A DNA stretch of 64,000 nt from Leucobacter zeae (lineage in GTDB: Bacteria; Actinomycetota; Actinomycetes; Actinomycetales; Microbacteriaceae). The notes under the pieces were generated by a model. That model did not search any database and was not told the DNA's origin. It saw nothing but the letters and a program-made list of their open reading frames with translations. This document shows positions 1 through 64,000 of this stretch, piece by piece; position 1 is the stretch's first letter, and each line of letters opens with the position of its first letter. The stretch is from NCBI RefSeq assembly GCF_016758175.1, contig NZ_QYAB01000003.1, forward strand, positions 310,001 through 374,000, in the 5' to 3' direction. The position numbers and the translations under genes are program-made.

Positions 1-192
1 GATGCGCCGCACGAGCGTCGACTTGCCGAGGCCGGGCTCGCCCAGGATCGTGCGTCCGCGCTCCGCCAGTCCCGCGTGCAGCCGTGGTCGAACGACCTGG
101 GACCACTCGGTGAGTTGCGTCACCCGCCCCGCCCAGACCTCGGGCACGGTGTCCGAGCCGGGGGTGAACGGGTTATTGAGCGGTGATCTCAT
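1..192 (-). CDS. ATP-binding protein, N-terminal fragment (runs off window)
   Basis: The minus frame from the ATG at 192 is open for 64 codons to the window edge. The fragment starts MRSPLNNPFTPGSD and contains a Walker A motif GEPGLGKS near residues 52-59, so it is a P-loop ATPase. The stretch VWAGRVTQLTEW before it resembles the N-terminus of actinobacterial AAA/archaeal-ATPase-like proteins. Only the nucleotide-binding start is visible, so the role is unknown. The start is supported by a TAACTT -10-like element ending 6 nt upstream (minus strand 204-199), which implies a leaderless transcript. It lies downstream of the flavin oxidoreductase gene on the same strand, 46 bases away. Confidence 0.75.
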   Translation of the reverse strand, partial: MRSPLNNPFTPGSDTVPEVWAGRVTQLTEWSQVVRPRLHAGLAERGRTILGEPGLGKSTLVRRI

Positions 193-194
193 GC

Positions 195-236
195 GTTAAA
201 GTTAACATGCTATTCTTCCAGATTGTTAACGTTTAC
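195..236 (-). promoter_or_regulatory. Imperfect inverted repeat with leaderless -10 for the ATPase gene
   Basis: GTTAAAGTTAACA (195-207) and TGTTAACGTTTAC (224-236) match in 11 of 13 positions as an inverted repeat. The TAACTT element (minus 204-199) lies inside the start-proximal arm, 6 nt from the ATG at 192. A repressor bound here would cover the promoter. The arrangement is seen directly; operator function is inferred. Confidence 0.4.
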
Positions 237-238
237 GA

Positions 239-1267
239 TCATCGCGCGGGGCGCCAGCCGAGCGCCGGACCGATCCGGGTCGCGAGCTGGGTCAGAATCT
301 GCTTCCAGTCGTCGAGCTCGAACTCGAACGGCAGCTCGAAGAGATAGTCGTCGGCCGCGCGGAACGCGAGATCGTCGCGGATGTGCGCCACGATCTCGTC
401 GAGCGAGCCGAGCACGTCTCTCGCGATGATGGTGTTGCGCCCGTGGACGCGCTCCGTGCGCGGATTCCGGGCCTCGGCGTAGGCCCGGTACTTGCGCGCC
501 TGGGCGACGGTCGCACCGTCCGTGGGCACGATCACGCGGGCCACGCTCGCCCGTGCCGCTGTCCCGTCCGGGTGCGCGGCGCGGAATGCGTCGATCTGCG
601 CGCGCTGCGCCCGTGCGAACTCGTCGACCCCGTTCTCGGCGGAGCTGATGTTGCTGACGAGCCAGTTGAGTCCCGCTTCGCCGGCCCACCGGGCCGAGCG
701 CAGGGATCCCCCGCCGTACCAGAGCCGGTCGGCGAGCCCCGGACTGTGCGGCTCGACGCGCTCGGAATCGATGTCTCCGCCGAATCCCGCGTACTCGGGG
801 CGCTCGCGCACCGGCTCGCCCGCGAGGAACGCGCGCAGGCGCTCGATCCGCCCGTAGCCGTAGTCCTCCTCGCGCCACCCCGAATCGTGCACGCGGTCGT
901 TCACCGCGTCGTCGGAGGCGGGCGGATGCACGCTCACGCCGGCCAGCACGCGGCCGCCCGACAGCAGGTCCGCGGTCGCGAGATCCTCGGCGAGACGGAA
1001 CGGATTCTCGAACCCGACCGGGATCACGGCGCTGCCGAGACCGATCCGCCGAGTCCGCTGGGATGCGGCGGCGAAGAAGCCCGCGGGCGACGGCAGCCCG
1101 TACTGCATGTGGCGGGTGCGCACCCACCCGCTGTCGAGCCCGAGCCCCTCGGCGAACTCGAAGAGCTCCAGCCCCTCCTCGAGCCCGCGCGCGGGGTCGT
1201 CGCGATCGAAGGGCACCAGATGGATGAATCCGAGCTGCTGGAGCGGTCGGGCGGCTTCGGGCGACAT
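239..1267 (-). CDS. LLM class flavin-dependent oxidoreductase
   Basis: A 342-residue luciferase-like monooxygenase (FMN/F420-dependent TIM-barrel family). The N-terminus LGFIHLVPFDRDDPARGLEEGLELFEFAEGLG fits the first strand and helix of the fold, and the segment around RTRRIGLGSAVIPVGFENPFRLAEDLATADLLSGGRV is the characteristic core of the family. It most likely oxidises a small organic substrate with reduced flavin from a partner reductase; the substrate cannot be told from sequence. The ATG at 1267 was chosen because a GAGGGAG ribosome site lies just upstream and the family alignment begins there. The frame stays open further upstream but the added residues are not protein-like. It ends just before the ATPase promoter. 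Confidence 0.85.
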   Translation of the reverse strand: MSPEAARPLQQLGFIHLVPFDRDDPARGLEEGLELFEFAEGLGLDSGWVRTRHMQYGLPSPAGFFAAASQRTRRIGLGSAVIPVGFENPFRLAEDLATADLLSGGRVLAGVSVHPPASDDAVNDRVHDSGWREEDYGYGRIERLRAFLAGEPVRERPEYAGFGGDIDSERVEPHSPGLADRLWYGGGSLRSARWAGEAGLNWLVSNISSAENGVDEFARAQRAQIDAFRAAHPDGTAARASVARVIVPTDGATVAQARKYRAYAEARNPRTERVHGRNTIIARDVLGSLDEIVAHIRDDLAFRAADDYLFELPFEFELDDWKQILTQLATRIGPALGWRPAR

Positions 1268-1376
1268 GGGCGCTCCCTCGTTCGGCTGACGGGCTGACGC
1301 CCACCAATCTACGAATCGGGATCGGCGAGCGCCAGCGCCGCCGCGCACTATTGCCGCGTGTTGCGGCGGAGCACGA

Positions 1377-1410
1377 CGCAGCCCCCGACCCGCAGGGGCC
1401 GGGGGCTGCG
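1377..1410 (-). terminator. Hairpin terminator of the lipoprotein gene
   Basis: CGCAGCCCCCG (1377-1387) pairs perfectly with CGGGGGCTGCG (1400-1410), an 11-bp GC stem with a 12-nt loop. It lies 33 bases past the lipoprotein stop codon. There is no strong T run, as is usual for the hairpins in this window. Confidence 0.6.
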
Positions 1411-1442
1411 AGGATCGGCGGATCCGCTCCGCCGCGTTCGGG

Positions 1443-2051
1443 CTACTCCGCGTGCTCCGAGTCCGCCTCCTCCGAGGGGGCGTCCTTCGTGTCGTCGCCG
1501 GTCTTCGACTCCGACGCGGCGGCATCGAGATCCTCGAGCGGGGTGGTCTGCTCGTCGTCAGCGCGGAAGCCGGCCGGGAGCACGTAGTCCTGGTACTCGG
1601 CGAGGGTCCCGTCGAGCACGGGGATGAGGTGCTGCACCTCGGGGGCGCCTCCCGCCTGGAAGTAGGCCTCGACGGTCGATCCGACTGCGACGCCGGGGAG
1701 CGGCACGAGCACCGGCTCGACCGGACCATCGGGGTTGCCGAAGCGCGTGCTGCCCTCGGGCACCTCGACCTCGGCGCTCGCGCTGCGGCCGCCCTCGCCG
1801 ACGAAGTTGATCACGACGTTCTGGGGCGCGCCGGTGCGGTTGACCGCGCCGAAGACGATGTTGAAGTTCTCGCCGCTCTCGTCCGCCACCAGCATGATGT
1901 TGCGGATGTCGACGCCCTCGACGGTCACGTCGACCCCATCGCTGGGAGCGTAGGGCTTCAGCGTGCCCTGCGGTGCGATCAGGCTGCAGCCGGTCGCGCC
2001 GAGCGCGAGGGCTGCGGCGAGTGCGACAGCCGAGGCGATCCGAGTCTTCAA
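1443..2051 (-). CDS. Conserved lipoprotein, DNA/protein partner unknown
   Basis: A 202-residue predicted lipoprotein. Residues 1-21 form a positively charged start and hydrophobic core ending in the lipobox LGATGC, so the mature protein should be lipid-anchored on the outer face of the membrane. The middle (GVDVTVEGVDIRNIMLVADE) looks like a beta-rich immunoglobulin-like fold found in actinobacterial exported proteins. The last 40 residues are acidic and disordered (EQTTPLEDLDAAASESKTGDD). I chose the TTG at 2051 because GGAGG sits 6 nt upstream (2058-2062); a longer frame adds non-signal sequence. It is divergent from carD. Function is unknown. Lipoproteins of this look are often found beside carD in this group, which is recalled rather than checked. 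Confidence 0.75.
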   Translation of the reverse strand: MKTRIASAVALAAALALGATGCSLIAPQGTLKPYAPSDGVDVTVEGVDIRNIMLVADESGENFNIVFGAVNRTGAPQNVVINFVGEGGRSASAEVEVPEGSTRFGNPDGPVEPVLVPLPGVAVGSTVEAYFQAGGAPEVQHLIPVLDGTLAEYQDYVLPAGFRADDEQTTPLEDLDAAASESKTGDDTKDAPSEEADSEHAE

Positions 2052-2182
2052 GGTGGTCCTCCGAACCGTGTCATGATCCTTGACGTGCTGCGCGAGGCCG
2101 CGTGCACAGTCCGGGTCCATCATAACCGCCCGCCAGAGGGCCCCGCAGCTTAGGGGACCCTAACCCGGGGAATTGGGTGTGG

Positions 2183-2188
2183 TATTCT
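2183..2188 (+). promoter_or_regulatory. Probable -10 element of carD
   Basis: TATTCT lies 28 nt before the ATG. No good -35 is visible at the normal distance. A separate AAAGGAG ribosome site (2202-2208) lies between it and the ATG, so this gene has a normal leader. Confidence 0.35.
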
Positions 2189-2216
2189 AGTGGTTGGACT
2201 GTAAAGGAGCCACTCG

Positions 2217-2702
2217 ATGCAATTTGAGGTCGGAGAGACCGTTGTCTACCCCCACCACGGCGCTGCCAGGATCATCGAGGTGAAGAAGCGCAAGCTCGGC
2301 GGAGAAGAAAAGCTCTTCCTGAAGCTGCAGGTCAACCAGGGCGATCTCACGATCGAAGTCCCTGCGGAGAACTGCGACCTCGTCGGCGTGCGCGACGTCA
2401 TCGATCAGGAAGGCCTCGAGCGCGTGTTCGAGGTGCTGCGCGCCCCGTTCACGGAGGAGCCGACCAACTGGTCCCGCCGCTACAAGGCGAACCTCGAGAA
2501 GCTCGCCTCCGGTGACGTGATCAAGGTCTCCGAGGTCGTCCGCGATCTCTGGCGCCGCGACCAGGAGGTGCGCTCGCTCTCCGCGGGCGAGAAGCGCATG
2601 CTCGCGAAGGCGCGCCAGATCCTCGTCTCGGAGCTCGCGCTCGCCGAGAAGACCGACGAGGACCAGGCATCCGCAGTGCTCGACGAGGTGCTCGCCTCGT
2701 AG
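2217..2702 (+). CDS. carD: CarD family transcription regulator
   Basis: 161 residues, close to the usual CarD length. The N-terminal RNA-polymerase-interacting Tudor-like domain is clear ([20 protein letters not shown], about residues 1-55), followed by the helical DNA-binding domain containing [17 protein letters not shown] and a conserved Trp in [11 protein letters not shown]. CarD binds the RNA polymerase beta subunit and the upstream edge of the transcription bubble and stabilises open complexes, especially at rRNA promoters. The start has a good AAAGGAG site. The gene is divergent from the lipoprotein and is followed by a strong hairpin, so it is probably monocistronic. Confidence 0.97.
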
Positions 2703-2716
2703 CGCACGCCCTCGCA

Positions 2717-2753
2717 CAGCGCCCGGCCGCAGCCCTGCTGCGGCCGGGCGCTG
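2717..2753 (+). terminator. carD terminator hairpin
   Basis: A 16-bp perfect stem: CAGCGCCCGGCCGCAG (2717-2732) with CTGCGGCCGGGCGCTG (2738-2753) and loop CCCTG, followed by TCGTTTC. It begins 15 bases after the carD stop. Confidence 0.85.
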
Positions 2754-3023
2754 TCGTTTCCGCGGCCGAGGGCGCACGCGCTGTCGAGCCTGCGCGGGCT
2801 CGCCGCTGGCAGCTCGCCCCTCGCCCCTCGCCGCTCGCCCCTCGCCGACGGGCGCGCCTCGAGCACCGATTCACGCTACGACTCACCGATTCTCCGCGAA
2901 ACTGATAGCAGTACGGTGGATCGGTGCCGATAGGTCGAGGCGCAGCGCGGCGACCTCTGCACCGCGCCCGGCCTCACGGCCGACCCGCACCCGACCGCCG
3001 ACCGAACCGACGACCTCGCGAGG

Positions 3024-3029
3024 TACCCT
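3024..3029 (+). promoter_or_regulatory. -10 element of ispD (leaderless)
   Basis: TACCCT ends 7 nt before the ispD ATG, placing the transcription start at or next to the start codon. No Shine-Dalgarno sequence is present. Confidence 0.5.
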
Positions 3030-3036
3030 GGGCCGT

Positions 3037-3816
3037 ATGAGCATCGCCGCGAGCACCCGCGAACCCCCACCGCCAGGCGCCACCCCGCACCCCCTCGGAG
3101 CGCTCGGCGTCGTGCTGGTCGCCGCGGGCCGCGGGGAGCGCCTCGGAGCAGATGTCCCCAAGGCGTTCGTCGAGCTGCGCGGACGCAGCCTCGTCGAGTT
3201 CGGCGTGGGCGTCGTCACCTCGCTCCCGCACGCCGGCCACCTGGTGATCGTCGTGCCCGAGTCGCGCGCTGCCCAGGCGCTCGAACTGGTCGACGGCATC
3301 CTCCCGGAGCACTCCCAGTGGGAGGTCTCGGTGGTGCACGGCGGGCGCGAACGGCACGAGTCGGTGCGGTTCGGCGTCGACGCGCTCCCCGAAGCCGTCG
3401 ACACCGTACTCGTCCATGACGCGGCACGGCCGTTCGCCAGCGCGGCGCTCTTCGAGCGCGTGATCGCGGAGGTGCGACGCACCGGCGACGCGGTCGTGCC
3501 TGCGCTCCCCGTCGTCGACACGCTGAAGCGCATCGACGCGAACGGCATGGTGCACGAGACGGTCGACCGCGCGCCGCTCGTCGCCGTGCAGACCCCGCAG
3601 GGATTCCCCCGCGAGGTGCTCGCGGCGGCCCATGCGACGGCGGCTCTCCATTCCGAGCCGCCGACGGACGACGCGGAGGTCGTGCAGCGCGCCGGCGGCC
3701 GGGTACGCACCGTGCCCGGGGAGCTCCGCGCCCACAAGCTGACGACACCCGAGGATCTGCCGATCCTCGACTCCTTCCTGACCGCGAACGCGGTCGGACC
3801 GGGAGGCGAAGCATGA
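3037..3816 (+). CDS. ispD: 2-C-methyl-D-erythritol 4-phosphate cytidylyltransferase
   Basis: 259 residues. IspD joins CTP and MEP to give CDP-ME in the non-mevalonate isoprenoid pathway. The nucleotide-binding signature VLVAAGRGERLGADVPKAF is at about residues 26-44, and the conserved VLVHDAARPF and VQTPQGF segments are present. About 24 extra Pro-rich residues precede the fold (STREPPPPGATPHP), so the protein is somewhat longer than the usual 230. The ATG at 3037 is supported by the -10 element 7 nt upstream. It overlaps ispF by 4 nt (ATGA), so the two enzymes, third and fifth in the pathway, are translated together. Confidence 0.95.
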   Translation: MSIAASTREPPPPGATPHPLGALGVVLVAAGRGERLGADVPKAFVELRGRSLVEFGVGVVTSLPHAGHLVIVVPESRAAQALELVDGILPEHSQWEVSVVHGGRERHESVRFGVDALPEAVDTVLVHDAARPFASAALFERVIAEVRRTGDAVVPALPVVDTLKRIDANGMVHETVDRAPLVAVQTPQGFPREVLAAAHATAALHSEPPTDDAEVVQRAGGRVRTVPGELRAHKLTTPEDLPILDSFLTANAVGPGGEA

Positions 3817-4301
3817 TCCGGGTCGGCACCGGGTTCGACGTGCACGCCTACGACGCGAGCGCCCCGCTGCGGCTGGCCGGCATCGACTGGCCGGGCGAAC
3901 CCGGCCTCGCCGGGCACAGCGACGGGGACGCCGTCTGCCACGCCGTCGTCGACGCGCTGCTCTCCGCGGCCGGACTCGGCGACATCGGCGGCCTCGTGGG
4001 CGTCGACGAGCCGGGCACCGAGGGCGCAGCGAGCACCGGGTTCGTGCGGCTCGCGCTCGCGAAGCTCGCCGAGGCCGGCTGGGCTCCCGTCAACGTCTCG
4101 GTGCAGGTCATCGGGAACTCGCCGAAGTTCTCGCCGCGCCGCGAAGCGGCGCAGTGGGCGATGTCGAAGCTCGTGGGAGCGCCGGTGTCGCTCGCCGCGA
4201 CGACGACCGATCGCCTGGGGTTCACGGGACGCGGGGAGGGTCTGGCGGTGATCGCGACGGCGCTCATCGAGACCGCCGATCCTCCGCACCCCCGCCGGTA
4301 G
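3813..4301 (+). CDS. ispF: 2-C-methyl-D-erythritol 2,4-cyclodiphosphate synthase
   Basis: 162 residues, normal for IspF, which cyclises CDP-ME 2-phosphate to MEcPP with loss of CMP. The metal ligands of the DVH motif (D9, H11 in GTGFDVHAY) and the HSDGD motif are present, as are GDIG and the C-terminal TTTDRLGFTGRGEG. The segment after GDIG reads GLVGVDEPGTEGAAS, less conserved than the usual FPD-type sequence. The start codon overlaps the ispD stop. A short 6-bp GC hairpin (CGCCGG at 4293, CCGGCG at 4309) straddles the stop and may help end transcription. Confidence 0.95.
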   Translation: MIRVGTGFDVHAYDASAPLRLAGIDWPGEPGLAGHSDGDAVCHAVVDALLSAAGLGDIGGLVGVDEPGTEGAASTGFVRLALAKLAEAGWAPVNVSVQVIGNSPKFSPRREAAQWAMSKLVGAPVSLAATTTDRLGFTGRGEGLAVIATALIETADPPHPRR

Positions 4302-4332
4302 CGCCCTGCCGGCGAGGGTCCGGGCGCTGCCG

Positions 4333-5442
4333 CTAGTCGCGGAACGAGCCGACGAGGCGCACCGCGCCGCCGTCGACGCCCTTCGCACCCTGCTCGAAGC
4401 CGGTGAGGTCGCGGGAACCGATCGTCACCGATCCGGCGACCCAGGTGTCGAGCCCCTCGGCCGTCAGCGCCGCGGCGACCTGCGGGGCCCGGTCCGCAGC
4501 GACGACGGCGAACATGCCGACGCCGAGGTTCCAGGCGCCCTCGAGCGACTCGAGCGTGTGCCCGCCGAGGTCGGCGAGGTGGCGGAAGACCGGGAGCGGC
4601 GACCAGGTGCCGCGATCCAGCTCGACCCAGGAGCCGACCGGAAGCACGCGCGCGAGGTTCGCGGCGATGCCGCCTCCGGTGACATGGCTCAGCGAGTGGA
4701 TCGCGCCGTCGAGTTCGGGATCCTCGAGCACCCGCAGCAGCGGGGACGTGTAGAGCGCCGTCGGCACGAGCAGCGCCTCGCCGTAGCTCGCGCCGAGGTC
4801 GGCGCTGTGGTCGTGGTAGCCCACGCCGCGCTCGGCGAGGATGTGGCGCACGAGCGAGAAACCGTTCGAGTGCAGGCCGGATGCGGCCATCGCGAGCACG
4901 ACGTCGCCGTCCTGCACCTTGCCGGGCTGCAGCATCCGGTCGGCCTCGACCACGCCGGTCGCGGCGCCGGCGACGTCGTAGTCGTCGGGGCCGAGCAGGC
5001 CGGGGTGCTCGGCGGTCTCGCCGCCGACGAGCGCGGTGCCGGTGGCCTCGCAGGCCTCCGCGATGCCGCGCACGATGTCGGCGATCCGCTCGGGGACGAG
5101 CTTGCCGCAGGCGATGTAGTCGGTCATGAAGAGCGGCTTGGCGCCCACCACGACGATGTCGTCGACGACCATCGCGACGAGGTCCTGCCCGATCGTGTCG
5201 TGCTTGTCGATCGCCTGGGCGATCGCGACCTTCGTGCCGACGCCGTCGGTCGAGGAGGCGAGCAACGGCCGGCGGTAGCCCAGCAGGGCGGAGGCGTCGA
5301 ACATCCCGGCGAATCCGCCGACCCCTCCGAGCACCTCGGGGCCGTGCGTGCGGCCGACAGCGGACTTCATCAGCTCGACGGCGAGGTCGCCCGCCGCGGT
5401 ATCGACTCCGGACTGGGCATAGATCGACGCGTTTTCGCTCAC
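4333..5442 (-). CDS. purM: Phosphoribosylformylglycinamidine cyclo-ligase (AIR synthetase)
   Basis: 369 residues. PurM closes the imidazole ring of FGAM with ATP to give AIR, the fifth step of purine synthesis. Typical segments are YAQSGVDTAAGDLAVELMK, LLASSTDGVGTKVAIA, GQDLVAMVVDDIVVVGA and LVGGETAEHPG, followed by LAMAASGLHSNGFSLVR. The GTG at 5442 is preceded by TAAGCT ending 6 nt upstream, consistent with a leaderless mRNA. It is divergent from purF, so two purine enzymes share a 146-base control region. Confidence 0.96.
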   Translation of the reverse strand: MSENASIYAQSGVDTAAGDLAVELMKSAVGRTHGPEVLGGVGGFAGMFDASALLGYRRPLLASSTDGVGTKVAIAQAIDKHDTIGQDLVAMVVDDIVVVGAKPLFMTDYIACGKLVPERIADIVRGIAEACEATGTALVGGETAEHPGLLGPDDYDVAGAATGVVEADRMLQPGKVQDGDVVLAMAASGLHSNGFSLVRHILAERGVGYHDHSADLGASYGEALLVPTALYTSPLLRVLEDPELDGAIHSLSHVTGGGIAANLARVLPVGSWVELDRGTWSPLPVFRHLADLGGHTLESLEGAWNLGVGMFAVVAADRAPQVAAALTAEGLDTWVAGSVTIGSRDLTGFEQGAKGVDGGAVRLVGSFRD

Positions 5443-5448
5443 ACCACC

Positions 5449-5454
5449 AGCTTA
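5449..5454 (-). promoter_or_regulatory. -10 element of purM (leaderless)
   Basis: On the minus strand TAAGCT ends 6 nt before the purM GTG start. No ribosome-binding site is present between them. Confidence 0.45.
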
Positions 5455-5588
5455 CCGCGCGAGATGACGCGGAACGGGCCGGGCCGTCCGAGCTGCGTGA
5501 GCGATGGCCGTGCGGCGCCGGACTGTGGGACACTAGGGGGTGCGTCTGCCAGGCGCTCCACCGAACTCCCAGGGAGCAATCACACAGT

Positions 5589-7049
5589 ATGTGCGGCATC
5601 GTCGGCATCGTCTCAACCGAGCCAGTCAACCAGCAGGTCTACGACAGCCTCCTGCTCCTGCAGCACCGCGGTCAGGATTCGACCGGGATCGCCACGCTCG
5701 ACGGCGACTTCTTCCACATGGTCAAGGCGAAGGGCCAGGTGCGCGAGGCCTATCGCACCCGCGACATGCGCCAGCTGAGCGGCAACGTCGGCCTCGGCCA
5801 CGTGCGCTACGCGACGAAGGGCGACGCCGCCCGAGAGGAGGAGGCGCAGCCGTTCTACGTCGGCGCCCCGTACGGCATCATCCTCGTGCACAACGGCAAC
5901 CTGACGAACACGCGCGAGCTCACGGCCGAGCTCTACAACGTGGATCGCCGCCACCTCAACACCCACTCCGACACCGAGCTGCTGCTCAACGTGCTCGCCA
6001 ACGAGCTGCAGGCGAGCATCACCGGTCTCTCGCTCGATGCCGACCAGGTGTTCGCAGCCGTCACGCGGCTGCACGAGCGCGTCGAGGGGTCGTACGCCTC
6101 GATCGCCATGATCGCGGGCTACGGCCTGCTCGCCTTCCGCGATCCGTTCGGGATCCGGCCCCTCGTGCTCGGCCGCCGCACCGCCGAGAACGGGTCGGAC
6201 GAGTGGGTCGTCGCGTCCGAGTCGCTGGTGCTCGAGTCGGGCGGCTACGAGATGGTGCGCGACGTCGAACCGGGCGAGGCGATCCTCATCTCCCCCGACG
6301 GCACCCTCCACTCGCGCCAGTGCGCCGAGAACCCGGCGCTCGTGCCCTGCGCGTTCGAGTACATCTACCTCGCGCGCCCCGACTCGGTGCTCAGCGGCAT
6401 CTCGGTGTACGACGCCCGACTGCGTCTCGGCGACGTGCTCGCCGATCAGGTACGTGCGGAGCTCCCCGGCGTGAACATCGACGTCGTCATGCCGATCCCC
6501 GACTCAGGCCGCCCGAGCGCGATGCAGCTCGCGCGCAAGCTCGGCGTCGAGTACCGCGAGGGCTTCTTCAAGAACCGCTACGTCGGCCGCACGTTCATCA
6601 TGCCCGGTCAGGCCGTGCGCAAGAAGAGCGTCCGCCAGAAGCTCAACGCGATGCACAGCGAGTTCAAGGGCAAGGACGTGCTGCTCGTCGACGATTCGAT
6701 CGTGCGCGGCACCACCTCGCGAGAGATCGTCGAGATGGCGAAGGCCGCTGGAGCGAAGTCGGTGATCTTCGCGTCCGCGGCTCCCCCGGTCGTCTCGCCG
6801 CACGTGTACGGCATCAACATGCCCTCACGCGGCGAGCTCATCGCGCACGGCCGCACGAACGCCGAAGTCGCCGCCGAGATGGGTGCGGACCACCTCGTGT
6901 ACCAGACCGTCGAGGGCATGAACCGCGCGATCCTCGACGGTCAGGATCACGTCACCCGACTCGAGGAGAGCTGCTTCACCGGCGAGTACATCACCGGCGG
7001 GATCGACGAGGCGTACCTGGAGTGGGTCGAGGCCACCCAAAGCAGCTGA
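5589..7049 (+). CDS. purF: Amidophosphoribosyltransferase
   Basis: 486 residues. PurF commits PRPP to purine synthesis by transferring ammonia from glutamine. The N-terminal nucleophile Cys2 directly follows Met (MCGIVGIVS), so there is no propeptide. Glutaminase motifs RGQDSTGI, GHVRYAT and VHNGNL follow, then the PRPP site VLLVDDSIVRGTTS at about residues 366-379. Cysteines suited to an iron-sulfur cluster are seen in CAENPALVPC and ESCFTGEY. An AGGGAG site lies 12 nt before the ATG. It is followed by a 24-bp hairpin that also serves the convergent tatA. Confidence 0.97.
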   Translation: MCGIVGIVSTEPVNQQVYDSLLLLQHRGQDSTGIATLDGDFFHMVKAKGQVREAYRTRDMRQLSGNVGLGHVRYATKGDAAREEEAQPFYVGAPYGIILVHNGNLTNTRELTAELYNVDRRHLNTHSDTELLLNVLANELQASITGLSLDADQVFAAVTRLHERVEGSYASIAMIAGYGLLAFRDPFGIRPLVLGRRTAENGSDEWVVASESLVLESGGYEMVRDVEPGEAILISPDGTLHSRQCAENPALVPCAFEYIYLARPDSVLSGISVYDARLRLGDVLADQVRAELPGVNIDVVMPIPDSGRPSAMQLARKLGVEYREGFFKNRYVGRTFIMPGQAVRKKSVRQKLNAMHSEFKGKDVLLVDDSIVRGTTSREIVEMAKAAGAKSVIFASAAPPVVSPHVYGINMPSRGELIAHGRTNAEVAAEMGADHLVYQTVEGMNRAILDGQDHVTRLEESCFTGEYITGGIDEAYLEWVEATQSS

Positions 7050-7077
7050 CCGGCACCGCGCAGCTGGCCAGCACGCC

Positions 7078-7129
7078 GCAGACGCGAACGGGGGAGGGAG
7101 CCGAAGCTCCCTCCCCCGTTCGCGTCTGC
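7078..7129. terminator. Bidirectional terminator purF / tatA
   Basis: A perfect 24-bp stem (7078-7101 with 7106-7129, extended by one more pair outside) and a CGAA tetraloop. It lies between the convergent stops of purF and tatA. There is no T run on either strand. Confidence 0.85.
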
Positions 7130-7140
7130 GCGGACCGGCG

Positions 7141-7479
7141 CTAGGCGTCCCGCTTCTCCGCGGCGGCGCGCAGCGCCTCCGCCTCCGCCCTCGCGGCAGC
7201 GGCTTCGGCCTTCGCCTGGGCGAGCTCGTCGGCGCTCGTCTGCGTCGCAGCAGGAGCAGCCGCGGGTGCCGCGGGCTGGGCGGGAGCCGCCGGCTGAGCC
7301 GACTCCCCCGCCTGGTCGTCCGCAGCGGCCCCGTCGGCGTCCGAGCGCACCTCCTTCTTCAGGATGCGCATCGACTGCCCGAGGCTCTTCGCCAGCCCCG
7401 GCAGCTTCGGCGCGCCGAACAGCAGGAGGATGATGAAGATGATGGCGAGACCGTGCCACCCGGTGAGTCCCTGAAACAT
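7141..7479 (-). CDS. tatA: Twin-arginine translocase subunit TatA
   Basis: 112 residues. One N-terminal membrane helix (LAIIFIILLLFGAPKLPGLA) is followed by the amphipathic helix KSLGQSMRILKKEVRSD, the standard TatA layout. TatA polymerises to form the pore for folded proteins exported with RR signal peptides. The FGAPKLPGLAKSLGQS hinge is diagnostic. The C-terminal half is an Ala/Pro/Glu-rich tail ending in a charged helix. I placed the start at the ATG at 7479, with GGAG about 9 nt upstream. tatC is not in this window. Confidence 0.93.
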   Translation of the reverse strand: MFQGLTGWHGLAIIFIILLLFGAPKLPGLAKSLGQSMRILKKEVRSDADGAAADDQAGESAQPAAPAQPAAPAAAPAATQTSADELAQAKAEAAAARAEAEALRAAAEKRDA

Positions 7480-7513
7480 GATGAGATCGCTCCGATCGAT
7501 GTGAGTGCTGCGA

Positions 7514-7879
7514 TTATCGCACGTCGGCCTGGATCGCCACACCGGTGCCGCGATTGCGGCGGGCGACGAGCGACAGGATGAGGGAGAGCAGCGCCGCGGC
7601 GACGAAGCCGGCGGCAGCGCCGATGAACAGCATGAAGCCCACGACCTGATTGATCGTGTACTCGGCGTCCTCGGCCACGGGATACGCGAAGCTGACGGCG
7701 ACCCCGAGGACCGCGCCGATGATCGCGCCGACCAGCAGGATGCGGCCGAATCGGACCGATCGCTGCAACACGACCTCGCGCTCGGTCTCCCGGACGATCG
7801 GTTCGCGGGGCTCCACGGCGGGAGACTCCTCGGATGCGAGGGGCTGCTCGGCGGGCGCGGCGGATTCGGACGTACTCAT
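7514..7879 (-). CDS. Conserved two-helix membrane protein
   Basis: 121 residues. Residues 1-35 are acidic and hydrophilic (STSESAAPAEQPLASEESP), then two long hydrophobic segments (ILLVGAIIGAVLGVAVSFAY and VGFMLFIGAAAGFVAAALLSLIL) separated by a short loop, and a basic tail LVARRNRGTGVAIQADVR that probably faces the cytoplasm. I do not recognise a catalytic domain. Its position 34 bases upstream of tatA on the same strand suggests co-transcription and perhaps a membrane-related role. Confidence 0.8.
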   Translation of the reverse strand: MSTSESAAPAEQPLASEESPAVEPREPIVRETEREVVLQRSVRFGRILLVGAIIGAVLGVAVSFAYPVAEDAEYTINQVVGFMLFIGAAAGFVAAALLSLILSLVARRNRGTGVAIQADVR

Positions 7880-7932
7880 GCGTCCATTCTCGCAGCTTCG
7901 GCTGTGCGCCGGCGCACGGCCTGGGCGCGGAT

Positions 7933-8298
7933 TCAGCCGCGCAGCCGCAGCACGGGGAGCAGGCCGTCGAGATTCGCCCGCGATCCCGACGCGACGACCC
8001 GCGCCTCCGCGAGCGCCGCCTCCCAGCCGAGCGAGCCCGTGGCGAGCGCGATCCAGGTCGCGGCGTCGGTCTCGATCACGTTGGGAGGAGTGCCTCGGGT
8101 GTGCCGCGGGCCCTGGACGCACTGCGTCGCTCCGAAGGGCGGCACCCGGACCTCGACCGAGTTGCCGGGTGCGAGCTCGGCGAGCTCCTCGAGCAGGAAG
8201 CGCACCGCCGTCGCGAGCACGGGTCGGGCGGTCTCGCCCGCCGCCGCGGCGCGCAGCGCCGCCATTCCCTCAGAGACCTCGATCCTCCGCTTCGCCAT
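7933..8298 (-). CDS. Sterol-carrier-like (SCP2-type) protein
   Basis: 121 residues that resemble the small actinobacterial SCP ortholog family. Typical parts are VRFLLEELAELAPGNSVEVRVPPFGATQC, the GTPPNVIETDAATWIALATG core and the C-terminal SGSRANLDGLLPVLRLRG. SCP2 folds bind hydrophobic ligands; the ligand here is unknown. The ATG at 8298 is preceded by TAGAGT ending 6 nt upstream, so the message is probably leaderless. It is divergent from purD, and the two -10 elements lie only about 20 bases apart. Confidence 0.8.
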   Translation of the reverse strand: MAKRRIEVSEGMAALRAAAAGETARPVLATAVRFLLEELAELAPGNSVEVRVPPFGATQCVQGPRHTRGTPPNVIETDAATWIALATGSLGWEAALAEARVVASGSRANLDGLLPVLRLRG

Positions 8299-8304
8299 GG
8301 CTTC

Positions 8305-8310
8305 ACTCTA
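8305..8310 (-). promoter_or_regulatory. -10 element of the SCP2-like gene (leaderless)
   Basis: On the minus strand TAGAGT ends 6 nt before the ATG at 8298. Confidence 0.45.
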
Positions 8311-8329
8311 GCGAGGGCCCCTCCGCCGG

Positions 8330-8335
8330 TAGGCT
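8330..8335 (+). promoter_or_regulatory. -10 element of purD (leaderless)
   Basis: TAGGCT ends 7 nt before the purD GTG at 8343. No Shine-Dalgarno sequence lies between them. Confidence 0.5.
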
Positions 8336-8342
8336 GGACTCC

Positions 8343-9620
8343 GTGAAGATCCTCGTCCTGGGGCCCGGTGCCCGCGAACACGCCATCGTCCTCGCCCTGC
8401 TCGCCGAGTCCGCCTCGGGCGCGCCCGCCCACGAGATCGTGTGCGCCCCCGGCAACGCGGGCATCGCAGCGAGCGGCGTGGAGACGCCCGAACTCGCCTA
8501 CACCGATCCCGAAGCCGTCGCGGCGTTCGTCGAGGCCCGCGGAGGATTCGACCTCGTGGTGGTCGGTCCCGAGGCCCCGCTCGTCGCCGGCGTGGCCGAT
8601 CCGCTGCGCGCACGCGGCATCCCCGTGTTCGGGCCGGATCGCGCCGCGGCGCAGCTCGAGGGCTCGAAGGCCTTCGCGAAGCGCATCATGGACGAGGCGC
8701 GGGTGCCGACCGGACGAGCGGCGCGCGTCGCGTCCGTCGCCGATGCCGGTCCCGTGCTCGACGATTTCGGCGCCCCCTACGTGGTGAAGGCCGACGGCCT
8801 CGCCGCGGGCAAGGGCGTGCTCGTGAGCTCGGACCGCGATGCCGCCCTCGAGCACGTCGCCACCTGGGCCCCGCACGGAGAGGTGCTCATCGAGGAGTTC
8901 CTCGATGGCCAGGAGGTCTCGCTGTTCTTCTTCGCCGACGGCCACGATGTGCTGCCGCTGACGCCGGCGCAGGACTACAAGCGCATCTTCGACGGCGACG
9001 AGGGCCCCAACACGGGCGGCATGGGCGCCTACTCGCCGCTGCCGTGGCTGCCGGGCGGCGTCGACGCGTTCGTCGAGGAGATCACGCTGACGGTCGCGCT
9101 GCCCACCGTGCGGCAGCTCGAGGCCGAGGGCACCCCCTTCGTCGGCCTGCTCTACTGCGGGCTGATCGTCACCGCCCAGGGGGTGCGGGTGATCGAGTTC
9201 AATGCGCGCTTCGGCGACCCCGAGACCCAGGTGGTGCTCGCACGGCTCGAGTCGCCGCTCAGCCGATACCTGCTGGCCGCCGCGCAGGGCGCGCTCGGCG
9301 AGCTGCCCGCACCCGAGTTCTCCGACGAACCCGCAGTGATCGTGGTCGTCGCGAGCGAGGGCTACCCCGGCGACGTCGTGACGGGCCGGCGGATCACCGG
9401 CATCGAGGACGCCGAGGCGCTGGACGGCGTGCACGTCGTGCACGCCGCGACGCGACGGGACGACGACGGCGACTGGATCGCCACGGGCGGCCGCGTCCTC
9501 GGCGTCGTGGCGCGGGGCGCCGACTTCGGCGCGGCCCGCGAGCGCGCGTACGACGCCGTCGGGCGCATCTCGCTCGACGGCTCGCAGCACCGCACGGACA
9601 TCGCCGCCCGGGTCGCCTGA
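8343..9620 (+). CDS. purD: Phosphoribosylamine-glycine ligase (GAR synthetase)
   Basis: 425 residues, the normal PurD size. It ligates glycine to phosphoribosylamine with ATP, the second purine step. The N-terminus [18 protein letters not shown], the ATP-grasp core [34 protein letters not shown] and [15 protein letters not shown] are all diagnostic, and [16 protein letters not shown] provides the metal-binding Glu/Asn. The GTG at 8343 was chosen because the family begins there and a -10 element ends 7 nt upstream. Confidence 0.97.
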
Positions 9621-9625
9621 GCGGC

Positions 9626-9685
9626 CCCCGGATGCACCTGAGGGCGGCCCCGCCGATGCGGGGCCGCCCTCAGGCGCATCCGGGG
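9626..9685. terminator. Bidirectional terminator purD / SRPBCC gene
   Basis: A two-part stem: CTGAGGGCGGCCCCG (9638-9652) pairs perfectly with 9659-9673, and an outer CCCCGGATGC (9626-9635) pairs with GCATCCGGGG (9676-9685) across a small internal bulge. It sits between convergent stops. Confidence 0.85.
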
Positions 9686-9689
9686 CGCG

Positions 9690-11069
9690 TCAGATCAGGC
9701 CGCGGATGAGATCGTCGAAGTCCGGGTCGCCGGTGCTCTCCTCGTCTTCGGCGTCGGTATCTCCGGCGGAGTCGGCGTCCGGGTCGCCGGCGTCCGCATC
9801 CGCATCTGCGTCTGCGCTGTCGGCGTCGGAGCCGGGATCGGCGCTCGCCTCCTCCGGAGCGTCATCGGTCGCCCCGTCGTCGCTCGCGGGTCCCTCGGCC
9901 GCGACGACCGCCACGGAGGCCGTGTCGAGCTCGAGGTGGTCTCCGAGCTCCGGCTCGGGGTCCACGACGATCTCCTCGACGTCGTCTCCCGGGTCCGGGT
10001 CGACGACCTCTCCGTCGACCAGCACGGGGACGGTCTCGAGGGCCCCCACGGGCTCCGCCTCGGCACCATCCCCCGATTCGACGACCGGCTCCGCCTCGCC
10101 CGAGACGAAGCGCTCATCGCTCTCGGCGCCGTCATCCTCGGCGCCGTCGGCCACCGCCGCGTCGTCTTCGGCACCGTCGGAGGCGTCGCCGTCGACCTCA
10201 GCACCGTCGACCTCAGCACCGTCGACCTCAGCACCGTCGGCCTCATCCGCCCCCATACTGTCGACCCCAGTCGCGTCGGCCGGGCCGCCGTCCTGCTCGG
10301 CCGCCTCGTGCTCGGCCGCCCCGGCGGACGACTCGCTCGCGGCGGCATCGCCTTCCGCACCGGAGCCCTCGGCACCGGTATCCGCGGCATCCCCGGCTCC
10401 CGCGTCGTCGGTTCCCGGCCCGCCCTCCGGTTCGGACACGACCGCGTCATCGGCCCCGTCCTCGCGCGCCGAGGCGCCTGATCCAGCGGCGTCCGCGGCT
10501 TCGTCGGCGGATGCCGAGGCCTCCGCAGCGTCACCATCGGCGGCGGCCGCAGCGCCTCCGGCCACGGCATCCCCGACAGCGGCGCCTCCGACCGCGGCGC
10601 CTCCGACCACCGTCGCGGCGGCGAGCGCGCCGGAGTCGACGGCCGCGTCGATGGCGGCGGTCAGGTCGCCCAGCAGCACCTTCCACCCCTCCTGAGAGGC
10701 GGCTGCGCGCTCGGCGGGCGACGGGAGCGCGTCGAACCCGGTCTCGGTGATCGTGATCCCGGTGCCGCCCGACTGGGTGCGCAGCGTCAGCAGCACCGCG
10801 GTGTCGCGGTCGTCGCCGGCTTCACGCCACGTGAACCCGATCGCATGCCCCTCGACCCACACATCGACCGCTCCCGAGGCGTCCCTGCTGACGGACTCGT
10901 CGCCCGCTCCCTCGGACCACTGCTCGGCGACCGCGCCGCCGACACCGGGCTCGAGCCGCAACTCCGGCCACCATTCGGTTCGGAGGTCCGAGTCGACCAG
11001 GTACGACCACGTGTCGGCGCGCGACGCCTTGACGCGGCTCCGCGCCACCACCGGACCCAGCGGGATCAT
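9690..11069 (-). CDS. SRPBCC (AHSA1-like) domain protein with long acidic tail
   Basis: 459 residues. Residues 1-155 form an SRPBCC/AHSA1-type hydrophobic-ligand fold (VKASRADTWSYLVDSDLRTEWWPELRLEPG, then HAIGFTWREAGDDRDTAVLLTL and the closing helix SQEGWKVLLGDLTAAIDAAV). The remaining 300 residues are almost entirely Ala, Asp, Glu, Gly, Ser and Val and should be disordered and strongly negative, ending in PDFDDLIRGLI, a short hydrophobic motif. The DNA has an exact 15-bp tandem repeat at 10191-10235 encoding EVDGA units. The ATG at 11069 has GAGGAG upstream; an ATG at 11084 is possible. The role is unknown. The tail is far longer than is normal for this family. Confidence 0.75.
   Translation of the reverse strand: MIPLGPVVARSRVKASRADTWSYLVDSDLRTEWWPELRLEPGVGGAVAEQWSEGAGDESVSRDASGAVDVWVEGHAIGFTWREAGDDRDTAVLLTLRTQSGGTGITITETGFDALPSPAERAAASQEGWKVLLGDLTAAIDAAVDSGALAAATVVGGAAVGGAAVGDAVAGGAAAAADGDAAEASASADEAADAAGSGASAREDGADDAVVSEPEGGPGTDDAGAGDAADTGAEGSGAEGDAAASESSAGAAEHEAAEQDGGPADATGVDSMGADEADGAEVDGAEVDGAEVDGDASDGAEDDAAVADGAEDDGAESDERFVSGEAEPVVESGDGAEAEPVGALETVPVLVDGEVVDPDPGDDVEEIVVDPEPELGDHLELDTASVAVVAAEGPASDDGATDDAPEEASADPGSDADSADADADADAGDPDADSAGDTDAEDEESTGDPDFDDLIRGLI
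10191..10235. repeat. 3 x 15-bp tandem repeat inside the SRPBCC tail
   Basis: Three exact copies of GTCGACCTCAGCACC followed by a decayed fourth. It is in frame and encodes repeated Val-Asp-Gly-Ala-Glu on the minus strand. Confidence 0.9.
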
Positions 11070-11344
11070 AGTTCTCCTCGTCATCGTTTCGCAGCCGTGC
11101 TTCTCGCACCCGGATCGATCCCCGTCGGACTCCGTGCGCCTGCGCACCCGCTTCCGAGCGCTCGGCGTCGCTCGGATCCGAGTGGAGACGCCCGTATGCG
11201 AACGGTCATCGCCCATCTACTGATGACCTTAATCGTCCGCACTGACATACGAGCCATTGACGCACCGAATCCTGCGTATCGGATGACGATTCGTGACCTT
11301 CATCCGGTTCCTCGAACACCGAATGGATTCCTGCGAGAAGATGA

Positions 11345-12247
11345 TTGAATGATCGGGTGACCGAACTCGCAGCTCCCTCGCACCTCTCCGGCTGGACCCA
11401 CATCTATTCGGGCAAGGTCCGAGACCTGTACGCCCCGGCCGATGGTTCAGACGCCCACCTGCTCGTCGTCGCGAGCAACCGGGTCAGCGCATTCGACTTC
11501 GCGCTCGAGCCGCCGATCCCCGGGAAGGGCGCACTGCTCACCGCGCTCTCGAACTGGTGGTTCGCGCGCATCGACGTGCCGAACCACCTCGCCGGCGACG
11601 GCTCGGGCGCCCCTGCGGTGCCCGCCGAGGTCGCCGACCGCGCCGTCGTGTCCAGGCGACTCGAGATGTACCCGATCGAGTGCGTCGTGCGCGGAGCGCT
11701 CACGGGATCGGGGTTCGCGGAGTATCGCCGCACCGGTGCGGTGTGCGGTATCGAGCTGCCCGCCGGTCTCGCGGACGGCGACCTGCTCGACGCCCCCGTC
11801 TACACACCGGCGTACAAGGCGCCGCTCGGCGAGCACGACGAGAACATCACGTTCGAGCGCAGCGCGGAGCTCGTCGGCGACGAGGTCGCGAACGCACTGC
11901 GCGACACGTCGCTCCGCATCTTCACCGAGGCGCGCGAGCTCGCGGCCGAGCGCGGCGTGGTGCTCGCCGACACGAAGTTCGAGTTCGGGCGGGATCGCGT
12001 CACCGGCGAGCTCGTGCTGGCCGACGAGGTGCTGACGAGCGATTCCTCCCGCTACTGGGATGCCTCCGTCTACTTCGACGCGTCCAGGTCCGGCGCCGAC
12101 CGGCTCGCGAGCTTCGACAAGCAGATCGTGCGCGACTGGCTGGCCGCGAACTGGGACAAGCAGGGCACGCCCCCCGTGCTGCCCGACGAGATCGTCGAGC
12201 GCACCCGGGCGCGCTACCAGGAGCTGCTGGATCGCCTGACCTCGTAG
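11345..12247 (+). CDS. purC: Phosphoribosylaminoimidazolesuccinocarboxamide synthase (SAICAR synthetase)
   Basis: 300 residues. PurC adds aspartate to CAIR. The family start IYSGKVRDLYAP is at about residues 20-31. Catalytic and nucleotide motifs include VASNRVSAFDFAL, PIECVVRGALTGSGFAEYRRTG, LADTKFEFGRD and LADEVLTSDSSRYW. The exact start is uncertain: a TTG at 11345 follows GAGAAG, while a GTG at 11357 would give MTELAAPSHLSGW, closer to relatives. It stands apart from the other pur genes but on the same strand as purD and purS-purQ. Confidence 0.95.
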   Translation: MNDRVTELAAPSHLSGWTHIYSGKVRDLYAPADGSDAHLLVVASNRVSAFDFALEPPIPGKGALLTALSNWWFARIDVPNHLAGDGSGAPAVPAEVADRAVVSRRLEMYPIECVVRGALTGSGFAEYRRTGAVCGIELPAGLADGDLLDAPVYTPAYKAPLGEHDENITFERSAELVGDEVANALRDTSLRIFTEARELAAERGVVLADTKFEFGRDRVTGELVLADEVLTSDSSRYWDASVYFDASRSGADRLASFDKQIVRDWLAANWDKQGTPPVLPDEIVERTRARYQELLDRLTS

Positions 12248-12301
12248 GCCGGGAACCGTGCGATGGTTGCGGCCCTCCACGACGTCCGACAGGCTGGGCG
12301 C

Positions 12302-12709
12302 ATGGACCAGCGCATCAGCTTCATCACGCTCGCGGTCGCGGACCTGGTTCGCAGTCGCGCGTTCTACGTCGACGGCCTCGGATGGTCTCCCCTGTTCGAG
12401 GACGACGAGGTGGTCATGCTGCCCGTCGGCGAGCACCTGATCCTCTCGCTCTGGAGCGTCTCGGCGTTCGCCGAGGAGCTCGGCGAGACTCCCTCCCCCG
12501 GGCTCGCCCCGATCACCCTCGCGCACAACGTGGCGACGGAACCTGAGGTCGATGCCGTGCTCGCCCTGGCCGCAGGGCTCGGCGCGCAGACCCAGCCGGG
12601 CGTCCGGCGCGCGTGGGGCGGCTACTCGGGCTACTTCCGCGATCCCGACGGCTTCCGCTGGGAGATCGCGATGAATCCCGGAACCAGCGGGGACTACGTG
12701 CTGCCCTGA
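12302..12709 (+). CDS. VOC family (glyoxalase-like) protein, single domain
   Basis: 135 residues with a paired beta-alpha-beta-beta-beta vicinal oxygen chelate fold. The first half starts ISFITLAVADLVRSRAFYVDGLGW and the second ends YFRDPDGFRWEIAMNP, matching lactoylglutathione-lyase-like proteins of unknown substrate. It follows purC by 54 bases and precedes a larger VOC protein, so the two may be a local duplication with divergence. Confidence 0.85.
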   Translation: MDQRISFITLAVADLVRSRAFYVDGLGWSPLFEDDEVVMLPVGEHLILSLWSVSAFAEELGETPSPGLAPITLAHNVATEPEVDAVLALAAGLGAQTQPGVRRAWGGYSGYFRDPDGFRWEIAMNPGTSGDYVLP

Positions 12710-12750
12710 ACCGCAGGAATAGTCGCACCCGGCGGAGCGTTCTCCCCGGC

Positions 12751-13662
12751 ATGCAGCGCGCCGAAGATCTTCCGCCCGACACGACCGGGATGGGCGCGGT
12801 CACACTGGCCGTCGCCGATCTCGATCGGATGCTCGATTTCTACCACGGCGCGCTCGGCCTGCAGGTGCTCGCGCAGGAACGCGGCAGCGCGATCCTCGGC
12901 CGCCGCGGCGTCCCGGTGCTCGTGCTCGATCAGGACGGCACCCTCGCGCACGCGCCGGTGACGGCCGCCGGGCTCTACCACACGGCGTTCCTGTTCGACT
13001 CGAGGGAGGCGCTCGCATCCGCGGTGGCCTCCGTGGCGCGCCGCTACGGCGATCGCTATCAGGGAGCGAGCGACCACGTCGTCTCCGAGGCCTTCTACTT
13101 CGGCGATCCCGAGGGCAACGGCGTCGAGCTCTACATCGACCGTCCCCGCGAGACCTGGACCGTGGCGGACGGCGGAGAGATCACGATGGGCACGCTGCCG
13201 CTCGACCCCAACCGCTTCCTCCGCGAGCACCTCACCGAGGCCGGCGCGGCCGCCGTCGCGGACACCCCCGCGACCGTCGGGCACGTGCACCTCAAGGTCG
13301 GCGACATCGGTACGGCGCGGGAGTTCTACGTCGACGCCCTCGGCTTCGCCGTGACCGCGACCTTCCGCAGCCAGGCGCTCTTCGTCTCGGCCGGCGGCTA
13401 CCACCACCATCTCGGGATGAACACCTGGGAGTCGAACGGAGCCGGCGAGCGCAGTCCCGCGCTCGGGCTCGGCGAGGTCACGATCGGCGTGCCGGACGCC
13501 GACGCGCTGGGGGCGCTCGACGAGCGGCTCGCGCACCGCGGCATCGCGCGCGCGTTCGACGGCCGCGAGCTCACGGTGCTCGATCCGTGGCGCAACCGGG
13601 TCAGGGTGGGGATCGAGCCCCTGGGAATCGGGCCCGTCGGGATCCGCGCGGCTGCCGGGTAG
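12751..13662 (+). CDS. Two-domain VOC protein (catechol 2,3-dioxygenase-like)
   Basis: 303 residues with two VOC modules. The first (GAVTLAVADLDRMLDFYHGALGL) ends in FYFGDPEGNGVELYIDRP, and the second (VGHVHLKVGDIGTAREFYVDALGF) ends near ELTVLDPWRNRVRVG. Metal-ligand candidates are visible: H122 area (TAGLYHTAFLF) and HHLGMNTW, with Glu in VELYIDR. This is the CatE layout of ring-cleavage or glyoxalase-type enzymes. The ATG at 12751 starts the recognisable fold. Its stop codon overlaps the TAGACT -10-like element of purS. Confidence 0.85.
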   Translation: MQRAEDLPPDTTGMGAVTLAVADLDRMLDFYHGALGLQVLAQERGSAILGRRGVPVLVLDQDGTLAHAPVTAAGLYHTAFLFDSREALASAVASVARRYGDRYQGASDHVVSEAFYFGDPEGNGVELYIDRPRETWTVADGGEITMGTLPLDPNRFLREHLTEAGAAAVADTPATVGHVHLKVGDIGTAREFYVDALGFAVTATFRSQALFVSAGGYHHHLGMNTWESNGAGERSPALGLGEVTIGVPDADALGALDERLAHRGIARAFDGRELTVLDPWRNRVRVGIEPLGIGPVGIRAAAG

Positions 13663-13690
13663 ACTGGGAGCAGGGGCGCGCAGCGCGCCC
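13660..13690 (+). promoter_or_regulatory. -10-like element and leader hairpin before purS
   Basis: TAGACT (13660-13665) overlaps the stop of the VOC gene. A GC inverted repeat GGGCGCGC/GCGCGCCC (13674-13681, 13683-13690) follows within the leader of purS. The same TAGACT element precedes purL at 29245. Confidence 0.35.
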
Positions 13691-13731
13691 GCCCACCAGT
13701 CGCTCAGACCGTCGCGAAACCGGAGTCGCCA

Positions 13732-14003
13732 GTGCCCACGATTGTTGTTGATGTCATGCCGAAGGCCGAACTGCTCGATCCCCAGGGCAAGGCCACGACG
13801 GGTGCGCTCGCGCGACTCGGCCACGGCAAGTTCGAGAACGTGCGCATCGGCAAGCGCTTCGAGTTCACCGTCGCCGGCGAGGTGACCGACGAGGTCCTCG
13901 CGGAGGTGCGCCAGGTCGCCGACGAGATCCTCTCGAACTCGGTGATCGAGGACGTCGTGGCGATCGCGGTCGACGGCGCGGCCGTCGCGGTCGAGGCGGC
14001 GTG

Positions 14004-14004
<1 letters not shown>
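13732..14004 (+). CDS. purS: FGAM synthase subunit PurS
   Basis: 90 residues. PurS bridges PurL and PurQ in the three-part FGAM synthase of Gram-positive bacteria. [30 protein letters not shown] and [12 protein letters not shown] are typical. The start is GTG with CGGAG upstream. The stop overlaps the purQ start (TGATG), giving tight stoichiometric coupling. Confidence 0.95.
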
Positions 14005-14708
<704 letters not shown>

Positions 14709-14723
14709 CCGACGCCGTTCGTA

Positions 14724-14763
14724 CGTACGGGCGCCGGATCCTTCGGGATCCGGCGCCCGTACG
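14724..14763. terminator. Bidirectional terminator purQ / GNAT gene
   Basis: A perfect 18-bp stem CGTACGGGCGCCGGATCC (14724-14741) with 14746-14763 and a TTCG tetraloop, between convergent genes. Confidence 0.85.
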
Positions 14764-14765
14764 CG

Positions 14766-15323
14766 TTAGGCGGCCGGGCCGTCGCTCTCGGTCCGTGCCG
14801 CGCCCGCGAGCGGAAACCGGTATGCGAGGATCCGCCGCGGGAGCCTCCGCCCCGGGATGTCGATCTCGAAGTCGCGATCGGGCATCCGCGCGAATCCCAT
14901 CCGCTCGTAGAGCCGCTGCGGAGCGAGCATCTGCTCGCCCGTATGCAGCGCGAGCGCCGATGCGCCGCGCTCTCGCGCGACGTCGAGCACGTGCCGCATG
15001 ATCCGCTCGCCGATCCCGCGGCCCCGCGCCGCGCGCGCGACGCCCAGCAGCCTGACGTCCATCTCGCCATCTGCGGTGTCGTCCTCGAGCCGCTCGCCCG
15101 GCAGCGGGATCGTGACCGTGCCGAGGATCTCCTCGGTTCCGCGCGTCTCCGCGTCGACGGCGACGAGCACCTCGGCGCGCGCGTCGCGGCCGGCGACGTC
15201 CTCGATCTCGGCGAGGTAGTCGCTCCCGAGCGAGTAGTCTCCGTCGTACGCCGCGCGCACCAGGGCGCCGACGGCCGCATACTCCTCCGGCCGTACCCGC
15301 CTGATCTCGATCCCCGCACTCAC
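14766..15323 (-). CDS. GNAT family N-acetyltransferase
   Basis: 185 residues with the GNAT fold. The acetyl-CoA pyrophosphate loop is seen in VARAARGRGIGERIMRHVLDVARERG, followed by LYERMGFARMPDRDFEID, the conserved C-terminal Tyr strand. The substrate amine is unknown. The GTG at 15323 is preceded by TAGGCT ending 6 nt upstream, fitting a leaderless mRNA. It is convergent with purQ. Confidence 0.88.
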   Translation of the reverse strand: MSAGIEIRRVRPEEYAAVGALVRAAYDGDYSLGSDYLAEIEDVAGRDARAEVLVAVDAETRGTEEILGTVTIPLPGERLEDDTADGEMDVRLLGVARAARGRGIGERIMRHVLDVARERGASALALHTGEQMLAPQRLYERMGFARMPDRDFEIDIPGRRLPRRILAYRFPLAGAARTESDGPAA

Positions 15324-15329
15324 CCGGGA

Positions 15330-15335
15330 AGCCTA
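15330..15335 (-). promoter_or_regulatory. -10 element of the GNAT gene (leaderless)
   Basis: On the minus strand TAGGCT ends 6 nt before the GTG start at 15323. Confidence 0.45.
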
Positions 15336-15477
15336 TCGCGTGGATCGCCGGGGTCGGCGACAGGGCGGAGTTCGGTCAGGGATCCGCATTCGGTCAGAGC
15401 CCGGACCCGTCCTCGGTCCGACCGACGCCGGAACCCTCACCGGACGCCGCGAAACACGACCTGCGGCCCGGATCGGC

Positions 15478-16872
15478 TCACGCCGACGCGGCCGCCGCGG
15501 CCCGAGCCGCGGCAGGGAGCGCGGCGAGCACCCGGTCGATCGCGGCGTCGTCGTGCGCCGCCGTCGCGAACCAGGCCTCGAACGCGCTGGGCGGCAGGTT
15601 CACCCCGCCGTCGAGCATCGCGTGGAAGAAGGCGCGGTGCCGCGCGAGGTCCTGGCGCTGCACGTCGGCGTAGTCGCGGGGCGGCTCGGGGAACTCCCCG
15701 AAGAGCACCCCGAAGAGGGTGCCCGCCCGCTGCACGAGGTGCGGCACCCCCGCGGCCGCGAGCGCGGCTGAGGCGCCGTCCGCCACGGCCTCGGCGGCAC
15801 GCCCGAGCCGCTCGTACGACACCGCGTCGGCGTTCCGCAGCGTCGCGAGCCCGGCCGCGACCGCGACCGGATTGCCCGAGAGCGTCCCGGCCTGGTAGAC
15901 CGGCCCGAGCGGCGCGAGCAGGTCCATCAGCTCGGCCCGGCCGCCGATCGCGGCGAGCGGCAGCCCGCCCCCCACGACCTTGCCGAAGGTGAGGAGATCG
16001 GGGGCGATCCCGGCGGGGATCCCCTCGCGCTCGATCCCCCAGTACCCGGCGGGTCCGGCGCGGAAGCCGGTCAGCACCTCGTCGAGGATCACGAGCGCGC
16101 CGTGCCGATGGGCAACCTCGATCATGCCGCGGGTGAACCCCGGTGCCGGGGGCAGTACGCCCATGTTGCAGGCGGCGGCTTCGGCGATGACCGCCGCGAT
16201 CCGGTCGCCGTGCGCGGCGAACGCCTCCTCGAGCGCGGTCAGGTCGTTGTAGGGCAGCACGAGCGTCTGGGCCGCCGTCTCGGGGGTCACCCCGGCCGAG
16301 CCCGGGAGCGCGAGGGTGGCGAGCCCCGAACCGGCCGCGGCGAGCAGCCCGTCCGAGTGGCCGTGGTAGTGCCCCGCGAACTTGATGAGCAGGGGGCGCC
16401 CCGTCGCGCCGCGCGCGAGGCGGATCGCCGTCATGGTCGCCTCGGTGCCCGTCGAGACGAGCCGCACGCGGTCGATGAGCGGCCCCGATCCCGAGCCGGG
16501 CCCGGATCCCGCTCCGCCCACCCGGGCGATGATCTCCTCGGCGAGCTCGGCCTCGTCGGGCGCGGACGCCCCGAATCCGAGGCCGCGCGCGGCCGCTGCC
16601 TGCACGGCGTCGATGACAGCGGGGTGCGCGTGCCCGAGCAGCGCCGGCCCCCACGATGCGACGAGGTCGACGTACTCGCGACCGTCGGCGTCGGTGACGT
16701 AGGGCCCGCTCCCCGAGACGAGGAAGCGGGGGGTGCCGCCGACCGAGCCGAACGCGCGTACCGGCGAGTTCACGCCGCCGGGGATCACCGCGGCCGCGCG
16801 CTCGGCGAGCGCCGCGCTGCGGACCGTGACGGGGTCGGGGAGGGCGCCGGGAATCCGTGCCGCCGCGGTCAT
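15478..16872 (-). CDS. hemL: Glutamate-1-semialdehyde 2,1-aminomutase
   Basis: 464 residues. HemL moves the amino group of glutamate semialdehyde to give 5-aminolevulinate, using [21 protein letters not shown] at the start, [41 protein letters not shown] and the PLP lysine in [12 protein letters not shown] are diagnostic. There is a short Gly/Ser insert ([13 protein letters not shown]). It is the last gene of the heme operon and its ATG overlaps the hemB stop by 4 nt. Together with hemA it makes ALA by the C5 route. Confidence 0.96.
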
Positions 16873-17858
16873 CGGATCCACCCCGCGATCTCGGTCGCGA
16901 AGTAGCTCAGGATCGCATCGGCCCCCGCGCGCTTGATGCCGATCACGGACTCCTCGATGACCCGTCGCCGGTCGATCCAGCCGTTCGCCGCTGCCGCCTC
17001 GATCATCGCCGCCTCGCCCGACACCTGGTAGGCCCACACCGGGACCGGACTGACGGAGGCGACATCGGAGAGCACGTCGAGGAAGCTCATCGCCGGCTTC
17101 ACCATGACCACGTCCGCGCCCTCGGCGATGTCGAGCTCGGCCTCGCGGACCCCCTCTCTGCGGTTCGCGGGATCCTGCTGATACCCCTGCCGGTCGCCCG
17201 CGATCGAGGGATCGGTGCCGAGCTGGGAGTCGACGGCCTCGCGGAAAGGTCCGTAGAACGCCGAAGCGTACTTCGCCGAGTAGGCGAGCACCGCCGTGTC
17301 GCGGTGCCCGGCCGCGTCGAGCGCGTCCCTGACCGCGGCGACCTGGCCGTCCATCATGCCCGACAGCCCGAGCATCACCGACCCGGCCTCGGCCTGCGCG
17401 ACCGCGATGGATCGGTAGCGCTCGAGCGTCGTGTCGTTGTCCACCCCGCCGCCGGCGCCGAGCACGCCGCAGTGCCCGTGATCGGTGAACTCGTCGAGGC
17501 ACAGGTCGGTCTGCACGACGAGCGCGTCGCCGACCTCGGAGACGACGGCGCGGGTGGCGACGTTGAGGATGCCGTCGGGGTCGTCCGCGGCGCTGCCGGT
17601 CGCGTCGCGGGTCTCGGGGACGCCGAACAGCATGATCCCGCCGAGCCCGACCTCGGCCGCCTCGGACGCGGCGCGGCGCACCGAGTCGAGCGTGTGCTGC
17701 ACGACCCCGGGCATGGCGGAGATGGGGCGTGGCGCGTCGATCCCCTCTCGCACGAAGACGGGCAGGATCAGCTCTGCGGGGTGCAGCCGGGTCTCTGCCG
17801 AGAGCCGGCGCATCGCGGGGCTCGTGCGGAGGCGGCGCGGGCGGACGGTGGGGATCAT
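16869..17858 (-). CDS. hemB: Porphobilinogen synthase (ALA dehydratase)
   Basis: 329 residues, usual length. HemB condenses two ALA to porphobilinogen. [32 protein letters not shown] is the standard N-terminus. Schiff-base lysines are in [18 protein letters not shown] and [14 protein letters not shown]. The metal site reads [14 protein letters not shown]: two of the three zinc cysteines remain and the middle one is Asp, intermediate between zinc and magnesium types. A ribosome site AAGGA precedes the ATG, and the start overlaps the hemD stop by 4 nt. Confidence 0.96.
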
Positions 17859-18802
17859 GCGTGGGGTCCTTCCGAGTGGGTGATGCGGGTGCCGGGATCG
17901 GGTGCGGCCGAGTCGCAGTCGGGATCCGCCGGGGCAGATTCGAGATCAGCCGAGTCGGGGTCGGGATCCGCCGGGGCAGATTCGAGATCAGCCGAGTCGG
18001 GGCGCGGCCGGTCGAGCATGCGTTCCAGGGCGTCGAGCAGGCCGGCCGCGGTGTGCTCGACGGCGATCGCGGCCGGGGTCAGCCCGGCGGCGGCGAGCGC
18101 CGCGGCCGTCGGGTCGCCGATCGCGACGACCGCGGTGCCCTCCGGCAGCGGCGCGAAACGGGCGGCGAGTTCGCGGGCCGCCGATCCGCTCGAGACGAGG
18201 ATCGCGTCGACCGCACCGGCGCCGACGGCGCGCTCGACCCACGGGTTCCGCGGGGCGGGCAGGGTGCGGTAGGCGGTGACGCGCTCCACGCGATGCCCCT
18301 CCGCGGCGAGCGCGGATTCCACCTCGTCGCTCGCGAGCTCCGAGACGGGCAGCAGCACCCGTGCGTGCGTGCGCAGCTCCCCGAGCAGGGCGGCCGCGAG
18401 GCCGCGGGCGGAGAAGTCGCGGGCGGGGACGAGGTCGACCCGCAGACCGGCCTCGGCGACGGCCGCGGCCGTCGCCGGGCCGACCGCGGCGATTCGGCGC
18501 CCGTCGCGCTCCCCCGGTCCGGCACCGGCCCCGACCGCGCCGGCCGCTCGGACGGCCGCCGCGCCGGCGGCGCTCGTGAGCACCATCCAGTCGTAGGCGC
18601 CGGAGTTCCACCGGGCCACCGCCTCCCCGAGCGCCGCGCCGGTCGTCTGCTCCGTCCGCACGAGGGGCGAGCGCACGGCGGTCCCGCCGCGCTCCTGCAC
18701 GCCTGCGACGAGCCGCTCTCCGAGTTCGCCGCCCGCGGTCACGAGCACGTGCCGCCCGCGGAGCGGCGCGGTGCGACCGCCCGCGGCCTCCGAGTGGGTC
18801 AC
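17855..18802 (-). CDS. hemD: Uroporphyrinogen-III synthase with duplicated C-terminal tail
   Basis: 315 residues. HemD closes hydroxymethylbilane with ring-D inversion. The two-lobed fold starts at [22 protein letters not shown] and has the expected [31 protein letters not shown] and [18 protein letters not shown] segments. The last 55 residues are an acidic Asp/Pro/Ser/Ala tail built from an exact 42-bp tandem duplication (17918-18001) giving repeated [14 protein letters not shown]. Such a tail is not part of the enzyme fold. The GTG at 18802 overlaps the hemC stop. Confidence 0.9.
17918..18001. repeat. 2 x 42-bp exact tandem duplication in the hemD tail
   Basis: The two copies, 17918-17959 and 17960-18001, are identical. 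The unit is a multiple of three, so the reading frame is kept and 14 residues are duplicated. Confidence 0.95.
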
Positions 18803-19872
18803 GCCCGGTTCCCGAGCGGCGCGAGCTCCGCCGCCCCGTCGGCGAGCAGCCGGTCCGAAACCGCGCGCCCGAGGCGCGCGGCGACGTCGTCCGTGGCGTC
18901 GCCGCGGGGCTCCCACGCGGCGTCGGCCGACGCGTCGAGACGCGCACCGCCGTCGAGCCGGTACACCGCCGCGCTCAGGCGCAAGCGCCCGCCCGACACC
19001 TCCGCGCGCGCTCCGACGGGAGCCGCGCAGCCGGCCTCGAGCGACGCGAGCAGCGCGCGCTCGGCGGCCGCGCAGGCGTGCGATGTCGGGTCGTCGAGCG
19101 CCGCGAGCGCCGTCCGGTAGGGATCGGAGGCGGCGTCGGCCGAGCGCACCTCGATGGCGAGCGCGCCCTGTCCCGGGGCCGTCGGCACCTCGGCGAGCGG
19201 GAAGCGCTCCGAGATGACGCCGCCGCGACCGAGCCGGTCGAGCCCCGCTGCCGCGAGCACGACGGCATCGAGGTCGTGCTCGATGCGGGCCAGACGGGTG
19301 TCGACGTTGCCCCGGATGTCCAGCACCTCGAGGTCGGGGCGACCGGCGAGGATCTGGGCCGCGCGCCGCGGCGAACCCGTGCCCACCTTCCCGCCGGCCG
19401 GCAGTTCCGCGAGGGGGACCCCGCCGCGGGAGCACAGCGCGTCCCGCGCGTCGGCGCGCTCGGGGATCGCCCCGATGACGATGCCGGGGCAGGCGCCGGT
19501 CGGGAGGTCCTTGAGCGAGTGCACCGCGAAGTCGCACTCGCCCGCGGCGAGCGCGTCGCGCAGCGCGCTCACGAACACGCCCGTGCCGCCGAGCTGCGCG
19601 AGCGGGGCCCGCGAGGTGTCGCCCTGCGTCGTGACGATCACGAGCGTCACGTCGAGGCCCGTGGCCGCCGCGATCGCCTCGGCCACCGTGGTCGTCTGCG
19701 CGACGGCGAGTGCGCTGCCGCGGGTGCCGATGCGCAGCAGCCCCGGGCGGGCCGCGACTGCGCCCACCGCTCGGGTGACGCGCCCGATCCGGCCCGGATC
19801 GGCGCCCCCGAATACGGAGTGCGTCGCCGGGGCGGGCAGCCGCGGGGCGGGGTCGGTGGCGTGAGCGTTCAT
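18799..19872 (-). CDS. hemC: Hydroxymethylbilane synthase (porphobilinogen deaminase)
   Basis: 357 residues, about 40 longer than usual because of an N-terminal extension (MNAHATDPAPRLPAPATHS). The enzyme core starts LLRIGTRGSALAVAQT. HSLKDLPTG, GTGSPRRAAQIL and the dipyrromethane-carrying Cys in LEAGCAAPVGA are all present. It links four porphobilinogens into hydroxymethylbilane for HemD. It overlaps hemY/cgoX upstream and hemD downstream, each by 4 nt. Confidence 0.95.
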   Translation of the reverse strand: MNAHATDPAPRLPAPATHSVFGGADPGRIGRVTRAVGAVAARPGLLRIGTRGSALAVAQTTTVAEAIAAATGLDVTLVIVTTQGDTSRAPLAQLGGTGVFVSALRDALAAGECDFAVHSLKDLPTGACPGIVIGAIPERADARDALCSRGGVPLAELPAGGKVGTGSPRRAAQILAGRPDLEVLDIRGNVDTRLARIEHDLDAVVLAAAGLDRLGRGGVISERFPLAEVPTAPGQGALAIEVRSADAASDPYRTALAALDDPTSHACAAAERALLASLEAGCAAPVGARAEVSGGRLRLSAAVYRLDGGARLDASADAAWEPRGDATDDVAARLGRAVSDRLLADGAAELAPLGNRA

Positions 19873-21476
19873 GAGCGTGCGGTTCCTTCGTACTGCGATG
19901 ATGCGGTGTGCGTGCTGCCGGGGACGGCGTTCGGATCGGAGCTGCCGGCCGCGTCGGGGCGCACGGCGCGGAGCAGGGTCAGTGCGATCGCCCGGGCGCC
20001 CGGAACGACGGACGCGATCCCCGCGCCGCTCACCCAGTCGCCGGCGGCCATGACGCCCGGCGGGAGATCGAGATCGACGGCTCCGGGCCCGGTCTGCGCG
20101 GTCGGTCCGACGCCCGGGTGCGGGATCGGGGTCGGCCAGCGGCGTCGCCGGCCTCCCGGATCTCCGCCCATCTCCCAGGTGCGTCGCACCATGCCGCGCA
20201 GCGAGGTCTCGGCGAGCCCGACGCCCAGGATGCGCGAGGCGTCCGCGACGGCGAGGCGGCGGACCGCCGCGTCGTCGAGTTCGAGCGTCTCGGGCCGCGC
20301 GCCGGCGCGACCGTACGAGAGGCGCAGGAGGTGCCGTCCCGGCCCGAAGTCCCGCGCACGCGCCGACCACTTCGCGGTGACGTGCGTGAGCGCCTTCGCC
20401 GCGATGGGGCCGTCGGGCTCCGGGATCAGCGCCCCCGTTCCCCGCGGCGCCCCGTCCAGCCGCTCGTCGTCGAGCACGAGGGCGACGATCTCGACGAGGT
20501 GTCCGGCATCGACATCGACATCGACGTCGGCGTCGACGCCGGCATCCGCATCGGCCCCCGGGGCGGGATCCTCGCCGGCGATCAGCCGTCGCACCGCCGC
20601 CTCCGGAACCGCGAGCACCGCGCCGTCGAACGCTTGTGCCCGCTCCGCGCCGTTCTCGACGACCAGGATCTCCGTGCCGCCTCCGGGTGCGGACCTCACG
20701 CGCTGCACCCTGGCCCCGAGCTCGACGCGCCCCCCGCGGTCCCCGAGATCGGCCGCGAGCGCGTCGATCAGCGAGGTCATGCCGCCGCTGAGCCCGGCGA
20801 CGGCGCCGCCCGCGGCGCGCGCGCTGCCGCGGAGCTCGCGCGCCGCGGCGATCAGGGAGCCGGTGCGCGCGAATGCGGACGCGAGGCCGGGGAGCGCGTC
20901 GAACGCGATGCGCTCGGGATCCGCCGAGTGCACGCCCAGCGCGACGGGGCGCACCAGCCGATCGAGCACCCGCCGCCCGAGGCGCGCGCGCACGACCCCG
21001 GCGAGCGACGGGGCCGCTTGGACGTCGGCGCGTGCCGGTCCGGCAGCTCCCGCGCCGACGCTCCGGGGCAGCAGGGGCTCGACCGCCGCGCGCAGCGCGC
21101 CGAGCACGCCGAGCGCGCGGAACGTGCTCCGCCCGAGCGGTTCGGCCGGAATGCCCAGCGTCCCCGCCCGGGGAAGCGGCGCCGCCCGCTCCGTCGTCAC
21201 GACCCAGGCGCCGGCGTCGGAGGGCGCCGTGATCTCGGCGTCCATTCCGAGCTCCGCGATCAGGTCGCGCACGGCGCCTCCGCGCGTCGCGAACGATTCC
21301 GCGCCGATGTCGAAGGCGACGCCGCAGGCCTCCGCGCTCCGGATCCTGCCGCCGAGACGGTCTCCGGATTCGAAGAGCGTCACCGTGCACCCCGCGAGCG
21401 CGAGCTCGCGCGCGGCGACGAGGCCCGAGACGCCGCCGCCCACGACCGCGACGCTGGCGGCGGGCTCAGCGGGCAT
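19869..21476 (-). CDS. hemY: Coproporphyrinogen III oxidase / protoporphyrinogen oxidase, HemY type
   Basis: 535 residues. A flavin amine-oxidase-like enzyme: FAD-binding Rossmann motif VAVVGGGVSGLVAARELALAG at the N-terminus and GVMAAGDWVSGAGIASVVPGARAIA near the C-terminus. In Actinomycetota this family acts as CgoX, oxidising coproporphyrinogen III to coproporphyrin III; that assignment rests on phylum knowledge. A Gly/Asp-rich insert (ADADAGVDADVDVDVDAG) occurs mid-protein. The ATG at 21476 lies inside the end of hemE (11-nt overlap). Confidence 0.9.
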   Translation of the reverse strand: MPAEPAASVAVVGGGVSGLVAARELALAGCTVTLFESGDRLGGRIRSAEACGVAFDIGAESFATRGGAVRDLIAELGMDAEITAPSDAGAWVVTTERAAPLPRAGTLGIPAEPLGRSTFRALGVLGALRAAVEPLLPRSVGAGAAGPARADVQAAPSLAGVVRARLGRRVLDRLVRPVALGVHSADPERIAFDALPGLASAFARTGSLIAAARELRGSARAAGGAVAGLSGGMTSLIDALAADLGDRGGRVELGARVQRVRSAPGGGTEILVVENGAERAQAFDGAVLAVPEAAVRRLIAGEDPAPGADADAGVDADVDVDVDAGHLVEIVALVLDDERLDGAPRGTGALIPEPDGPIAAKALTHVTAKWSARARDFGPGRHLLRLSYGRAGARPETLELDDAAVRRLAVADASRILGVGLAETSLRGMVRRTWEMGGDPGGRRRRWPTPIPHPGVGPTAQTGPGAVDLDLPPGVMAAGDWVSGAGIASVVPGARAIALTLLRAVRPDAAGSSDPNAVPGSTHTASSQYEGTARS

Positions 21477-22584
21477 GCACGAGTTCCACGACGCGGGTGA
21501 GCACCTCGGGGTCGGTCTCGGGCGGCACCCCGTGGCCCAGGTTCACGACGTGGCCGGGCGCGCGACGGCCGCGCTGCAGCACATCGTCGACGTGCGCCTC
21601 GAGCACGTCAGCCGGAGCGCCGAGGAACGCCGGATCCAGATTGCCCTGGAGCGGGATCGCGTCTCCGAGCCGACGGCTCGCGGCGTCGAGCGGCGTGCGC
21701 CAGTCGACCCCGATCGCGCTGACATCGAGCTCGGTGAACTCCTCGAGCAGATGCCCGGACCCCACGGCGAAGTGGAGGGTGGGCACGCGAGCGGGGCCCG
21801 AGGCGTACCCGTCCGAGGCGGGGTCGCAGTAGCGCATGCGGTGCACCGCGCCGAGCGCCCGTCGCGATGCCGGAGCCACATGCGCGCGGTAGTCGGCTGC
21901 GCTCAGAGAGCCCGCCCACGAGTCGAACAGCTGTACGGCGCTCGCTCCGGCCTCCACCTGCGCTTCGAGGAAGACGCCGCTGAGATCCGCGGCCCACTCG
22001 AGCAGCCCGCGCCAGGCCTCCGGGTCGGCGTGCATGAGGGTGCGGGCCCTGAGGTGATCGCGCGACGGGCCGCCCTCGACGAGGTAGGCCGCGAGCGTGA
22101 ACGGCGCGCCGGCGAAGCCGATGAGCGGGGTGTCGCCCAGCTCCCGCACGGTCAGGCGCACCGCCTCGCGCACGGGGTCGAGCGCCTCCCGCAGCCGCTC
22201 GGGGCCGAACTCCGCGCGGCACCGCGCGACATCGGCCGCGGAGCGGACCGGCTGCGCGAACACCGGTCCCCTCCCGGCGACGAGGTCGACATCGACGCCG
22301 GCGAGGAGCATCGGGACGACGATGTCGCTGAAGAATACCGCCGCATCGACGCCGTGCCTGCGCACCGGCTGCAGCGTGATCTCGCTCGCGAGCACCGGAT
22401 CGAGGCAGGCGTCGAGCATGCGGTGATCGGCGCGGATGCTCCGGTACTCGGGCAGCGATCGACCGGCCTGGCGCATGAACCACACCGGGGTGCGGTCGGG
22501 CCGATCGCCGCGCAGTGCGCGGACCAGCTGGGAGGAGTTCGTGCGGCCGGCGGCCAGGGGATGCGAGACTGGGAGCGTGTTCAT
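21466..22584 (-). CDS. hemE: Uroporphyrinogen decarboxylase
   Basis: 372 residues. HemE decarboxylates uroporphyrinogen III to coproporphyrinogen III. The signature TPVWFMRQAGRSLPEYR is at about residues 31-47. AAVFFSDIVVPMLLAGVDV, GFAGAPFTLAAYLVEGG and LFDSWAGSLSAADY are conserved, and GHVVNLGHGVPPETDPEVL closes the protein. It is the first gene of the six-gene heme operon. The ATG at 22584 has no Shine-Dalgarno sequence and lies within the first of three (C/G)ATC(A/T)GATG elements. Confidence 0.96.
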   Translation of the reverse strand: MNTLPVSHPLAAGRTNSSQLVRALRGDRPDRTPVWFMRQAGRSLPEYRSIRADHRMLDACLDPVLASEITLQPVRRHGVDAAVFFSDIVVPMLLAGVDVDLVAGRGPVFAQPVRSAADVARCRAEFGPERLREALDPVREAVRLTVRELGDTPLIGFAGAPFTLAAYLVEGGPSRDHLRARTLMHADPEAWRGLLEWAADLSGVFLEAQVEAGASAVQLFDSWAGSLSAADYRAHVAPASRRALGAVHRMRYCDPASDGYASGPARVPTLHFAVGSGHLLEEFTELDVSAIGVDWRTPLDAASRRLGDAIPLQGNLDPAFLGAPADVLEAHVDDVLQRGRRAPGHVVNLGHGVPPETDPEVLTRVVELVHAR

Positions 22585-22628
22585 CAGATGTGATGCTAGC
22601 TTATAGATCTGATGTGAAAGATCAGATG
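22582..22628. promoter_or_regulatory. Divergent hemE/hemA control region with three (C/G)ATC(A/T)GATG sites
   Basis: CATCAGATG (22582-22590), GATCTGATG (22606-22614) and GATCAGATG (22620-22628) share the core ATC(A/T)GATG. The last two form an inverted repeat ATCTGAT-n7-ATCAGAT. Opposed -10-like sequences lie between the sites: TATAAG for hemE (minus 22605-22600) and TATAGA for hemA (22602-22607). The layout fits one repressor or activator controlling both directions. The same motif occurs at 28036 in the siderophore gene promoter. Confidence 0.6.
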
Positions 22629-22699
22629 TGCTCAGCTTCGGGCGCGATCCTGACATCGATCCACGAAACCGCCTGATCGGGACCTCTTCGAGAAACTTC

Positions 22700-24037
22700 A
22701 TGCTGCTCTGCCTCTCCGTCGACCACCGGCGCGCTGACCTCGCGCTCCTCGAACGCATCGAGCGCCGTCTCGAACCGGTCACCGCGGCGCTCGGCGACCC
22801 CGGCACCGCCCGAGGCGCCGTCGTGCTCGCGACGTGCAACCGCTTCGAGGCGTACCTCGATGCGCCGGCGCTGGCCGCCGCACCGGGCGACGGCCTCTCC
22901 GACGGTGCAGGCGCCGCCCGAGACGAGGCCGTCGAACTCGTCGCGCGCGCCGCCGGCCTGACCCCTCAGGAGCTCGCCGGCGCCTGCACCGTGCACCGCG
23001 GGGACGCCGTGGCGGAGCACCTGTTCGCGGTCTCGAGCGGGCTGGAATCCGCCGCGGTGGGCGAGGGCGAGATCGCCGGGCAGGTGCGCCGTGCCCTCGA
23101 CGAGGCGCGGTCGCAGCGTCGGTCGAGCACGGAGCTCGAGCGGCTCTTCCAGCAGGCGATGGCGGTCTCCAAGCGGGTCAAGCAGGGCACCGGGCTGCAG
23201 ACGCGCGGCCGATCGCTCGTGCAGCTCGCGCTCGCCATGGTCGACAGCAGGGTCGGCGACTGGGCCTCGGCTCGGATCCTCCTGATCGGCACCGGGGCGT
23301 ACGCCGGCGCGAGCCTCGCCGCGCTGCGCGACCGAGGGGCGGGATCCGCCACCCTCGGCGGGACGCGCCGCGTCGGCGTCTACTCCCCCTCCGGGCGCGC
23401 GGAGGCCTTCGCCGAGTCCCACGGCATCCGCGCGGTGCTCGAGCACGAGCTCGACGACGAGCTGCGACGGTGCGACCTCGTCGTGGCCTGCAGCAGCGTG
23501 CACGAGCCGCTGCTCACCCGCGAGCGCTTCGACGAGACGGTGACCGAGGGCCTGCCGCCGTTCTGCGCGCGCTTCGGCGCCGACCTCGGGCCCGACGTCC
23601 CGAGCCGACGGCGCCCGCGCCTGCTCATCGACATGGGCCTCCCCCGGAACATCGCCCCCGACGTCGCCGGCGTCCAGGGGGTCGAGCTGCTCGATCTCGA
23701 GACCATCGCGCTGCACGCGCCGATCCCCGAGCTCCACGCAGAACTCGAGGCGCGCGACATCGTGCGCACCGCGGCGGCCGAATTCGCCGCGGCGCGCGCC
23801 GAGCGCGCGGCCGTGCCGGCCCTCCGGGAGCTCCGCGGCTCCTTCGACGAGGTGCTCGAGGAGGAGATCGCCCGGATGCGGGACCGGCGCCCCGAGGAGG
23901 CCGACGCGGTCGAGGCCGCGCTCCGTCATTTCGCGGGCAGGCTCCTCCACCGCCCGACCGTGCGCCTGCGCGAACTGGCCAGGAACGGCCGGGCCGACGA
24001 GGGGCTCGACGCCGTCTCCGCGCTCTTCGGGGCGTAG
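22700..24037 (+). CDS. hemA: Glutamyl-tRNA reductase
   Basis: 445 residues. HemA reduces Glu-tRNA to glutamate-1-semialdehyde with NADPH. The N-terminus MLLCLSVDHRRADLALLER and the catalytic Cys46 in VVLATCNRFEAYLD are as expected, followed by AVGEGEIAGQVRRALDEAR, the NADP-binding ARILLIGTGAYAGA and LLIDMGLPRNIAPDV. The C-terminal dimerisation helices are complete. The ATG at 22700 matches family starts; the transcript probably begins about 86 bases upstream within the shared operator region. Confidence 0.95.
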   Translation: MLLCLSVDHRRADLALLERIERRLEPVTAALGDPGTARGAVVLATCNRFEAYLDAPALAAAPGDGLSDGAGAARDEAVELVARAAGLTPQELAGACTVHRGDAVAEHLFAVSSGLESAAVGEGEIAGQVRRALDEARSQRRSSTELERLFQQAMAVSKRVKQGTGLQTRGRSLVQLALAMVDSRVGDWASARILLIGTGAYAGASLAALRDRGAGSATLGGTRRVGVYSPSGRAEAFAESHGIRAVLEHELDDELRRCDLVVACSSVHEPLLTRERFDETVTEGLPPFCARFGADLGPDVPSRRRPRLLIDMGLPRNIAPDVAGVQGVELLDLETIALHAPIPELHAELEARDIVRTAAAEFAAARAERAAVPALRELRGSFDEVLEEEIARMRDRRPEEADAVEAALRHFAGRLLHRPTVRLRELARNGRADEGLDAVSALFGA

Positions 24038-24079
24038 CGGCGGCCGGCCGGGACGATTCCGCCGGTACCGGCCGTACGA

Positions 24080-24877
24080 CTACGGACGGTAGTAGATCGC
24101 GACCCTGCGCCCGTCGTGCTCGACCACGTCGACCGGCGTCTCGAACACCCGCTCGAGCACCTCGGACGTGATGATCTCCTCCGGGGTCCCGGACGCGACG
24201 ACCGTCCCGCCCGCGAGGGCGACGATGCGGTCGGCGTAGGCCGCGGCGAAGTTGACGTCGTGGATCACGAGCACGACGGTCTTGCCGAGCGCGTCGGCGG
24301 CGGCGCGCACCTGCCCCATCATGCCGACCGCGTGACGCATGTCGAGCCCGGTGAGCGGCTCGTCGAGCAGCACGTACTCCGTGTCCTGCGCGAGCACCAT
24401 CGCCACGAAGGCGCGCTGCCGCTGGCCGCCCGAGAGCTCGTCGATGAACCGATCCTCCATGCCCGCGAGGTCGAGGAACGCGATGGCCGCGTGGATCGCG
24501 CGCCGGTCGGTTTCGGTGAGGCGCCCTCCCGAGTGCGGGAACCGCCCGAAGGCCACGAGCTGGCGCACCGTGAGACGCGCCATGAAGTGGTTCTCCTGCT
24601 TGAGGATCGCGACCGCCCTGGCGAACTCGCGGGACTTCGCCGAGCGGACGTCGAGGCCGCCGACCGACACCCGACCGCTGTCGGCTTCGAGCAGCCGCCC
24701 GATGATCGTGAGCATCGTCGACTTCCCGGCGCCGTTCGGCCCGATGAGGGCGGTCACGCCCCCGCGCTCGATCGTGAGGTCGACCGGACCCAGGACATGC
24801 CTCCCGGCGTATATCTTCTCGACGCCGCGCAGCACGATGCCGCTCCGGTCGGTCTCGACGGCGGCGGTTCCGCTCAC
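24080..24877 (-). CDS. Siderophore ABC transporter, ATPase subunit
   Basis: 265 residues. All ABC ATPase motifs are present: Walker A GPNGAGKST, Q-loop AILKQENHF, signature LSGGQRQRA, Walker B YVLLDEP and the switch His in VLVIHDVN. It closely resembles iron-siderophore ATPases of the FecE/YclP/CeuD type. The GTG at 24877 overlaps the permease stop (GTGA). It is the last gene of an operon in the order binding protein, permease, permease, ATPase. Confidence 0.92.
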   Translation of the reverse strand: MSGTAAVETDRSGIVLRGVEKIYAGRHVLGPVDLTIERGGVTALIGPNGAGKSTMLTIIGRLLEADSGRVSVGGLDVRSAKSREFARAVAILKQENHFMARLTVRQLVAFGRFPHSGGRLTETDRRAIHAAIAFLDLAGMEDRFIDELSGGQRQRAFVAMVLAQDTEYVLLDEPLTGLDMRHAVGMMGQVRAAADALGKTVVLVIHDVNFAAAYADRIVALAGGTVVASGTPEEIITSEVLERVFETPVDVVEHDGRRVAIYYRP

Positions 24878-25902
24878 CGCAACCCCTTTCTCAGCAGGAC
24901 GGTCAGGAAGAGGAGCCCGCCGCCGAATTCGATGATCACCGTGACGAGACCGCCCGCGGCGAAGACATGCTTCAATACGAATGTCGCGAGCAGCAGGGTC
25001 GCGAGCCCGATGGCGATGGCCATCGGGATGACCTCGGCGTGACCGTCGCCCCGAGAGAACTGGTAGGCGAGCGTCGCGACGAGGAAGCCGTAGAACGTCA
25101 TCGGGCCGACCATGGTCGCCGAGACCGAGACGAGCACCGAGACCATGACGAGGATCCCGATCACCTCGCTCCGGTAGTCGACGCCCAGCCCGATCGCCGT
25201 GTCCTTGCCGAGCGCGACCACGTCGTAGGTGCGCCGGCGCGCCCAGACGATCCCGAGCACGATGAGCACGAGAGCGGCCGCGATCGGCAGGTAGTCGGGG
25301 TTTCCGCGGCCGATGCTGCCGAAGAGCCGAGCGCTCAGCACGTCGAACTCGCTCGGCGTGAGCGTGCGCTGCATGAACATCGACACCGAGCCGAACCCGA
25401 TGCCGAGCACGACCCCGACGAGCAGCAGCAGATGCAGGTTCGCGAGCCTGCCCGAGAACAGCCACCCGTAGAGCAGCGTCGCGAACAGCACCATCAGCGC
25501 GCTCTGGATGACGATCTTCGGGATGCCCTCGAGGTGCACCGCTGCCGTGCCGAAGACGTAGACGAGCGCCGTCTGCATGAGCACGTAGAGCGCGTCGAAA
25601 CCGAGGATCGACGGGGTCAGGATCCGGTTGGCCGTCGCGGTGTGGAAGATCACGGTCGCGAGGCCCTGGCTCACCGCGACGAGCGCGATCGTGCCGAGCG
25701 AGACGAGGCGCGACTGCGCGATGATCCAGAACCCCTGGCTGCCGAACGGAGCGGGGTTGCCGTACACCAGGATCGCGATCGCGCAGGCGAGCGCGACGGC
25801 GGAGACACACGCGAGCGGCAGGGCGCGGCGCCAGCGGGCCGCGGCGGTCTCGGCGACGATGGGCGGCTCGCCCGTGCTCGCGAGTCTGACGATGCTCTCC
25901 AT
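24874..25902 (-). CDS. Siderophore ABC transporter, permease 2 (FecCD family)
   Basis: 342 residues with about nine or ten hydrophobic segments and the FecCD hallmarks ILTPSILGFDALYVLMQTALVYVFG and GPMTFYGFLVATLAYQ. A hydrophilic N-terminal stretch of about 30 residues precedes the first helix. It pairs with the next permease to form the membrane channel. Stop and start codons overlap with both neighbours, so the four proteins are translationally coupled. Confidence 0.9.
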   Translation of the reverse strand: MESIVRLASTGEPPIVAETAAARWRRALPLACVSAVALACAIAILVYGNPAPFGSQGFWIIAQSRLVSLGTIALVAVSQGLATVIFHTATANRILTPSILGFDALYVLMQTALVYVFGTAAVHLEGIPKIVIQSALMVLFATLLYGWLFSGRLANLHLLLLVGVVLGIGFGSVSMFMQRTLTPSEFDVLSARLFGSIGRGNPDYLPIAAALVLIVLGIVWARRRTYDVVALGKDTAIGLGVDYRSEVIGILVMVSVLVSVSATMVGPMTFYGFLVATLAYQFSRGDGHAEVIPMAIAIGLATLLLATFVLKHVFAAGGLVTVIIEFGGGLLFLTVLLRKGLR

Positions 25903-26897
25903 CAGCCCGCCCGCCGCTGCCGCAGCAGCAGCGCGATGAAGATCACCGCGCCGACCAGGCCGAGCACCATCGAGACGGGGATCTCGAACGGCATGATGAT
26001 CGTGCGCCCGATCAGATCGCACGCCACGACGAGGGCGATGCCCCCGAGGCAGACCCACGGCAGGTTGCCGCGCACATCGTCGCCGCGGAGCATCGAGACG
26101 ATGTTCGGCACCACGAGCCCGAGCAGCGGCAGCAGTCCGACCACGACCGTGGTGACGCCGGCCGCCACGGCCACGAGCGCCGTGCCGCCGATGAGGATCC
26201 GCTCGTACTTCGCACCGACGCTGGTCGCCACGTCCTTGCCGAGACCGGCGACCGTGATGCGATCTGCCATGAGGAACACGAGCAGCGTCACGACGGCCAC
26301 GATCCAGAGCACCTCGTACCGCCCGCGCACGACGGCGGTGAAACTGCCCATGAACCACGTCCCGAGCATCTGAAGCAGGTTGAACTGCGCGGCGAGGAAC
26401 GTCGTGAGCGCGCTCACGACCGCGCCCAGCATGATCCCGATCAGCGGGACGACGAGCGTCGTGCGGATCACGACCCTGCGGAGGATCAGCATGAACGTCA
26501 TGGCGCCGATGAACGCGAAGCAGCTCGCGACCACCATCTTGCCCACGAGCCCGACGCCGGGCAGCAGCAGGGTCGTGAGCAGGAGCCCGAGCGATGCCCA
26601 CTCGGTGGTGCCCGACGTCGTCGCGTCGACGAAGCGGTTCTGGGTGAGCATCTGCATGACGAGGCCGCTCGTCGCCATCGCGGCCCCGGCCAGCACGAGC
26701 GCGACGGTGCGCGGCACCCGCGTGATCCAGAACATCTCGGCTCCGAACTCCTGCGAGCGCAGATCGTAGACGCCGACGAGCACGGAGGCCGCGAGCAGCG
26801 CGAGCACGACGAGCACGCCGAGGGCGAGGCGCCCGGACCACCGTCCGGGCGCCTCGCCGACCGACCCGTCGCGGGCCGTCACCGCGGTCCGACTCAT
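25902..26897 (-). CDS. Siderophore ABC transporter, permease 1 (FecCD family)
   Basis: 331 residues. A polytopic FecCD permease: RVPRTVALVLAGAAMATSGLVMQMLTQNRFVDATTSG is the classic conserved helix pair, and LLPLLGLVVPNIVSMLRGDD is the coupling loop that contacts the ATPase. LGKDVATSVG is the usual cytoplasmic loop. The ATG at 26897 overlaps the binding-protein stop (ATGA). Confidence 0.92.
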   Translation of the reverse strand: MSRTAVTARDGSVGEAPGRWSGRLALGVLVVLALLAASVLVGVYDLRSQEFGAEMFWITRVPRTVALVLAGAAMATSGLVMQMLTQNRFVDATTSGTTEWASLGLLLTTLLLPGVGLVGKMVVASCFAFIGAMTFMLILRRVVIRTTLVVPLIGIMLGAVVSALTTFLAAQFNLLQMLGTWFMGSFTAVVRGRYEVLWIVAVVTLLVFLMADRITVAGLGKDVATSVGAKYERILIGGTALVAVAAGVTTVVVGLLPLLGLVVPNIVSMLRGDDVRGNLPWVCLGGIALVVACDLIGRTIIMPFEIPVSMVLGLVGAVIFIALLLRQRRAG

Positions 26898-27892
26898 GCG
26901 GCCGAGAAGGCGTCCTCCAGCTGCTGGAACAGCTCGGTGTAGGCGTGGATCCCCTCGGTCAGGTAGAAGTTCGGGTCGAGCACCACGATGCGGTCCTGCT
27001 GCACGGCGGGGACCTTCTGCAGCGCCTCGGACTTCGCGATGAGCTCCTCGGCGGGGACCGACCCCGGCTCGCGCTCCTCGGGCACGAATGCGGCATCGCG
27101 ATCGAGCGCGACGATCCAGTCGGGGTTCGAGTCGGCGATCGCCTCGACCGAGATGTCGTCCCCCTGGTGGTCGTTCGTCGCGCCCTCGACCTCGAGCGCG
27201 GGCTTCCATCCGAGGATCGGGAACACCGGGCCGATGGCGCGGCCGACCTCGGGCGCGATGTAGCCGATCTGCCCGGCGGAGGTGTTGACGGCCATCACGG
27301 TGTCGGAGCCGTTGTAGGCCTCCTTCGCGCCGGCGATCGCCTCGTCGAGCTCTCCGCTCAGCGCCGATGCCTCCTCCTCGCGATCGAAGATCTGGCCGAG
27401 GATCTCGGTCTGGCGCTTGAGCTCTGAGACCTCGTCCTCGCCCTCGCGCGGCGCGATCTCGATGACCGCGGCCTGCGGGTTCTGCTTCTTGATCTCGTCC
27501 GTGAAGTCGGCGAAGCGGTAGCCGCTGATGATGAGGTCGGGCTGCTCGGCAACGATCGTCTCGAGGTTCGGCTCGCGGTGGTTGCCGACGTTCGCGACGT
27601 CCTCGTCCTCGGTGTAGCGCGGCCACACGGTGCCCATCACGTCCTTGGGAGCGGCGACGAGGTCGATGTCCCACTCCTCGAGCGTGTCGAAGACCGTGTT
27701 GTCGAGCGCGACCACCTTCTCGGGATCGACCGGAACCTCCACCTCGCCGTGGTTGTCGGTGATCGTCACGGTGCCCGCCTCGGTCTTCGGCTGCTCGGCT
27801 TCGGCGGCCCCCGAGGAGCAGGAGGCGAGCAGGAAGGCGGCTCCCAGCGCGAGGGCTGCGGCCGGGGCGGTACGGGAGAGGCGATGGGACAC
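26894..27892 (-). CDS. Siderophore-binding lipoprotein (FatB/YclQ/CeuE-like)
   Basis: 332 residues. The signal peptide ends in the lipobox LLASCSSG, so it is membrane-anchored outside the cell. The periplasmic-binding fold of the iron-siderophore type follows: VTITDNHGEVEVPVDPEKVVALDNTVFDTLEEWDI, then VGNHREPNLETIVAEQPDLIISGYRF. Order and sequence resemble catechol-siderophore systems (Ycl, Ceu), so a catecholate or related ferric chelate is a reasonable guess. GTG start with GAGG 7 nt upstream. Its leader has a palindrome over the promoter and two hairpins. Confidence 0.92.
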   Translation of the reverse strand: MSHRLSRTAPAAALALGAAFLLASCSSGAAEAEQPKTEAGTVTITDNHGEVEVPVDPEKVVALDNTVFDTLEEWDIDLVAAPKDVMGTVWPRYTEDEDVANVGNHREPNLETIVAEQPDLIISGYRFADFTDEIKKQNPQAAVIEIAPREGEDEVSELKRQTEILGQIFDREEEASALSGELDEAIAGAKEAYNGSDTVMAVNTSAGQIGYIAPEVGRAIGPVFPILGWKPALEVEGATNDHQGDDISVEAIADSNPDWIVALDRDAAFVPEEREPGSVPAEELIAKSEALQKVPAVQQDRIVVLDPNFYLTEGIHAYTELFQQLEDAFSAA

Positions 27893-27926
27893 GATGGATC
27901 CTCACGGTCGACGAACACATGGAAAA

Positions 27927-27949
27927 CGCCGGTGGCGAAAGCACCGGCG
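27927..27949 (-). terminator. Terminator-like hairpin in the leader of the siderophore operon
   Basis: On the minus strand CGCCGGTG pairs with CACCGGCG (8 bp, 7-nt loop) and is followed directly by TTTT. It lies 35 bases before the GTG start and downstream of the promoter at 28021-28049. It could be an attenuator, or the terminator of the membrane-protein gene at 28129. Confidence 0.5.
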
Positions 27950-27967
27950 CTCGACCCCTCGGCGACG

Positions 27968-27998
27968 GGCGCCCCCTCGCGGCGAACCGCGGGGCGCC
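27968..27998 (-). promoter_or_regulatory. GC hairpin in the siderophore operon leader
   Basis: GGCGCCCC (27968-27975) pairs with GGGGCGCC (27991-27998), with a further CGCGG/CCGCG stem inside. It lies between the promoter and the terminator-like hairpin. Confidence 0.5.
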
Positions 27999-28012
27999 TC
28001 GCGGAGAGGCAC

Positions 28013-28049
28013 TGAAGTGAGCCTATGCTCACCTTCATCTGATGTTCAA
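28013..28049 (-). promoter_or_regulatory. Promoter and operators of the siderophore operon
   Basis: On the minus strand TTGAAC (28049-28044) and ATAGGC (28026-28021) are 17 nt apart. CATCTGATG (28036-28044) lies just inside the -35 and matches the hem operator motif. A near-palindrome, TGAAGTGAGC (28013-28022) and GCTCACCTTCA (28027-28037), covers the -10. Two overlapping operators suggest control by iron and possibly heme. Confidence 0.5.
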
Positions 28050-28128
28050 GTCACGGCGGTCGAGCTCCCGGTCGGGGCGGCGTTTCCTCAGACCGCAGGC
28101 CTGGGGTCGCCGCCCGGACCGGAATCGA

Positions 28129-29142
28129 TCAGCGCTGAGCCGAGAAGTCCGGCTGACCGTCGGGGCCCATCGGCAGCGGGGAGCCGTCGGCGAACGTCGG
28201 CCACGGCAGCAGGGGCTGCTGAGCGGGCTGCGCCGGCTGGGACTGCGCCTGCTGCGAGTGCACCTGCTGGGGCTGCGCCGGCTGGGACTGCGACTGCTGC
28301 GTATGCGGGCTCGGGCCGCCGGGCTGGGCGGGACCGACGGGGCGTCCCGCAGCGGATGCCGGCGCCAGCGGCTGCGCGGCGCGCGCCGCGCGAGCCGCAC
28401 GGGCGGACTCCCGCGATTCCGCACCGTAGGACCAGCGGAGCAGCAGTGTGATCGACAGGCCGAGCGCCGTGAGGATCAGCAGGGCGGTCGCGATCTTCCA
28501 GTAGAGATCGGGGATGTGCAGGTCGAATGCGGCGATCCCGACCGGAGCGGTGAAGAGGATCCCGGAGAGCACCGCGAGCACGCTCGTCGCGAAGGCGAAG
28601 CGCATCACGGCCTCGGGGAGCTTCCCGCTCATCTGGAGCAGCAGCTGGCAGCACAGGATCACGAGCCGCGTCACGAGGATCACGAACACCGACTTCCAGA
28701 AGATCTCCCAGATCAGCGTGAAGGAGTCGTAGGGGGTCATCCAGATGACGATGAGCAGCAGCCCGAGAATGTACGCGTTCGCGATGAGCGCCACGGGCGC
28801 GTACCACTCCGACTTCTGCTCGCGCCGGGTGTCGAGCGCGGTGAAGAGCACGAAGACCGCGAAGAGCGCGAACGTCGAGAACACCCGCTCGAACTTGCCC
28901 TCGAAGTCCCCGATGAACAGCAGCGAGATCGACGCGACGGTGAGCGCAGCCAGCAGCACGATGCTGACCTTGAGGAAGGTCGAGAGCCCGCGCTCGCCCG
29001 TACCCTGGCGCGCGGGCTTCTGGCGCGGGGGCTTCTGGCGCCCGGGCTTCTGCTGCAGCGCCTGGGCCGGAGGGACTGCGGGCTGCCCGGGGGCCGCCGC
29101 GGGGTACGCCTGCGGGCCGGTGGTCGGAGTGGGATCGCTCAT
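28129..29142 (-). CDS. Polytopic membrane protein with Pro/Gln-rich ends
   Basis: 337 residues. A 55-residue Pro/Ala/Gln/Lys-rich N-terminus ([17 protein letters not shown]) precedes about six membrane helices ([23 protein letters not shown] through [21 protein letters not shown]). The C-terminal 95 residues are low-complexity Ala/Gln/Pro/Ser with repeated QPAQP and SQSQ motifs and a closing [27 protein letters not shown]. Similar coding occurs in actinobacterial cell-envelope proteins, but I do not recognise a function. The ATG has a GAGAGG site. It is divergent from purL. Confidence 0.8.
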
Positions 29143-29244
29143 GCCTCTCAGTTTCCCGCGTTCTGCTGAGAATCGCCAACCATTCGCCGCCCGGCTCCCC
29201 GCCCATCGGCGCGATCACGGCGATCCCGCCCCCGGAATCGCCGG

Positions 29245-29250
29245 TAGACT
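29245..29250 (+). promoter_or_regulatory. -10-like element of purL
   Basis: TAGACT preceded by CGCCGG, similar to the element before purS. A start about 7 nt later gives a leader of about 73 bases. No clear -35. Confidence 0.3.
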
Positions 29251-29329
29251 GGTGCGGTACCTTCGGCCTCAGCCCACGGCCCTTGACCACGGCTGCCGAC
29301 CCGGAATCGACCAACGGAGCACTTCGAGC

Positions 29330-31660
29330 GTGACTGACACCGACTGGACCTCTGCAGGCCCCCGCCCCGACACCGTCGCCGACGCGATCGCGACGCCCGA
29401 CAAGGAGCAGCCCTTCGGTGCGCTCGGCCTCAAGCCCGACGAGTACGAGCAGATCCGCAAGATCCTGGGCCGCCGCCCCACCTCGGGCGAGCTCGCCATG
29501 TACTCCGTCATGTGGTCGGAGCACTGCTCGTACAAGTCGTCGAAGATCTACCTGCGCCAGTTCGGCAAGAAGGTCAACGACAAGATGAAGGAGCGCCTGC
29601 TCGTCGGCATGGGCGAGAACGCCGGCGTCATCGACATCGGCGAGGGCTGGGCCGTCACCTTCAAGGTCGAGAGCCACAACCACCCCTCCTACATCGAGCC
29701 GTTCCAGGGCGCGGCGACCGGTGTCGGCGGCATCATCCGCGACATCATCTCGATGGGCGCTCGCCCGGTCGCCGTGATGGATCAGCTCCGCTTCGGCGCG
29801 ATCGACGACCCCGACACGGCCCGCGTCGTGCACGGCGTCGTCTCGGGCATCTCCTCCTACGCGAACTGCCTCGGCTTGCCGAACCTCGGCGGCGAGACCG
29901 TCTTCGACGGCGTCTACCAGGCCAACCCGCTCGTCAACGCCCTCGGCGTGGGCGTGCTGCGCCACGAGGACCTGCACCTCGCGAACGCCTCGGGCGCGGG
30001 CAACAAGGTCGTGCTGTTCGGCGCCCGCACGGGCGGCGACGGCATCGGCGGCGCGTCGATCCTCGCCTCCGACAGCTTCAGCGAGGGCGGCCCGACCAAG
30101 CGCCCCGCCGTGCAGGTCGGCGACCCCTTCGCCGAGAAGGTGCTCATCGAGTGCTGCCTGGAGCTCTTCCGCGGCGAGCTCGTCGAGGGGATCCAGGATC
30201 TCGGCGCTGCCGGCATCTCCTGCGCCACCTCCGAGCTCGCGGCCAACGGCGACGGCGGCATGTTCATCGAGCTCGACAGCGTGCTGCTGCGCGACCCCTC
30301 GCTCACCGCCGAGGAGATCCTCATGTCGGAGAGCCAGGAGCGCATGATGGCGGTCGTGCACCCCGACAAGCTCGACGCGTTCCTCGAGGTCACGAAGAAG
30401 TGGGACGTCGAGACGAGCGTGCTCGGCGAGGTCACCGACTCGGGTCGCCTCATCATCAACTGGCGCGGCGAGGAGATCGTGAACGTCGATCCGTCGACCG
30501 TCGCGGTCGACGGCCCCGTCTACGAGCGCCCCGTCGCCTACCCCGCGTGGATCGACGCGCTGCAGGCCTCGGGCGTCAACGCCTCGGGCCTCGAGCGCTC
30601 GGCCGCGGGCGACGACCTGCGCGCGCAGATGCTCGCGATCGCGGGCTCTCCCAACCAGGCCTCCGTCGACTGGATCACCAACCAGTACGACAAGTACGTG
30701 CTCGGCAACACCGCGCTCTCGTTCCCCGACGGCGCCGGCATGATCCGCGTCGACGAGGAGAGCGGGCTCGGCGTGGCCATCGCGACCGACGCGAACGGCC
30801 GATACTGCCAGCTCGATCCGTTTGTCGGCTCGCAGCTCGCGCTCGCCGAGGCGTACCGCAACGTCGCCAGCTCGGGCGCCGTGCCGACCGCGGTCACCGA
30901 CTGCCTGAACTTCGGCAGCCCCGAGAACCCCGAGGTCATGTGGCAGTTCTCTCGCGCGGTCGAGGGGCTCTCGGACGCCTGCCTCGCGCTCGAGGTGCCG
31001 GTCACCGGCGGCAACGTCTCGCTCTACAACCAGACGGGCGACACCCCGATCCATCCGACCCCCGTGGTCGGCGTGCTGGGCATCATCGACGACGTCGCCC
31101 GTCGCATCCCGAGCGGCTGGCAGGATCAGGGCGAGCACCTCTACCTGCTCGGCACCACCCGCGACGAGCTCGACGGCTCGGCCTGGGCCGAGACCGTGCA
31201 CGAGCACCTCGGGGGCACGCCGCCCGTGGCCGTGCTCGACGACGAGCGCGCGCTCGCGGCACTGCTGCACGCGGCGTCGCAGGGCGGCATCCTCTCGGGC
31301 GCGGTCGACCTCTCCGAGGGCGGCCTGGCCCAGGCCCTCGCCGACGGCGCGCTGCGCTTCGGCGTCGGCGCCCGCGTCTGGATCGACGAGATCATCTCGC
31401 GCGACGGCGTCGACGCGACGGCAGCGCTCTTCTCGGAGTCGCAGGCGCGCGTGCTCGTCGCCGTGCCGCACGAGGAGGAGGTGAAGTTCCGCGGGCTCTG
31501 CGAGGGCCGCGGCTTCCCGGTGCTCCGGATCGGCGTGACCGACGGCACCGGCGAGACCGCGGCGATCGAGGTGCAGGATCGCTTCACGCTGCCGCTCTCG
31601 GAGCTCCGCGCGACCTCCGAGGCGACGCTGCCAGCGCGTTTCGGCGCGGTCATCGGCTAG
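29330..31660 (+). CDS. purL: Phosphoribosylformylglycinamidine synthase large subunit PurL
   Basis: 776 residues, the small PurL form that works with PurS and PurQ. It converts FGAR to FGAM with ATP and ammonia. Conserved parts include [18 protein letters not shown] with the catalytic His, [35 protein letters not shown], and in the second half [15 protein letters not shown] and [15 protein letters not shown]. The GTG at 29330 was selected because the family begins shortly after. It is separated from purS-purQ by 14.6 kb that includes the heme and iron loci, which is unusual for a complex of three subunits. Confidence 0.97.
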
Positions 31661-31670
31661 TCCGCTTCCG

Positions 31671-31709
31671 CGCTGCAGGGCCCTCGCCGTCGGCGGGGGC
31701 CCTGCAGCG
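31671..31709. terminator. Bidirectional terminator purL / LysR gene
   Basis: CGCTGCAGGGCCC (31671-31683) pairs perfectly with GGGCCCTGCAGCG (31697-31709). It sits between convergent stops. Confidence 0.8.
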
Positions 31710-31746
31710 TTCGCGCCGGTCCGATCAGCGCGCACCGCGCTTCCCG

Positions 31747-32757
31747 TCACATGGTGACCGCGGCCGCGCGGATCTCGCCGATCACCACCTCGAGCGCACG
31801 CAGCCGCCGGCTCTGCGCAGGTTCGGCCGCCCGCGGGCGCCCGCGATCGGGCAGGCGCACCGCGAGCAGCAGATCCCGCCGCAGCAGCGCCTTCGGCAGC
31901 GCCCACGCGTGCATCGACGCGTCGGGGTCGAGGGCCGACTGCGGCACGAGTGCGACCACGAGCCCCGCCCCGACCAGCCGCTGGATCGCGCGGTAGTCGT
32001 CGAGACGCATCCCGACTTTGGGCTTCAGCCCGGCCGCGGCGAAGATCTCCTTCAGCCCCGCGTCGCTCGGGTCGTGCTCGTCGACCCCGAGGGCCCACTC
32101 CGCATCGCGCAGCTGCTCGAAGCTCGGCGCCTTTCGCGGTGAGGCGACGGCGAGCGGGTGGTCGCTCGCGACGCAGAGGTGCAGCGGTTCCGAGCTGAGC
32201 CGCTCCAATCGGATCCGCGGGTTGGCGATCGGCGGGATCCTGCCGGTCGCCACCACGATGGCGATGTCGATGCGCCCCTGCTCGAGGTCGGTGACGATCG
32301 GCAGCAGCTCGTCGACCGTGACGTCGAGCCTGGGTGCATCCGGCATCCGCCGCAGCGCCCGCTGCAGCGGGGGCAGGATCCGCGCGCCGACCGTGGGGAG
32401 CGCCGCGAAGCGCACCACGGGCGATGCGGCCGACTGCGCGTCGCGGACCTCCGCCGTCAGCCGGTCGCACAGCCCGAGGATCTCCTCGGCCCGTTCCGAG
32501 ACGAGCGCCCCCAACTCGGTCGCCCGGCTTCCCCGCGGAGACCGTTCGAGCAGTGGCGCTCCGAACCGGCGCTCGAGCTTGGCGAGGTGGTGATCCACCG
32601 TGGGGTGGCTCCAACCGAGCGCCCTGGCCGCGGCGGAGACCGACCCCGAGACGCAGCACTGCCGCAGCGCGGTCAGGCTGCGGAGATCGATCGGGTCCGC
32701 AGCCCCGGAACCGACCGCTTCTCCGCTCCCCTGCTGCATGCGACTAGTTTCATACAT
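31747..32757 (-). CDS. LysR family transcriptional regulator
   Basis: About 336 residues. The N-terminal winged helix-turn-helix is LTALRQCCVSGSVSAAARALGWSHPTVDHHLAKLERRFGAPLLER. The effector domain follows (RFAALPTVGARILPPLQRALRR ... LVGAGLVVALVPQSAL), as expected for LysR. It probably controls the divergent decarboxylase and permease. The start is uncertain: ATG at 32757 lies 6 nt after TACTTT and inside the operator palindrome; ATG at 32739 (MQQGSG) is also possible. No ribosome site precedes either. Confidence 0.88.
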   Translation of the reverse strand: MYETSRMQQGSGEAVGSGAADPIDLRSLTALRQCCVSGSVSAAARALGWSHPTVDHHLAKLERRFGAPLLERSPRGSRATELGALVSERAEEILGLCDRLTAEVRDAQSAASPVVRFAALPTVGARILPPLQRALRRMPDAPRLDVTVDELLPIVTDLEQGRIDIAIVVATGRIPPIANPRIRLERLSSEPLHLCVASDHPLAVASPRKAPSFEQLRDAEWALGVDEHDPSDAGLKEIFAAAGLKPKVGMRLDDYRAIQRLVGAGLVVALVPQSALDPDASMHAWALPKALLRRDLLLAVRLPDRGRPRAAEPAQSRRLRALEVVIGEIRAAAVTM

Positions 32758-32766
32758 ATTATGAAA
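32748..32766. promoter_or_regulatory. LysR-type operator between regulator and decarboxylase
   Basis: TTTCATACATATTATGAAA is a perfect 7-bp inverted repeat with 5-nt spacer. It contains the T-N11-A signature of LysR boxes and overlaps the regulator's own start. The surrounding sequence is AT-rich compared with the rest of the window. Confidence 0.6.
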
Positions 32767-32808
32767 GTAATCAAGATATTCACTATTCTGCCGCTCGGCT
32801 CGCGCTCC

Positions 32809-32814
32809 TACGCT
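32809..32814 (+). promoter_or_regulatory. -10 element of the decarboxylase gene (leaderless)
   Basis: TACGCT ends 7 nt before the ATG at 32822. Confidence 0.45.
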
Positions 32815-32821
32815 GGGAGCT

Positions 32822-34309
32822 ATGGCCGATACTGACTTCACCGCTGATCCCTCGCGACGCGCCCCCTATGCGGACGCGCTCGAACGGCACGCCGACGGCC
32901 ACCCGATCTCCCTGCTCGTCCCCGGCCACGGCGCGAGCGCCGACGGCATCTCGGCAGGGCTCGCGGCGTTCGTCGGCGAACGCCCCCTCCAGCTCGACGT
33001 GACCCCGCTGCTCGACGGCATCGATCTCGGGGCCGGCTCGCCCCGCGCGCAGGCCGAGCAACTCGCGGCAGAGGCCTGGGGCGCCCGCCGCACCTGGTTC
33101 CTGACGAACGGTTCGACCCAGGGCAACCGCACGGCGGCGATGGCGATCGGCCAGCTCGGCGGCGACATCCTGCTGCAGCGCAGCGTGCACTCGAGCATCG
33201 TCGACGGTCTCGTGCTCTCGGGGATGCGGCCCGGATTCATCCTCCCGGAGATCGACTACCGCAACGGTGCCGCCCACAACGTGACCCCCGAGGCCGTGCG
33301 CGAGGCGCTCGCCACCCACGACGGCGACGTCAAGGCCGTCTACATCGTGAGCCCCAGCTACTTCGGTGCGGTCGCCGACGTCCCCGCGATCGCCGAGATC
33401 GTGCACGCCGCCGGCGCCGCGCTCATCGTCGACGGCGCGTGGGGTCCGCACTTCGGGTTCCACCCCGATCTGCCCGAGTCGCCGCTGCGCCAGGGGGCCG
33501 ACCTCTCGATCATGAGCACGCACAAGCTCACCGGGTCGCTCACGCAGAGCGCGCTGCTGCACCTCGGCGACACCGCACTGGCCGACACGCTCGAGCCCGT
33601 CATCGAGCGCGCCTTCCGCATGACGTCTTCGACGAGCGAGAGCTCGCTGCTGATCGGCTCGATCGACATCAATCGCCGCGATCTGCAGCACGGGGCCGAA
33701 CACATCGAGGCCTCGCTCGCGGCGCTCAGCGCCTTCTCCGAGCGGGTGCGCGAGCACGGCCGGTTCGGCCTGCTCGTGGACACCTTCGACCGGTTCCCGA
33801 GCATCGTGCAGTCCGACCCGCTGCGCCTGCCGATCGACATCAGCTCCACCGGACTCGACGGGCACACGGTACGCATCCGGCTGATGCGCGAGCACAACAT
33901 CTGGGTCGAGATGGCCACCCGGACCACGATCGTGCCGATGGTGGGCCTGGGCAAGCGCCCGCAGCTCGATCCGCTGCTCGACGCGCTCGATCGGCTCGCC
34001 GACGAGAACGCCGGATCCCCGGGGAGCATCGACGATGCGCTGCGGCTTCCCGCTCCCGGAGCCCTGCGCATGCTGCCCCGAGAGGCGTTCCTCGGCGACA
34101 CCGAGCTGGTGTCCGCCGCGGCCGCGATCGGCCGCATCAGCGCCGACAGCCTCGCCGCGTACCCGCCGGGGATCCCGAACATGCTGCCTGGCGAGGAGAT
34201 CACGGCCGAGACCGTCGCTTTTCTGCAGGCCATCGCGCACAGCGCGCACGGCTACGTTCGCGGCGCGATCGACGCCGGGCTGACCCGCTTCCGCGTCGTC
34301 GCGCAGTAA
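32822..34309 (+). CDS. Orn/Lys/Arg decarboxylase family, PLP-dependent
   Basis: 495 residues of the fold-type I basic amino acid decarboxylase group, short form. The N-terminus PISLLVPGHGASADGI marks the family. The PLP lysine is K235 in IMSTHKLTGSLTQSALLH, and the cofactor Asp lies in LIVDGAWGPHFGFHP, similar to the DSAW motif of inducible lysine/arginine enzymes. The middle region contains the expected RSVHSSIVDGL. It removes CO2 from an amino acid to give an amine such as cadaverine, agmatine or putrescine; the exact substrate is not shown. It is followed 34 bases later by an amino acid permease. Confidence 0.85.
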   Translation: MADTDFTADPSRRAPYADALERHADGHPISLLVPGHGASADGISAGLAAFVGERPLQLDVTPLLDGIDLGAGSPRAQAEQLAAEAWGARRTWFLTNGSTQGNRTAAMAIGQLGGDILLQRSVHSSIVDGLVLSGMRPGFILPEIDYRNGAAHNVTPEAVREALATHDGDVKAVYIVSPSYFGAVADVPAIAEIVHAAGAALIVDGAWGPHFGFHPDLPESPLRQGADLSIMSTHKLTGSLTQSALLHLGDTALADTLEPVIERAFRMTSSTSESSLLIGSIDINRRDLQHGAEHIEASLAALSAFSERVREHGRFGLLVDTFDRFPSIVQSDPLRLPIDISSTGLDGHTVRIRLMREHNIWVEMATRTTIVPMVGLGKRPQLDPLLDALDRLADENAGSPGSIDDALRLPAPGALRMLPREAFLGDTELVSAAAAIGRISADSLAAYPPGIPNMLPGEEITAETVAFLQAIAHSAHGYVRGAIDAGLTRFRVVAQ

Positions 34310-34343
34310 CTCGATCACCGCCCCGCTCCTCGAAAGGACAACG

Positions 34344-35855
34344 ATGTCGAAACCGTCCACCGCCGCTCCACCCGAAACCGGAACGGCGCACGTGCAGGAC
34401 GTCGGTGACGCCGGCTACCACAAGGGCCTCAAGAACCGCCACATCCAGATGATCGCCATCGGCGGAGCGATCGGCACCGGCCTCTTCCTCGGCAGCGGCA
34501 ACCGCTTCGAGATCGCCGGCCCCGGCCTCGCGATCGTGTACGCCGTCTGCGGCATCTTCGCGTTCATCGTGGTCCGCGCCCTCGGCGAGCTCGCGCTGTA
34601 CCGCCCGTCCTCCGGCGCGTTCGTGAGCTACGCCCGCGAGTTCTTCGGCGAGAAGGGCGCCTACACCGTCGGCTGGCTCTACTTCCTCGACTGGGCCGCC
34701 ACGCTCGTCGCCGACATCACCGCCGTCGCGGTCTACACCCATTTCTGGTCGTTCTTCCTGCCGGTGCCCCAGTGGCTCATCGCGCTCGTCGCGCTCGCGG
34801 TCGTCCTCACCATGAATCTGATCTCGGTGAAGCTCTTCGGCGAGATGGAGTTCTGGTTCGCCTTCATCAAGGTCGGCGCGATCGTGCTGTTCGGCGTGAT
34901 CGGCATCTGGGCTCTGGTCACGCAGCACCCGATCGACGGGCACACCCCGGGCATCAGCCTCATCGCCGACAACGGCGGCCTGATCCCGAACGGACTCGGC
35001 AGCCTCTTCGCGATCACGCTGGGCGTGGTCTTCGCCTTCGCCGGCATCGAGATGGTCGGCATCACCGCCGGCGAGTCGGACAACCCGCAGCAGGCCATCC
35101 CGAAGGCCGTCAACTCCGTCGTGTGGCGCATCCTGCTCTTCTACGTGGGCTCGGTCATGCTCCTCGCCCTGCTGCAGCCGTGGACGTCGTACTCCGGCAC
35201 GGAGAGCCCGTTCGTGACGGTGCTCAACAACATGGGCATCCCCGGCGGCGCCGACATCATGAACATCGTGGTCATGACCGCCGCGCTCTCGAGCCTCAAC
35301 GCCGGCCTCTACGCCACCGGTCGCACGCTCCGCTCGCTCGCGATGGCGGGCACGGCCCCGCGCTTCGCGAAGCGCATGAACAGGTCCGGGATCCCGTACG
35401 GCGGCATCCTCATCACCTCGCTCGTCGGCGTCCCCGGCGTCATCCTGAATGTCGTGATGCCGGAGGACGCGTTCGCGCTGATGCTGAACATCTCGGGCAT
35501 CGGAACCGTCGCCGCGTGGTCGTCGATCATGCTGAGCCACTGGGCGTTCGTGCGGAAGGCGCGACTGGGCGAGGTGGACCGGCCGAGGTTCCAGCTCCCG
35601 TTCGCCCCGGTGCTCAACGTGCTGACCCTCGGCTTCCTGGCGCTCGTGGTCGTGCTCATCGGATTCGACGGCGAGATCGGCCGCCTCACGCTCGTGCTGA
35701 CCGGGATCATCGGCGCGTTCCTCATGCTCGGCTGGTTCGGCGTGCGCAAGCGCATCAACGCGGCCGCGCTGACCGAGGCGATGGACGTGGTCGGCTCGAT
35801 CGCCGCCCTCGACGATCCGGCGAAGGGCGACGACTCGAGGTCCCGCTCGCGCTGA
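34344..35855 (+). CDS. APC superfamily amino acid permease
   Basis: 503 residues with about 12 membrane helices. IQMIAIGGAIGTGLFLGSGNRFEIAGPGLAIVYA is the signature first helix of the AAT family, and FAFAGIEMVGITAGESDNPQQAIPKAVNSVVWRILLFY is the conserved helix 6-7 region. It is most like GABA, lysine, histidine or asparagine permeases. A clean GAAAGGA site precedes the ATG. The pairing with a decarboxylase suggests supply of the amino acid substrate. Confidence 0.9.
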   Translation: MSKPSTAAPPETGTAHVQDVGDAGYHKGLKNRHIQMIAIGGAIGTGLFLGSGNRFEIAGPGLAIVYAVCGIFAFIVVRALGELALYRPSSGAFVSYAREFFGEKGAYTVGWLYFLDWAATLVADITAVAVYTHFWSFFLPVPQWLIALVALAVVLTMNLISVKLFGEMEFWFAFIKVGAIVLFGVIGIWALVTQHPIDGHTPGISLIADNGGLIPNGLGSLFAITLGVVFAFAGIEMVGITAGESDNPQQAIPKAVNSVVWRILLFYVGSVMLLALLQPWTSYSGTESPFVTVLNNMGIPGGADIMNIVVMTAALSSLNAGLYATGRTLRSLAMAGTAPRFAKRMNRSGIPYGGILITSLVGVPGVILNVVMPEDAFALMLNISGIGTVAAWSSIMLSHWAFVRKARLGEVDRPRFQLPFAPVLNVLTLGFLALVVVLIGFDGEIGRLTLVLTGIIGAFLMLGWFGVRKRINAAALTEAMDVVGSIAALDDPAKGDDSRSRSR

Positions 35856-35904
35856 TCCGAGCTCGGCCTGCCCGGAACCCGAGTGGTCCGGGCCGGCTCG
35901 CTCC

Positions 35905-35994
35905 GCACTTGCACTCGCACTTGCGCTTGCGCTTTCGCTTGCGCCTGCACTTGCACTTGCACTTGCACCTGCACTCGCGCCTGCACTCGCACCT
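35905..35994. repeat. 15 x 6-bp degenerate microsatellite (GCACTT/GCACCT)
   Basis: Fifteen consecutive hexamers of the form GC(A/G)C(T/C)(T/C), with one unit reading TCGCTT. It is placed just after the permease gene and before the shared terminator. Confidence 0.9.
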
Positions 35995-36033
35995 GCCGGT
36001 CACCCTCAGGCGAGGGCGCCGCGGTGTTCTTCA

Positions 36034-36091
36034 CACGAAACTCGATTCGGCCCCGTTCAGCTCGATGAACGGGGCCGAATCGAGTTCCGTG
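36034..36091. terminator. Bidirectional terminator permease / tmk
   Basis: The 21-bp perfect stem (36039-36059 with 36066-36086) is extended by four more pairs past one mismatch, with a 6-nt loop. It separates convergent genes. Confidence 0.85.
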
Positions 36092-36202
36092 CGCCCTTCT
36101 CGGCGCAGGCGGCGGGGAGCGGGGAGCCGACGCACGGCACCGTGCCCCGGAGTGCGCGCGCAGTGAGCGACCGGGGGTCAGCGCACGACGCCGAGACCCG
36201 GG

Positions 36203-36907
36203 TCAGCGCGCGGTGAGCGACACCACTCGGGCGAGGATCGCCGCGTGGAGCTCCTCGACCGTGCCGGAGGCGTCGAGCACGAGGAAGCGGTCGGGATCGG
36301 CGTCTGCGAGTGCGCGGAAGCCGCGGCGCACGGCCTCGTGGAACTCCGCGGCCTCGGACTCGAGCCGGTCCGCCGACCCGCCGCGCGCGGCGCGGCGCTC
36401 CGCCGCGGCCTTCGGTTCGAGGTCGAGCAGCACGGTGAGGTGCGGCCACAGCCCGCCCGCGGCCCACTCGCTGATGCGGCGGACCTCGCCGACGTCGAGC
36501 ACGCGACCGGCGCCCTGGTAGGCGAGCGACGAATCGATGTAGCGATCCTGCACCACCACGGCGCCGCGCTCGAGCGCGGGCCGCACCACCTTCGCGACGT
36601 GCTGGGCGCGGTCGGCCGCGTAGAGCAGCGCCTCGGCCCGCGGATCGACCTCGCCGAAGCCGTCCCCGCCGGGGTCGTCTGCGCCGGGGTCGTCTGCGCC
36701 GAGATCGTTCGCGCCGGGGTCTTTCGCACCCCCGCGGGATCCGTGCAGGAGGAGCGAGCGGATCTCCACGCCGAGGCGTGTGCCCCCCGGCTCGCGAGTG
36801 CGCACGACCTCATGGCCGCGTCCCTCGAGCCATGAGCCGAGCAGTTCGGCCTGGGTGCTCTTGCCCGCGCCGTCGCCGCCCTCGAAGGTGATGAAGATCC
36901 CGCTCAT
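36203..36907 (-). CDS. tmk: dTMP kinase with a repeat-encoded loop insertion
   Basis: 234 residues. Thymidylate kinase phosphorylates dTMP to dTDP. P-loop FEGGDGAGKST, the substrate loop TREPGGTRLG, the LID-flanking VQDRYIDSSLAYQG and AEALLYAADRAQHV are all typical. Between LLLHGS and DPRAEALL lies a 24-residue insertion rich in Asp, Pro and Gly (KDPGANDLGADDPGADDP), encoded by four 15-bp units. The insertion is in a surface loop before the helix carrying the DPRAEALL motif, so activity is probably kept. It begins 3 bases after topA ends, so topA-tmk is one unit. Confidence 0.93.
   Translation of the reverse strand: MSGIFITFEGGDGAGKSTQAELLGSWLEGRGHEVVRTREPGGTRLGVEIRSLLLHGSRGGAKDPGANDLGADDPGADDPGGDGFGEVDPRAEALLYAADRAQHVAKVVRPALERGAVVVQDRYIDSSLAYQGAGRVLDVGEVRRISEWAAGGLWPHLTVLLDLEPKAAAERRAARGGSADRLESEAAEFHEAVRRGFRALADADPDRFLVLDASGTVEELHAAILARVVSLTAR
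36668..36727. repeat. 4 x 15-bp tandem repeat in tmk
   Basis: Units based on GCCGGGGTCGTCTGC: the first two are identical, the third and fourth have changes. In frame; encodes repeated Ala-Asp-Asp-Pro-Gly-type residues. Confidence 0.9.
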
Positions 36908-36910
36908 GCG

Positions 36911-39739
36911 CTACTCCGCGGCCGCCTGCTCCGCCGCCTTCTTCGCCGCGTTGGCGGCGCGCGTCGCCGCGGCCTTCTTTGCGGCGGCCGAACGCGCGGG
37001 GTCGACGGCCTTCGCCGTCTTCGCGGTCGACGTCTTCTTGGCAGCGGGCTTCTTGGCCGCAGGCTTCTTCGCGGGCGCCTTGCGCGCCGGCGCCTTCTTC
37101 TTCGCCGGCCCCTTGGCGCGCTTGATGGCGAGCAGCTCGGTCGCGCGCTCGAAGGTGATGTCCTCGACGCTGTCCCCGCGCGGGATGGTCGCGTTCGTCT
37201 CGCCGTCGGTGACATACGGGCCGAAGCGTCCGTCGCGCACCTTGATCGGCTTCCCGCTCACCGGGTCGGCGTCGAACTCCTTGAGCGGGCTCGAAGCCTT
37301 GCGCGCGCCGTACTTCGGCTGCGCGAAGAGCTCCTGCGCCCCCGCGAGATCGATCGAGAAGATCGCGTCCTCGCTCGGCAGGGTGCGGGTATCGGTGCCC
37401 TTCTTCAGGTACGGACCGTACCGGCCGTTCTGCGCAGTGATCTCGGCCTCGGTCTCGGGGTCGACCCCCACGACTCGTGGGAGATCGAGCAGCGCGACCG
37501 CGGCATCGAGATCGATCGTGGCGGGATCCATGCTCTTGAAGAGCGACGCGGTGCGGGGCTTCTGCCCCTTCGGCAGTTCCTCGCCCTCGTCGGGCAGCTC
37601 CGTCACGTAGGGACCGAACCGGCCGTTCTTCGCGACGATCCGCTTGCCCGTCTGCGGGTGCAGTCCCACCACGCGGTCCTCGGCAGGTTCGGCGTCGGCG
37701 AGCTCGTGGGCGCGCGCTGGCGTGAGCTCGTCGGGGGCCATGCCGTCGGGGATGTTGACGCTGCGCGGCTTGAGCGCGCCGTCCTCGCCGACCTCGCACT
37801 TGTCGTCGTGCACCTCGAGGTACGGACCGTACTTGCCGTTGCGCAGCGAGATCTCGTCGTCGATCCGGATCGTGTTGATCGCCCGCGCGTCGATCTCGCC
37901 GAGGTTGTCGACGACGCCGCGCAGCCCGGGGTGCGCGTCGGTGCCGAAGTAGAACTCGCCGAGCCACTTGCTGCGGTCCGTCTCGCCTGCGGCGATGCGG
38001 TCGAGGTCGTTCTCCATCTCGGCGGTGAAGTCGTAGTCGACGAGCGCGCTGAAGTGCTCCTCGAGCAGGCGGACCACCGAGAACGCGATCCAGCTCGGAA
38101 CGAGCGCCTGCCCCTTCTTCGTCACGTACCCGCGGTCCATGATCGTGCTGATGATCGCCGCGTAGGTCGAGGGGCGGCCGATGCCGAGCTCCTCGAGGCG
38201 CTTCGTGAGGCTCGCCTCGGTGTAGCGCGGCGGCGGGCTCGTCTCGTGCCCCTTCGCCTCGGGATCGGCGATCCCGAGCGGCTGGCCCGACGCGAGCTGC
38301 GGGAGCGACACGTTCTTGTCGCCGTCGCCGCGCTTCTCGTCGCGTCCCTCCTCGTAGGCGAGCAGGAAGCCCGGGAAGGTGATGACGGTGCCGCTCGCGG
38401 TGAACTCGACCGACGTCGGCGTCGCGCCGTCGGTCTCGACGACCTCTGCGGCCAGCGAGACCGTGTCGGTGGACCCCTTGGCGTCGGCCATCTGGCTGGC
38501 GACCGTGCGCTTCCAGATGAGGTCGTAGAGCGCGAACTCGCCCTGGGTCAGCCGCCCCTTGAGCGCGCTGGGCCGCTGGAACACGTCGCCCGCGGGGCGG
38601 ATCGCCTCGTGCGCCTCCTGCGCGCCCTTCGCCTTGCCCGTGTAGACGCGAGGCTTCTCGGGCACGGTCTGCGTCCCGTAGAGCTCGGCGGCCTGGGATC
38701 GCGCGGCCGAGATCGCCTGCTTCGAGAGCGTCGGCGAGTCCGTTCGCATATAGGTGATGTAGCCGTTCTCGTAGAGCGACTGCGCGAACGACATGGTCTG
38801 CCGCGAGCTGTAGCGGAGCTTGCGCGAGGCCTCCTGCTGCAGCGTCGACGTCGTGAACGGCGCCGCGGGGCGCCGGGTGTGAGGCTTTGTCTCGACGGAG
38901 CGGACCTGCGCCGTGCCGTGCGCGTCGAGCAGGCGCGCGAGTCGCTCGGCCCGTTCGCGGCCGAGACCGATCACTCCGGCCTTCGCGGCGCGAGCGGTCA
39001 GCTCGCCGTCGTCGCCGAAGTCGCCTCCGGTGGCGACGCGCTGCTCGCCGAGGCGCACGAGCTTGGCCTCGAACCGCGTCGGGTCGGACGCGTCGGCCTC
39101 GGGAACGAACTCGGCGACGAGATCCCAGTACTCGGCCGGGCGGAACGCCTGGCGCTCGCGCTCGCGGTCGACGACCAGCCGCGTCGCGGCGGACTGCACG
39201 CGGCCGGCGGAGAGCTTGGGCGCGACCTTGCGCCACAGCACCGGGGAGATGTCGTAGCCGTAGAGCCGGTCGAGGATGCGGCGGGTCTCTTGAGCGTCGA
39301 CCAGGGCCGTGTCGAGGTCGCGGGTGTTGGCCTTGGCCTGCTCGATGGCCTCCTTCGTGATCTCGTGGAAGACCATCCGGCGCACGGGGACCTTGGGCTT
39401 CAGCACCTCGAGCAGGTGCCACGCGATGGCTTCCCCCTCGCGGTCCTCATCGGTTGCGAGCCAGACTTCGTCAGCACCCTTCAGGGCTCGTTTGAGTTCG
39501 GCGACCGTCTTGCGCTTGTTGTCGGCGACCACGTAATAGGGGGAGAAGTCGTTCTCGACATCGACCGCGAACTTCCCGAAGGGGCCCTTCTTCAGCTCGG
39601 CGGGGAGCTCCGAGGGCTCCGCGAGGTCGCGGACGTGGCCGACCGAGGCGATCACCTCGTAGTCGGCGCCGAGATAGCCGCCGATCGTCCTCGCCTTGGT
39701 CGGCGACTCCACGATGACGAGTTTTTTCGTACCCTCCAC
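36911..39739 (-). CDS. topA: DNA topoisomerase I
   Basis: 942 residues. Type IA topoisomerase that relaxes negative supercoils. The Toprim domain starts KLVIVESPTKARTIGGYLG and has ATDEDREGEAIAWHL. The active-site Tyr is in YITYMRTDSPTLS. Four C-terminal repeats carry GRYGPY-type motifs (KYGPYL, RFGPYV, RYGPYL, RFGPYV). The last 80 residues are a Lys/Ala/Pro-rich basic tail typical of actinobacterial TopA, which binds DNA without zinc fingers. The GTG at 39739 has AAGGAG upstream and matches family starts. Confidence 0.97.
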   Translation of the reverse strand: MEGTKKLVIVESPTKARTIGGYLGADYEVIASVGHVRDLAEPSELPAELKKGPFGKFAVDVENDFSPYYVVADNKRKTVAELKRALKGADEVWLATDEDREGEAIAWHLLEVLKPKVPVRRMVFHEITKEAIEQAKANTRDLDTALVDAQETRRILDRLYGYDISPVLWRKVAPKLSAGRVQSAATRLVVDRERERQAFRPAEYWDLVAEFVPEADASDPTRFEAKLVRLGEQRVATGGDFGDDGELTARAAKAGVIGLGRERAERLARLLDAHGTAQVRSVETKPHTRRPAAPFTTSTLQQEASRKLRYSSRQTMSFAQSLYENGYITYMRTDSPTLSKQAISAARSQAAELYGTQTVPEKPRVYTGKAKGAQEAHEAIRPAGDVFQRPSALKGRLTQGEFALYDLIWKRTVASQMADAKGSTDTVSLAAEVVETDGATPTSVEFTASGTVITFPGFLLAYEEGRDEKRGDGDKNVSLPQLASGQPLGIADPEAKGHETSPPPRYTEASLTKRLEELGIGRPSTYAAIISTIMDRGYVTKKGQALVPSWIAFSVVRLLEEHFSALVDYDFTAEMENDLDRIAAGETDRSKWLGEFYFGTDAHPGLRGVVDNLGEIDARAINTIRIDDEISLRNGKYGPYLEVHDDKCEVGEDGALKPRSVNIPDGMAPDELTPARAHELADAEPAEDRVVGLHPQTGKRIVAKNGRFGPYVTELPDEGEELPKGQKPRTASLFKSMDPATIDLDAAVALLDLPRVVGVDPETEAEITAQNGRYGPYLKKGTDTRTLPSEDAIFSIDLAGAQELFAQPKYGARKASSPLKEFDADPVSGKPIKVRDGRFGPYVTDGETNATIPRGDSVEDITFERATELLAIKRAKGPAKKKAPARKAPAKKPAAKKPAAKKTSTAKTAKAVDPARSAAAKKAAATRAANAAKKAAEQAAAE

Positions 39740-39946
39740 GGGGCTCCTTCGTTCCTGACGCACTCTGCGCGCGGGTTCCGCGCAGAGGTTCCGCGCACGG
39801 CCGGATCGCTCGATCCCGCCCGTTGCACCGAAACGATACACACTCCGGCGTGAGAATCCACCCGCGATCTTCGCGTACCTCGCCACCATTCTTACCACTG
39901 ACCCCGACTCGACCCCCAAACCGGCGCCCTCCGCAACGGCACCGCA

Positions 39947-40738
39947 TCAGGGTTCGCCGATGAACAGGAACGGGTTCACATCCGGGAACGCATTGGTCGG
40001 GCGTGACGCCAGCGTGAAGTGGGTGTGCGGTCCGGACGTGCACCCGCTCATCCCCGAGGTCGCCATGCGCTGCCCCGCGCGGACCCGACTCCCGACCGCG
40101 ATGCCGGCCGCGTGCGGCGACCCGGCCGCGACGTGGTTGTGCGAGCTGTAGAGCGTCCGTCCCCCGAACTCGTGGCGGATGACGACCGACTGGTTCGGCC
40201 CGCGCCACCACCCCGGATTCGCGCGGCACGCCGCGGGGACTCCTCCGCCGTCGTCTCCGACGCCGACCACGACCCCGCCGTAGGGCGCGTAGAGCGCCCC
40301 GCCGCTTCCCGTCTCGAGATCGATCGCGAAGCCATCGTGGAATCCCTGCGAGACGCCGCGCTCCGCAGAGGGCCAGGCCCAGCCGTTCGCGCCGACCACC
40401 CCGTCCGGGCCGCCTCCCGCGTGCGGCGTGCCGGCACGCGCGCGCTCCAGAACACCGCCGAACGGGGCCGCGACCGCCACCGCCACCGTCGCTCGCAGGA
40501 CCGCGGAGTCCGCCTCGCACGACACCACCTCGGCGCGCATGGCCTCTGCGACCTCCCGAGCGAGCCCGCAGGCGTCGCCGTCGGTCCAGCCCGTCAACGC
40601 GTCGGCAGCCGCGATCACCGCGGAATCGGCTGCCGCGGACGCCCGGTGCACGGCTTCCAGCTGCGCGGTCGCCGCGATCACCGGGACGCCCAGGCAGACG
40701 GCGGCCGCCGCGCACGCGAGAAGCGCCGGCGCGCTCAC
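39947..40738 (-). CDS. TadE-like protein fused to an M23 (LytM-type) peptidase domain
   Basis: 263 residues. Residues 1-20 are one hydrophobic helix; residues 20-100 (AATAQLEAVHRASAAADSAVIAAADALTGW, then CGLAREVAEAMRAEVVSCEAD) match the helicase/secretion-neighbourhood TadE-like family (Rv3654c type). A short Gly-rich linker leads to an M23 domain at about 118-262, with H134 and D140 in FHDGFAIDL (spacing wider than the usual H-x3-D), LYAPYGGVVVGVG, H202 and the HxH pair H238/H240 in SGPHTHF. M23 enzymes cut peptidoglycan peptides. The GTG at 40738 overlaps the TadE stop, so it belongs to the Tad operon. Confidence 0.85.
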   Translation of the reverse strand: MSAPALLACAAAAVCLGVPVIAATAQLEAVHRASAAADSAVIAAADALTGWTDGDACGLAREVAEAMRAEVVSCEADSAVLRATVAVAVAAPFGGVLERARAGTPHAGGGPDGVVGANGWAWPSAERGVSQGFHDGFAIDLETGSGGALYAPYGGVVVGVGDDGGGVPAACRANPGWWRGPNQSVVIRHEFGGRTLYSSHNHVAAGSPHAAGIAVGSRVRAGQRMATSGMSGCTSGPHTHFTLASRPTNAFPDVNPFLFIGEP

Positions 40739-41133
40739 GGCGCCGTCTCCATGCCGTCGCCCACCGCGCACCCCTCCGCTTCGACCCCAATCGCCGCGAG
40801 CAGTCCGCCGCCCGGGTGGGAGGTGAGCGTGACGCAGCTCAGCCGCCCGCGCGACTCGCGCCGGACCTCGACTTCGCCGTCCACTGCCGTCAGCCGTGCT
40901 GCGGCGAGCGCGGCGTCGCCCCGGGCCTCGAGCCTCGCCGCTTCTGCCGCGAGGGACACGAGCGTCGCCCGATGCGCGGCGATCAGGACTCCGCCGATGA
41001 CGAGACCGAGGACGACGAGCACGGCGGGGAGCACGATGGCGAACTCCGCCGTGACTGTGCCCCGCTCGTCGCGCAGCAGCGCTCGGAGGCCCGACTCCCC
41101 GCCGCGGCATCGGCCGCGATCCGCGCTGCGCAC
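40735..41133 (-). CDS. TadE family pseudopilin
   Basis: 132 residues. RDERGTVTAEFAIVLPAVLVVLGLVIGGVLIAAH contains a G-TVTAEF prepilin-peptidase-type site followed by a single long membrane helix, as in TadE. The C-terminal part (EVRRESRGRLSCVTLTSHPGGGLLAAIGVEAEGCAV) is small and beta-rich with two Cys. It starts 2 bases after the pilin gene ends and overlaps the next gene by 4 nt. Confidence 0.85.
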   Translation of the reverse strand: MRSADRGRCRGGESGLRALLRDERGTVTAEFAIVLPAVLVVLGLVIGGVLIAAHRATLVSLAAEAARLEARGDAALAAARLTAVDGEVEVRRESRGRLSCVTLTSHPGGGLLAAIGVEAEGCAVGDGMETAP

Positions 41134-41135
41134 GG

Positions 41136-41450
41136 TCAGCCGCCGGTTCCCAATGCGTTCTCCACCAGCTTCACGAGCATCTCGCGGATCTCGGCGGACC
41201 GCATGATCGCGACGAGCAGTCCGGCGAAGGCGACGGCTGCCATGATGACGATCGCGTACTCGGCGGTGACGGCTCCGCGGTCGTCGTCCCGCAACTCTCG
41301 GAGTCCGCACATCGGGTGCGCACGGCCGAGGCGGCGCCTGGAACATCTGGGCTGGGCGACGAGCGGCGGCTGTGCGGCCGCCCCCGGCCGGTCCGGTCCA
41401 TCCGGTCGCGAAGCGCTCCGGTCGGATACGAGTTCGAGTACGGGCCTCAT
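41136..41450 (-). CDS. Flp-type pilin, DUF4244 family
   Basis: 104 residues. The N-terminal leader of about 60 residues is rich in Pro, Arg and Ser. The mature start G-AVTAEY fits the Flp processing site G-xxxx-E-Y, followed by one hydrophobic helix (AIVIMAAVAFAGLLVAIM) and a short amphipathic end. These are the structural subunits of Tad pili or related filaments. The ATG at 41450 has an AGGAG site 5 nt upstream. A hairpin lies 24 bases upstream of the start. Confidence 0.85.
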   Translation of the reverse strand: MRPVLELVSDRSASRPDGPDRPGAAAQPPLVAQPRCSRRRLGRAHPMCGLRELRDDDRGAVTAEYAIVIMAAVAFAGLLVAIMRSAEIREMLVKLVENALGTGG

Positions 41451-41473
41451 GGTGTCTCCTGTCATCGAGCACG

Positions 41474-41492
41474 GACCGGCGATGCGCCGGTC
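41474..41492 (-). promoter_or_regulatory. Hairpin in the pilin leader
   Basis: GACCGGCG (41474-41481) pairs with CGCCGGTC (41485-41492) around an ATG triloop, about 24 bases before the pilin start codon. It could be an mRNA-stabilising 5' stem. Confidence 0.4.
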
Positions 41493-41808
41493 ACTCCATC
41501 GTCGGTCGAGCCGAGGATCGCCGCGTCCGAGCACGAGCGAACTGTGAGTAACTCGCTCGGACGGGCGCATCCGCTTCGCGGTGCGCGGAGTTCGAGGGGA
41601 CGTCGCCGATCAGCATCACGAGTGAGCGCCGCCCGATCGGCGAGATCGCCCAGGAACCGCTTCGCGCACCCTCCGGCAATTTCGACACCTCGAATGTGGA
41701 GTCCCGGTGGTCCATGACGTGCGCGGCTCGGGTCGCCCGACGTCGGAGATGCGCTGTCCCATATCAGCCGAGGGCGAGGACCTCATACCTCCCTCCCGGG
41801 ACCGTAAG

Positions 41809-41828
41809 AGCCCCGTCGGAGCGGGGCT
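41809..41828 (-). terminator. Terminator of the acyltransferase gene
   Basis: AGCCCCG pairs with CGGGGCT around a 6-nt loop, 13 bases past the acyltransferase stop. On the minus strand it is followed by CTTACGG. Confidence 0.6.
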
Positions 41829-41841
41829 TATGGCTGTGTGA

Positions 41842-42843
41842 TCACGACACGGCGGTGGACCGGGATCTCGCCCGCCGAGCAAGTAGCACCGTTTCGGGGA
41901 AACGCCTCACACCGTCCGTGATGATCACGAACGGTGTCGCCGCACACACGTACGCGGTACCAATGCCGAGCCCGCACCCGAGCAGGAGGAGCACCGACCC
42001 CGGAACATGCTCGAGACTGGGCATCAGCAACCAGCCGAACGCCAGCACCGGGAACACGTGGAACAGGAACACCGGCAGCGTTCGCCGACCGATCCACACG
42101 AGCGGCCGCTGGGCACTCGACACGACCGACAGCAGCATCGCGGTCCCCAGCGCTCCGGCTATCAGCACACCGCCGCGGAGGATCGGCCCGTCGACACCCG
42201 ACTCACCGAGCTGCCCGTACGTCCAATTCTGGAAAAGCCAATGCGGCTCCGGATCCCACCTGAACAGCAACACCGCATACGCGAGGAACACGGCGGCGAG
42301 CGCCAGCTTGACCGCCACGTGGAGGCGCTGCAATACGTCGATAATGCTCCCGCCCCATGCACATCCCACGATGAAGAATGGGAGGAACACGAGTGTCCGC
42401 TGATATGCGAACCAATTCCCGTGCGGCTCGGCGTACCCGGCGAGGAGCGCGACGAGAACCGAAAGCACGAGCATCGTTACCGGGTATCTCTTGATCAGAG
42501 GCACCAGCAGCTGCCACCAGATCATCGCCATGATGAACCACAGCACCCAGTACGGCCAGTACCACTCGAGCAGCGGGACGCCGGTGGCGGCAAGGACCAC
42601 GAGGTAGACGATCTGGAAGCCAACGAGGACCGACAGCAGCCCGAGAACCTTGCGGAGTGTCCTGCTCGGCTTCGCGACGGTCCCGGTGAGGAACACGAAC
42701 GCGGGCATGTGGAACGCGTAGAGGACGGTGAGGGCGAGGCGTTGCACGCCGCCGTCCCAACCGTGAGAGCGTTCGAGGAAGTGACCGACGACAACGCCGA
42801 TGATCAGCGCGCCTCGCGCTGCGTCGATCCTGCCGTCCCGCAT
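41842..42843 (-). CDS. Membrane acyltransferase, low-GC insert in the Tad locus
   Basis: 333 residues with about ten membrane helices. RIDAARGALIIGVVVGHFLE carries the N-terminal Arg/His region of the acyltransferase-3 family (OafA, fucose 4-O-acetylase). YAFHMPAFVFLTGTVAK is the conserved second-helix motif of sugar O-acetylases. It would acylate a cell-surface glycan. G+C is visibly lower than around it (hand count: 31/60 at 42361-42420 and 33/60 at 42481-42540, against 45/60 at 43441-43500), pointing to transfer. The ATG at 42843 has only a weak ribosome site. Confidence 0.85.
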   Translation of the reverse strand: MRDGRIDAARGALIIGVVVGHFLERSHGWDGGVQRLALTVLYAFHMPAFVFLTGTVAKPSRTLRKVLGLLSVLVGFQIVYLVVLAATGVPLLEWYWPYWVLWFIMAMIWWQLLVPLIKRYPVTMLVLSVLVALLAGYAEPHGNWFAYQRTLVFLPFFIVGCAWGGSIIDVLQRLHVAVKLALAAVFLAYAVLLFRWDPEPHWLFQNWTYGQLGESGVDGPILRGGVLIAGALGTAMLLSVVSSAQRPLVWIGRRTLPVFLFHVFPVLAFGWLLMPSLEHVPGSVLLLLGCGLGIGTAYVCAATPFVIITDGVRRFPETVLLARRARSRSTAVS

Positions 42844-43050
42844 TCGATCTATCGTGCCAGATACCCCGAACTCTGCCGCAGTCGGGTTCGCGCACCAACC
42901 CTCGGGAGCTTGCACCCGGCCGCATGCCTTCCCGTCCTCCCCCGCCGACCGGGAACTCCCCCGCAGCGGATGTTCCGCGGTCATCGTCGCACCGATCGCG
43001 GAGCCCGCCCACAGGGACCGGAGTTCGAGGCGACCGCGCTGCGCCCGCGC

Positions 43051-44007
43051 TCAACCGCCGACGCCGCGGAGCATGGTGATCAGCACCGGTGCGACGCCGA
43101 GCACGATGAACGACGGGAGCACGCAGACTCCGAGCGGAATGAGCACCCGGACCCCGAGTCGCTCCGCAGCGCCCTCCAGTTCGGTCCGGGCGCTGGAACG
43201 CGCCGCCGCCGACGCCTCGAGGAGCATCGGTCCGACGGGCACCCCGGCCGATCGTGCCGACACGAGCGCCCCGACGAGCGGCGCATCGGCCGCGAAGCGG
43301 TCGAAGCCGATCCATTCGGCGCCGACCGCATCGACGGCGTCGACGACTCTGCGACGCGCGCTCTCGGGCGGCGCTCCCCCGCTCACCACGATCCACGCGA
43401 GCTCGAACTCGAGCCCGTGCACCCGGTCGTCCCGGGCCGCGGAGGCGTGCAGACCGCGCGCCCAGAGGATGCCGCAGCCGAGCAGCACGAGCCCGACCAG
43501 GATCAGCGCGGCCCCTGCCGGGCTCAGCAGCACCGGGAACGGATCGAACCCGAGGAGCCCGCCGAGCAGGGCCGCAGCAGGAGGCAGTGCGCAGACGAGA
43601 CGGACGGTGGCCCGCGGACCCGCGAGCAGCGCATCCCGGCGCGTCCGCAGATCCTCGATGTCGCGGAGCGCGGAGGCGATCCGGTCGAGCGCAGGGGCGA
43701 GCGGCGAGCCGGCCGCATCCGCGAGCCGCCAGGCGACCGCGATCGTGCGCCATTCCGGACCGCCCTGAGCCGCGAGGGCGTCGGGAATCGCCTCTCCGCG
43801 CGCGGCACGGTCGACGATCGCAGAGAGCTCCGCGACCTCCGGATGCTCCCGGGCGAGCACGGCCAACGCACGCGAAGCCGAAAGCCCTCCCCTGAGCAGC
43901 GAAGCCGCCCCCGCCGCCGCGAGCGCGGCGGGCGGGCCAGAGCTCCCGGAGACCGCGGGCCCCGACGCCTCCGATGCCGGCGCCCGCTTCCACGTCCACC
44001 GGATCAC
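43051..44007 (-). CDS. Tad pilus inner-membrane protein, tandem TadB-TadC-like
   Basis: 318 residues with two type II secretion F domains. The first (LRGGLSASRALAVLAREHPEVAELSAIVDRAARGEAIPDALA) ends in a helix pair near 135-190; the second (LELAWIVVSGGAPPESARRRVVDAV... SAGVPVGPMLLEASAAARSSA) ends in VLIPLGVCVLPSFIVLGVAPVLITML. In mycobacteria the two halves are separate genes (Rv3658c, Rv3657c type). It forms the membrane platform that couples TadA to the filament. Its GTG overlaps the tadA stop by 4 nt. Confidence 0.85.
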   Translation of the reverse strand: MIRWTWKRAPASEASGPAVSGSSGPPAALAAAGAASLLRGGLSASRALAVLAREHPEVAELSAIVDRAARGEAIPDALAAQGGPEWRTIAVAWRLADAAGSPLAPALDRIASALRDIEDLRTRRDALLAGPRATVRLVCALPPAAALLGGLLGFDPFPVLLSPAGAALILVGLVLLGCGILWARGLHASAARDDRVHGLEFELAWIVVSGGAPPESARRRVVDAVDAVGAEWIGFDRFAADAPLVGALVSARSAGVPVGPMLLEASAAARSSARTELEGAAERLGVRVLIPLGVCVLPSFIVLGVAPVLITMLRGVGG

Positions 44008-45197
44008 ATCCGCACCTCGGTGATCTCGAGCACCCCCGACGCCCCGATCCCGAGGCGACCGATCGCGGCGATCCGGTGGCCGCGCGGCCCGCGTTCGAGG
44101 TGGACGACCGCGTGGAGCGCCGAGACCGCCTGCCTGCCGAGGGCATCGGGGCCGAGCCCGGCGAGCGCCCCCAGCGCTTCGAGCCGCGCCGGCACCTCGG
44201 CGAGACGGCTCGCGTGGAGCGTGCCCGCACCGCCGTCGTGCCCGGTGTTGAGCGCCGTGAGCAGGGTCGCGATCTCGGCACCGCGGCACTCCCCCAGAAC
44301 GATCCGGTCGGGGCGCATCCTGAGCGCCTCCCGCAGGAGCCGGTCGAGCGGCACCTCTCCCGCCCCCTCGGCGTTGGGCTGCCTGGCCTCGAGCGACACG
44401 ACGTGCGGGTGATCGATGCGCAGCTCGGCGACGTCCTCGATCGTAAGGATCCGCTCGCCGTGCGGGACGAGCCCCAGCATCGCCGAGAGGAGCGTCGTCT
44501 TCCCGCTGCCGGTGCCGCCCGTCACGAGCAGGTTGCGTCTGCCGCGCACCTCGTTCGCGAGCCACCGGGCGGTCAGCTGCCCGCAGAGCCCTCCGCGCGC
44601 AAGCGCACCGAATTCCGGAGGGGCACCGCCCGGCACGCGCACCGACACCGCAGCACCGTCCACGGCGACGGGCGGCAGCACCGCATGCACGCGGATCCCG
44701 TCCCCGAGCCGCACATCGGCGTACGGGTGCAATTCGTCGAGGTGCCTCCCGCCCGCGGCGATCAGGCCCGTCGCCAGACTCCGCACCGCACTCGGGTCGG
44801 CCCGCCATCCCGGGACGGCCTGCAGCGACGCTCCTCGGTCGACCCAGAGCCGCCCGGCGCCGCCGCGCACCTGCACGAAGAGGTCGCGCAACCCCGGATC
44901 ATCGAGCAGCGGGAGGAGCCCGCCGAACGCCCGCCGCGCCGCCGGGCCGAGCACCCCCGTGCGGAGCGGGGCGGACGGCGCCGCGGTCGTCGCGTCGTCG
45001 CCCGCGGAGAGGCCTCGGACCGGCCGCGCTGGGCCCGGCGGGCCGTGCTCCGGGGATTCCGCGCCCGCAGGGTGCCCTGCCTCCCGAGGTTCCCGCCCCT
45101 CGCGCAGGAATCCCGCGAGAGCCCGCCGCGCCGGCGTGCTCGTCGGATTCGGCTGCGCTCCGGGATGCGCTTCGGGATTCGCCATCGCTTCGCTCAT
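44004..45197 (-). CDS. tadA: Tad pilus assembly ATPase TadA/CpaF
   Basis: 397 residues. A secretion ATPase: Walker A LLVTGGTGSGKTTLLSAM with K233, Asp box ILTIEDVAELRIDHPHVV, Walker B RPDRIVLGECRGAEI and the His box TGHDGGAGTLHAS. The first 70 residues are Pro/Ala-rich. It powers filament assembly or secretion. The ATG at 45197 is chosen; another at 45185 is close. It heads the Tad operon; a TadZ-like gene, often upstream in actinobacteria, is absent, and acs is divergent. Confidence 0.93.
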   Translation of the reverse strand: MSEAMANPEAHPGAQPNPTSTPARRALAGFLREGREPREAGHPAGAESPEHGPPGPARPVRGLSAGDDATTAAPSAPLRTGVLGPAARRAFGGLLPLLDDPGLRDLFVQVRGGAGRLWVDRGASLQAVPGWRADPSAVRSLATGLIAAGGRHLDELHPYADVRLGDGIRVHAVLPPVAVDGAAVSVRVPGGAPPEFGALARGGLCGQLTARWLANEVRGRRNLLVTGGTGSGKTTLLSAMLGLVPHGERILTIEDVAELRIDHPHVVSLEARQPNAEGAGEVPLDRLLREALRMRPDRIVLGECRGAEIATLLTALNTGHDGGAGTLHASRLAEVPARLEALGALAGLGPDALGRQAVSALHAVVHLERGPRGHRIAAIGRLGIGASGVLEITEVRM

Positions 45198-45318
45198 GCG
45201 GTCCAGGAAAGCAGTCGGAGCGCGGTGCGATCCGGCCAGAGGCGGCAATGTGTACAACACGGCGAACTTCGACTCGGCCCCTGTTCTGTGCGCGGAGTCC
45301 GTTTCCCCGAACTCGGGG

Positions 45319-45324
45319 TATACG
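45319..45324 (+). promoter_or_regulatory. Probable -10 element of acs
   Basis: TATACG follows a CCCCGAACTCGGGG palindrome and gives a leader of about 85 bases. The spacing to any -35 is poor. Confidence 0.3.
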
Positions 45325-45414
45325 CTGGAACGGCACTCGATTTGCTCCCCGTGACGGCGGCCGAATCTGCCGCAGGGGGTCCGCAGACACTCGACAGAAC
45401 GGATAAGGGCGTCC

Positions 45415-47406
45415 ATGACCGACCAGAACGGCACCATCGAAAGCCACCCGCTGACCGGAGACGATGACGGGGCGACGTACGCCCCGTCGGCCGAGTTCCG
45501 CGCGCAGGCCAACGTGAACGATCCATCGGTGTACTGGAGGGCGGCCGAGGATCCCGAGGCGTACTGGGCGGACCAGGCCTCGAAGCTCAAGTGGACGAAA
45601 CCCTTCACCGAAGTGCTCGACTGGACGAACCCGCCGTTCGCGAAGTGGTTCCAGGACGGCGAGCTCAACGTCGCGGCGAACTGCCTGGACCGGCACGTCG
45701 CCGCGGGCATCGGAGACCGCGTCGCGATCCACTTCGAGGGCGAGCCGGGCGACACCCGCACCCTCACCTACGCCGAGCTCACTCACGAGGTGAAGCGCGC
45801 CGCGAACATGCTCACGAGCCTCGGGGTCTCCGCGGGCGACCGCGTCGCGATCTACATGCCGATGATCCCCGAGACGATCATCGCGATGCTCGCTGTCGCG
45901 CGCCTCGGCGCAGCCCACTCCGTCGTCTTCGGCGGCTTCAGCGCCGAGAGCCTGCGCGCCCGCATCGACGACGCAGCGGCCGAGCTCGTCATCACCGCCG
46001 ACGGCGGATACCGCAAGGGCCGCGTCTCGGCGCTGAAGCCGACCGTCGACGACGCGCTCGCGCTGAACGGCGGCGAGGGATCCGTGCAGAAGGTGCTCGT
46101 GGTGCAGCGCTGCGAGAACGACGTCGAGATGCAGGAGGGCCGCGACCTCTGGTGGCACGAGGAGATCACGGCGTACGACGGCGAGCACACGGCGCAGGGC
46201 TTCCCCGCCGAGAACCCGCTCTTCATCCTCTACACGTCGGGCACGACCGGCAAGCCCAAGGGCATCCTGCACACTTCAGGCGGCTACCTCACCCAGGTGT
46301 CGACCACGCACCGCGACGTCTTCGACCTGAAGCCCGAGACCGACGTCTACTGGTGCACCGCCGACATCGGATGGGTCACCGGCCACAGCTACGTCGTCTA
46401 CGGTCCGCTCGCCAACGGCGCGACCCAGGTCGTCTACGAAGGCACCCCCGAGACCCCCGACTGGGGCCGCTGGTGGTCGATCATCCAGAAGTACGGGGTC
46501 ACCATCTTCTACACGGCGCCGACGGCGATCCGCGCCTGCATGAAGATCGGCCGCCAGGTGCCCGAGCAGTACGACCTCTCGTCGATCCGCGTGCTCGGCA
46601 GCGTCGGCGAGCCCATCAACCCCGAGGCGTGGCGCTGGTACCGGGAGGTGGTCGGCGCGGGCACCGCACCGATCGTCGACACGTGGTGGCAGACCGAGAC
46701 CGGCGCGATCATGATCTCGCCGCTGCCGGGGCTCACCGCGCTCAAGCCGGGCAGCGCGCAGGTGCCGCAGCCCGGCATCGCGGCGACGGTGGTCTCCGAA
46801 TCGGGCGAGCCCGTCCCGAACGGTCAGGGCGGCCTGCTCGTCGTGCAGCGCCCCTGGCCCTCGATGGTGCGCACCATCTGGGGCGACGACCAGCGCTTCA
46901 TCGACACCTACTGGTCGAAGTTCGGCGACGTCTACTTCGCCGGAGACGGCGCCCGTCTCGACGAGGACGGCGACGTCTGGCTGCTCGGCCGCGTGGACGA
47001 CGTCATGAACGTTTCGGGGCACCGGCTCTCGACGGCCGAGATCGAGTCGGCGCTCGTCGAGCACACGTCGGTCGCCGAGGCCGCCGTGGTCGGCGCAGAC
47101 GACGCGACCACGGGCCAGGCGGTCGTGGCCTTCGTGATCCTGAAGTCGCAGCAGACCCAGCTCACCGCCGACGACGCTGAGCCCGCGCTCAAGAAGCACG
47201 TCGCCGCCCAGATCGGCGCGATCGCGCGGCCGCGACAGGTGTTCGTGGTCACCGAGCTGCCCAAGACCCGCTCGGGCAAGATCATGCGCCGCCTGCTCAA
47301 GGACGCGGCCGAGGGCAAGGAGATCGGCGATACGACGACGCTCGCCGACACCGCGGTCATGCAGACGATTTCGGCGCGGATGCGCGAGGAGCTCGGCAAC
47401 AAATAG
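45415..47406 (+). CDS. acs: Acetyl-CoA synthetase
   Basis: 663 residues, full length. It activates acetate to acetyl-CoA via acetyl-AMP. Motifs present: LYTSGTTGKPKGILHTSGGYL (AMP-binding loop), WCTADIGWVTGHSY, TWWQTETGAIMIS, GRVDDVMNVSGHRLSTAEIE and the lysine-acetylation site PKTRSGKIMRRLL. The N-terminus has the usual extension (SPSVYWRAAEDPEAYWADQAS type). It is convergent with ridA across a 33-bp hairpin. Confidence 0.97.
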   Translation: MTDQNGTIESHPLTGDDDGATYAPSAEFRAQANVNDPSVYWRAAEDPEAYWADQASKLKWTKPFTEVLDWTNPPFAKWFQDGELNVAANCLDRHVAAGIGDRVAIHFEGEPGDTRTLTYAELTHEVKRAANMLTSLGVSAGDRVAIYMPMIPETIIAMLAVARLGAAHSVVFGGFSAESLRARIDDAAAELVITADGGYRKGRVSALKPTVDDALALNGGEGSVQKVLVVQRCENDVEMQEGRDLWWHEEITAYDGEHTAQGFPAENPLFILYTSGTTGKPKGILHTSGGYLTQVSTTHRDVFDLKPETDVYWCTADIGWVTGHSYVVYGPLANGATQVVYEGTPETPDWGRWWSIIQKYGVTIFYTAPTAIRACMKIGRQVPEQYDLSSIRVLGSVGEPINPEAWRWYREVVGAGTAPIVDTWWQTETGAIMISPLPGLTALKPGSAQVPQPGIAATVVSESGEPVPNGQGGLLVVQRPWPSMVRTIWGDDQRFIDTYWSKFGDVYFAGDGARLDEDGDVWLLGRVDDVMNVSGHRLSTAEIESALVEHTSVAEAAVVGADDATTGQAVVAFVILKSQQTQLTADDAEPALKKHVAAQIGAIARPRQVFVVTELPKTRSGKIMRRLLKDAAEGKEIGDTTTLADTAVMQTISARMREELGNK

Positions 47407-47414
47407 GCGAGCGC

Positions 47415-47485
47415 CGCCGCGCCGTACACGACCGAGGGTCGGGATCCGCAGTGGATCCCGACCCTCGGTCGTGTACGGCGCGGCG
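47415..47485. terminator. Bidirectional terminator acs / ridA, 33-bp perfect stem
   Basis: 47415-47447 pairs perfectly with 47453-47485, with loop GCAGT. This is the longest inverted repeat in the window. There is no T run. Confidence 0.85.
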
Positions 47486-47513
47486 ACCGCGATGGCCCGC
47501 GCTCAGCGCTCGC

Positions 47514-47990
47514 TCAGTCGGCGACCTTGAAGACGAACTCGATCTCGACGGGGGCGTCGAGCGGCAGCACCGCGACGCCCACGGCGGAGCGCACGTGGAT
47601 GCCCAGGTCGCCGAACACCTTGCCCAGGAAGACGGAGGCGCCGTTCGCGACGGCGGGCTGGCCGGTGAACGAGGGGTCGGAGGCCACGAAGGCGGTCACC
47701 TTCACGACCTGCGAGATGCGATCCAGCGAGCCGAGCAGGCCGCGGGCGGCCGCGAGGCCGTTCAGCGCGCAGAGGCGCGCCATCTCCTCGGCCGTCTCGG
47801 GAGAGACGAGGCCGTCGCCCTCGCCGACCTTGCCGACCGCGGGGAGCGCGCCGTCCGAGAACGGGAGCTGCCCGGAGGTGTACACGTAGTCGCCGTCGCG
47901 CAGCGCGGGCACGTACGCCGCCACCGGCGCCGCCACCTCGGGCACCGTGTAGCCGAGCTCGCTCAGTCGTTCCTCGATCACAGACGTCAT
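47514..47990 (-). CDS. RidA family protein (reactive imine deaminase)
   Basis: 158 residues. YVPALRDGDYVYTSGQLPFSDG and VVKVTAFVASDPSFTGQPAVANGASVFLGKVFG are the typical RidA/YjgF sections, with the active-site Arg in HVRSAVGVAVLPLDAPVEIEF. It belongs to the longer subgroup often called Rid7. RidA removes harmful 2-aminoacrylate-type imines. It follows the small DUF4177 gene by one base, so they are co-transcribed. Confidence 0.9.
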   Translation of the reverse strand: MTSVIEERLSELGYTVPEVAAPVAAYVPALRDGDYVYTSGQLPFSDGALPAVGKVGEGDGLVSPETAEEMARLCALNGLAAARGLLGSLDRISQVVKVTAFVASDPSFTGQPAVANGASVFLGKVFGDLGIHVRSAVGVAVLPLDAPVEIEFVFKVAD

Positions 47991-47991
47991 T

Positions 47992-48159
47992 TCAGGCCTT
48001 CCTCTTCAGGTACGCGACATTGCCACCGGCGGGACCCTCGATGATCTGCACGAGCTCCCACCCCTGGGCGCCCCAGTTGTTCAGGATCTGGGCCTCGTTG
48101 TGCAGCAGCAGCGGCGTCACGAAGTACTCCCAGCGCGGGGCCTCGGTCGAATCGCTCAC
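47992..48159 (-). CDS. Small DUF4177-type protein
   Basis: 55 residues. WEYFVTPLLLHNEAQILNNWGAQGWELVQI is the standard DUF4177 core (strand, helix, strand), ending in GGNVAYLKRKA. Function is unknown. The GTG at 48159 is secured by AAGGAG 7 nt upstream. It is directly upstream of ridA on the same strand. Confidence 0.85.
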   Translation of the reverse strand: MSDSTEAPRWEYFVTPLLLHNEAQILNNWGAQGWELVQIIEGPAGGNVAYLKRKA

Positions 48160-48257
48160 GGATGATCTCCTTCGATGGTTCGATGCCGGTTCGGTTCGGC
48201 GACGTCTTCCGGGCGCACTGAGCACCCCCGGCTTCGTGGTTTGTCAGCAACGTCGCT

Positions 48258-48263
48258 TACCCT
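48258..48263 (+). promoter_or_regulatory. -10 element of the PBP gene (leaderless)
   Basis: TACCCT ends 7 nt before the ATG at 48271. There is no Shine-Dalgarno sequence. Confidence 0.5.
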
Positions 48264-48270
48264 AGAGTCT

Positions 48271-50955
48271 ATGACCCCACAGACATCCAAGTCCTCGCGC
48301 GTGCGCTCGTTCAAGCCGCGCACCGCGGGCGGAGCACTCGGCGGCATCCTCGGCGCGGTGGCGATGAGCGCCATCGCCGGCATCCTCGTCACCGCCGCGG
48401 TCACCCCCGTCGTCGCCGTCGGAGGCATCTCCGCCAGCTCGGCGATCGACATCTTCGAGAAGCTCCCGAACCACTTGAACCCGGGGAAGCTCGCCGAGCC
48501 CTCGACGCTGTACGCCAAGGGCAGCAACGGCAAGTACTTCGAGCTCGCGACGTTCTACGACCAGGATCGCGAGACCAAGGGCTGGAACGAGATCTCGCAG
48601 TACGCGAAGGACGCCGCGGTCGCCGAGGAGGACCCGCGCTTCTACACGCACGGCGGCGTCGACCTGCTGGCGACCGGTCGCGCCGTGCTGCAGAACGCGG
48701 CCGGCCAGAACCTGTCGGGCGCCTCCACCATCACCATGCAGTACGTGCGCAACGTGCTCATCCAGGACGCGATGGCCGTTCCGGGCGCCACCAAGGAGGA
48801 GCAGGACAAGGCGTTCGAGGCCGCCACGAAGCAGGATGCGAAGCGCAAGCTCCAGGAGATGCGCTACGCGATCAGCATCGAGAAGCAGTTCCCCAAGGAC
48901 GACATCCTGCTCGGCTACCTCAACATCGCGCTCTTCGGCCGCCAGATCTACGGCATCGAGTCGGCCGCGAAGTACTACTACAGCACGTCGGCGAAGGATC
49001 TGACGCTGCCGCAGGCCGCGAGCCTCATCGCGATCGTCAACAACCCGTCCGAGCTGCAGATCGATATCGAGGAGAACATCCCGGCGAACACCGAGCGCCG
49101 CAACAAGATCCTCGACAGCATGCTCCGCACCGGCAAGATCACCGAGGCGCAGCATAAGGACGCGAAGGCCACCCCCGTCGAGCCGAAGATCAATCCTCGC
49201 GTGCAGGGCTGCAACATCGCGGAGCAGAAGTACGGCCTCGGCCACTTCTGCGACTACGTGCAGCGCTACATCAAGCAGGACAAGCAGTTCGGAGAGACGC
49301 CGGCCGAGCGCGACTTCAACTTCGCCCGCGGCGGGTACAAGATCTACACGACGATCGACACCGACATGCAGAAGGCCGGCACCGATGCGATGCGGGCGAC
49401 CGTGCCCGCCCAGATGGAGGGGATCGACGTCGGCGGCGCGAGCGTGAGCGTCGAGGTCGGCACCGGCCGCGTGCTCGCGATGGTGCAGAACAAGCCCTTC
49501 AACAACGCCGAGGACTTCCTCAAGTCGCACCCCGGCTACACGACGGTGAACTACAACACCGACTACGAGTACGGCGGTTCGAACGGCTTCCAGGTCGGCT
49601 CGACGTTCAAGCCGATCACCCTCGCCGAGTGGATCCGCACGGGCCACTCCGTGCGCCAGGTCGTCAACGTGAACGGCCGGAACGTGCAGGAGAGCTCGAT
49701 CCCCGCGTCGTGCATGCCCGACGGCGTCTACGGCTTCGGCAACTTCACGTTCTCGAACGACAACCTCGGCACAAAGGGCAACCAGCCCGTGCTCACGGCG
49801 ATCGCGCAGTCCGTCAACGGCGGCCTCGTCTCGATGCAGCAGGGCATGGACCTCTGCGGCACGTTCGACACCGCGCAGAAGCTCGGTCTGCACCGCGCCT
49901 CGGACCAGCCGGTCTGGACCAAGGAGGACGTCGCGGCGGGCAACACCACCGCGGAGAACGTGGGCAAGATCCGCGTCCCCACGCTCAACCAGCAGCCGCG
50001 CGACCTGTCGATGGTCCCCTCGAACGTCTACGGCGGCATCGACGAGATGGCCCCCATCACGATGGCGCTCGCCTACGGCGCGTTCGCGGGCGACGGCACG
50101 GTCTGCTCGGCGGTCCCCATCGACAAGATCGTCGACACCGACGGCGAGAACGTCGCGTTCACCAAGGCGGACTGCTCGCAGGCGATCGCCCCCGAGGTCG
50201 CGGCCGGCGTCGCCTACGCGCTCGAGTACACCGTGAACAACGGCCTCGCGGTCCACGCCCGGTCCGCCATCGGCACCCCGCACCTCGCGAAGACGGGCAC
50301 GACGGACGACGTCGTGGACAACTGGACGGTGGGCTCCAGCAGCAAGGTCTCGACCGCGACGTGGGTCGGCAACGCCGGACCGGTGAAGCGCTGGGACGGC
50401 ACCTACGGGCGTGTCTCGACGCTCGGAATGTCCATTCAACAGGCCGACACCCAGATCTGGCCGGCCATGATGAACGTGGCCGACGCCAAGTACGGCGGCG
50501 ACGCGTTCCCCGAGCCGGACGCGTCGGCGCTCGTGCAGCCGATGACCACGGTCCCCGACGTGAAGGGCAAGTCCTTCGAGGAGGCGCAGCAGATGCTGAC
50601 CCAGGTCGGGTTCACCGCCACGGACGGCGGAGACGTCGCGTCCTCGGTCGGCAAGGGGAAGGTCGCGAAGACCGACCCGGCGGGCGGCGAGTCCGCTCCG
50701 ACTGGTTCCAACATCACGATCTACACGAGCAACGGCAAGGCGTCGAAGGTGCCCGGCGGCCTCGTCGGCTCCCGTGCGTCGGACGCGCAGGACACCCTCC
50801 GCGGAGCGGGCTTCTCGAAGATCGCGACCGTGTGCGAGAACGGCAACAACCGCTACCGCGACAACGACAAGGTGCTGTCGGTCAGCCCCGACAGCGGCTC
50901 GGACGCGAGCCCCGACACCACGATCACCATCTCGCTGAACTGCAAGAAGGACTAG
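48271..50955 (+). CDS. Class A penicillin-binding protein (transglycosylase/transpeptidase) with two PASTA domains
   Basis: 894 residues. A single N-terminal membrane helix (about 30-55) follows a basic cytoplasmic end. The GT51 transglycosylase (about 85-280) has AVAEEDPRFYTHGGVDLLATGRA and GASTITMQYVRN. The transpeptidase has S444-T-F-K447, the SVN motif in AIAQSVNGG and K674-T-G. Two PASTA repeats follow (TVPDVKGKSFEEAQQMLTQVGF and VPGGLVGSRASDAQDTLRGAGF). It builds and crosslinks peptidoglycan. The ATG is supported by a leaderless -10. Its stop overlaps the next gene's GTG. Confidence 0.95.
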   Translation: MTPQTSKSSRVRSFKPRTAGGALGGILGAVAMSAIAGILVTAAVTPVVAVGGISASSAIDIFEKLPNHLNPGKLAEPSTLYAKGSNGKYFELATFYDQDRETKGWNEISQYAKDAAVAEEDPRFYTHGGVDLLATGRAVLQNAAGQNLSGASTITMQYVRNVLIQDAMAVPGATKEEQDKAFEAATKQDAKRKLQEMRYAISIEKQFPKDDILLGYLNIALFGRQIYGIESAAKYYYSTSAKDLTLPQAASLIAIVNNPSELQIDIEENIPANTERRNKILDSMLRTGKITEAQHKDAKATPVEPKINPRVQGCNIAEQKYGLGHFCDYVQRYIKQDKQFGETPAERDFNFARGGYKIYTTIDTDMQKAGTDAMRATVPAQMEGIDVGGASVSVEVGTGRVLAMVQNKPFNNAEDFLKSHPGYTTVNYNTDYEYGGSNGFQVGSTFKPITLAEWIRTGHSVRQVVNVNGRNVQESSIPASCMPDGVYGFGNFTFSNDNLGTKGNQPVLTAIAQSVNGGLVSMQQGMDLCGTFDTAQKLGLHRASDQPVWTKEDVAAGNTTAENVGKIRVPTLNQQPRDLSMVPSNVYGGIDEMAPITMALAYGAFAGDGTVCSAVPIDKIVDTDGENVAFTKADCSQAIAPEVAAGVAYALEYTVNNGLAVHARSAIGTPHLAKTGTTDDVVDNWTVGSSSKVSTATWVGNAGPVKRWDGTYGRVSTLGMSIQQADTQIWPAMMNVADAKYGGDAFPEPDASALVQPMTTVPDVKGKSFEEAQQMLTQVGFTATDGGDVASSVGKGKVAKTDPAGGESAPTGSNITIYTSNGKASKVPGGLVGSRASDAQDTLRGAGFSKIATVCENGNNRYRDNDKVLSVSPDSGSDASPDTTITISLNCKKD

Positions 50956-51902
50956 TGGCGCAGATGTCGCGATCCATGCGTCCCGCCGCGGCGGCCCTCG
51001 GGCTCGCCGCGGCGGGCGCCGCCGTTTGGGGCACCGTCATCGAGCGGCGCCTGTTCACGCTGCGCCGTCACACGCTCCCCCTGCTGGCTCCTGGCGCCGG
51101 CCCGGTGCGCATCCTGCACCTCTCCGACCTGCATCTCGCCCCGTGGCAGACGAACAAGGTCGACTGGGTCCGCTCGCTCGCCGAGCTGCGGCCCGATCTC
51201 GTCGTGCTCACCGGAGACCTCATGGGGCACCTGCAGGCCAGGCACATGCTCCTGCACGCGCTCGAACCGCTGGCGCAGGCCGCCCCGACGGTGTTCGTGC
51301 ACGGATCGAACGACTACTACGGACCGATCCTCAAGAACCCGGTGAAGTACCTGCTCGCGCCGAGCCGGCTGAGCACGCGCACCCCCGATATCGACAACGT
51401 CGAGCTCACGCGGGGGCTCGAGCGCCTCGGCTGCGTCGATCTCAACAACTCCGCGACCCGGCTGGAGCTGCGCGGTACGACGGTCGACCTGCTCGGGCTC
51501 AACGACCCGCACATCCGCTACGACGATCCGAACGCGATGCGCGACGCGCTCGCTGCGGTCGCGCTCGAGGACGGCGTGGATGCTCCGGAGCGCGCGCCGC
51601 TGCGCATCGGGGTCGTGCACGCGCCCTACCAGGAGCCGCTCGGCGAGCTCCTCGACGACGGCGTCGAGCTGATCCTCGCCGGCCACACGCACGGCGGTCA
51701 GGTGCGCGTGCCTGGGATCGGCGCCCTCACCTCGAACTGCGACCTGCCCACTGCGCAGGCGCGCGGCATGAGCGTCTGGTACGACGCGCACCGCGCGGCG
51801 TTCCTCAACGTGAGCGCGGGCCTCGGCAATTCGATCTACGCCCCGGTGCGGTTCGCCTGCCGCCCCGAGGCGTCGCTCGTCACCCTCGAAGCGGCGCAGT
51901 AG
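50955..51902 (+). CDS. Membrane-anchored metallophosphoesterase
   Basis: 315 residues. One N-terminal hydrophobic segment (AAAALGLAAAGAAVWGTVI) is followed by a calcineurin-like phosphoesterase: ILHLSDLHLAPW, DLVVLTGDLMG, FVHGSNDYY, and LILAGHTHGGQVRVPG. It belongs to the YkuE-like group that acts on membrane or envelope phosphoesters. The start GTG at 50955 overlaps the PBP stop; an in-frame ATG follows at 50964. It overlaps the convergent gluconokinase gene by 23 bases. Confidence 0.9.
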   Translation: MAQMSRSMRPAAAALGLAAAGAAVWGTVIERRLFTLRRHTLPLLAPGAGPVRILHLSDLHLAPWQTNKVDWVRSLAELRPDLVVLTGDLMGHLQARHMLLHALEPLAQAAPTVFVHGSNDYYGPILKNPVKYLLAPSRLSTRTPDIDNVELTRGLERLGCVDLNNSATRLELRGTTVDLLGLNDPHIRYDDPNAMRDALAAVALEDGVDAPERAPLRIGVVHAPYQEPLGELLDDGVELILAGHTHGGQVRVPGIGALTSNCDLPTAQARGMSVWYDAHRAAFLNVSAGLGNSIYAPVRFACRPEASLVTLEAAQ

Positions 51903-52446
51903 CCGGCGGGAGCGCCCCCGGCATCCAGGCGCGGATGCGCTGCACGATATCGGCGGGGGCGTCCCCGCCGATATCGATGCGGATCCCGGCCTCCCGCTCG
52001 GTGAGCGGCTCCAGCGTCTCGAGCTGGGAGTCCAGCAGCTCGGGCGGCATGTAGGCGTGGGTGCGCGTTCGCAGACGGTCGAGGATGACTCCCGGCGCTC
52101 CGACGAGCTCCACGAACGAGACCTGCGGCGCGTGCGCGCGGATCCGATCCCGATACGCGACCTTCAGCGCGGAGCACGCGATGACCGGGACCGCGGGATC
52201 AGCCTCGGCGATCGCCCGGCCCACCCGATCGAGCCAGGGCTCCCGGTCCGCGTCCGACAGCGGGATGCCTCGGGCCATCTGCCCCTTCATCTCGGCGTCG
52301 TGCAGGTCGTCGGCGTCGATGAACGGACGCGCGAGTTCACGCGCGAGCAGCTCTCCGACCGTGGTCTTCCCCGCACCGGAGACGCCCATCACGACGATCG
52401 GGAGCGAGGCGCCGTCGCCTGCTCCCGCGCGACCGTCGGCGCTCAC
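51880..52446 (-). CDS. gntK: Gluconokinase
   Basis: 188 residues. The kinase P-loop VVMGVSGAGKTTVGELLA is at about residues 17-34, with IDADDLHDAEMKGQMARGIPLSDADREPWL and ACSALKVAYRDRIR as in GntK, and the Arg-rich RTHAYMPPELLDSQLETLE near the C-terminus. It phosphorylates gluconate to 6-phosphogluconate. It is the last gene of the GntR-controlled operon and its ATG overlaps the M20 gene stop (ATGA). Confidence 0.92.
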   Translation of the reverse strand: MSADGRAGAGDGASLPIVVMGVSGAGKTTVGELLARELARPFIDADDLHDAEMKGQMARGIPLSDADREPWLDRVGRAIAEADPAVPVIACSALKVAYRDRIRAHAPQVSFVELVGAPGVILDRLRTRTHAYMPPELLDSQLETLEPLTEREAGIRIDIGGDAPADIVQRIRAWMPGALPPATAPLRG

Positions 52447-53687
52447 GCGGGCACCATCGCGAGATGCGCTGCGACGAACGCGACGTGGGCGCGGACGAAG
52501 GTATCGAGTGCGGCGTCATCGTACCGGACGAGGTCGGAGTGGTTGTCGGGCGGCGTCCCCGCGTCCAGCAGGGCGGACGGAGTCGTCCCCACGAACGCGA
52601 GCACCCCTGGCACCTGCTGCAGCACGTACGAGAAGTCCTCGCTCCCCATGAGCGGATGCTCGAGGGTGCGCAGGCGTCCCGGTAGCCACTCCTGCCACAC
52701 CGGAAGCGCTCGTTCGCGCACGGCCCCGTCGTTCACTGTCGCGGGATATCCCGGCTCGATCTCGCACGTCGCCGTCAGCCCGTGCGCGGACGCGATCCCG
52801 TGCGCGATGCGCTCGATCGCTCGATGCGTCTCCCGGCGCAGCGCCGCATCGAACGTGCGCATCGTGCCCGAGAGCTCTGCCCGGTCGGGGATCGCGGCAC
52901 CGCCGGTCGCCACCCCGGCCTCGACCCGCAGGATCGAGAGCACCACCGGATCGAATGGCGGCGTGTGCCGCGCGATCCTGGCCTGCAGCGCGCCGATCAG
53001 CTCGCCGAGCGCGGGGATCGGATCGTTGGCGGCGTGCGGCGCGCTGCCGTGCCCCGCCGTGCCGTGCAGCACCACGCCGAACCGGTCGTTCGCAGCGAGG
53101 ATCGGGCCCGTACGGGTGTTGAGCGTGCCGCTGGGGTACCAGGGGTTGCAGTGCATCGCGAACGAGGCCGTCGGCGCCGCTGCGCCCGCCCCAGCGGCGG
53201 CGAGCACCTCCTCCTCGAGCATCAGGCGCGCACCGTGGAACCCCTCCTCACCGGGCTGGAACATCAGCAGCACGGTACCCGCGAAACGCTCCCGGTGCTC
53301 GGCGAGCACCCGGGCTGCGCCGAGCAGGCCCGCCATATGCAGGTCGTGGCCGCACGCGTGCATGCTCCCGGGGCGCTCCGACGCGAACTCGCACCCGTCG
53401 GGTTCGAGGATCGGCAGCGCGTCCATGTCGGCACGCAGCAGGACGGTCGGTCCCGGCGCCCCGCCCCGGATCACGCCGACCACCGAGGTCAGACCGCGCC
53501 CGACAGTGCAGGGGACGCCCAGAGCGTCGAGTTCGCGCCGGATCACGGCCTGGGTGAGCGGAAGATCGAGTCCCACCTCGGGAATGCGGTGCAGCTCGTG
53601 CCTGAGCCTGACGGCATGGGCGTGCGCGCGCTCGACCGACGCCGCGAGTCGGTCGTCGACGCCGGGCGCCTCAGTTGCGTGCGTCAT
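52443..53687 (-). CDS. M20 family amidohydrolase / peptidase
   Basis: 414 residues of the M20D subgroup (IAA-amino acid hydrolase, hippurate hydrolase, N-acetyldiaminopimelate deacetylase). Metal ligands are in HACGHDLHMAGLLG, FQPGEEGFHGARLM and the later MGSEDFSYVLQQVPG, with the lid domain ending HGTAGHGSAPH. It cleaves an amide bond, usually an N-acyl amino compound. Overlaps with both neighbours show tight coupling. Confidence 0.9.
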   Translation of the reverse strand: MTHATEAPGVDDRLAASVERAHAHAVRLRHELHRIPEVGLDLPLTQAVIRRELDALGVPCTVGRGLTSVVGVIRGGAPGPTVLLRADMDALPILEPDGCEFASERPGSMHACGHDLHMAGLLGAARVLAEHRERFAGTVLLMFQPGEEGFHGARLMLEEEVLAAAGAGAAAPTASFAMHCNPWYPSGTLNTRTGPILAANDRFGVVLHGTAGHGSAPHAANDPIPALGELIGALQARIARHTPPFDPVVLSILRVEAGVATGGAAIPDRAELSGTMRTFDAALRRETHRAIERIAHGIASAHGLTATCEIEPGYPATVNDGAVRERALPVWQEWLPGRLRTLEHPLMGSEDFSYVLQQVPGVLAFVGTTPSALLDAGTPPDNHSDLVRYDDAALDTFVRAHVAFVAAHLAMVPA

Positions 53688-55285
53688 GATGCGAACACCA
53701 CCTCTCCCGCGACGAGCGTCGCGCTCGTCCGCGTGTCTTCGAGCGAGCGCTCCGCTTCCACCCAGCTGCGATCCGCCAGCGCGAGATCCGCGTCGAACCC
53801 GACCGCCAGATGTCCGGTGCGGTCCTCGCGCCGCAGCGCGCGGGCCGCACCGTGCGTCGCCGCGCGCATCGCGTCGGCCAGCGCCATGCCCTCCGCCGCG
53901 CCGAGCGGCTCCGCGTCGACCGAGGCCCTGCTCCTCCGATGCACGGCGGTGTGGAGCGCCGCCCAGGGGTCGGGCGGCGAGACGGGCCAGTCGCTCGAGA
54001 AGGCGAGCTCTCCGCCTGCACGGACGACGCTGCCGAACGGGTAGGCGAGCGGCTCGGATCGCGCGGAGACCTGCGGGAGCACCCGCGAGACCATCTTCGC
54101 CGAGCGGTGCGCCCAGGCAGGCTGCACGACACCGATGATCGCGAGGTCGGCCATGCGCTGCACGTCCTCGGGCCGCGCGAAGCCGAGGTGGGCGATCTGG
54201 TGCCGGTGCGCCCTGCCGGGATTCCGACGCACGGCCGACGCGATCGCGTCCACCGCCTCCCGAACGGATCGATCCCCGTTGGCGTGGATGTGCACGTCGA
54301 GGCCGTGCTCGTCAGCACTGCCGACGACCTCGGCGAGCACCGCGGGATCGAAGAACGACTCGCCGGAGGTGCCGTCGGAATACGGGTCGATCATGCTCGC
54401 CGTGCGCGTGGAGGCGGTGCCGTCGAGCATGATCTTCACGGCGTCGCAGCGGAACCGGGGCGCACCGGCGGCGGACGCCCGCTGGGCGAGCACCGCGTCG
54501 ATGGCATCCGCTCCGTGCCCGCGAGGCCACCAGATCGCGCCCTCCACGTACCCTGGCGCGATTCCCGATGCCGAGCCCTCGCGCAGTGTCCTGGCGACGT
54601 CCGTCGTCTGCACGTAGGGTCCGACGATGGCCTCCTGCCAGCTCGTGACGCCGTAGCTCAGCAGCTCGGCGACCCCAGCGCGGAGTCCCGCCAGCTTCTC
54701 GGCCTCGGTGAGCGCCGGGATGAGATCGTTGACGAGGTTGAGCGCGCTCTCGTAGAGCATGCCGTCGAGTTCGCCGCGCGCGTCGCGCCCGATCGCGCCG
54801 CCGGACGGGTCTGCCGTCTCCCGCGTGATCCCCGCGGCGCGCAGGGCCGCGCTGTTCACCCAGGCGCAGTGCCCGTTGGCATTGTTGAGATACGCCGGCC
54901 GATCTCCGGTCAGGCGGTCGAGGAACGCGATCGAGCGCTGCTCCTCGGGGAGCAGATCGAGTTCCCACCCCCGTCCGACGATCCAGGGACCGTTCGAGGA
55001 GCGGGCGTACTCCGCGATGGCCTCGAACGTCTCGGCGGAGGTGCGCGCCGCGGTCATGTCGCAGCGCAGCCGCTCGATCCCCGCTTCGACGACGTGCGCG
55101 TGCGCGTCGATGAACCCGGGCACCAGCGCCCGGCCCGCCGCATCGATCGTGTTCGGCCCGAGGGCGTCGCGCGCCTCGGCCGGGCGGACCGCGGTGATCC
55201 GGCCGGACTCGTGCTCGACGGTGAACCTGGCCTCGTGCGGTCGCCCCGGGAGCGTGCACCCTGCGATCCTTCCGCGCATGCTCAT
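53684..55285 (-). CDS. Amidohydrolase family protein (YtcJ-like, amidohydrolase 3)
   Basis: 533 residues. The metal-dependent hydrolase fold begins GRALVPGFIDAHAHVVEAG. Carboxylated-Lys region AVKIMLDGTASTRTASM, later HIHANGDRSVREAVDAI and the closing SDWPVSPPDPWAALHTAVHRR. YtcJ-like enzymes hydrolyse amides or formamides. The start ATG at 55285 overlaps the permease stop. Placed between importer and M20 genes, it probably acts on the imported compound. Confidence 0.9.
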   Translation of the reverse strand: MSMRGRIAGCTLPGRPHEARFTVEHESGRITAVRPAEARDALGPNTIDAAGRALVPGFIDAHAHVVEAGIERLRCDMTAARTSAETFEAIAEYARSSNGPWIVGRGWELDLLPEEQRSIAFLDRLTGDRPAYLNNANGHCAWVNSAALRAAGITRETADPSGGAIGRDARGELDGMLYESALNLVNDLIPALTEAEKLAGLRAGVAELLSYGVTSWQEAIVGPYVQTTDVARTLREGSASGIAPGYVEGAIWWPRGHGADAIDAVLAQRASAAGAPRFRCDAVKIMLDGTASTRTASMIDPYSDGTSGESFFDPAVLAEVVGSADEHGLDVHIHANGDRSVREAVDAIASAVRRNPGRAHRHQIAHLGFARPEDVQRMADLAIIGVVQPAWAHRSAKMVSRVLPQVSARSEPLAYPFGSVVRAGGELAFSSDWPVSPPDPWAALHTAVHRRSRASVDAEPLGAAEGMALADAMRAATHGAARALRREDRTGHLAVGFDADLALADRSWVEAERSLEDTRTSATLVAGEVVFAS

Positions 55286-56145
55286 CCCTTCGTCGCGCCG
55301 CCGGTCAGCCCGCTCACGATGTAGCGCTGCATGAACAGCGAGATCAGCATCACCGGAAGCGTGATGACGACCGAGGCCGCCATGAGCCCGCCCCAGTCGA
55401 TCGAGGCGTACGAGATGAAGTTGAAGATCGCCACGGGGAGCGTCTTCGTGTTCGCGCCCGAGAGCACGAGCGCGAAGAGGAAGTTGTTCCAGCTGAAGAT
55501 CATGCTGAGGATCGAGGCCGTCGCGATGCCTGGCGTCGCGAGCGGCAGCGAGACGCGCACGAATGATCCGATGCGGCTGAGGCCGTCGATCTGCCCGGCC
55601 TCCTCGAGCTCGATGGGCAGCGCCTCGAAGGTGTTCATCATGATCCAGACCACGAGCGGCAGCCCGACGAACATGTGCGTGAGGATCAGCGCGGTGTAGG
55701 AGTCGACGAGGTCGATCTGGGCGAAGATGTAGTACCAGGGCACCAGGAGGCTGATGCCGGGGATGACTCGGGCGATGAGCACGACCATCGAGGACTTGTG
55801 CATGCCCCATCGCGCGATCGCGTACGCCGCGGGCACGCCGATGACGAGGGAGAGCGCCGTCGAGATCGCGGCGATCAGGAAGCTGTTCCACGCGAACACC
55901 GCGAAGCTCTGCCGCTGGAAGACGCTGATGTAGTTCTCGAGGGTGAATCGGAACTCCGCGAGCGAATCGGCCGAGGTGATCACGATGCTGGGCTGGAAGG
56001 AGGCGAGCAGCATCCAGACGAGCGGGAATCCGAACGCGATGACGACGATCGCGAGGAGCACTGCGCGCAGGATGCTCCAGGCGCGCGCTCGACCGCGTCG
56101 ACGGCTGGTGCGCCTGGCGGGGAGGACGGAGTTCGGAACGGTCAC
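55282..56145 (-). CDS. Sugar-type ABC transporter permease 2 (MalG family)
   Basis: 287 residues, six membrane helices. EEAGQIDGLSRIGSFVRVSLPLATPGIATASILSMIFSWNNFLFALVL is the characteristic EAA loop and following helix of MalG-type carbohydrate permeases. The GTG at 56145 overlaps the previous gene by 4 nt. Confidence 0.92.
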   Translation of the reverse strand: MTVPNSVLPARRTSRRRGRARAWSILRAVLLAIVVIAFGFPLVWMLLASFQPSIVITSADSLAEFRFTLENYISVFQRQSFAVFAWNSFLIAAISTALSLVIGVPAAYAIARWGMHKSSMVVLIARVIPGISLLVPWYYIFAQIDLVDSYTALILTHMFVGLPLVVWIMMNTFEALPIELEEAGQIDGLSRIGSFVRVSLPLATPGIATASILSMIFSWNNFLFALVLSGANTKTLPVAIFNFISYASIDWGGLMAASVVITLPVMLISLFMQRYIVSGLTGGATKG

Positions 56146-57059
56146 AGCGATGCCCCCCAGCGCTCGCGGATCTTCGTGAGCAGGTAGACGGTGAAGAGGA
56201 TGAGGATGAAGAACAGCACGAGCAGCGCGGATCCGCGCCCGTACTCGTTGTAGTTGAAGTTGAGGTCGTAGGCGAGGATGTTCAGCGTCTCCGCCTCGTG
56301 CCGGGTTCCGCCGCCAGGCCCCTTCGTCGCGTAGATCATGTCGAAGGTCTTGATGGCGTCGATCGAGCGCAGCAGCACCGCGGTCACGACGGCGGGTGCG
56401 AGCATCGGGAGCGTCACGTGCCAGAAGATCTGCACGGGTCCCGCGCCGTCGACCTGAGCGGCCTCGTACGGCTCCTCCGGCAGCACCATGAGGCCCGCCA
56501 GCAGGATGATCACCATGATGGGCGTCCACTGCCACACATCGATGAAGATCAGCGTGCCGAGCGCCTCGCTCGGCGATGTGAGCCACTCTCTCGGGGCGAG
56601 GCCGATGGCGCGCAGCACCTGGTTCGCGATGCCGATGGTCGGCTCGAAGATGAGCAGCCACGACATGCCGACCGCGACGGGCGTCGCCACCAGCGGGAGC
56701 AGGATCACGGACCGTACGAACCCCTGCCCGCGGAACGCGCGCCGCAGCAGGAGCGCGATCGCCAGTCCGAGGACGAGCTCGACGCCCACCGTCGCGACGG
56801 AGTAGAGCAGCGTGCGCCACAGCGCCGGCCAGAACCGCTCGGAGTCGGCGAAGACGTAGGCGTAGTTCTCGAGTCCGATGAATTTCTTGGGCCGACGCAC
56901 CGAGCCGTAGGCGTCGGTGAGGCTGAGATAGACGGTGAAGGCCAGGGGCACCACGAGCATGAGGACGACGAACACGGCGGCGGGCATGCTGAGCACCCAT
57001 TTCGCATGACGGTTCATCCAGTCCCAGATCGGGGTGCCGGTGCGCTGCTTCGCGGGCAT
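56142..57059 (-). CDS. Sugar-type ABC transporter permease 1 (MalF family)
   Basis: 305 residues. YEAAQVDGAGPVQIFWHVTLPMLAPAVVTAVLLRSIDAIKTFDMIY is the EAA motif of MalF-type permeases. Six helices; the first starts AVFVVLMLVVPLAFTVYLSLTDAYG. It pairs with the next gene. No ATPase gene is in the operon; such systems often share a common MsiK-type ATPase coded elsewhere (family knowledge). Confidence 0.92.
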   Translation of the reverse strand: MPAKQRTGTPIWDWMNRHAKWVLSMPAAVFVVLMLVVPLAFTVYLSLTDAYGSVRRPKKFIGLENYAYVFADSERFWPALWRTLLYSVATVGVELVLGLAIALLLRRAFRGQGFVRSVILLPLVATPVAVGMSWLLIFEPTIGIANQVLRAIGLAPREWLTSPSEALGTLIFIDVWQWTPIMVIILLAGLMVLPEEPYEAAQVDGAGPVQIFWHVTLPMLAPAVVTAVLLRSIDAIKTFDMIYATKGPGGGTRHEAETLNILAYDLNFNYNEYGRGSALLVLFFILILFTVYLLTKIRERWGASL

Positions 57060-57132
57060 GTGGTTCGTTCCTCGGGTCGCTCGATGGGGTGCTGGGTGGC
57101 GGGCGGGCGCCGGCAGCGCCCGCCCGGCCGGA

Positions 57133-58428
57133 TCAGTGGGCGCGAGCCGCTTCCTCGTCGAGGAACCGCTGGAACTCCTCGTTCGCCTTGTCGGCGGCGG
57201 CCTTGACGTCGCCGCCGGTCATCGCCGCCGTCCACGGCGCTCCGTAGATGTCCGAGGCCTTCTTCACCTGCACCACGGGCGCGCGGTCGCGGCCGCCGTC
57301 GATCTCGATCGACTCCTTGGTCACCTCGGCGAGGTCCTCGGGCAGCCCGGACAGGCTCTCCGGGTTCTCCCACACCGACTTGCGGGCGCTGAGCTGCCCG
57401 GCCTGCTGCGCCTCGAGCGACATCTCGGGCGAGGTCGCCCACTCGATGAACTTCCAGGCGTCGTCCTTCTGCTTCGAGCTCGCGTTGACGGCGAGGCCCC
57501 ACGACGTGACGTTGTAGGGCAGCGGGCCCTCGGGACCTCCGGGGACCACGGCGAACCCGACCTTGTCGGCGACGTTCGACGTCTCGGGGTCGGTCACGTT
57601 GGGGTACAGGACGTTGGCGTCGGTGTAGAACGCGGCCTTCCCCTGGGCGAAGACGGCGATGGCCTCGGGCCAGGCCATGTTGGTGACGCCCGGAGGGCCG
57701 TAGTCCTTCAGCATGCCGCCGTAGTACTCGTAGGCCTCGATCGCCTCGGGCGTGTTGAGCGCCGCCTTGCCGTCGACGACCCAGTCGGCCCCGAAGGTGT
57801 GGAGGATCGGTGCCGCCTGGCTGAACTGCTTGCCGCGCGAGACGAACCCGTAGGTGTCGTCGGTGGTCAGCTTCGCTGCGGCCGCTTCGAGTTCGTCGAG
57901 CGTCTTCGGCACCTCGATCCCGGCGGCCTCGAGCAGGTCCTTGCGGTAGTAGAGCACCTGCTGCTCCGTGACGAGCGGCACGCCGTAGATCGCGTCGTGG
58001 TCGGTGACGGACTCGACGCTCGAGGCGTAGTAGTCGGACCAGTCCATCGTCTTCGACGACTCGACGCGGTCGGTCAGATCCTCGAGCCATCCGTTCTGCG
58101 CGTAGAGCAGGGTCTCCGAGGGCGGGCGGTACATCATGACGTCGATGCTCGAGTCGCCGCCGTTGAGCTTCACGTTGTACTGCTCGGAGAGCTGCTCCTC
58201 GCCGTAGGTGTTGACCTCGACGTCGAGTCCGGTCTCCTCCTCGAACTCGGGCAGCCGCTCCTGGATGAGCTTCGTCCACCCGTGGTTCGCGAGGGTGATG
58301 CGCAGCGTCCCCCCGGCCTCATCGCCGCCGCCGCTGCTGCATCCTGCGAGCACGCCCGCGGCGAGCGCTCCGACGGCGAGCAGTGCCGCGCCGCGCTGCA
58401 CTGCACCGGCCTTCGCTGAAGTCGTCAT
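57133..58428 (-). CDS. Extracellular solute-binding lipoprotein
   Basis: 431 residues. The signal peptide ends in the lipobox LAGC, then SSGGGDEAGGTLRITLANHGWTKLIQERLPEFEEETGL, a typical SBP family 1 start. It delivers substrate to the two permeases. The ATG at 58428 precedes the lipoprotein signal. It is the first gene of the operon and is divergent from the GntR gene, with the operator overlapping the -35. Confidence 0.9.
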   Translation of the reverse strand: MTTSAKAGAVQRGAALLAVGALAAGVLAGCSSGGGDEAGGTLRITLANHGWTKLIQERLPEFEEETGLDVEVNTYGEEQLSEQYNVKLNGGDSSIDVMMYRPPSETLLYAQNGWLEDLTDRVESSKTMDWSDYYASSVESVTDHDAIYGVPLVTEQQVLYYRKDLLEAAGIEVPKTLDELEAAAAKLTTDDTYGFVSRGKQFSQAAPILHTFGADWVVDGKAALNTPEAIEAYEYYGGMLKDYGPPGVTNMAWPEAIAVFAQGKAAFYTDANVLYPNVTDPETSNVADKVGFAVVPGGPEGPLPYNVTSWGLAVNASSKQKDDAWKFIEWATSPEMSLEAQQAGQLSARKSVWENPESLSGLPEDLAEVTKESIEIDGGRDRAPVVQVKKASDIYGAPWTAAMTGGDVKAAADKANEEFQRFLDEEAARAH

Positions 58429-58501
58429 CTCTGGTGGACCGTCCTTTCGGGTAGTGCCCGGTGCGGGCAGCTGATGCCTCATTACGTCAGCTTTAATTCG
58501 G

Positions 58502-58531
58502 ACAATAGCAGTTAATATGCATACATATCAA
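58502..58531 (-). promoter_or_regulatory. Promoter of the ABC/amidohydrolase operon with GntR-type operator
   Basis: On the minus strand TTGATA (58531-58526) and TATTGT (58507-58502) are 18 nt apart. An inverted repeat ATATG-CATA-CATAT (58515-58528) overlaps the -35 and spacer. A repressor bound here would block RNA polymerase and also cover the upstream side of the GntR gene. Confidence 0.55.
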
Positions 58532-58547
58532 CCACGACGTGAGCGGA

Positions 58548-58553
58548 TAGGAT
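58548..58553 (+). promoter_or_regulatory. -10 element of the GntR gene (possibly leaderless)
   Basis: TAGGAT ends 6 nt before the ATG at 58560. The same bases could act as an AGGA ribosome site, so leaderless use is not certain. Confidence 0.35.
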
Positions 58554-58559
58554 GACAAC

Positions 58560-59336
58560 ATGCATCCCGGGCGCGCAGATTCCGCTCCTCGCTCAGACGA
58601 GGAGACGCAGCCCCGGGGTGCCGCCGTGGCCCGCCATGATTTCGTCATCGACATCGTCGGCCAGGAGATCTGCTCCGAAACCCTCGAAGCGGGCCGCGTC
58701 ATCACGGGCGACTGGCTCGAGGAGCGGTTCTCGGTGTCGCGCTCGGTGGTGCGCGAGGTCGTGCGGGTCCTCGAGACGCTCGGCATGGCGGAGTCCCGGC
58801 GCCGCGTCGGCGTCACGATCCTGCCCCGGCATCGATGGAACCTCTTCGATCCCCGGGTCATCCGGTGGCAGCTCGCCGGCGCGAATCGCATCCCGCAGCT
58901 CCGCGCGCTGACGGAGCTCCGTTCCGCGATCGAGCCGACCGCGGCCCGGCTCGCGGCGGAGCACGCCACGCCCCAGCAGGCGAGCGAGCTCGTCGCGCTG
59001 GGAGCGCGGCTCTTCGCCTCGGGCAAGGAGGGGGACTCCGAGAGCTTCCTCGAGCTCGACAAGCACTTCCACGGCATGGTCCTCGAGCTCAGCGGCAACG
59101 AGATGTTCGCGCAGCTGCACGGTCTCATCGACGAGGTGCTCATCGGCCGCACGCACTACGGCCTGATGCCGCGCTACCCGCACCCGGAAGCCCTCGATCT
59201 GCACCTCGGCCTGGCCTCGGCGATCCAGCAGGGCCGGCCGGAGGAGGCGTCCGCCACGGCGCTGGCGATCATGCAGCGCACGCTCGCCGAGATGGCGACG
59301 ATCTGGGAGACCGGAGAGGCGCCGACGACCGAGTGA
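58560..59336 (+). CDS. GntR family regulator (FadR subfamily, sugar-acid type)
   Basis: 258 residues. The winged HTH is at about 30-85 (DWLEERFSVSRSVVREVVRVLETLGMAESRRRVGVTI). The following WNLFDPRVIRWQLAG is typical of the gluconate/galactonate-responsive group. The effector domain (FCD) has LTELRSAIEPTAARLAA and KHFHGMVLELSGNEMFAQLH. It is divergent from the ABC operon that ends in gntK, so it likely represses that operon until a sugar acid binds. Confidence 0.9.
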   Translation: MHPGRADSAPRSDEETQPRGAAVARHDFVIDIVGQEICSETLEAGRVITGDWLEERFSVSRSVVREVVRVLETLGMAESRRRVGVTILPRHRWNLFDPRVIRWQLAGANRIPQLRALTELRSAIEPTAARLAAEHATPQQASELVALGARLFASGKEGDSESFLELDKHFHGMVLELSGNEMFAQLHGLIDEVLIGRTHYGLMPRYPHPEALDLHLGLASAIQQGRPEEASATALAIMQRTLAEMATIWETGEAPTTE

Positions 59337-59368
59337 GCCCCGGCCCGCTGCAGCAGCGGGCCGGGGCT
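59336..59368. terminator. Bidirectional terminator GntR gene / asd
   Basis: AGCCCCGGCCCGCTG (59336-59350) pairs perfectly with CAGCGGGCCGGGGCT (59354-59368) around CAG. It begins at the last base of the GntR stop codon. Confidence 0.8.
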
Positions 59369-59388
59369 CCCGGTGGATCGGCGTACCG

Positions 59389-60489
<1,101 letters not shown>

Positions 60490-61008
60490 TTATCGGCCGG
60501 TGCCCGCGTAGACGGTCGCCTCGGTGTCGGCGTCGAGGCCGAATGCGGTGTGGAGCACCTTGACCGCCTTGTCCATGAGATCGGCGCGGGTGACCACGGA
60601 GATGCGGATCTCGGAGGTCGAGATCATCTCGATGTTGATGCCCGCTTCGAAGAGCGTGCGGAAGAGCTGGGCCGAGACGCCCGTGCTCGTGCGCATCCCG
60701 GCGCCGACCACCGCGATCTTGGCGATCTGGTCGTCGTACTGCAGGCTCTCGAACTGCAGGTCGTCGCGCTCGGCCTCGAGAGCCTCGATGACGCGGCGGC
60801 CGTCGGCGAGCGGGATGGTGAAGGAGATATCGGTGCGGTTCGTCTGCGCGGCCGAGACGTTCTGCACGATCATGTCGACGTTGGCGTGGGTCTTCGCGAC
60901 GATCTCGAATATCTGCGCTGACTTGCCCGGCACGTCGGGGACCCCGCCGACAGTGATCTTCGCTTCGCTCTTCTCAGCGGCGATGCCGGTGATGATCGGC
61001 TCTTCCAC
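60490..61008 (-). CDS. lysC: Aspartate kinase beta subunit from an internal start
   Basis: Within lysC, a GTG at 61008 (codon 254) is preceded by AGGGAGA 4 nt upstream. It would yield a 172-residue in-frame protein, [20 protein letters not shown] onward, carrying both ACT domains. In Corynebacterium glutamicum the beta subunit is made from an equivalent internal start and is also 172 residues (recalled knowledge). The site is seen; expression is inferred. Confidence 0.65.
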
Positions 61009-61767
61009 CTGTTCTCCCTTCGGATGCCCCTTCTCGGGGTCGTAGACGATGGTGCCCGGCTCGTCCGAGAAGGACGAGCGCACGTGCAGCACGACGCCGT
61101 GGCGCCGCGCGTACTCGACCGCGCGCAGGTGCAGCACCTTCGCGCCGGATGCGGCGAGCTCGAGCATCTCCTCGGCCGTGATCGCGTCGATCTTGCGGGC
61201 GAGCGGCACGACGCGCGGATCGGTCGTGAAGATCCCGTCGACGTCGGTGTAGATCTCGCACACGTCGGCGCCCAGCGCTGCGGCGAGCGCGACGGCGGTC
61301 GTGTCGGAGCCGCCCCGGCCGAGCGTCGTGATGTCGCGCGAATCACGGCTGAAGCCCTGGAACCCGGCGACGATCGCGATCGCACCCTGGTCGAGCGCCT
61401 CGCGCACGCGCCCCGGCGTGACGTCGACGATCTTGGCCGCGCCGTGCTCGGCGGTCGTGATCATGCCGGCCTGGCTCCCCGTGAACGAGAGCGCCTCGAG
61501 GCCCATGCCCTTGATCGTCATCGCGAGGAGCGCCATCGAGATCCGCTCGCCCGCCGTGAGCAGCATGTCGAGCTCGCGCGGGGCCGGGATCGGGGTGCAC
61601 TCCGCGGCGAGGTCGAGAAGCTCGTCGGTGGTGTCGCCCATCGCGCTGACGGCGACGACCACATCGTTGCCCGCGCGGCGGGTCTCGACGATGCGCTTCG
61701 CAACGCGCTTGACGCTTTCCGCGTCCGCGACGGAGGACCCCCCGAACTTCTGCACGATCAATGCCAC
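60490..61767 (-). CDS. lysC: Aspartate kinase (alpha subunit)
   Basis: 425 residues. [25 protein letters not shown] starts the kinase domain; [32 protein letters not shown] and [17 protein letters not shown] are the active-site motifs. Residues from about 265 form two ACT domains for lysine/threonine feedback control. GGAGG lies ahead of the GTG at 61767. It phosphorylates aspartate, the first step of the pathway shared with asd. It contains an internal start for a beta subunit. Confidence 0.97.
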
Positions 61768-61853
61768 GTCGGGGACCTCCAGCAGTCGGGACGAAAATTC
61801 ACCAGCTTCCAGTCTATCCGACCCCGCATGCCGCCACGGCGTGCGCGTCGGAC

Positions 61854-61883
61854 TGTGACGCCGAGCCGGGCGACGGCGTCACA
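61854..61883 (-). terminator. Hairpin at the end of the small membrane-protein gene
   Basis: TGTGACGCCG (61854-61863) pairs with CGGCGTCACA (61874-61883), a 10-bp stem with 10-nt loop. It overlaps the gene's stop codon and separates it from lysC. Confidence 0.55.
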
Positions 61884-62238
61884 CTGCTCCCGCTGCCGAC
61901 GCCGCGACGAGCGCGCAGACGATCGCTCCGAGCAGGGCGACCGCGGCGAGCGCCAGCAGGCAGGCGGCGAGCAGGCGCAGACGCCGCGTGCGGTTCGGGA
62001 TCGCGAAGCGCAGCACGAGCATCGTCGCGTAGAGCAGGATCACGAGCGCACCGGCCGCCGTCGCGACGGGGGCCGCCGGGCTGCCCGACACGACCAGCGC
62101 GGTGAACGGGACGAGACTGAGCACGGCGAACAGGCCGCCGACCACGATCCAGATCCTCCCGCGCGACGTCTGCAGCGACGGCTGGTTCGCCATCCGCGTC
62201 GGGTCGGACCGGTTCGTCCGGTCGGGTCTGCGATCCAC
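61879..62238 (-). CDS. Small membrane protein between recR and lysC
   Basis: 119 residues. The first 35 are polar and basic (DRRPDRTNRSDPTRMANQ), then about three hydrophobic segments (IWIVVGGLFAVLSLVPFTALVV, ATAAGALVILLYATMLVLRF, LLAACLLALAAVALLGAIVCALVAAS). No function recognised. The GTG at 62238 is set by a perfect AGGAGG 8 nt upstream. Small membrane proteins are common at this spot between recR and lysC in the family (recalled, not checked). Confidence 0.78.
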   Translation of the reverse strand: MDRRPDRTNRSDPTRMANQPSLQTSRGRIWIVVGGLFAVLSLVPFTALVVSGSPAAPVATAAGALVILLYATMLVLRFAIPNRTRRLRLLAACLLALAAVALLGAIVCALVAASAAGAV

Positions 62239-62416
62239 GGGGATCGCCTCCTCCCTGGAGTTCGCGAACGCTCCGAGGCTCGCGAGCGGCATGGGGCGCG
62301 AAGCCGCGTCCCACCTCAAGGCTCCTCGTTCCCGGCGTCCGCGCGCAGGGGGTGGCCGATGCGCGCTGGGCGGCGTATCCTGCAGCCGCCCCGACGGCGC
62401 GGCGCGGCGGCGAGCG

Positions 62417-63013
62417 CTACTCGACCTTGCGGCGCCCCTCGAAGGCGCGGCCCAGCGTCACCTCGTCGGCGAACTCGAGGTCGCCGCCGACGGGCAGCCC
62501 GGATGCGAGCCGGGAGACCGGCACCTCGATGCTCGTGAGCAGCCGCGAGAGATAGGCGGCGGTCGCCTCGCCCTCGAGGTTCGGGTCGGTGGCCAGGATC
62601 ACCTCCTGCACCTCGCCCTCACCGAGGCGGCGCATGAGCGCGGGGATGCTGAGGTCGTCAGGCCCGATGCCGTCGATCGGGCTGATCGCCCCGCCGAGCA
62701 CATGGTAGAGGCCGCGGAACTGGCGCGTGCGCTCGATCGCGACGACGTCCTTCGGCTCCTCCACCACGCAGATGAGCGTGCGGTCGCGGCGCGGGTCGCG
62801 GCAGATCGAGCACTTCTCCTGCTCCGTGATGTTGCCGCACTCGTCGCAGAAACGCACCTTCTCGCGCACCTCGGAGAGCAGCTCCGCCAGCTTGGAGACG
62901 TCGAAGCTCTGGGTCTGCAGGATATGGAACGCGATCCGCTGCGCGGACTTCGGCCCGATCCCCGGAAGGCGGCCGAACTCGTCGATCAGATCCTGAACGA
63001 TGCCGTCGTACAC
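62417..63013 (-). CDS. recR: Recombination mediator RecR
   Basis: 198 residues, the usual length. HhH motif [22 protein letters not shown], zinc finger CDECGN...CSICRD and Toprim domain [29 protein letters not shown]. RecR helps RecF/RecO load RecA on gapped DNA. The GTG at 63013 starts 3 bases after the dnaX stop, so dnaX-recR are an operon, as in most bacteria. Confidence 0.97.
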
Positions 63014-63016
63014 GGG

Positions 63017-64000
63017 CTATGCCTCCAAGCGGGGTGGGAGCGGGCGTTCCTCGACGAACCGCGCGCCGAGCACCTCTCGGACGACGGCCTCGCCGTAACG
63101 CGTGAACTTCGGCGCGGTGCGGGCCTGGTCGCGCTCAGCGGGTGCGGGATTCGCAGCACGGCCGGCGGCTTCGGGGACAGGCGGCACGGACACGGGTGCG
63201 GAGGCCGGCGGTCCCGCGGATTCGGGAGCCGGCGACGCCGAGACGGGTGCGGGGGCAGGCGGCTCCGAGACGGGTACGGCAGACGTCGGCTCTGCGGCGG
63301 GTGCGGGTTCGCGACTCGGTCCGGGCCCCGCGGCATAGGGGTCGTCGTCGTACTCGCCCGAGGGCTCCCCTGCGTACGGATCGTTCGCGTACGGGTCGTC
63401 CGCGAACGGCTCCGACTGCGTCGGCGCCTGCTGCAGCGGAGCGGACGGCGCGGCAGTCGCGGGCTCGGTCTCGGACTCGGACTCCACGACCTTCGGGGTC
63501 GTGGTTTCCGGCGCAGCGGGGTCGGACACCACGTGCGCCTGGGCCCCGGTCTCGGCAGCCGCGTGCTCGGCCGCCGCGGATGCGGCAGCGGGAGACGCGG
63601 GGGCCGCAGACGCCACGGGCGTCGGAACGGACACGGCCGCTCCCTGCATCTCAGCCGTTCCGTACTTCTCGACCGCCGGGCTCGTGGGCGTGCCTCCGGC
63701 CGGGGTCCCGGCGTCCGCAGCCGGAGCGGTCGTCGTAGCAACGGGCGGGTCCGCCCACGCCGGGGCCGCAAGCGCCGGACCGAGCCCGCTCAGGCGGGCC
63801 TTCGCGCGCTCCATCGGGTCCTCCGTCGGACGCCCGACCGCGCTCGCCCCGGGCACTGCCGCGGTGTTCGGGGCCGCGCCCGGCGCATCGGGCTGCTGCC
63901 GGGGGGTCAACGACGCGGGCGACCCCGCTGGATGGGGCTCCTCTGCGTCGGGGCTCGCGCCCGGAGTCCCGCTACGCCCGCCGGGCTCCTGCCCGCCCGG
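63017..64000 (-). CDS. dnaX: DNA polymerase III subunit gamma/tau, C-terminal part (runs off window)
   Basis: The minus frame is open from the stop at 63017 to the window edge (328 codons). Most of it is a Pro/Ala/Glu-rich disordered linker (AFPEPPAPAPVSASPAPESA type) with a short YANDPYAGEPSGEYDDDPYA acidic patch. It ends in TRYGEAVVREVLGARFVEERPLPPRLEA, the tau C-terminal motif of actinobacterial DnaX that contacts polymerase. The catalytic AAA part lies outside the window. Identification also rests on the position before recR. Confidence 0.85.
   Translation of the reverse strand, partial: PGGQEPGGRSGTPGASPDAEEPHPAGSPASLTPRQQPDAPGAAPNTAAVPGASAVGRPTEDPMERAKARLSGLGPALAAPAWADPPVATTTAPAADAGTPAGGTPTSPAVEKYGTAEMQGAAVSVPTPVASAAPASPAAASAAAEHAAAETGAQAHVVSDPAAPETTTPKVVESESETEPATAAPSAPLQQAPTQSEPFADDPYANDPYAGEPSGEYDDDPYAAGPGPSREPAPAAEPTSAVPVSEPPAPAPVSASPAPESAGPPASAPVSVPPVPEAAGRAANPAPAERDQARTAPKFTRYGEAVVREVLGARFVEERPLPPRLEA

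Follow-up and report, generated by a model that had tools for sequence, protein, structure and literature searches.

Our results indicate that a short palindromic element between the divergent genes hemE and hemA of Leucobacter zeae is a genuine and conserved operator within a heme-iron regulon. Judged from sequence, the full site is about TTCATCWGATGAA, and it is probably read by a small family of one-component FCD-GntR regulators, here called GntR-A and GntR-B, which are the best candidate readers. A sequence-only reading of the window, by which we mean the whole stretch of 64,000 nucleotides that was analysed (G+C, 71%; genome, 3.47 Mb), had proposed that the element could be the operator of an undescribed regulator acting on heme synthesis and iron import together. 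The placement of the element and its conservation support that proposal, to which the two GntR proteins now add a candidate. The features of the window are as follows.

22580..22592, no strand assigned: operator copy a, TTCATCAGATGTG, with the palindromic core CATCAGATG at 22582-22590.
22604..22616, no strand assigned: operator copy b, TAGATCTGATGTG, first of a 14-bp pair, with an ATCWGATG core at 22607-22614.
22618..22630, no strand assigned: operator copy c, AAGATCAGATGTG, second of the 14-bp pair, with an ATCWGATG core at 22621-22628.
28034..28046, no strand assigned: operator copy d, with a core of the CTTCATCTGATGTTC type and the palindrome CATCTGATG at 28036-28044.
28013..28031, no strand assigned: DtxR/IdeR-like box adjoining copy d, matching the consensus at 13/19 positions.
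21466..22584, minus strand: hemE, uroporphyrinogen decarboxylase, first gene of the heme operon (TIGR01464, above cut-off).
19869..21476, minus strand: hemY-like protoporphyrinogen/coproporphyrinogen oxidase, 3' of hemE (best models below their curated cut-offs).
22700..24037, plus strand: hemA, glutamyl-tRNA reductase (NF000750 and TIGR01035, above cut-off).
26894..27892, minus strand: siderophore-type ABC substrate-binding protein (SstD, IsdE and FecB-like models, all below curated cut-offs).
24080..26899, ends approximate, minus strand: a pair of FecCD-like permeases with an iron-siderophore ATPase, following the binding protein (model matches).

The three ATCWGATG cores between hemE and hemA, and the fourth near the siderophore-binding protein gene, lie where the earlier reading had placed them. 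Copy a runs across the start codon of hemE (ATG on the minus strand, 22584-22582), and copy d is located 144 bp upstream of the start of the siderophore-binding protein. The same reading had described an inverted repeat, ATCTGAT-n7-ATCAGAT; the pair is present, with its members 14 bp apart, and each core is itself palindromic around a central A/T, so that the pair formed by b and c is as much a tandem as an inverted repeat. No clear ribosome-binding site is visible by eye before the hemE start (22582-22590), and the hemE mRNA may be leaderless.

Within the window alone, the excess of the motif is weak and unconvincing by itself: ATCWGATG gives 6 strand-matches against a mean of 2.25 in shuffled sequence, and 6 of 100 shuffles reach 6. 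When the window was scanned with an operator profile, copy d was the top match, though it had itself been included in the profile, which is partly circular in that the core was the selection key and many sites of relatives had been picked by an 11- or 13-mer. The fifth-best profile match, TCATACATATTATGAAAGT at 32759, has a score within the range of shuffled sequences. In the whole genome there are 79 strand-matches to ATCWGATG at 59 places, about as many as the shuffled window predicts; the informative features are therefore the placement and the extended palindrome, and not the raw count. Most of the 39 non-palindromic places are found in coding sequence, and the bare 8-mer was dropped as a search key for this reason and replaced by 9-, 11- and 13-mers. 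A fixed spacing between the core and a -10 element was also examined by eye and abandoned as too loose. The other 20 places carry the palindrome CATCWGATG; a control palindrome of equal composition, CTCAWTGAG, occurs at 8 places genome-wide (4 inside unrelated genes, 4 where gene calling failed), and read backwards at 3.

The palindromes are not randomly placed in the genome, as 13 of the 20 are located at heme, iron-uptake or iron-enzyme genes. Genes were called with a simple codon-usage script and Pfam; the script failed in stretches of low G+C content, and some neighbours were named by eye. The targets are hemE (copy a), the siderophore-binding protein of the window (28036), two siderophore-interacting proteins, SIP (L003, L007), hemQ (L014), an htaA locus (L018/L329), cydD (L031, with the site on its start codon), a second siderophore-binding protein (L032, two copies beside a DtxR-like box), hemH and FTR1/efeU (L033), aconitase (L328) and sdhC (L053). 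Some of these targets may be misassigned, since the copies at the second SIP gene and aconitase fall within the last part of the open frame before them, and a divergent sugar-nucleotide gene shares the sdhC copy. Five of the remaining seven palindromes are within genes (L005, L035/L328, L040, L044, L052), a sixth coincides with an apparent start codon (L010), and the last is intergenic and unexplained (L054). A copy at a third siderophore-binding protein gene (SBP3 copy a, L328 12637) was considered as a promoter site and excluded from the 13 because it is inside the gene; it nevertheless forms part of the profile. Copies at L010, G045, G046 (L326) and G052 overlap stop or start codons. No link to heme or iron was found for the places L002, L016, L020, L022, L023, L045, L052 (6895), L054, L055 and L056, and no site at a heme oxygenase or heme exporter gene was met among the places examined. 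Non-palindromic copies in siderophore-type loci adjoin DtxR-like boxes at L041 and L048. As separate observations, ATCAGATGAAAGTAAGGG at L045:1920 precedes a secreted FG-GAP repeat protein of unknown role, and in L328:5000-13700 (C1 of the same genome, ~1.940-1.949 Mb) codon-usage gene calls mostly fail; the latter region holds a siderophore-binding protein and an iron-type ATPase and is perhaps a foreign siderophore cluster.

The element is conserved in relatives with the same gene order. Searches of 25 genomes of the genus identified hemA in 22, and all 22 carry ATCWGAT within 330 bp upstream of hemA when read in gene orientation; it was not found upstream of hemA in 8 genomes of other families. 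The hemA matches are missing from G002, G010 and G011, the last of which is 100% complete, and these members of the genus are possible heme auxotrophs. The nearest named hemA loci are those of L. chironomi, L. celer and L. massiliensis. Among 80 named hemA loci, the motif is present in 11 of the 12 titled Leucobacter; the exception, L199, belongs to a metagenome bin, in whose assembly GntR-A is found with an adjoining motif pair. The motif was found in none of the other 68 named loci, of which L179 is covered for only ~180 bp, and the tested genomes among them are also without a candidate GntR. Two layouts are found between hemE and hemA, either the 14-bp pair, kept in 16 of the 22 genus genomes with hemA (in one as a one-letter variant), or two copies 23-25 bp apart, mostly TTCATCWGATGA. 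Sites at heme genes often take the form (A)(C/G)ATCWGAT(C/G)(T) in 14-bp tandems, and in Leucobacter with GntR-B only, the position of copy a reads TTCATCAGATGA(A).

A candidate reader is encoded beside one of the targets. In the L. zeae genome, a copy of the motif separates hemH from the divergent FCD-GntR gene GntR-A (L033:1098-1862). The GntR winged helix (PF00392) is present in GntR-A, in the related GntR of G054, in the Georgenia-like GntR and, by precomputed Pfam assignments, in relatives of GntR-B; the candidate proteins also carry the FCD effector domain (PF07729). Their closest solved sequences are ordinary GntR regulators. Orthologues of GntR-A (at least 64% identity) were found in 18 of the 25 genus genomes, and a second GntR, 47-53% identical, in all 25 (this is GntR-B where tree-tested). 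In 16 of the 18, GntR-A adjoins a gene for hemH (six genomes), hemQ (two) or an iron-type binding protein (eight), and two show no such link; these neighbours were partly named by inspection, with five confirmed by Pfam.

The presence of GntR-A largely follows the layout of the sites. The 14-bp pair was found in 23 genomes (G000, G001, G003, G004, G006, G008, G012-G017, G019, G020, G022, G023, G181, G085, G147, G236, G238, G243 and G246; G014 by a one-letter variant), all of which carry GntR-A. The 23-25-bp layout was found in eight (G005, G007, G009, G018, G021, G024, G225 and G081), and seven of these are without GntR-A. The eighth, G007, has GntR-A with a 24-bp layout, and the check in gene orientation that revealed this ruled out a perfect match between GntR-A and the 14-bp layout. 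G085 and G147 have GntR-A only; the Canibacter-like G175 and G220 have only a B-type GntR, yet carry 14-bp pairs at hemH. The association of GntR-A with the 14-bp pair is thus strong, if imperfect.

Outside Leucobacter, the same adjacency is met. G054 and G075, of two other genera, harbor a related GntR, 43-44% identical to GntR-B, divergent from the ferrochelatase gene, and all exact copies of TCATCWGATGA in G054 (two) and G075 (three) are located between these two genes. A protein matching the GntR of G075 at E <= 1e-35 is present in 7 of 396 genomes of the order (L. zeae included). Four of these belong to another family, and their GntR shares 85-87% identity with the Georgenia wutianyii protein; in three of these four Georgenia-like genomes the gene is divergent from hemH across CTTCATCTGATGTTAC, and in the fourth, G500, it adjoins a hemin-type transporter, with the motif absent there. 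The Georgenia-like genomes hold no exact TCATCWGATGA. In the 450 bp upstream of hemH, ATCWGAT was found in none of 11 GntR-lacking genomes (12 loci), and it is present in the GntR-bearing G000, G085, G147, G175, G220 and G054. For G075 the motif is present between the GntR and ferrochelatase genes, outside the 450-bp stretch read. One-letter variants occur upstream of hemH in G181 and three g79 genomes. No ATCWGAT was seen there in the GntR-bearing G005, G011, G055, G081 and G225, several of which have hemH inside an operon. G044, G062 and G119 have no hemH match and so are outside this comparison; these small GntR-bearing genomes of Microbacteriaceae are possible heme auxotrophs.

The motif and the GntR also occur together across the family. 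Among 199 genomes of Microbacteriaceae, 19 carry a GntR matching GntR-B at E <= 1e-30. TTCATCWGATGAA was found in 12 genomes, 11 of the 19 GntR-bearing ones against 1 of the 180 others (Fisher, 2.4e-12), or, counted by genus, in 6 of 9 bearing against 1 of 69 other genera (Fisher, 2.2e-6); the 13-mer was defined with G054 and G075 already in view, the 199 genomes include both, and kinship is handled by the genus count only. In the sole GntR-lacking genome with TTCATCWGATGAA, G079, the site is inside an open frame. Of the places in bearing genomes, 18 of 19 are at heme, iron, aconitase, sdh or cytochrome genes: between GntR and ferrochelatase (two each in G054 and G075), between hemE and hemA (two each in G005, G225 and G081), at aconitase (G005, G220), at sdhC (G175, G044), at a cytochrome oxidase/diheme cytochrome c operon named by inspection (G220), at SIP (G000) and at an AraC gene before a siderophore-binding protein (G085, G147). 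The exception is located before an aquaporin-type gene in G175. In L339 and L340 (G085 and G147), TTCATCTGATGAA overlaps the start codon of the AraC-type regulator, as do the copies at hemE and cydD. The other eight bearing genomes (G011, G181, G055, G062, G102, G119, G159 and G205) lack the exact 13-mer; some have variant sites, and none were seen in G055 and G062. The shorter TCATCWGATGA is found at 36 places in 13 bearing genomes, of which three in G055, one in G062 and one in G024 are not at heme or iron genes, and at 7 places in 11 GntR-lacking genomes. Two of these 7 are intragenic, three overlap stop or start codons, and the other two precede an alcohol dehydrogenase and a transporter permease of unknown substrate.

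The signal to which such regulators respond may be heme or iron. Cys-Pro is a heme regulatory motif. Among the best 120 of 2,263 homologues of GntR-B, Cys-Pro is present in 118 and C-x2-C-P in 103, and this loop of the GntR-B branch may be taken as a hint of heme sensing. In the structural model of GntR-B (mean, 81.7) the loop has a pLDDT below 50. GntR-A has a conserved Cys without Pro, and the Cys is missing in G085 and G147.

A number of the sites lie beside boxes of the DtxR type. A DtxR-like box, scored at >=13/19 against the DtxR/IdeR consensus, a score reached by 1.0% of 3,021 control windows, was found within ~45 bp at 7 of 24 tested sites, all of them in siderophore or heme-uptake loci, and in G225 a TTAGGTTAGGCTAAC box that precedes a siderophore-binding protein gene has a copy of the motif on either side. 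A TTAGGTTAGSCTAACCTAA-like box was not found at heme-synthesis sites, which match that consensus at only 9-11/19, in agreement with the earlier view that the motif is unlike that consensus. When all 24 sites were scored, no box was found at heme-synthesis, aconitase, sdh, cydD or SIP sites (7-11/19).

It is very unlikely that the motif is part of the DtxR/IdeR response, either as an extension of the box or as a partner site read by DtxR. The boxes at uptake and siderophore sites and the flanked box of G225 would fit this explanation, but the low scores at heme-synthesis, aconitase, sdh, cydD and SIP sites do not, and the motif is absent from most of the Microbacteriaceae, a family in which DtxR-type regulators are expected. 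A chance cluster of a word common in the genome is more improbable still: the shuffles that reach the window count, and the many non-palindromic copies in coding sequence, speak for it, but it is contradicted by the conservation between hemE and hemA, the enrichment of targets and the co-occurrence with GntR.

Somewhat less remote, though still improbable, is an operator that is real and read by another regulator of the same species distribution, such as an HrrA-like response regulator, the GntR being an incidental neighbour of heme genes. The target list does resemble that of HrrA in Corynebacterium glutamicum, which includes hemE, hemA, hemH, hemQ, ctaE-qcrCAB, heme uptake and cydAB, some of these genes also being under DtxR (PMC7337898). 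Against such a regulator, motif and GntR coincide across 78 genera, in several lineages the motif separates the GntR gene from a divergent ferrochelatase gene, and the exact 11-mers of G054 and G075 are found only there, as for a local, self-controlled repressor.

Taking the FCD-GntR family as the reader, a GntR dimer would bind each palindrome. As the sites overlap the start codon (hemE) or lie in or just upstream of the promoter region, repression would be the most likely action, relieved or imposed by heme or iron status. The operator lies beside a DtxR-like box in several uptake promoters, which would place those genes under double control, responding to iron via DtxR and also to GntR, and heme synthesis, aconitase and sdh would be governed by the GntR regulator without DtxR.

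Such a system would work like HrrSA without being classed as a member of it, because the type of protein differs. The likeness is one of targets only, namely the overlapping genes and the overlap with DtxR (PMC7337898); HrrA is a response regulator with a sensor kinase, whereas the candidate here is a one-component FCD-GntR, and siderophore uptake, SIP, efeU and aconitase are further targets here. With FCD (FadR) GntR regulators the candidates share the winged helix, the FCD domain and a putative palindromic operator beside a divergent target gene; they would differ in their heme-synthesis targets and differ in the Cys-Pro loop of the B branch. With DtxR/IdeR they would have siderophore and heme-uptake targets in common, with the boxes side by side, but the site is another one and no box accompanies it at heme-synthesis, aconitase and sdh sites. 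No FCD-GntR regulator of heme synthesis was found in open-licence PubMed Central, which leaves out bioRxiv and the bulk of subscription journals. According to a 2024 review, the Actinomycetota in which the regulation of heme synthesis is known are C. glutamicum and C. diphtheriae; by word count, the text of the review does not contain "GntR" (PMC10991733).

We tentatively raise the possibility, to which we give somewhat less than even weight, that a Cys-Pro-marked, heme/iron-sensing branch of FCD-GntR proteins is the main heme/iron regulator in Leucobacter, Canibacter-like, Georgenia-like and other genera, in the role that HrrSA has in Corynebacterium. After duplication, GntR-A would have moved to 14-bp tandems and heme synthesis, and GntR-B would have retained TTCATCWGATGAA, alongside DtxR, at the genes for iron uptake, aconitase and sdh. 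How heme synthesis, heme uptake and iron are balanced in Actinobacteria outside Corynebacterium is little described, and a GntR with a clear operator and a target list offers a testable second solution beside that of Corynebacterium, and possibly a new use of the FCD domain. With two paralogues and mostly different site layouts, these organisms may offer a natural example of a regulator and its operator that changed in step after duplication of the regulator.
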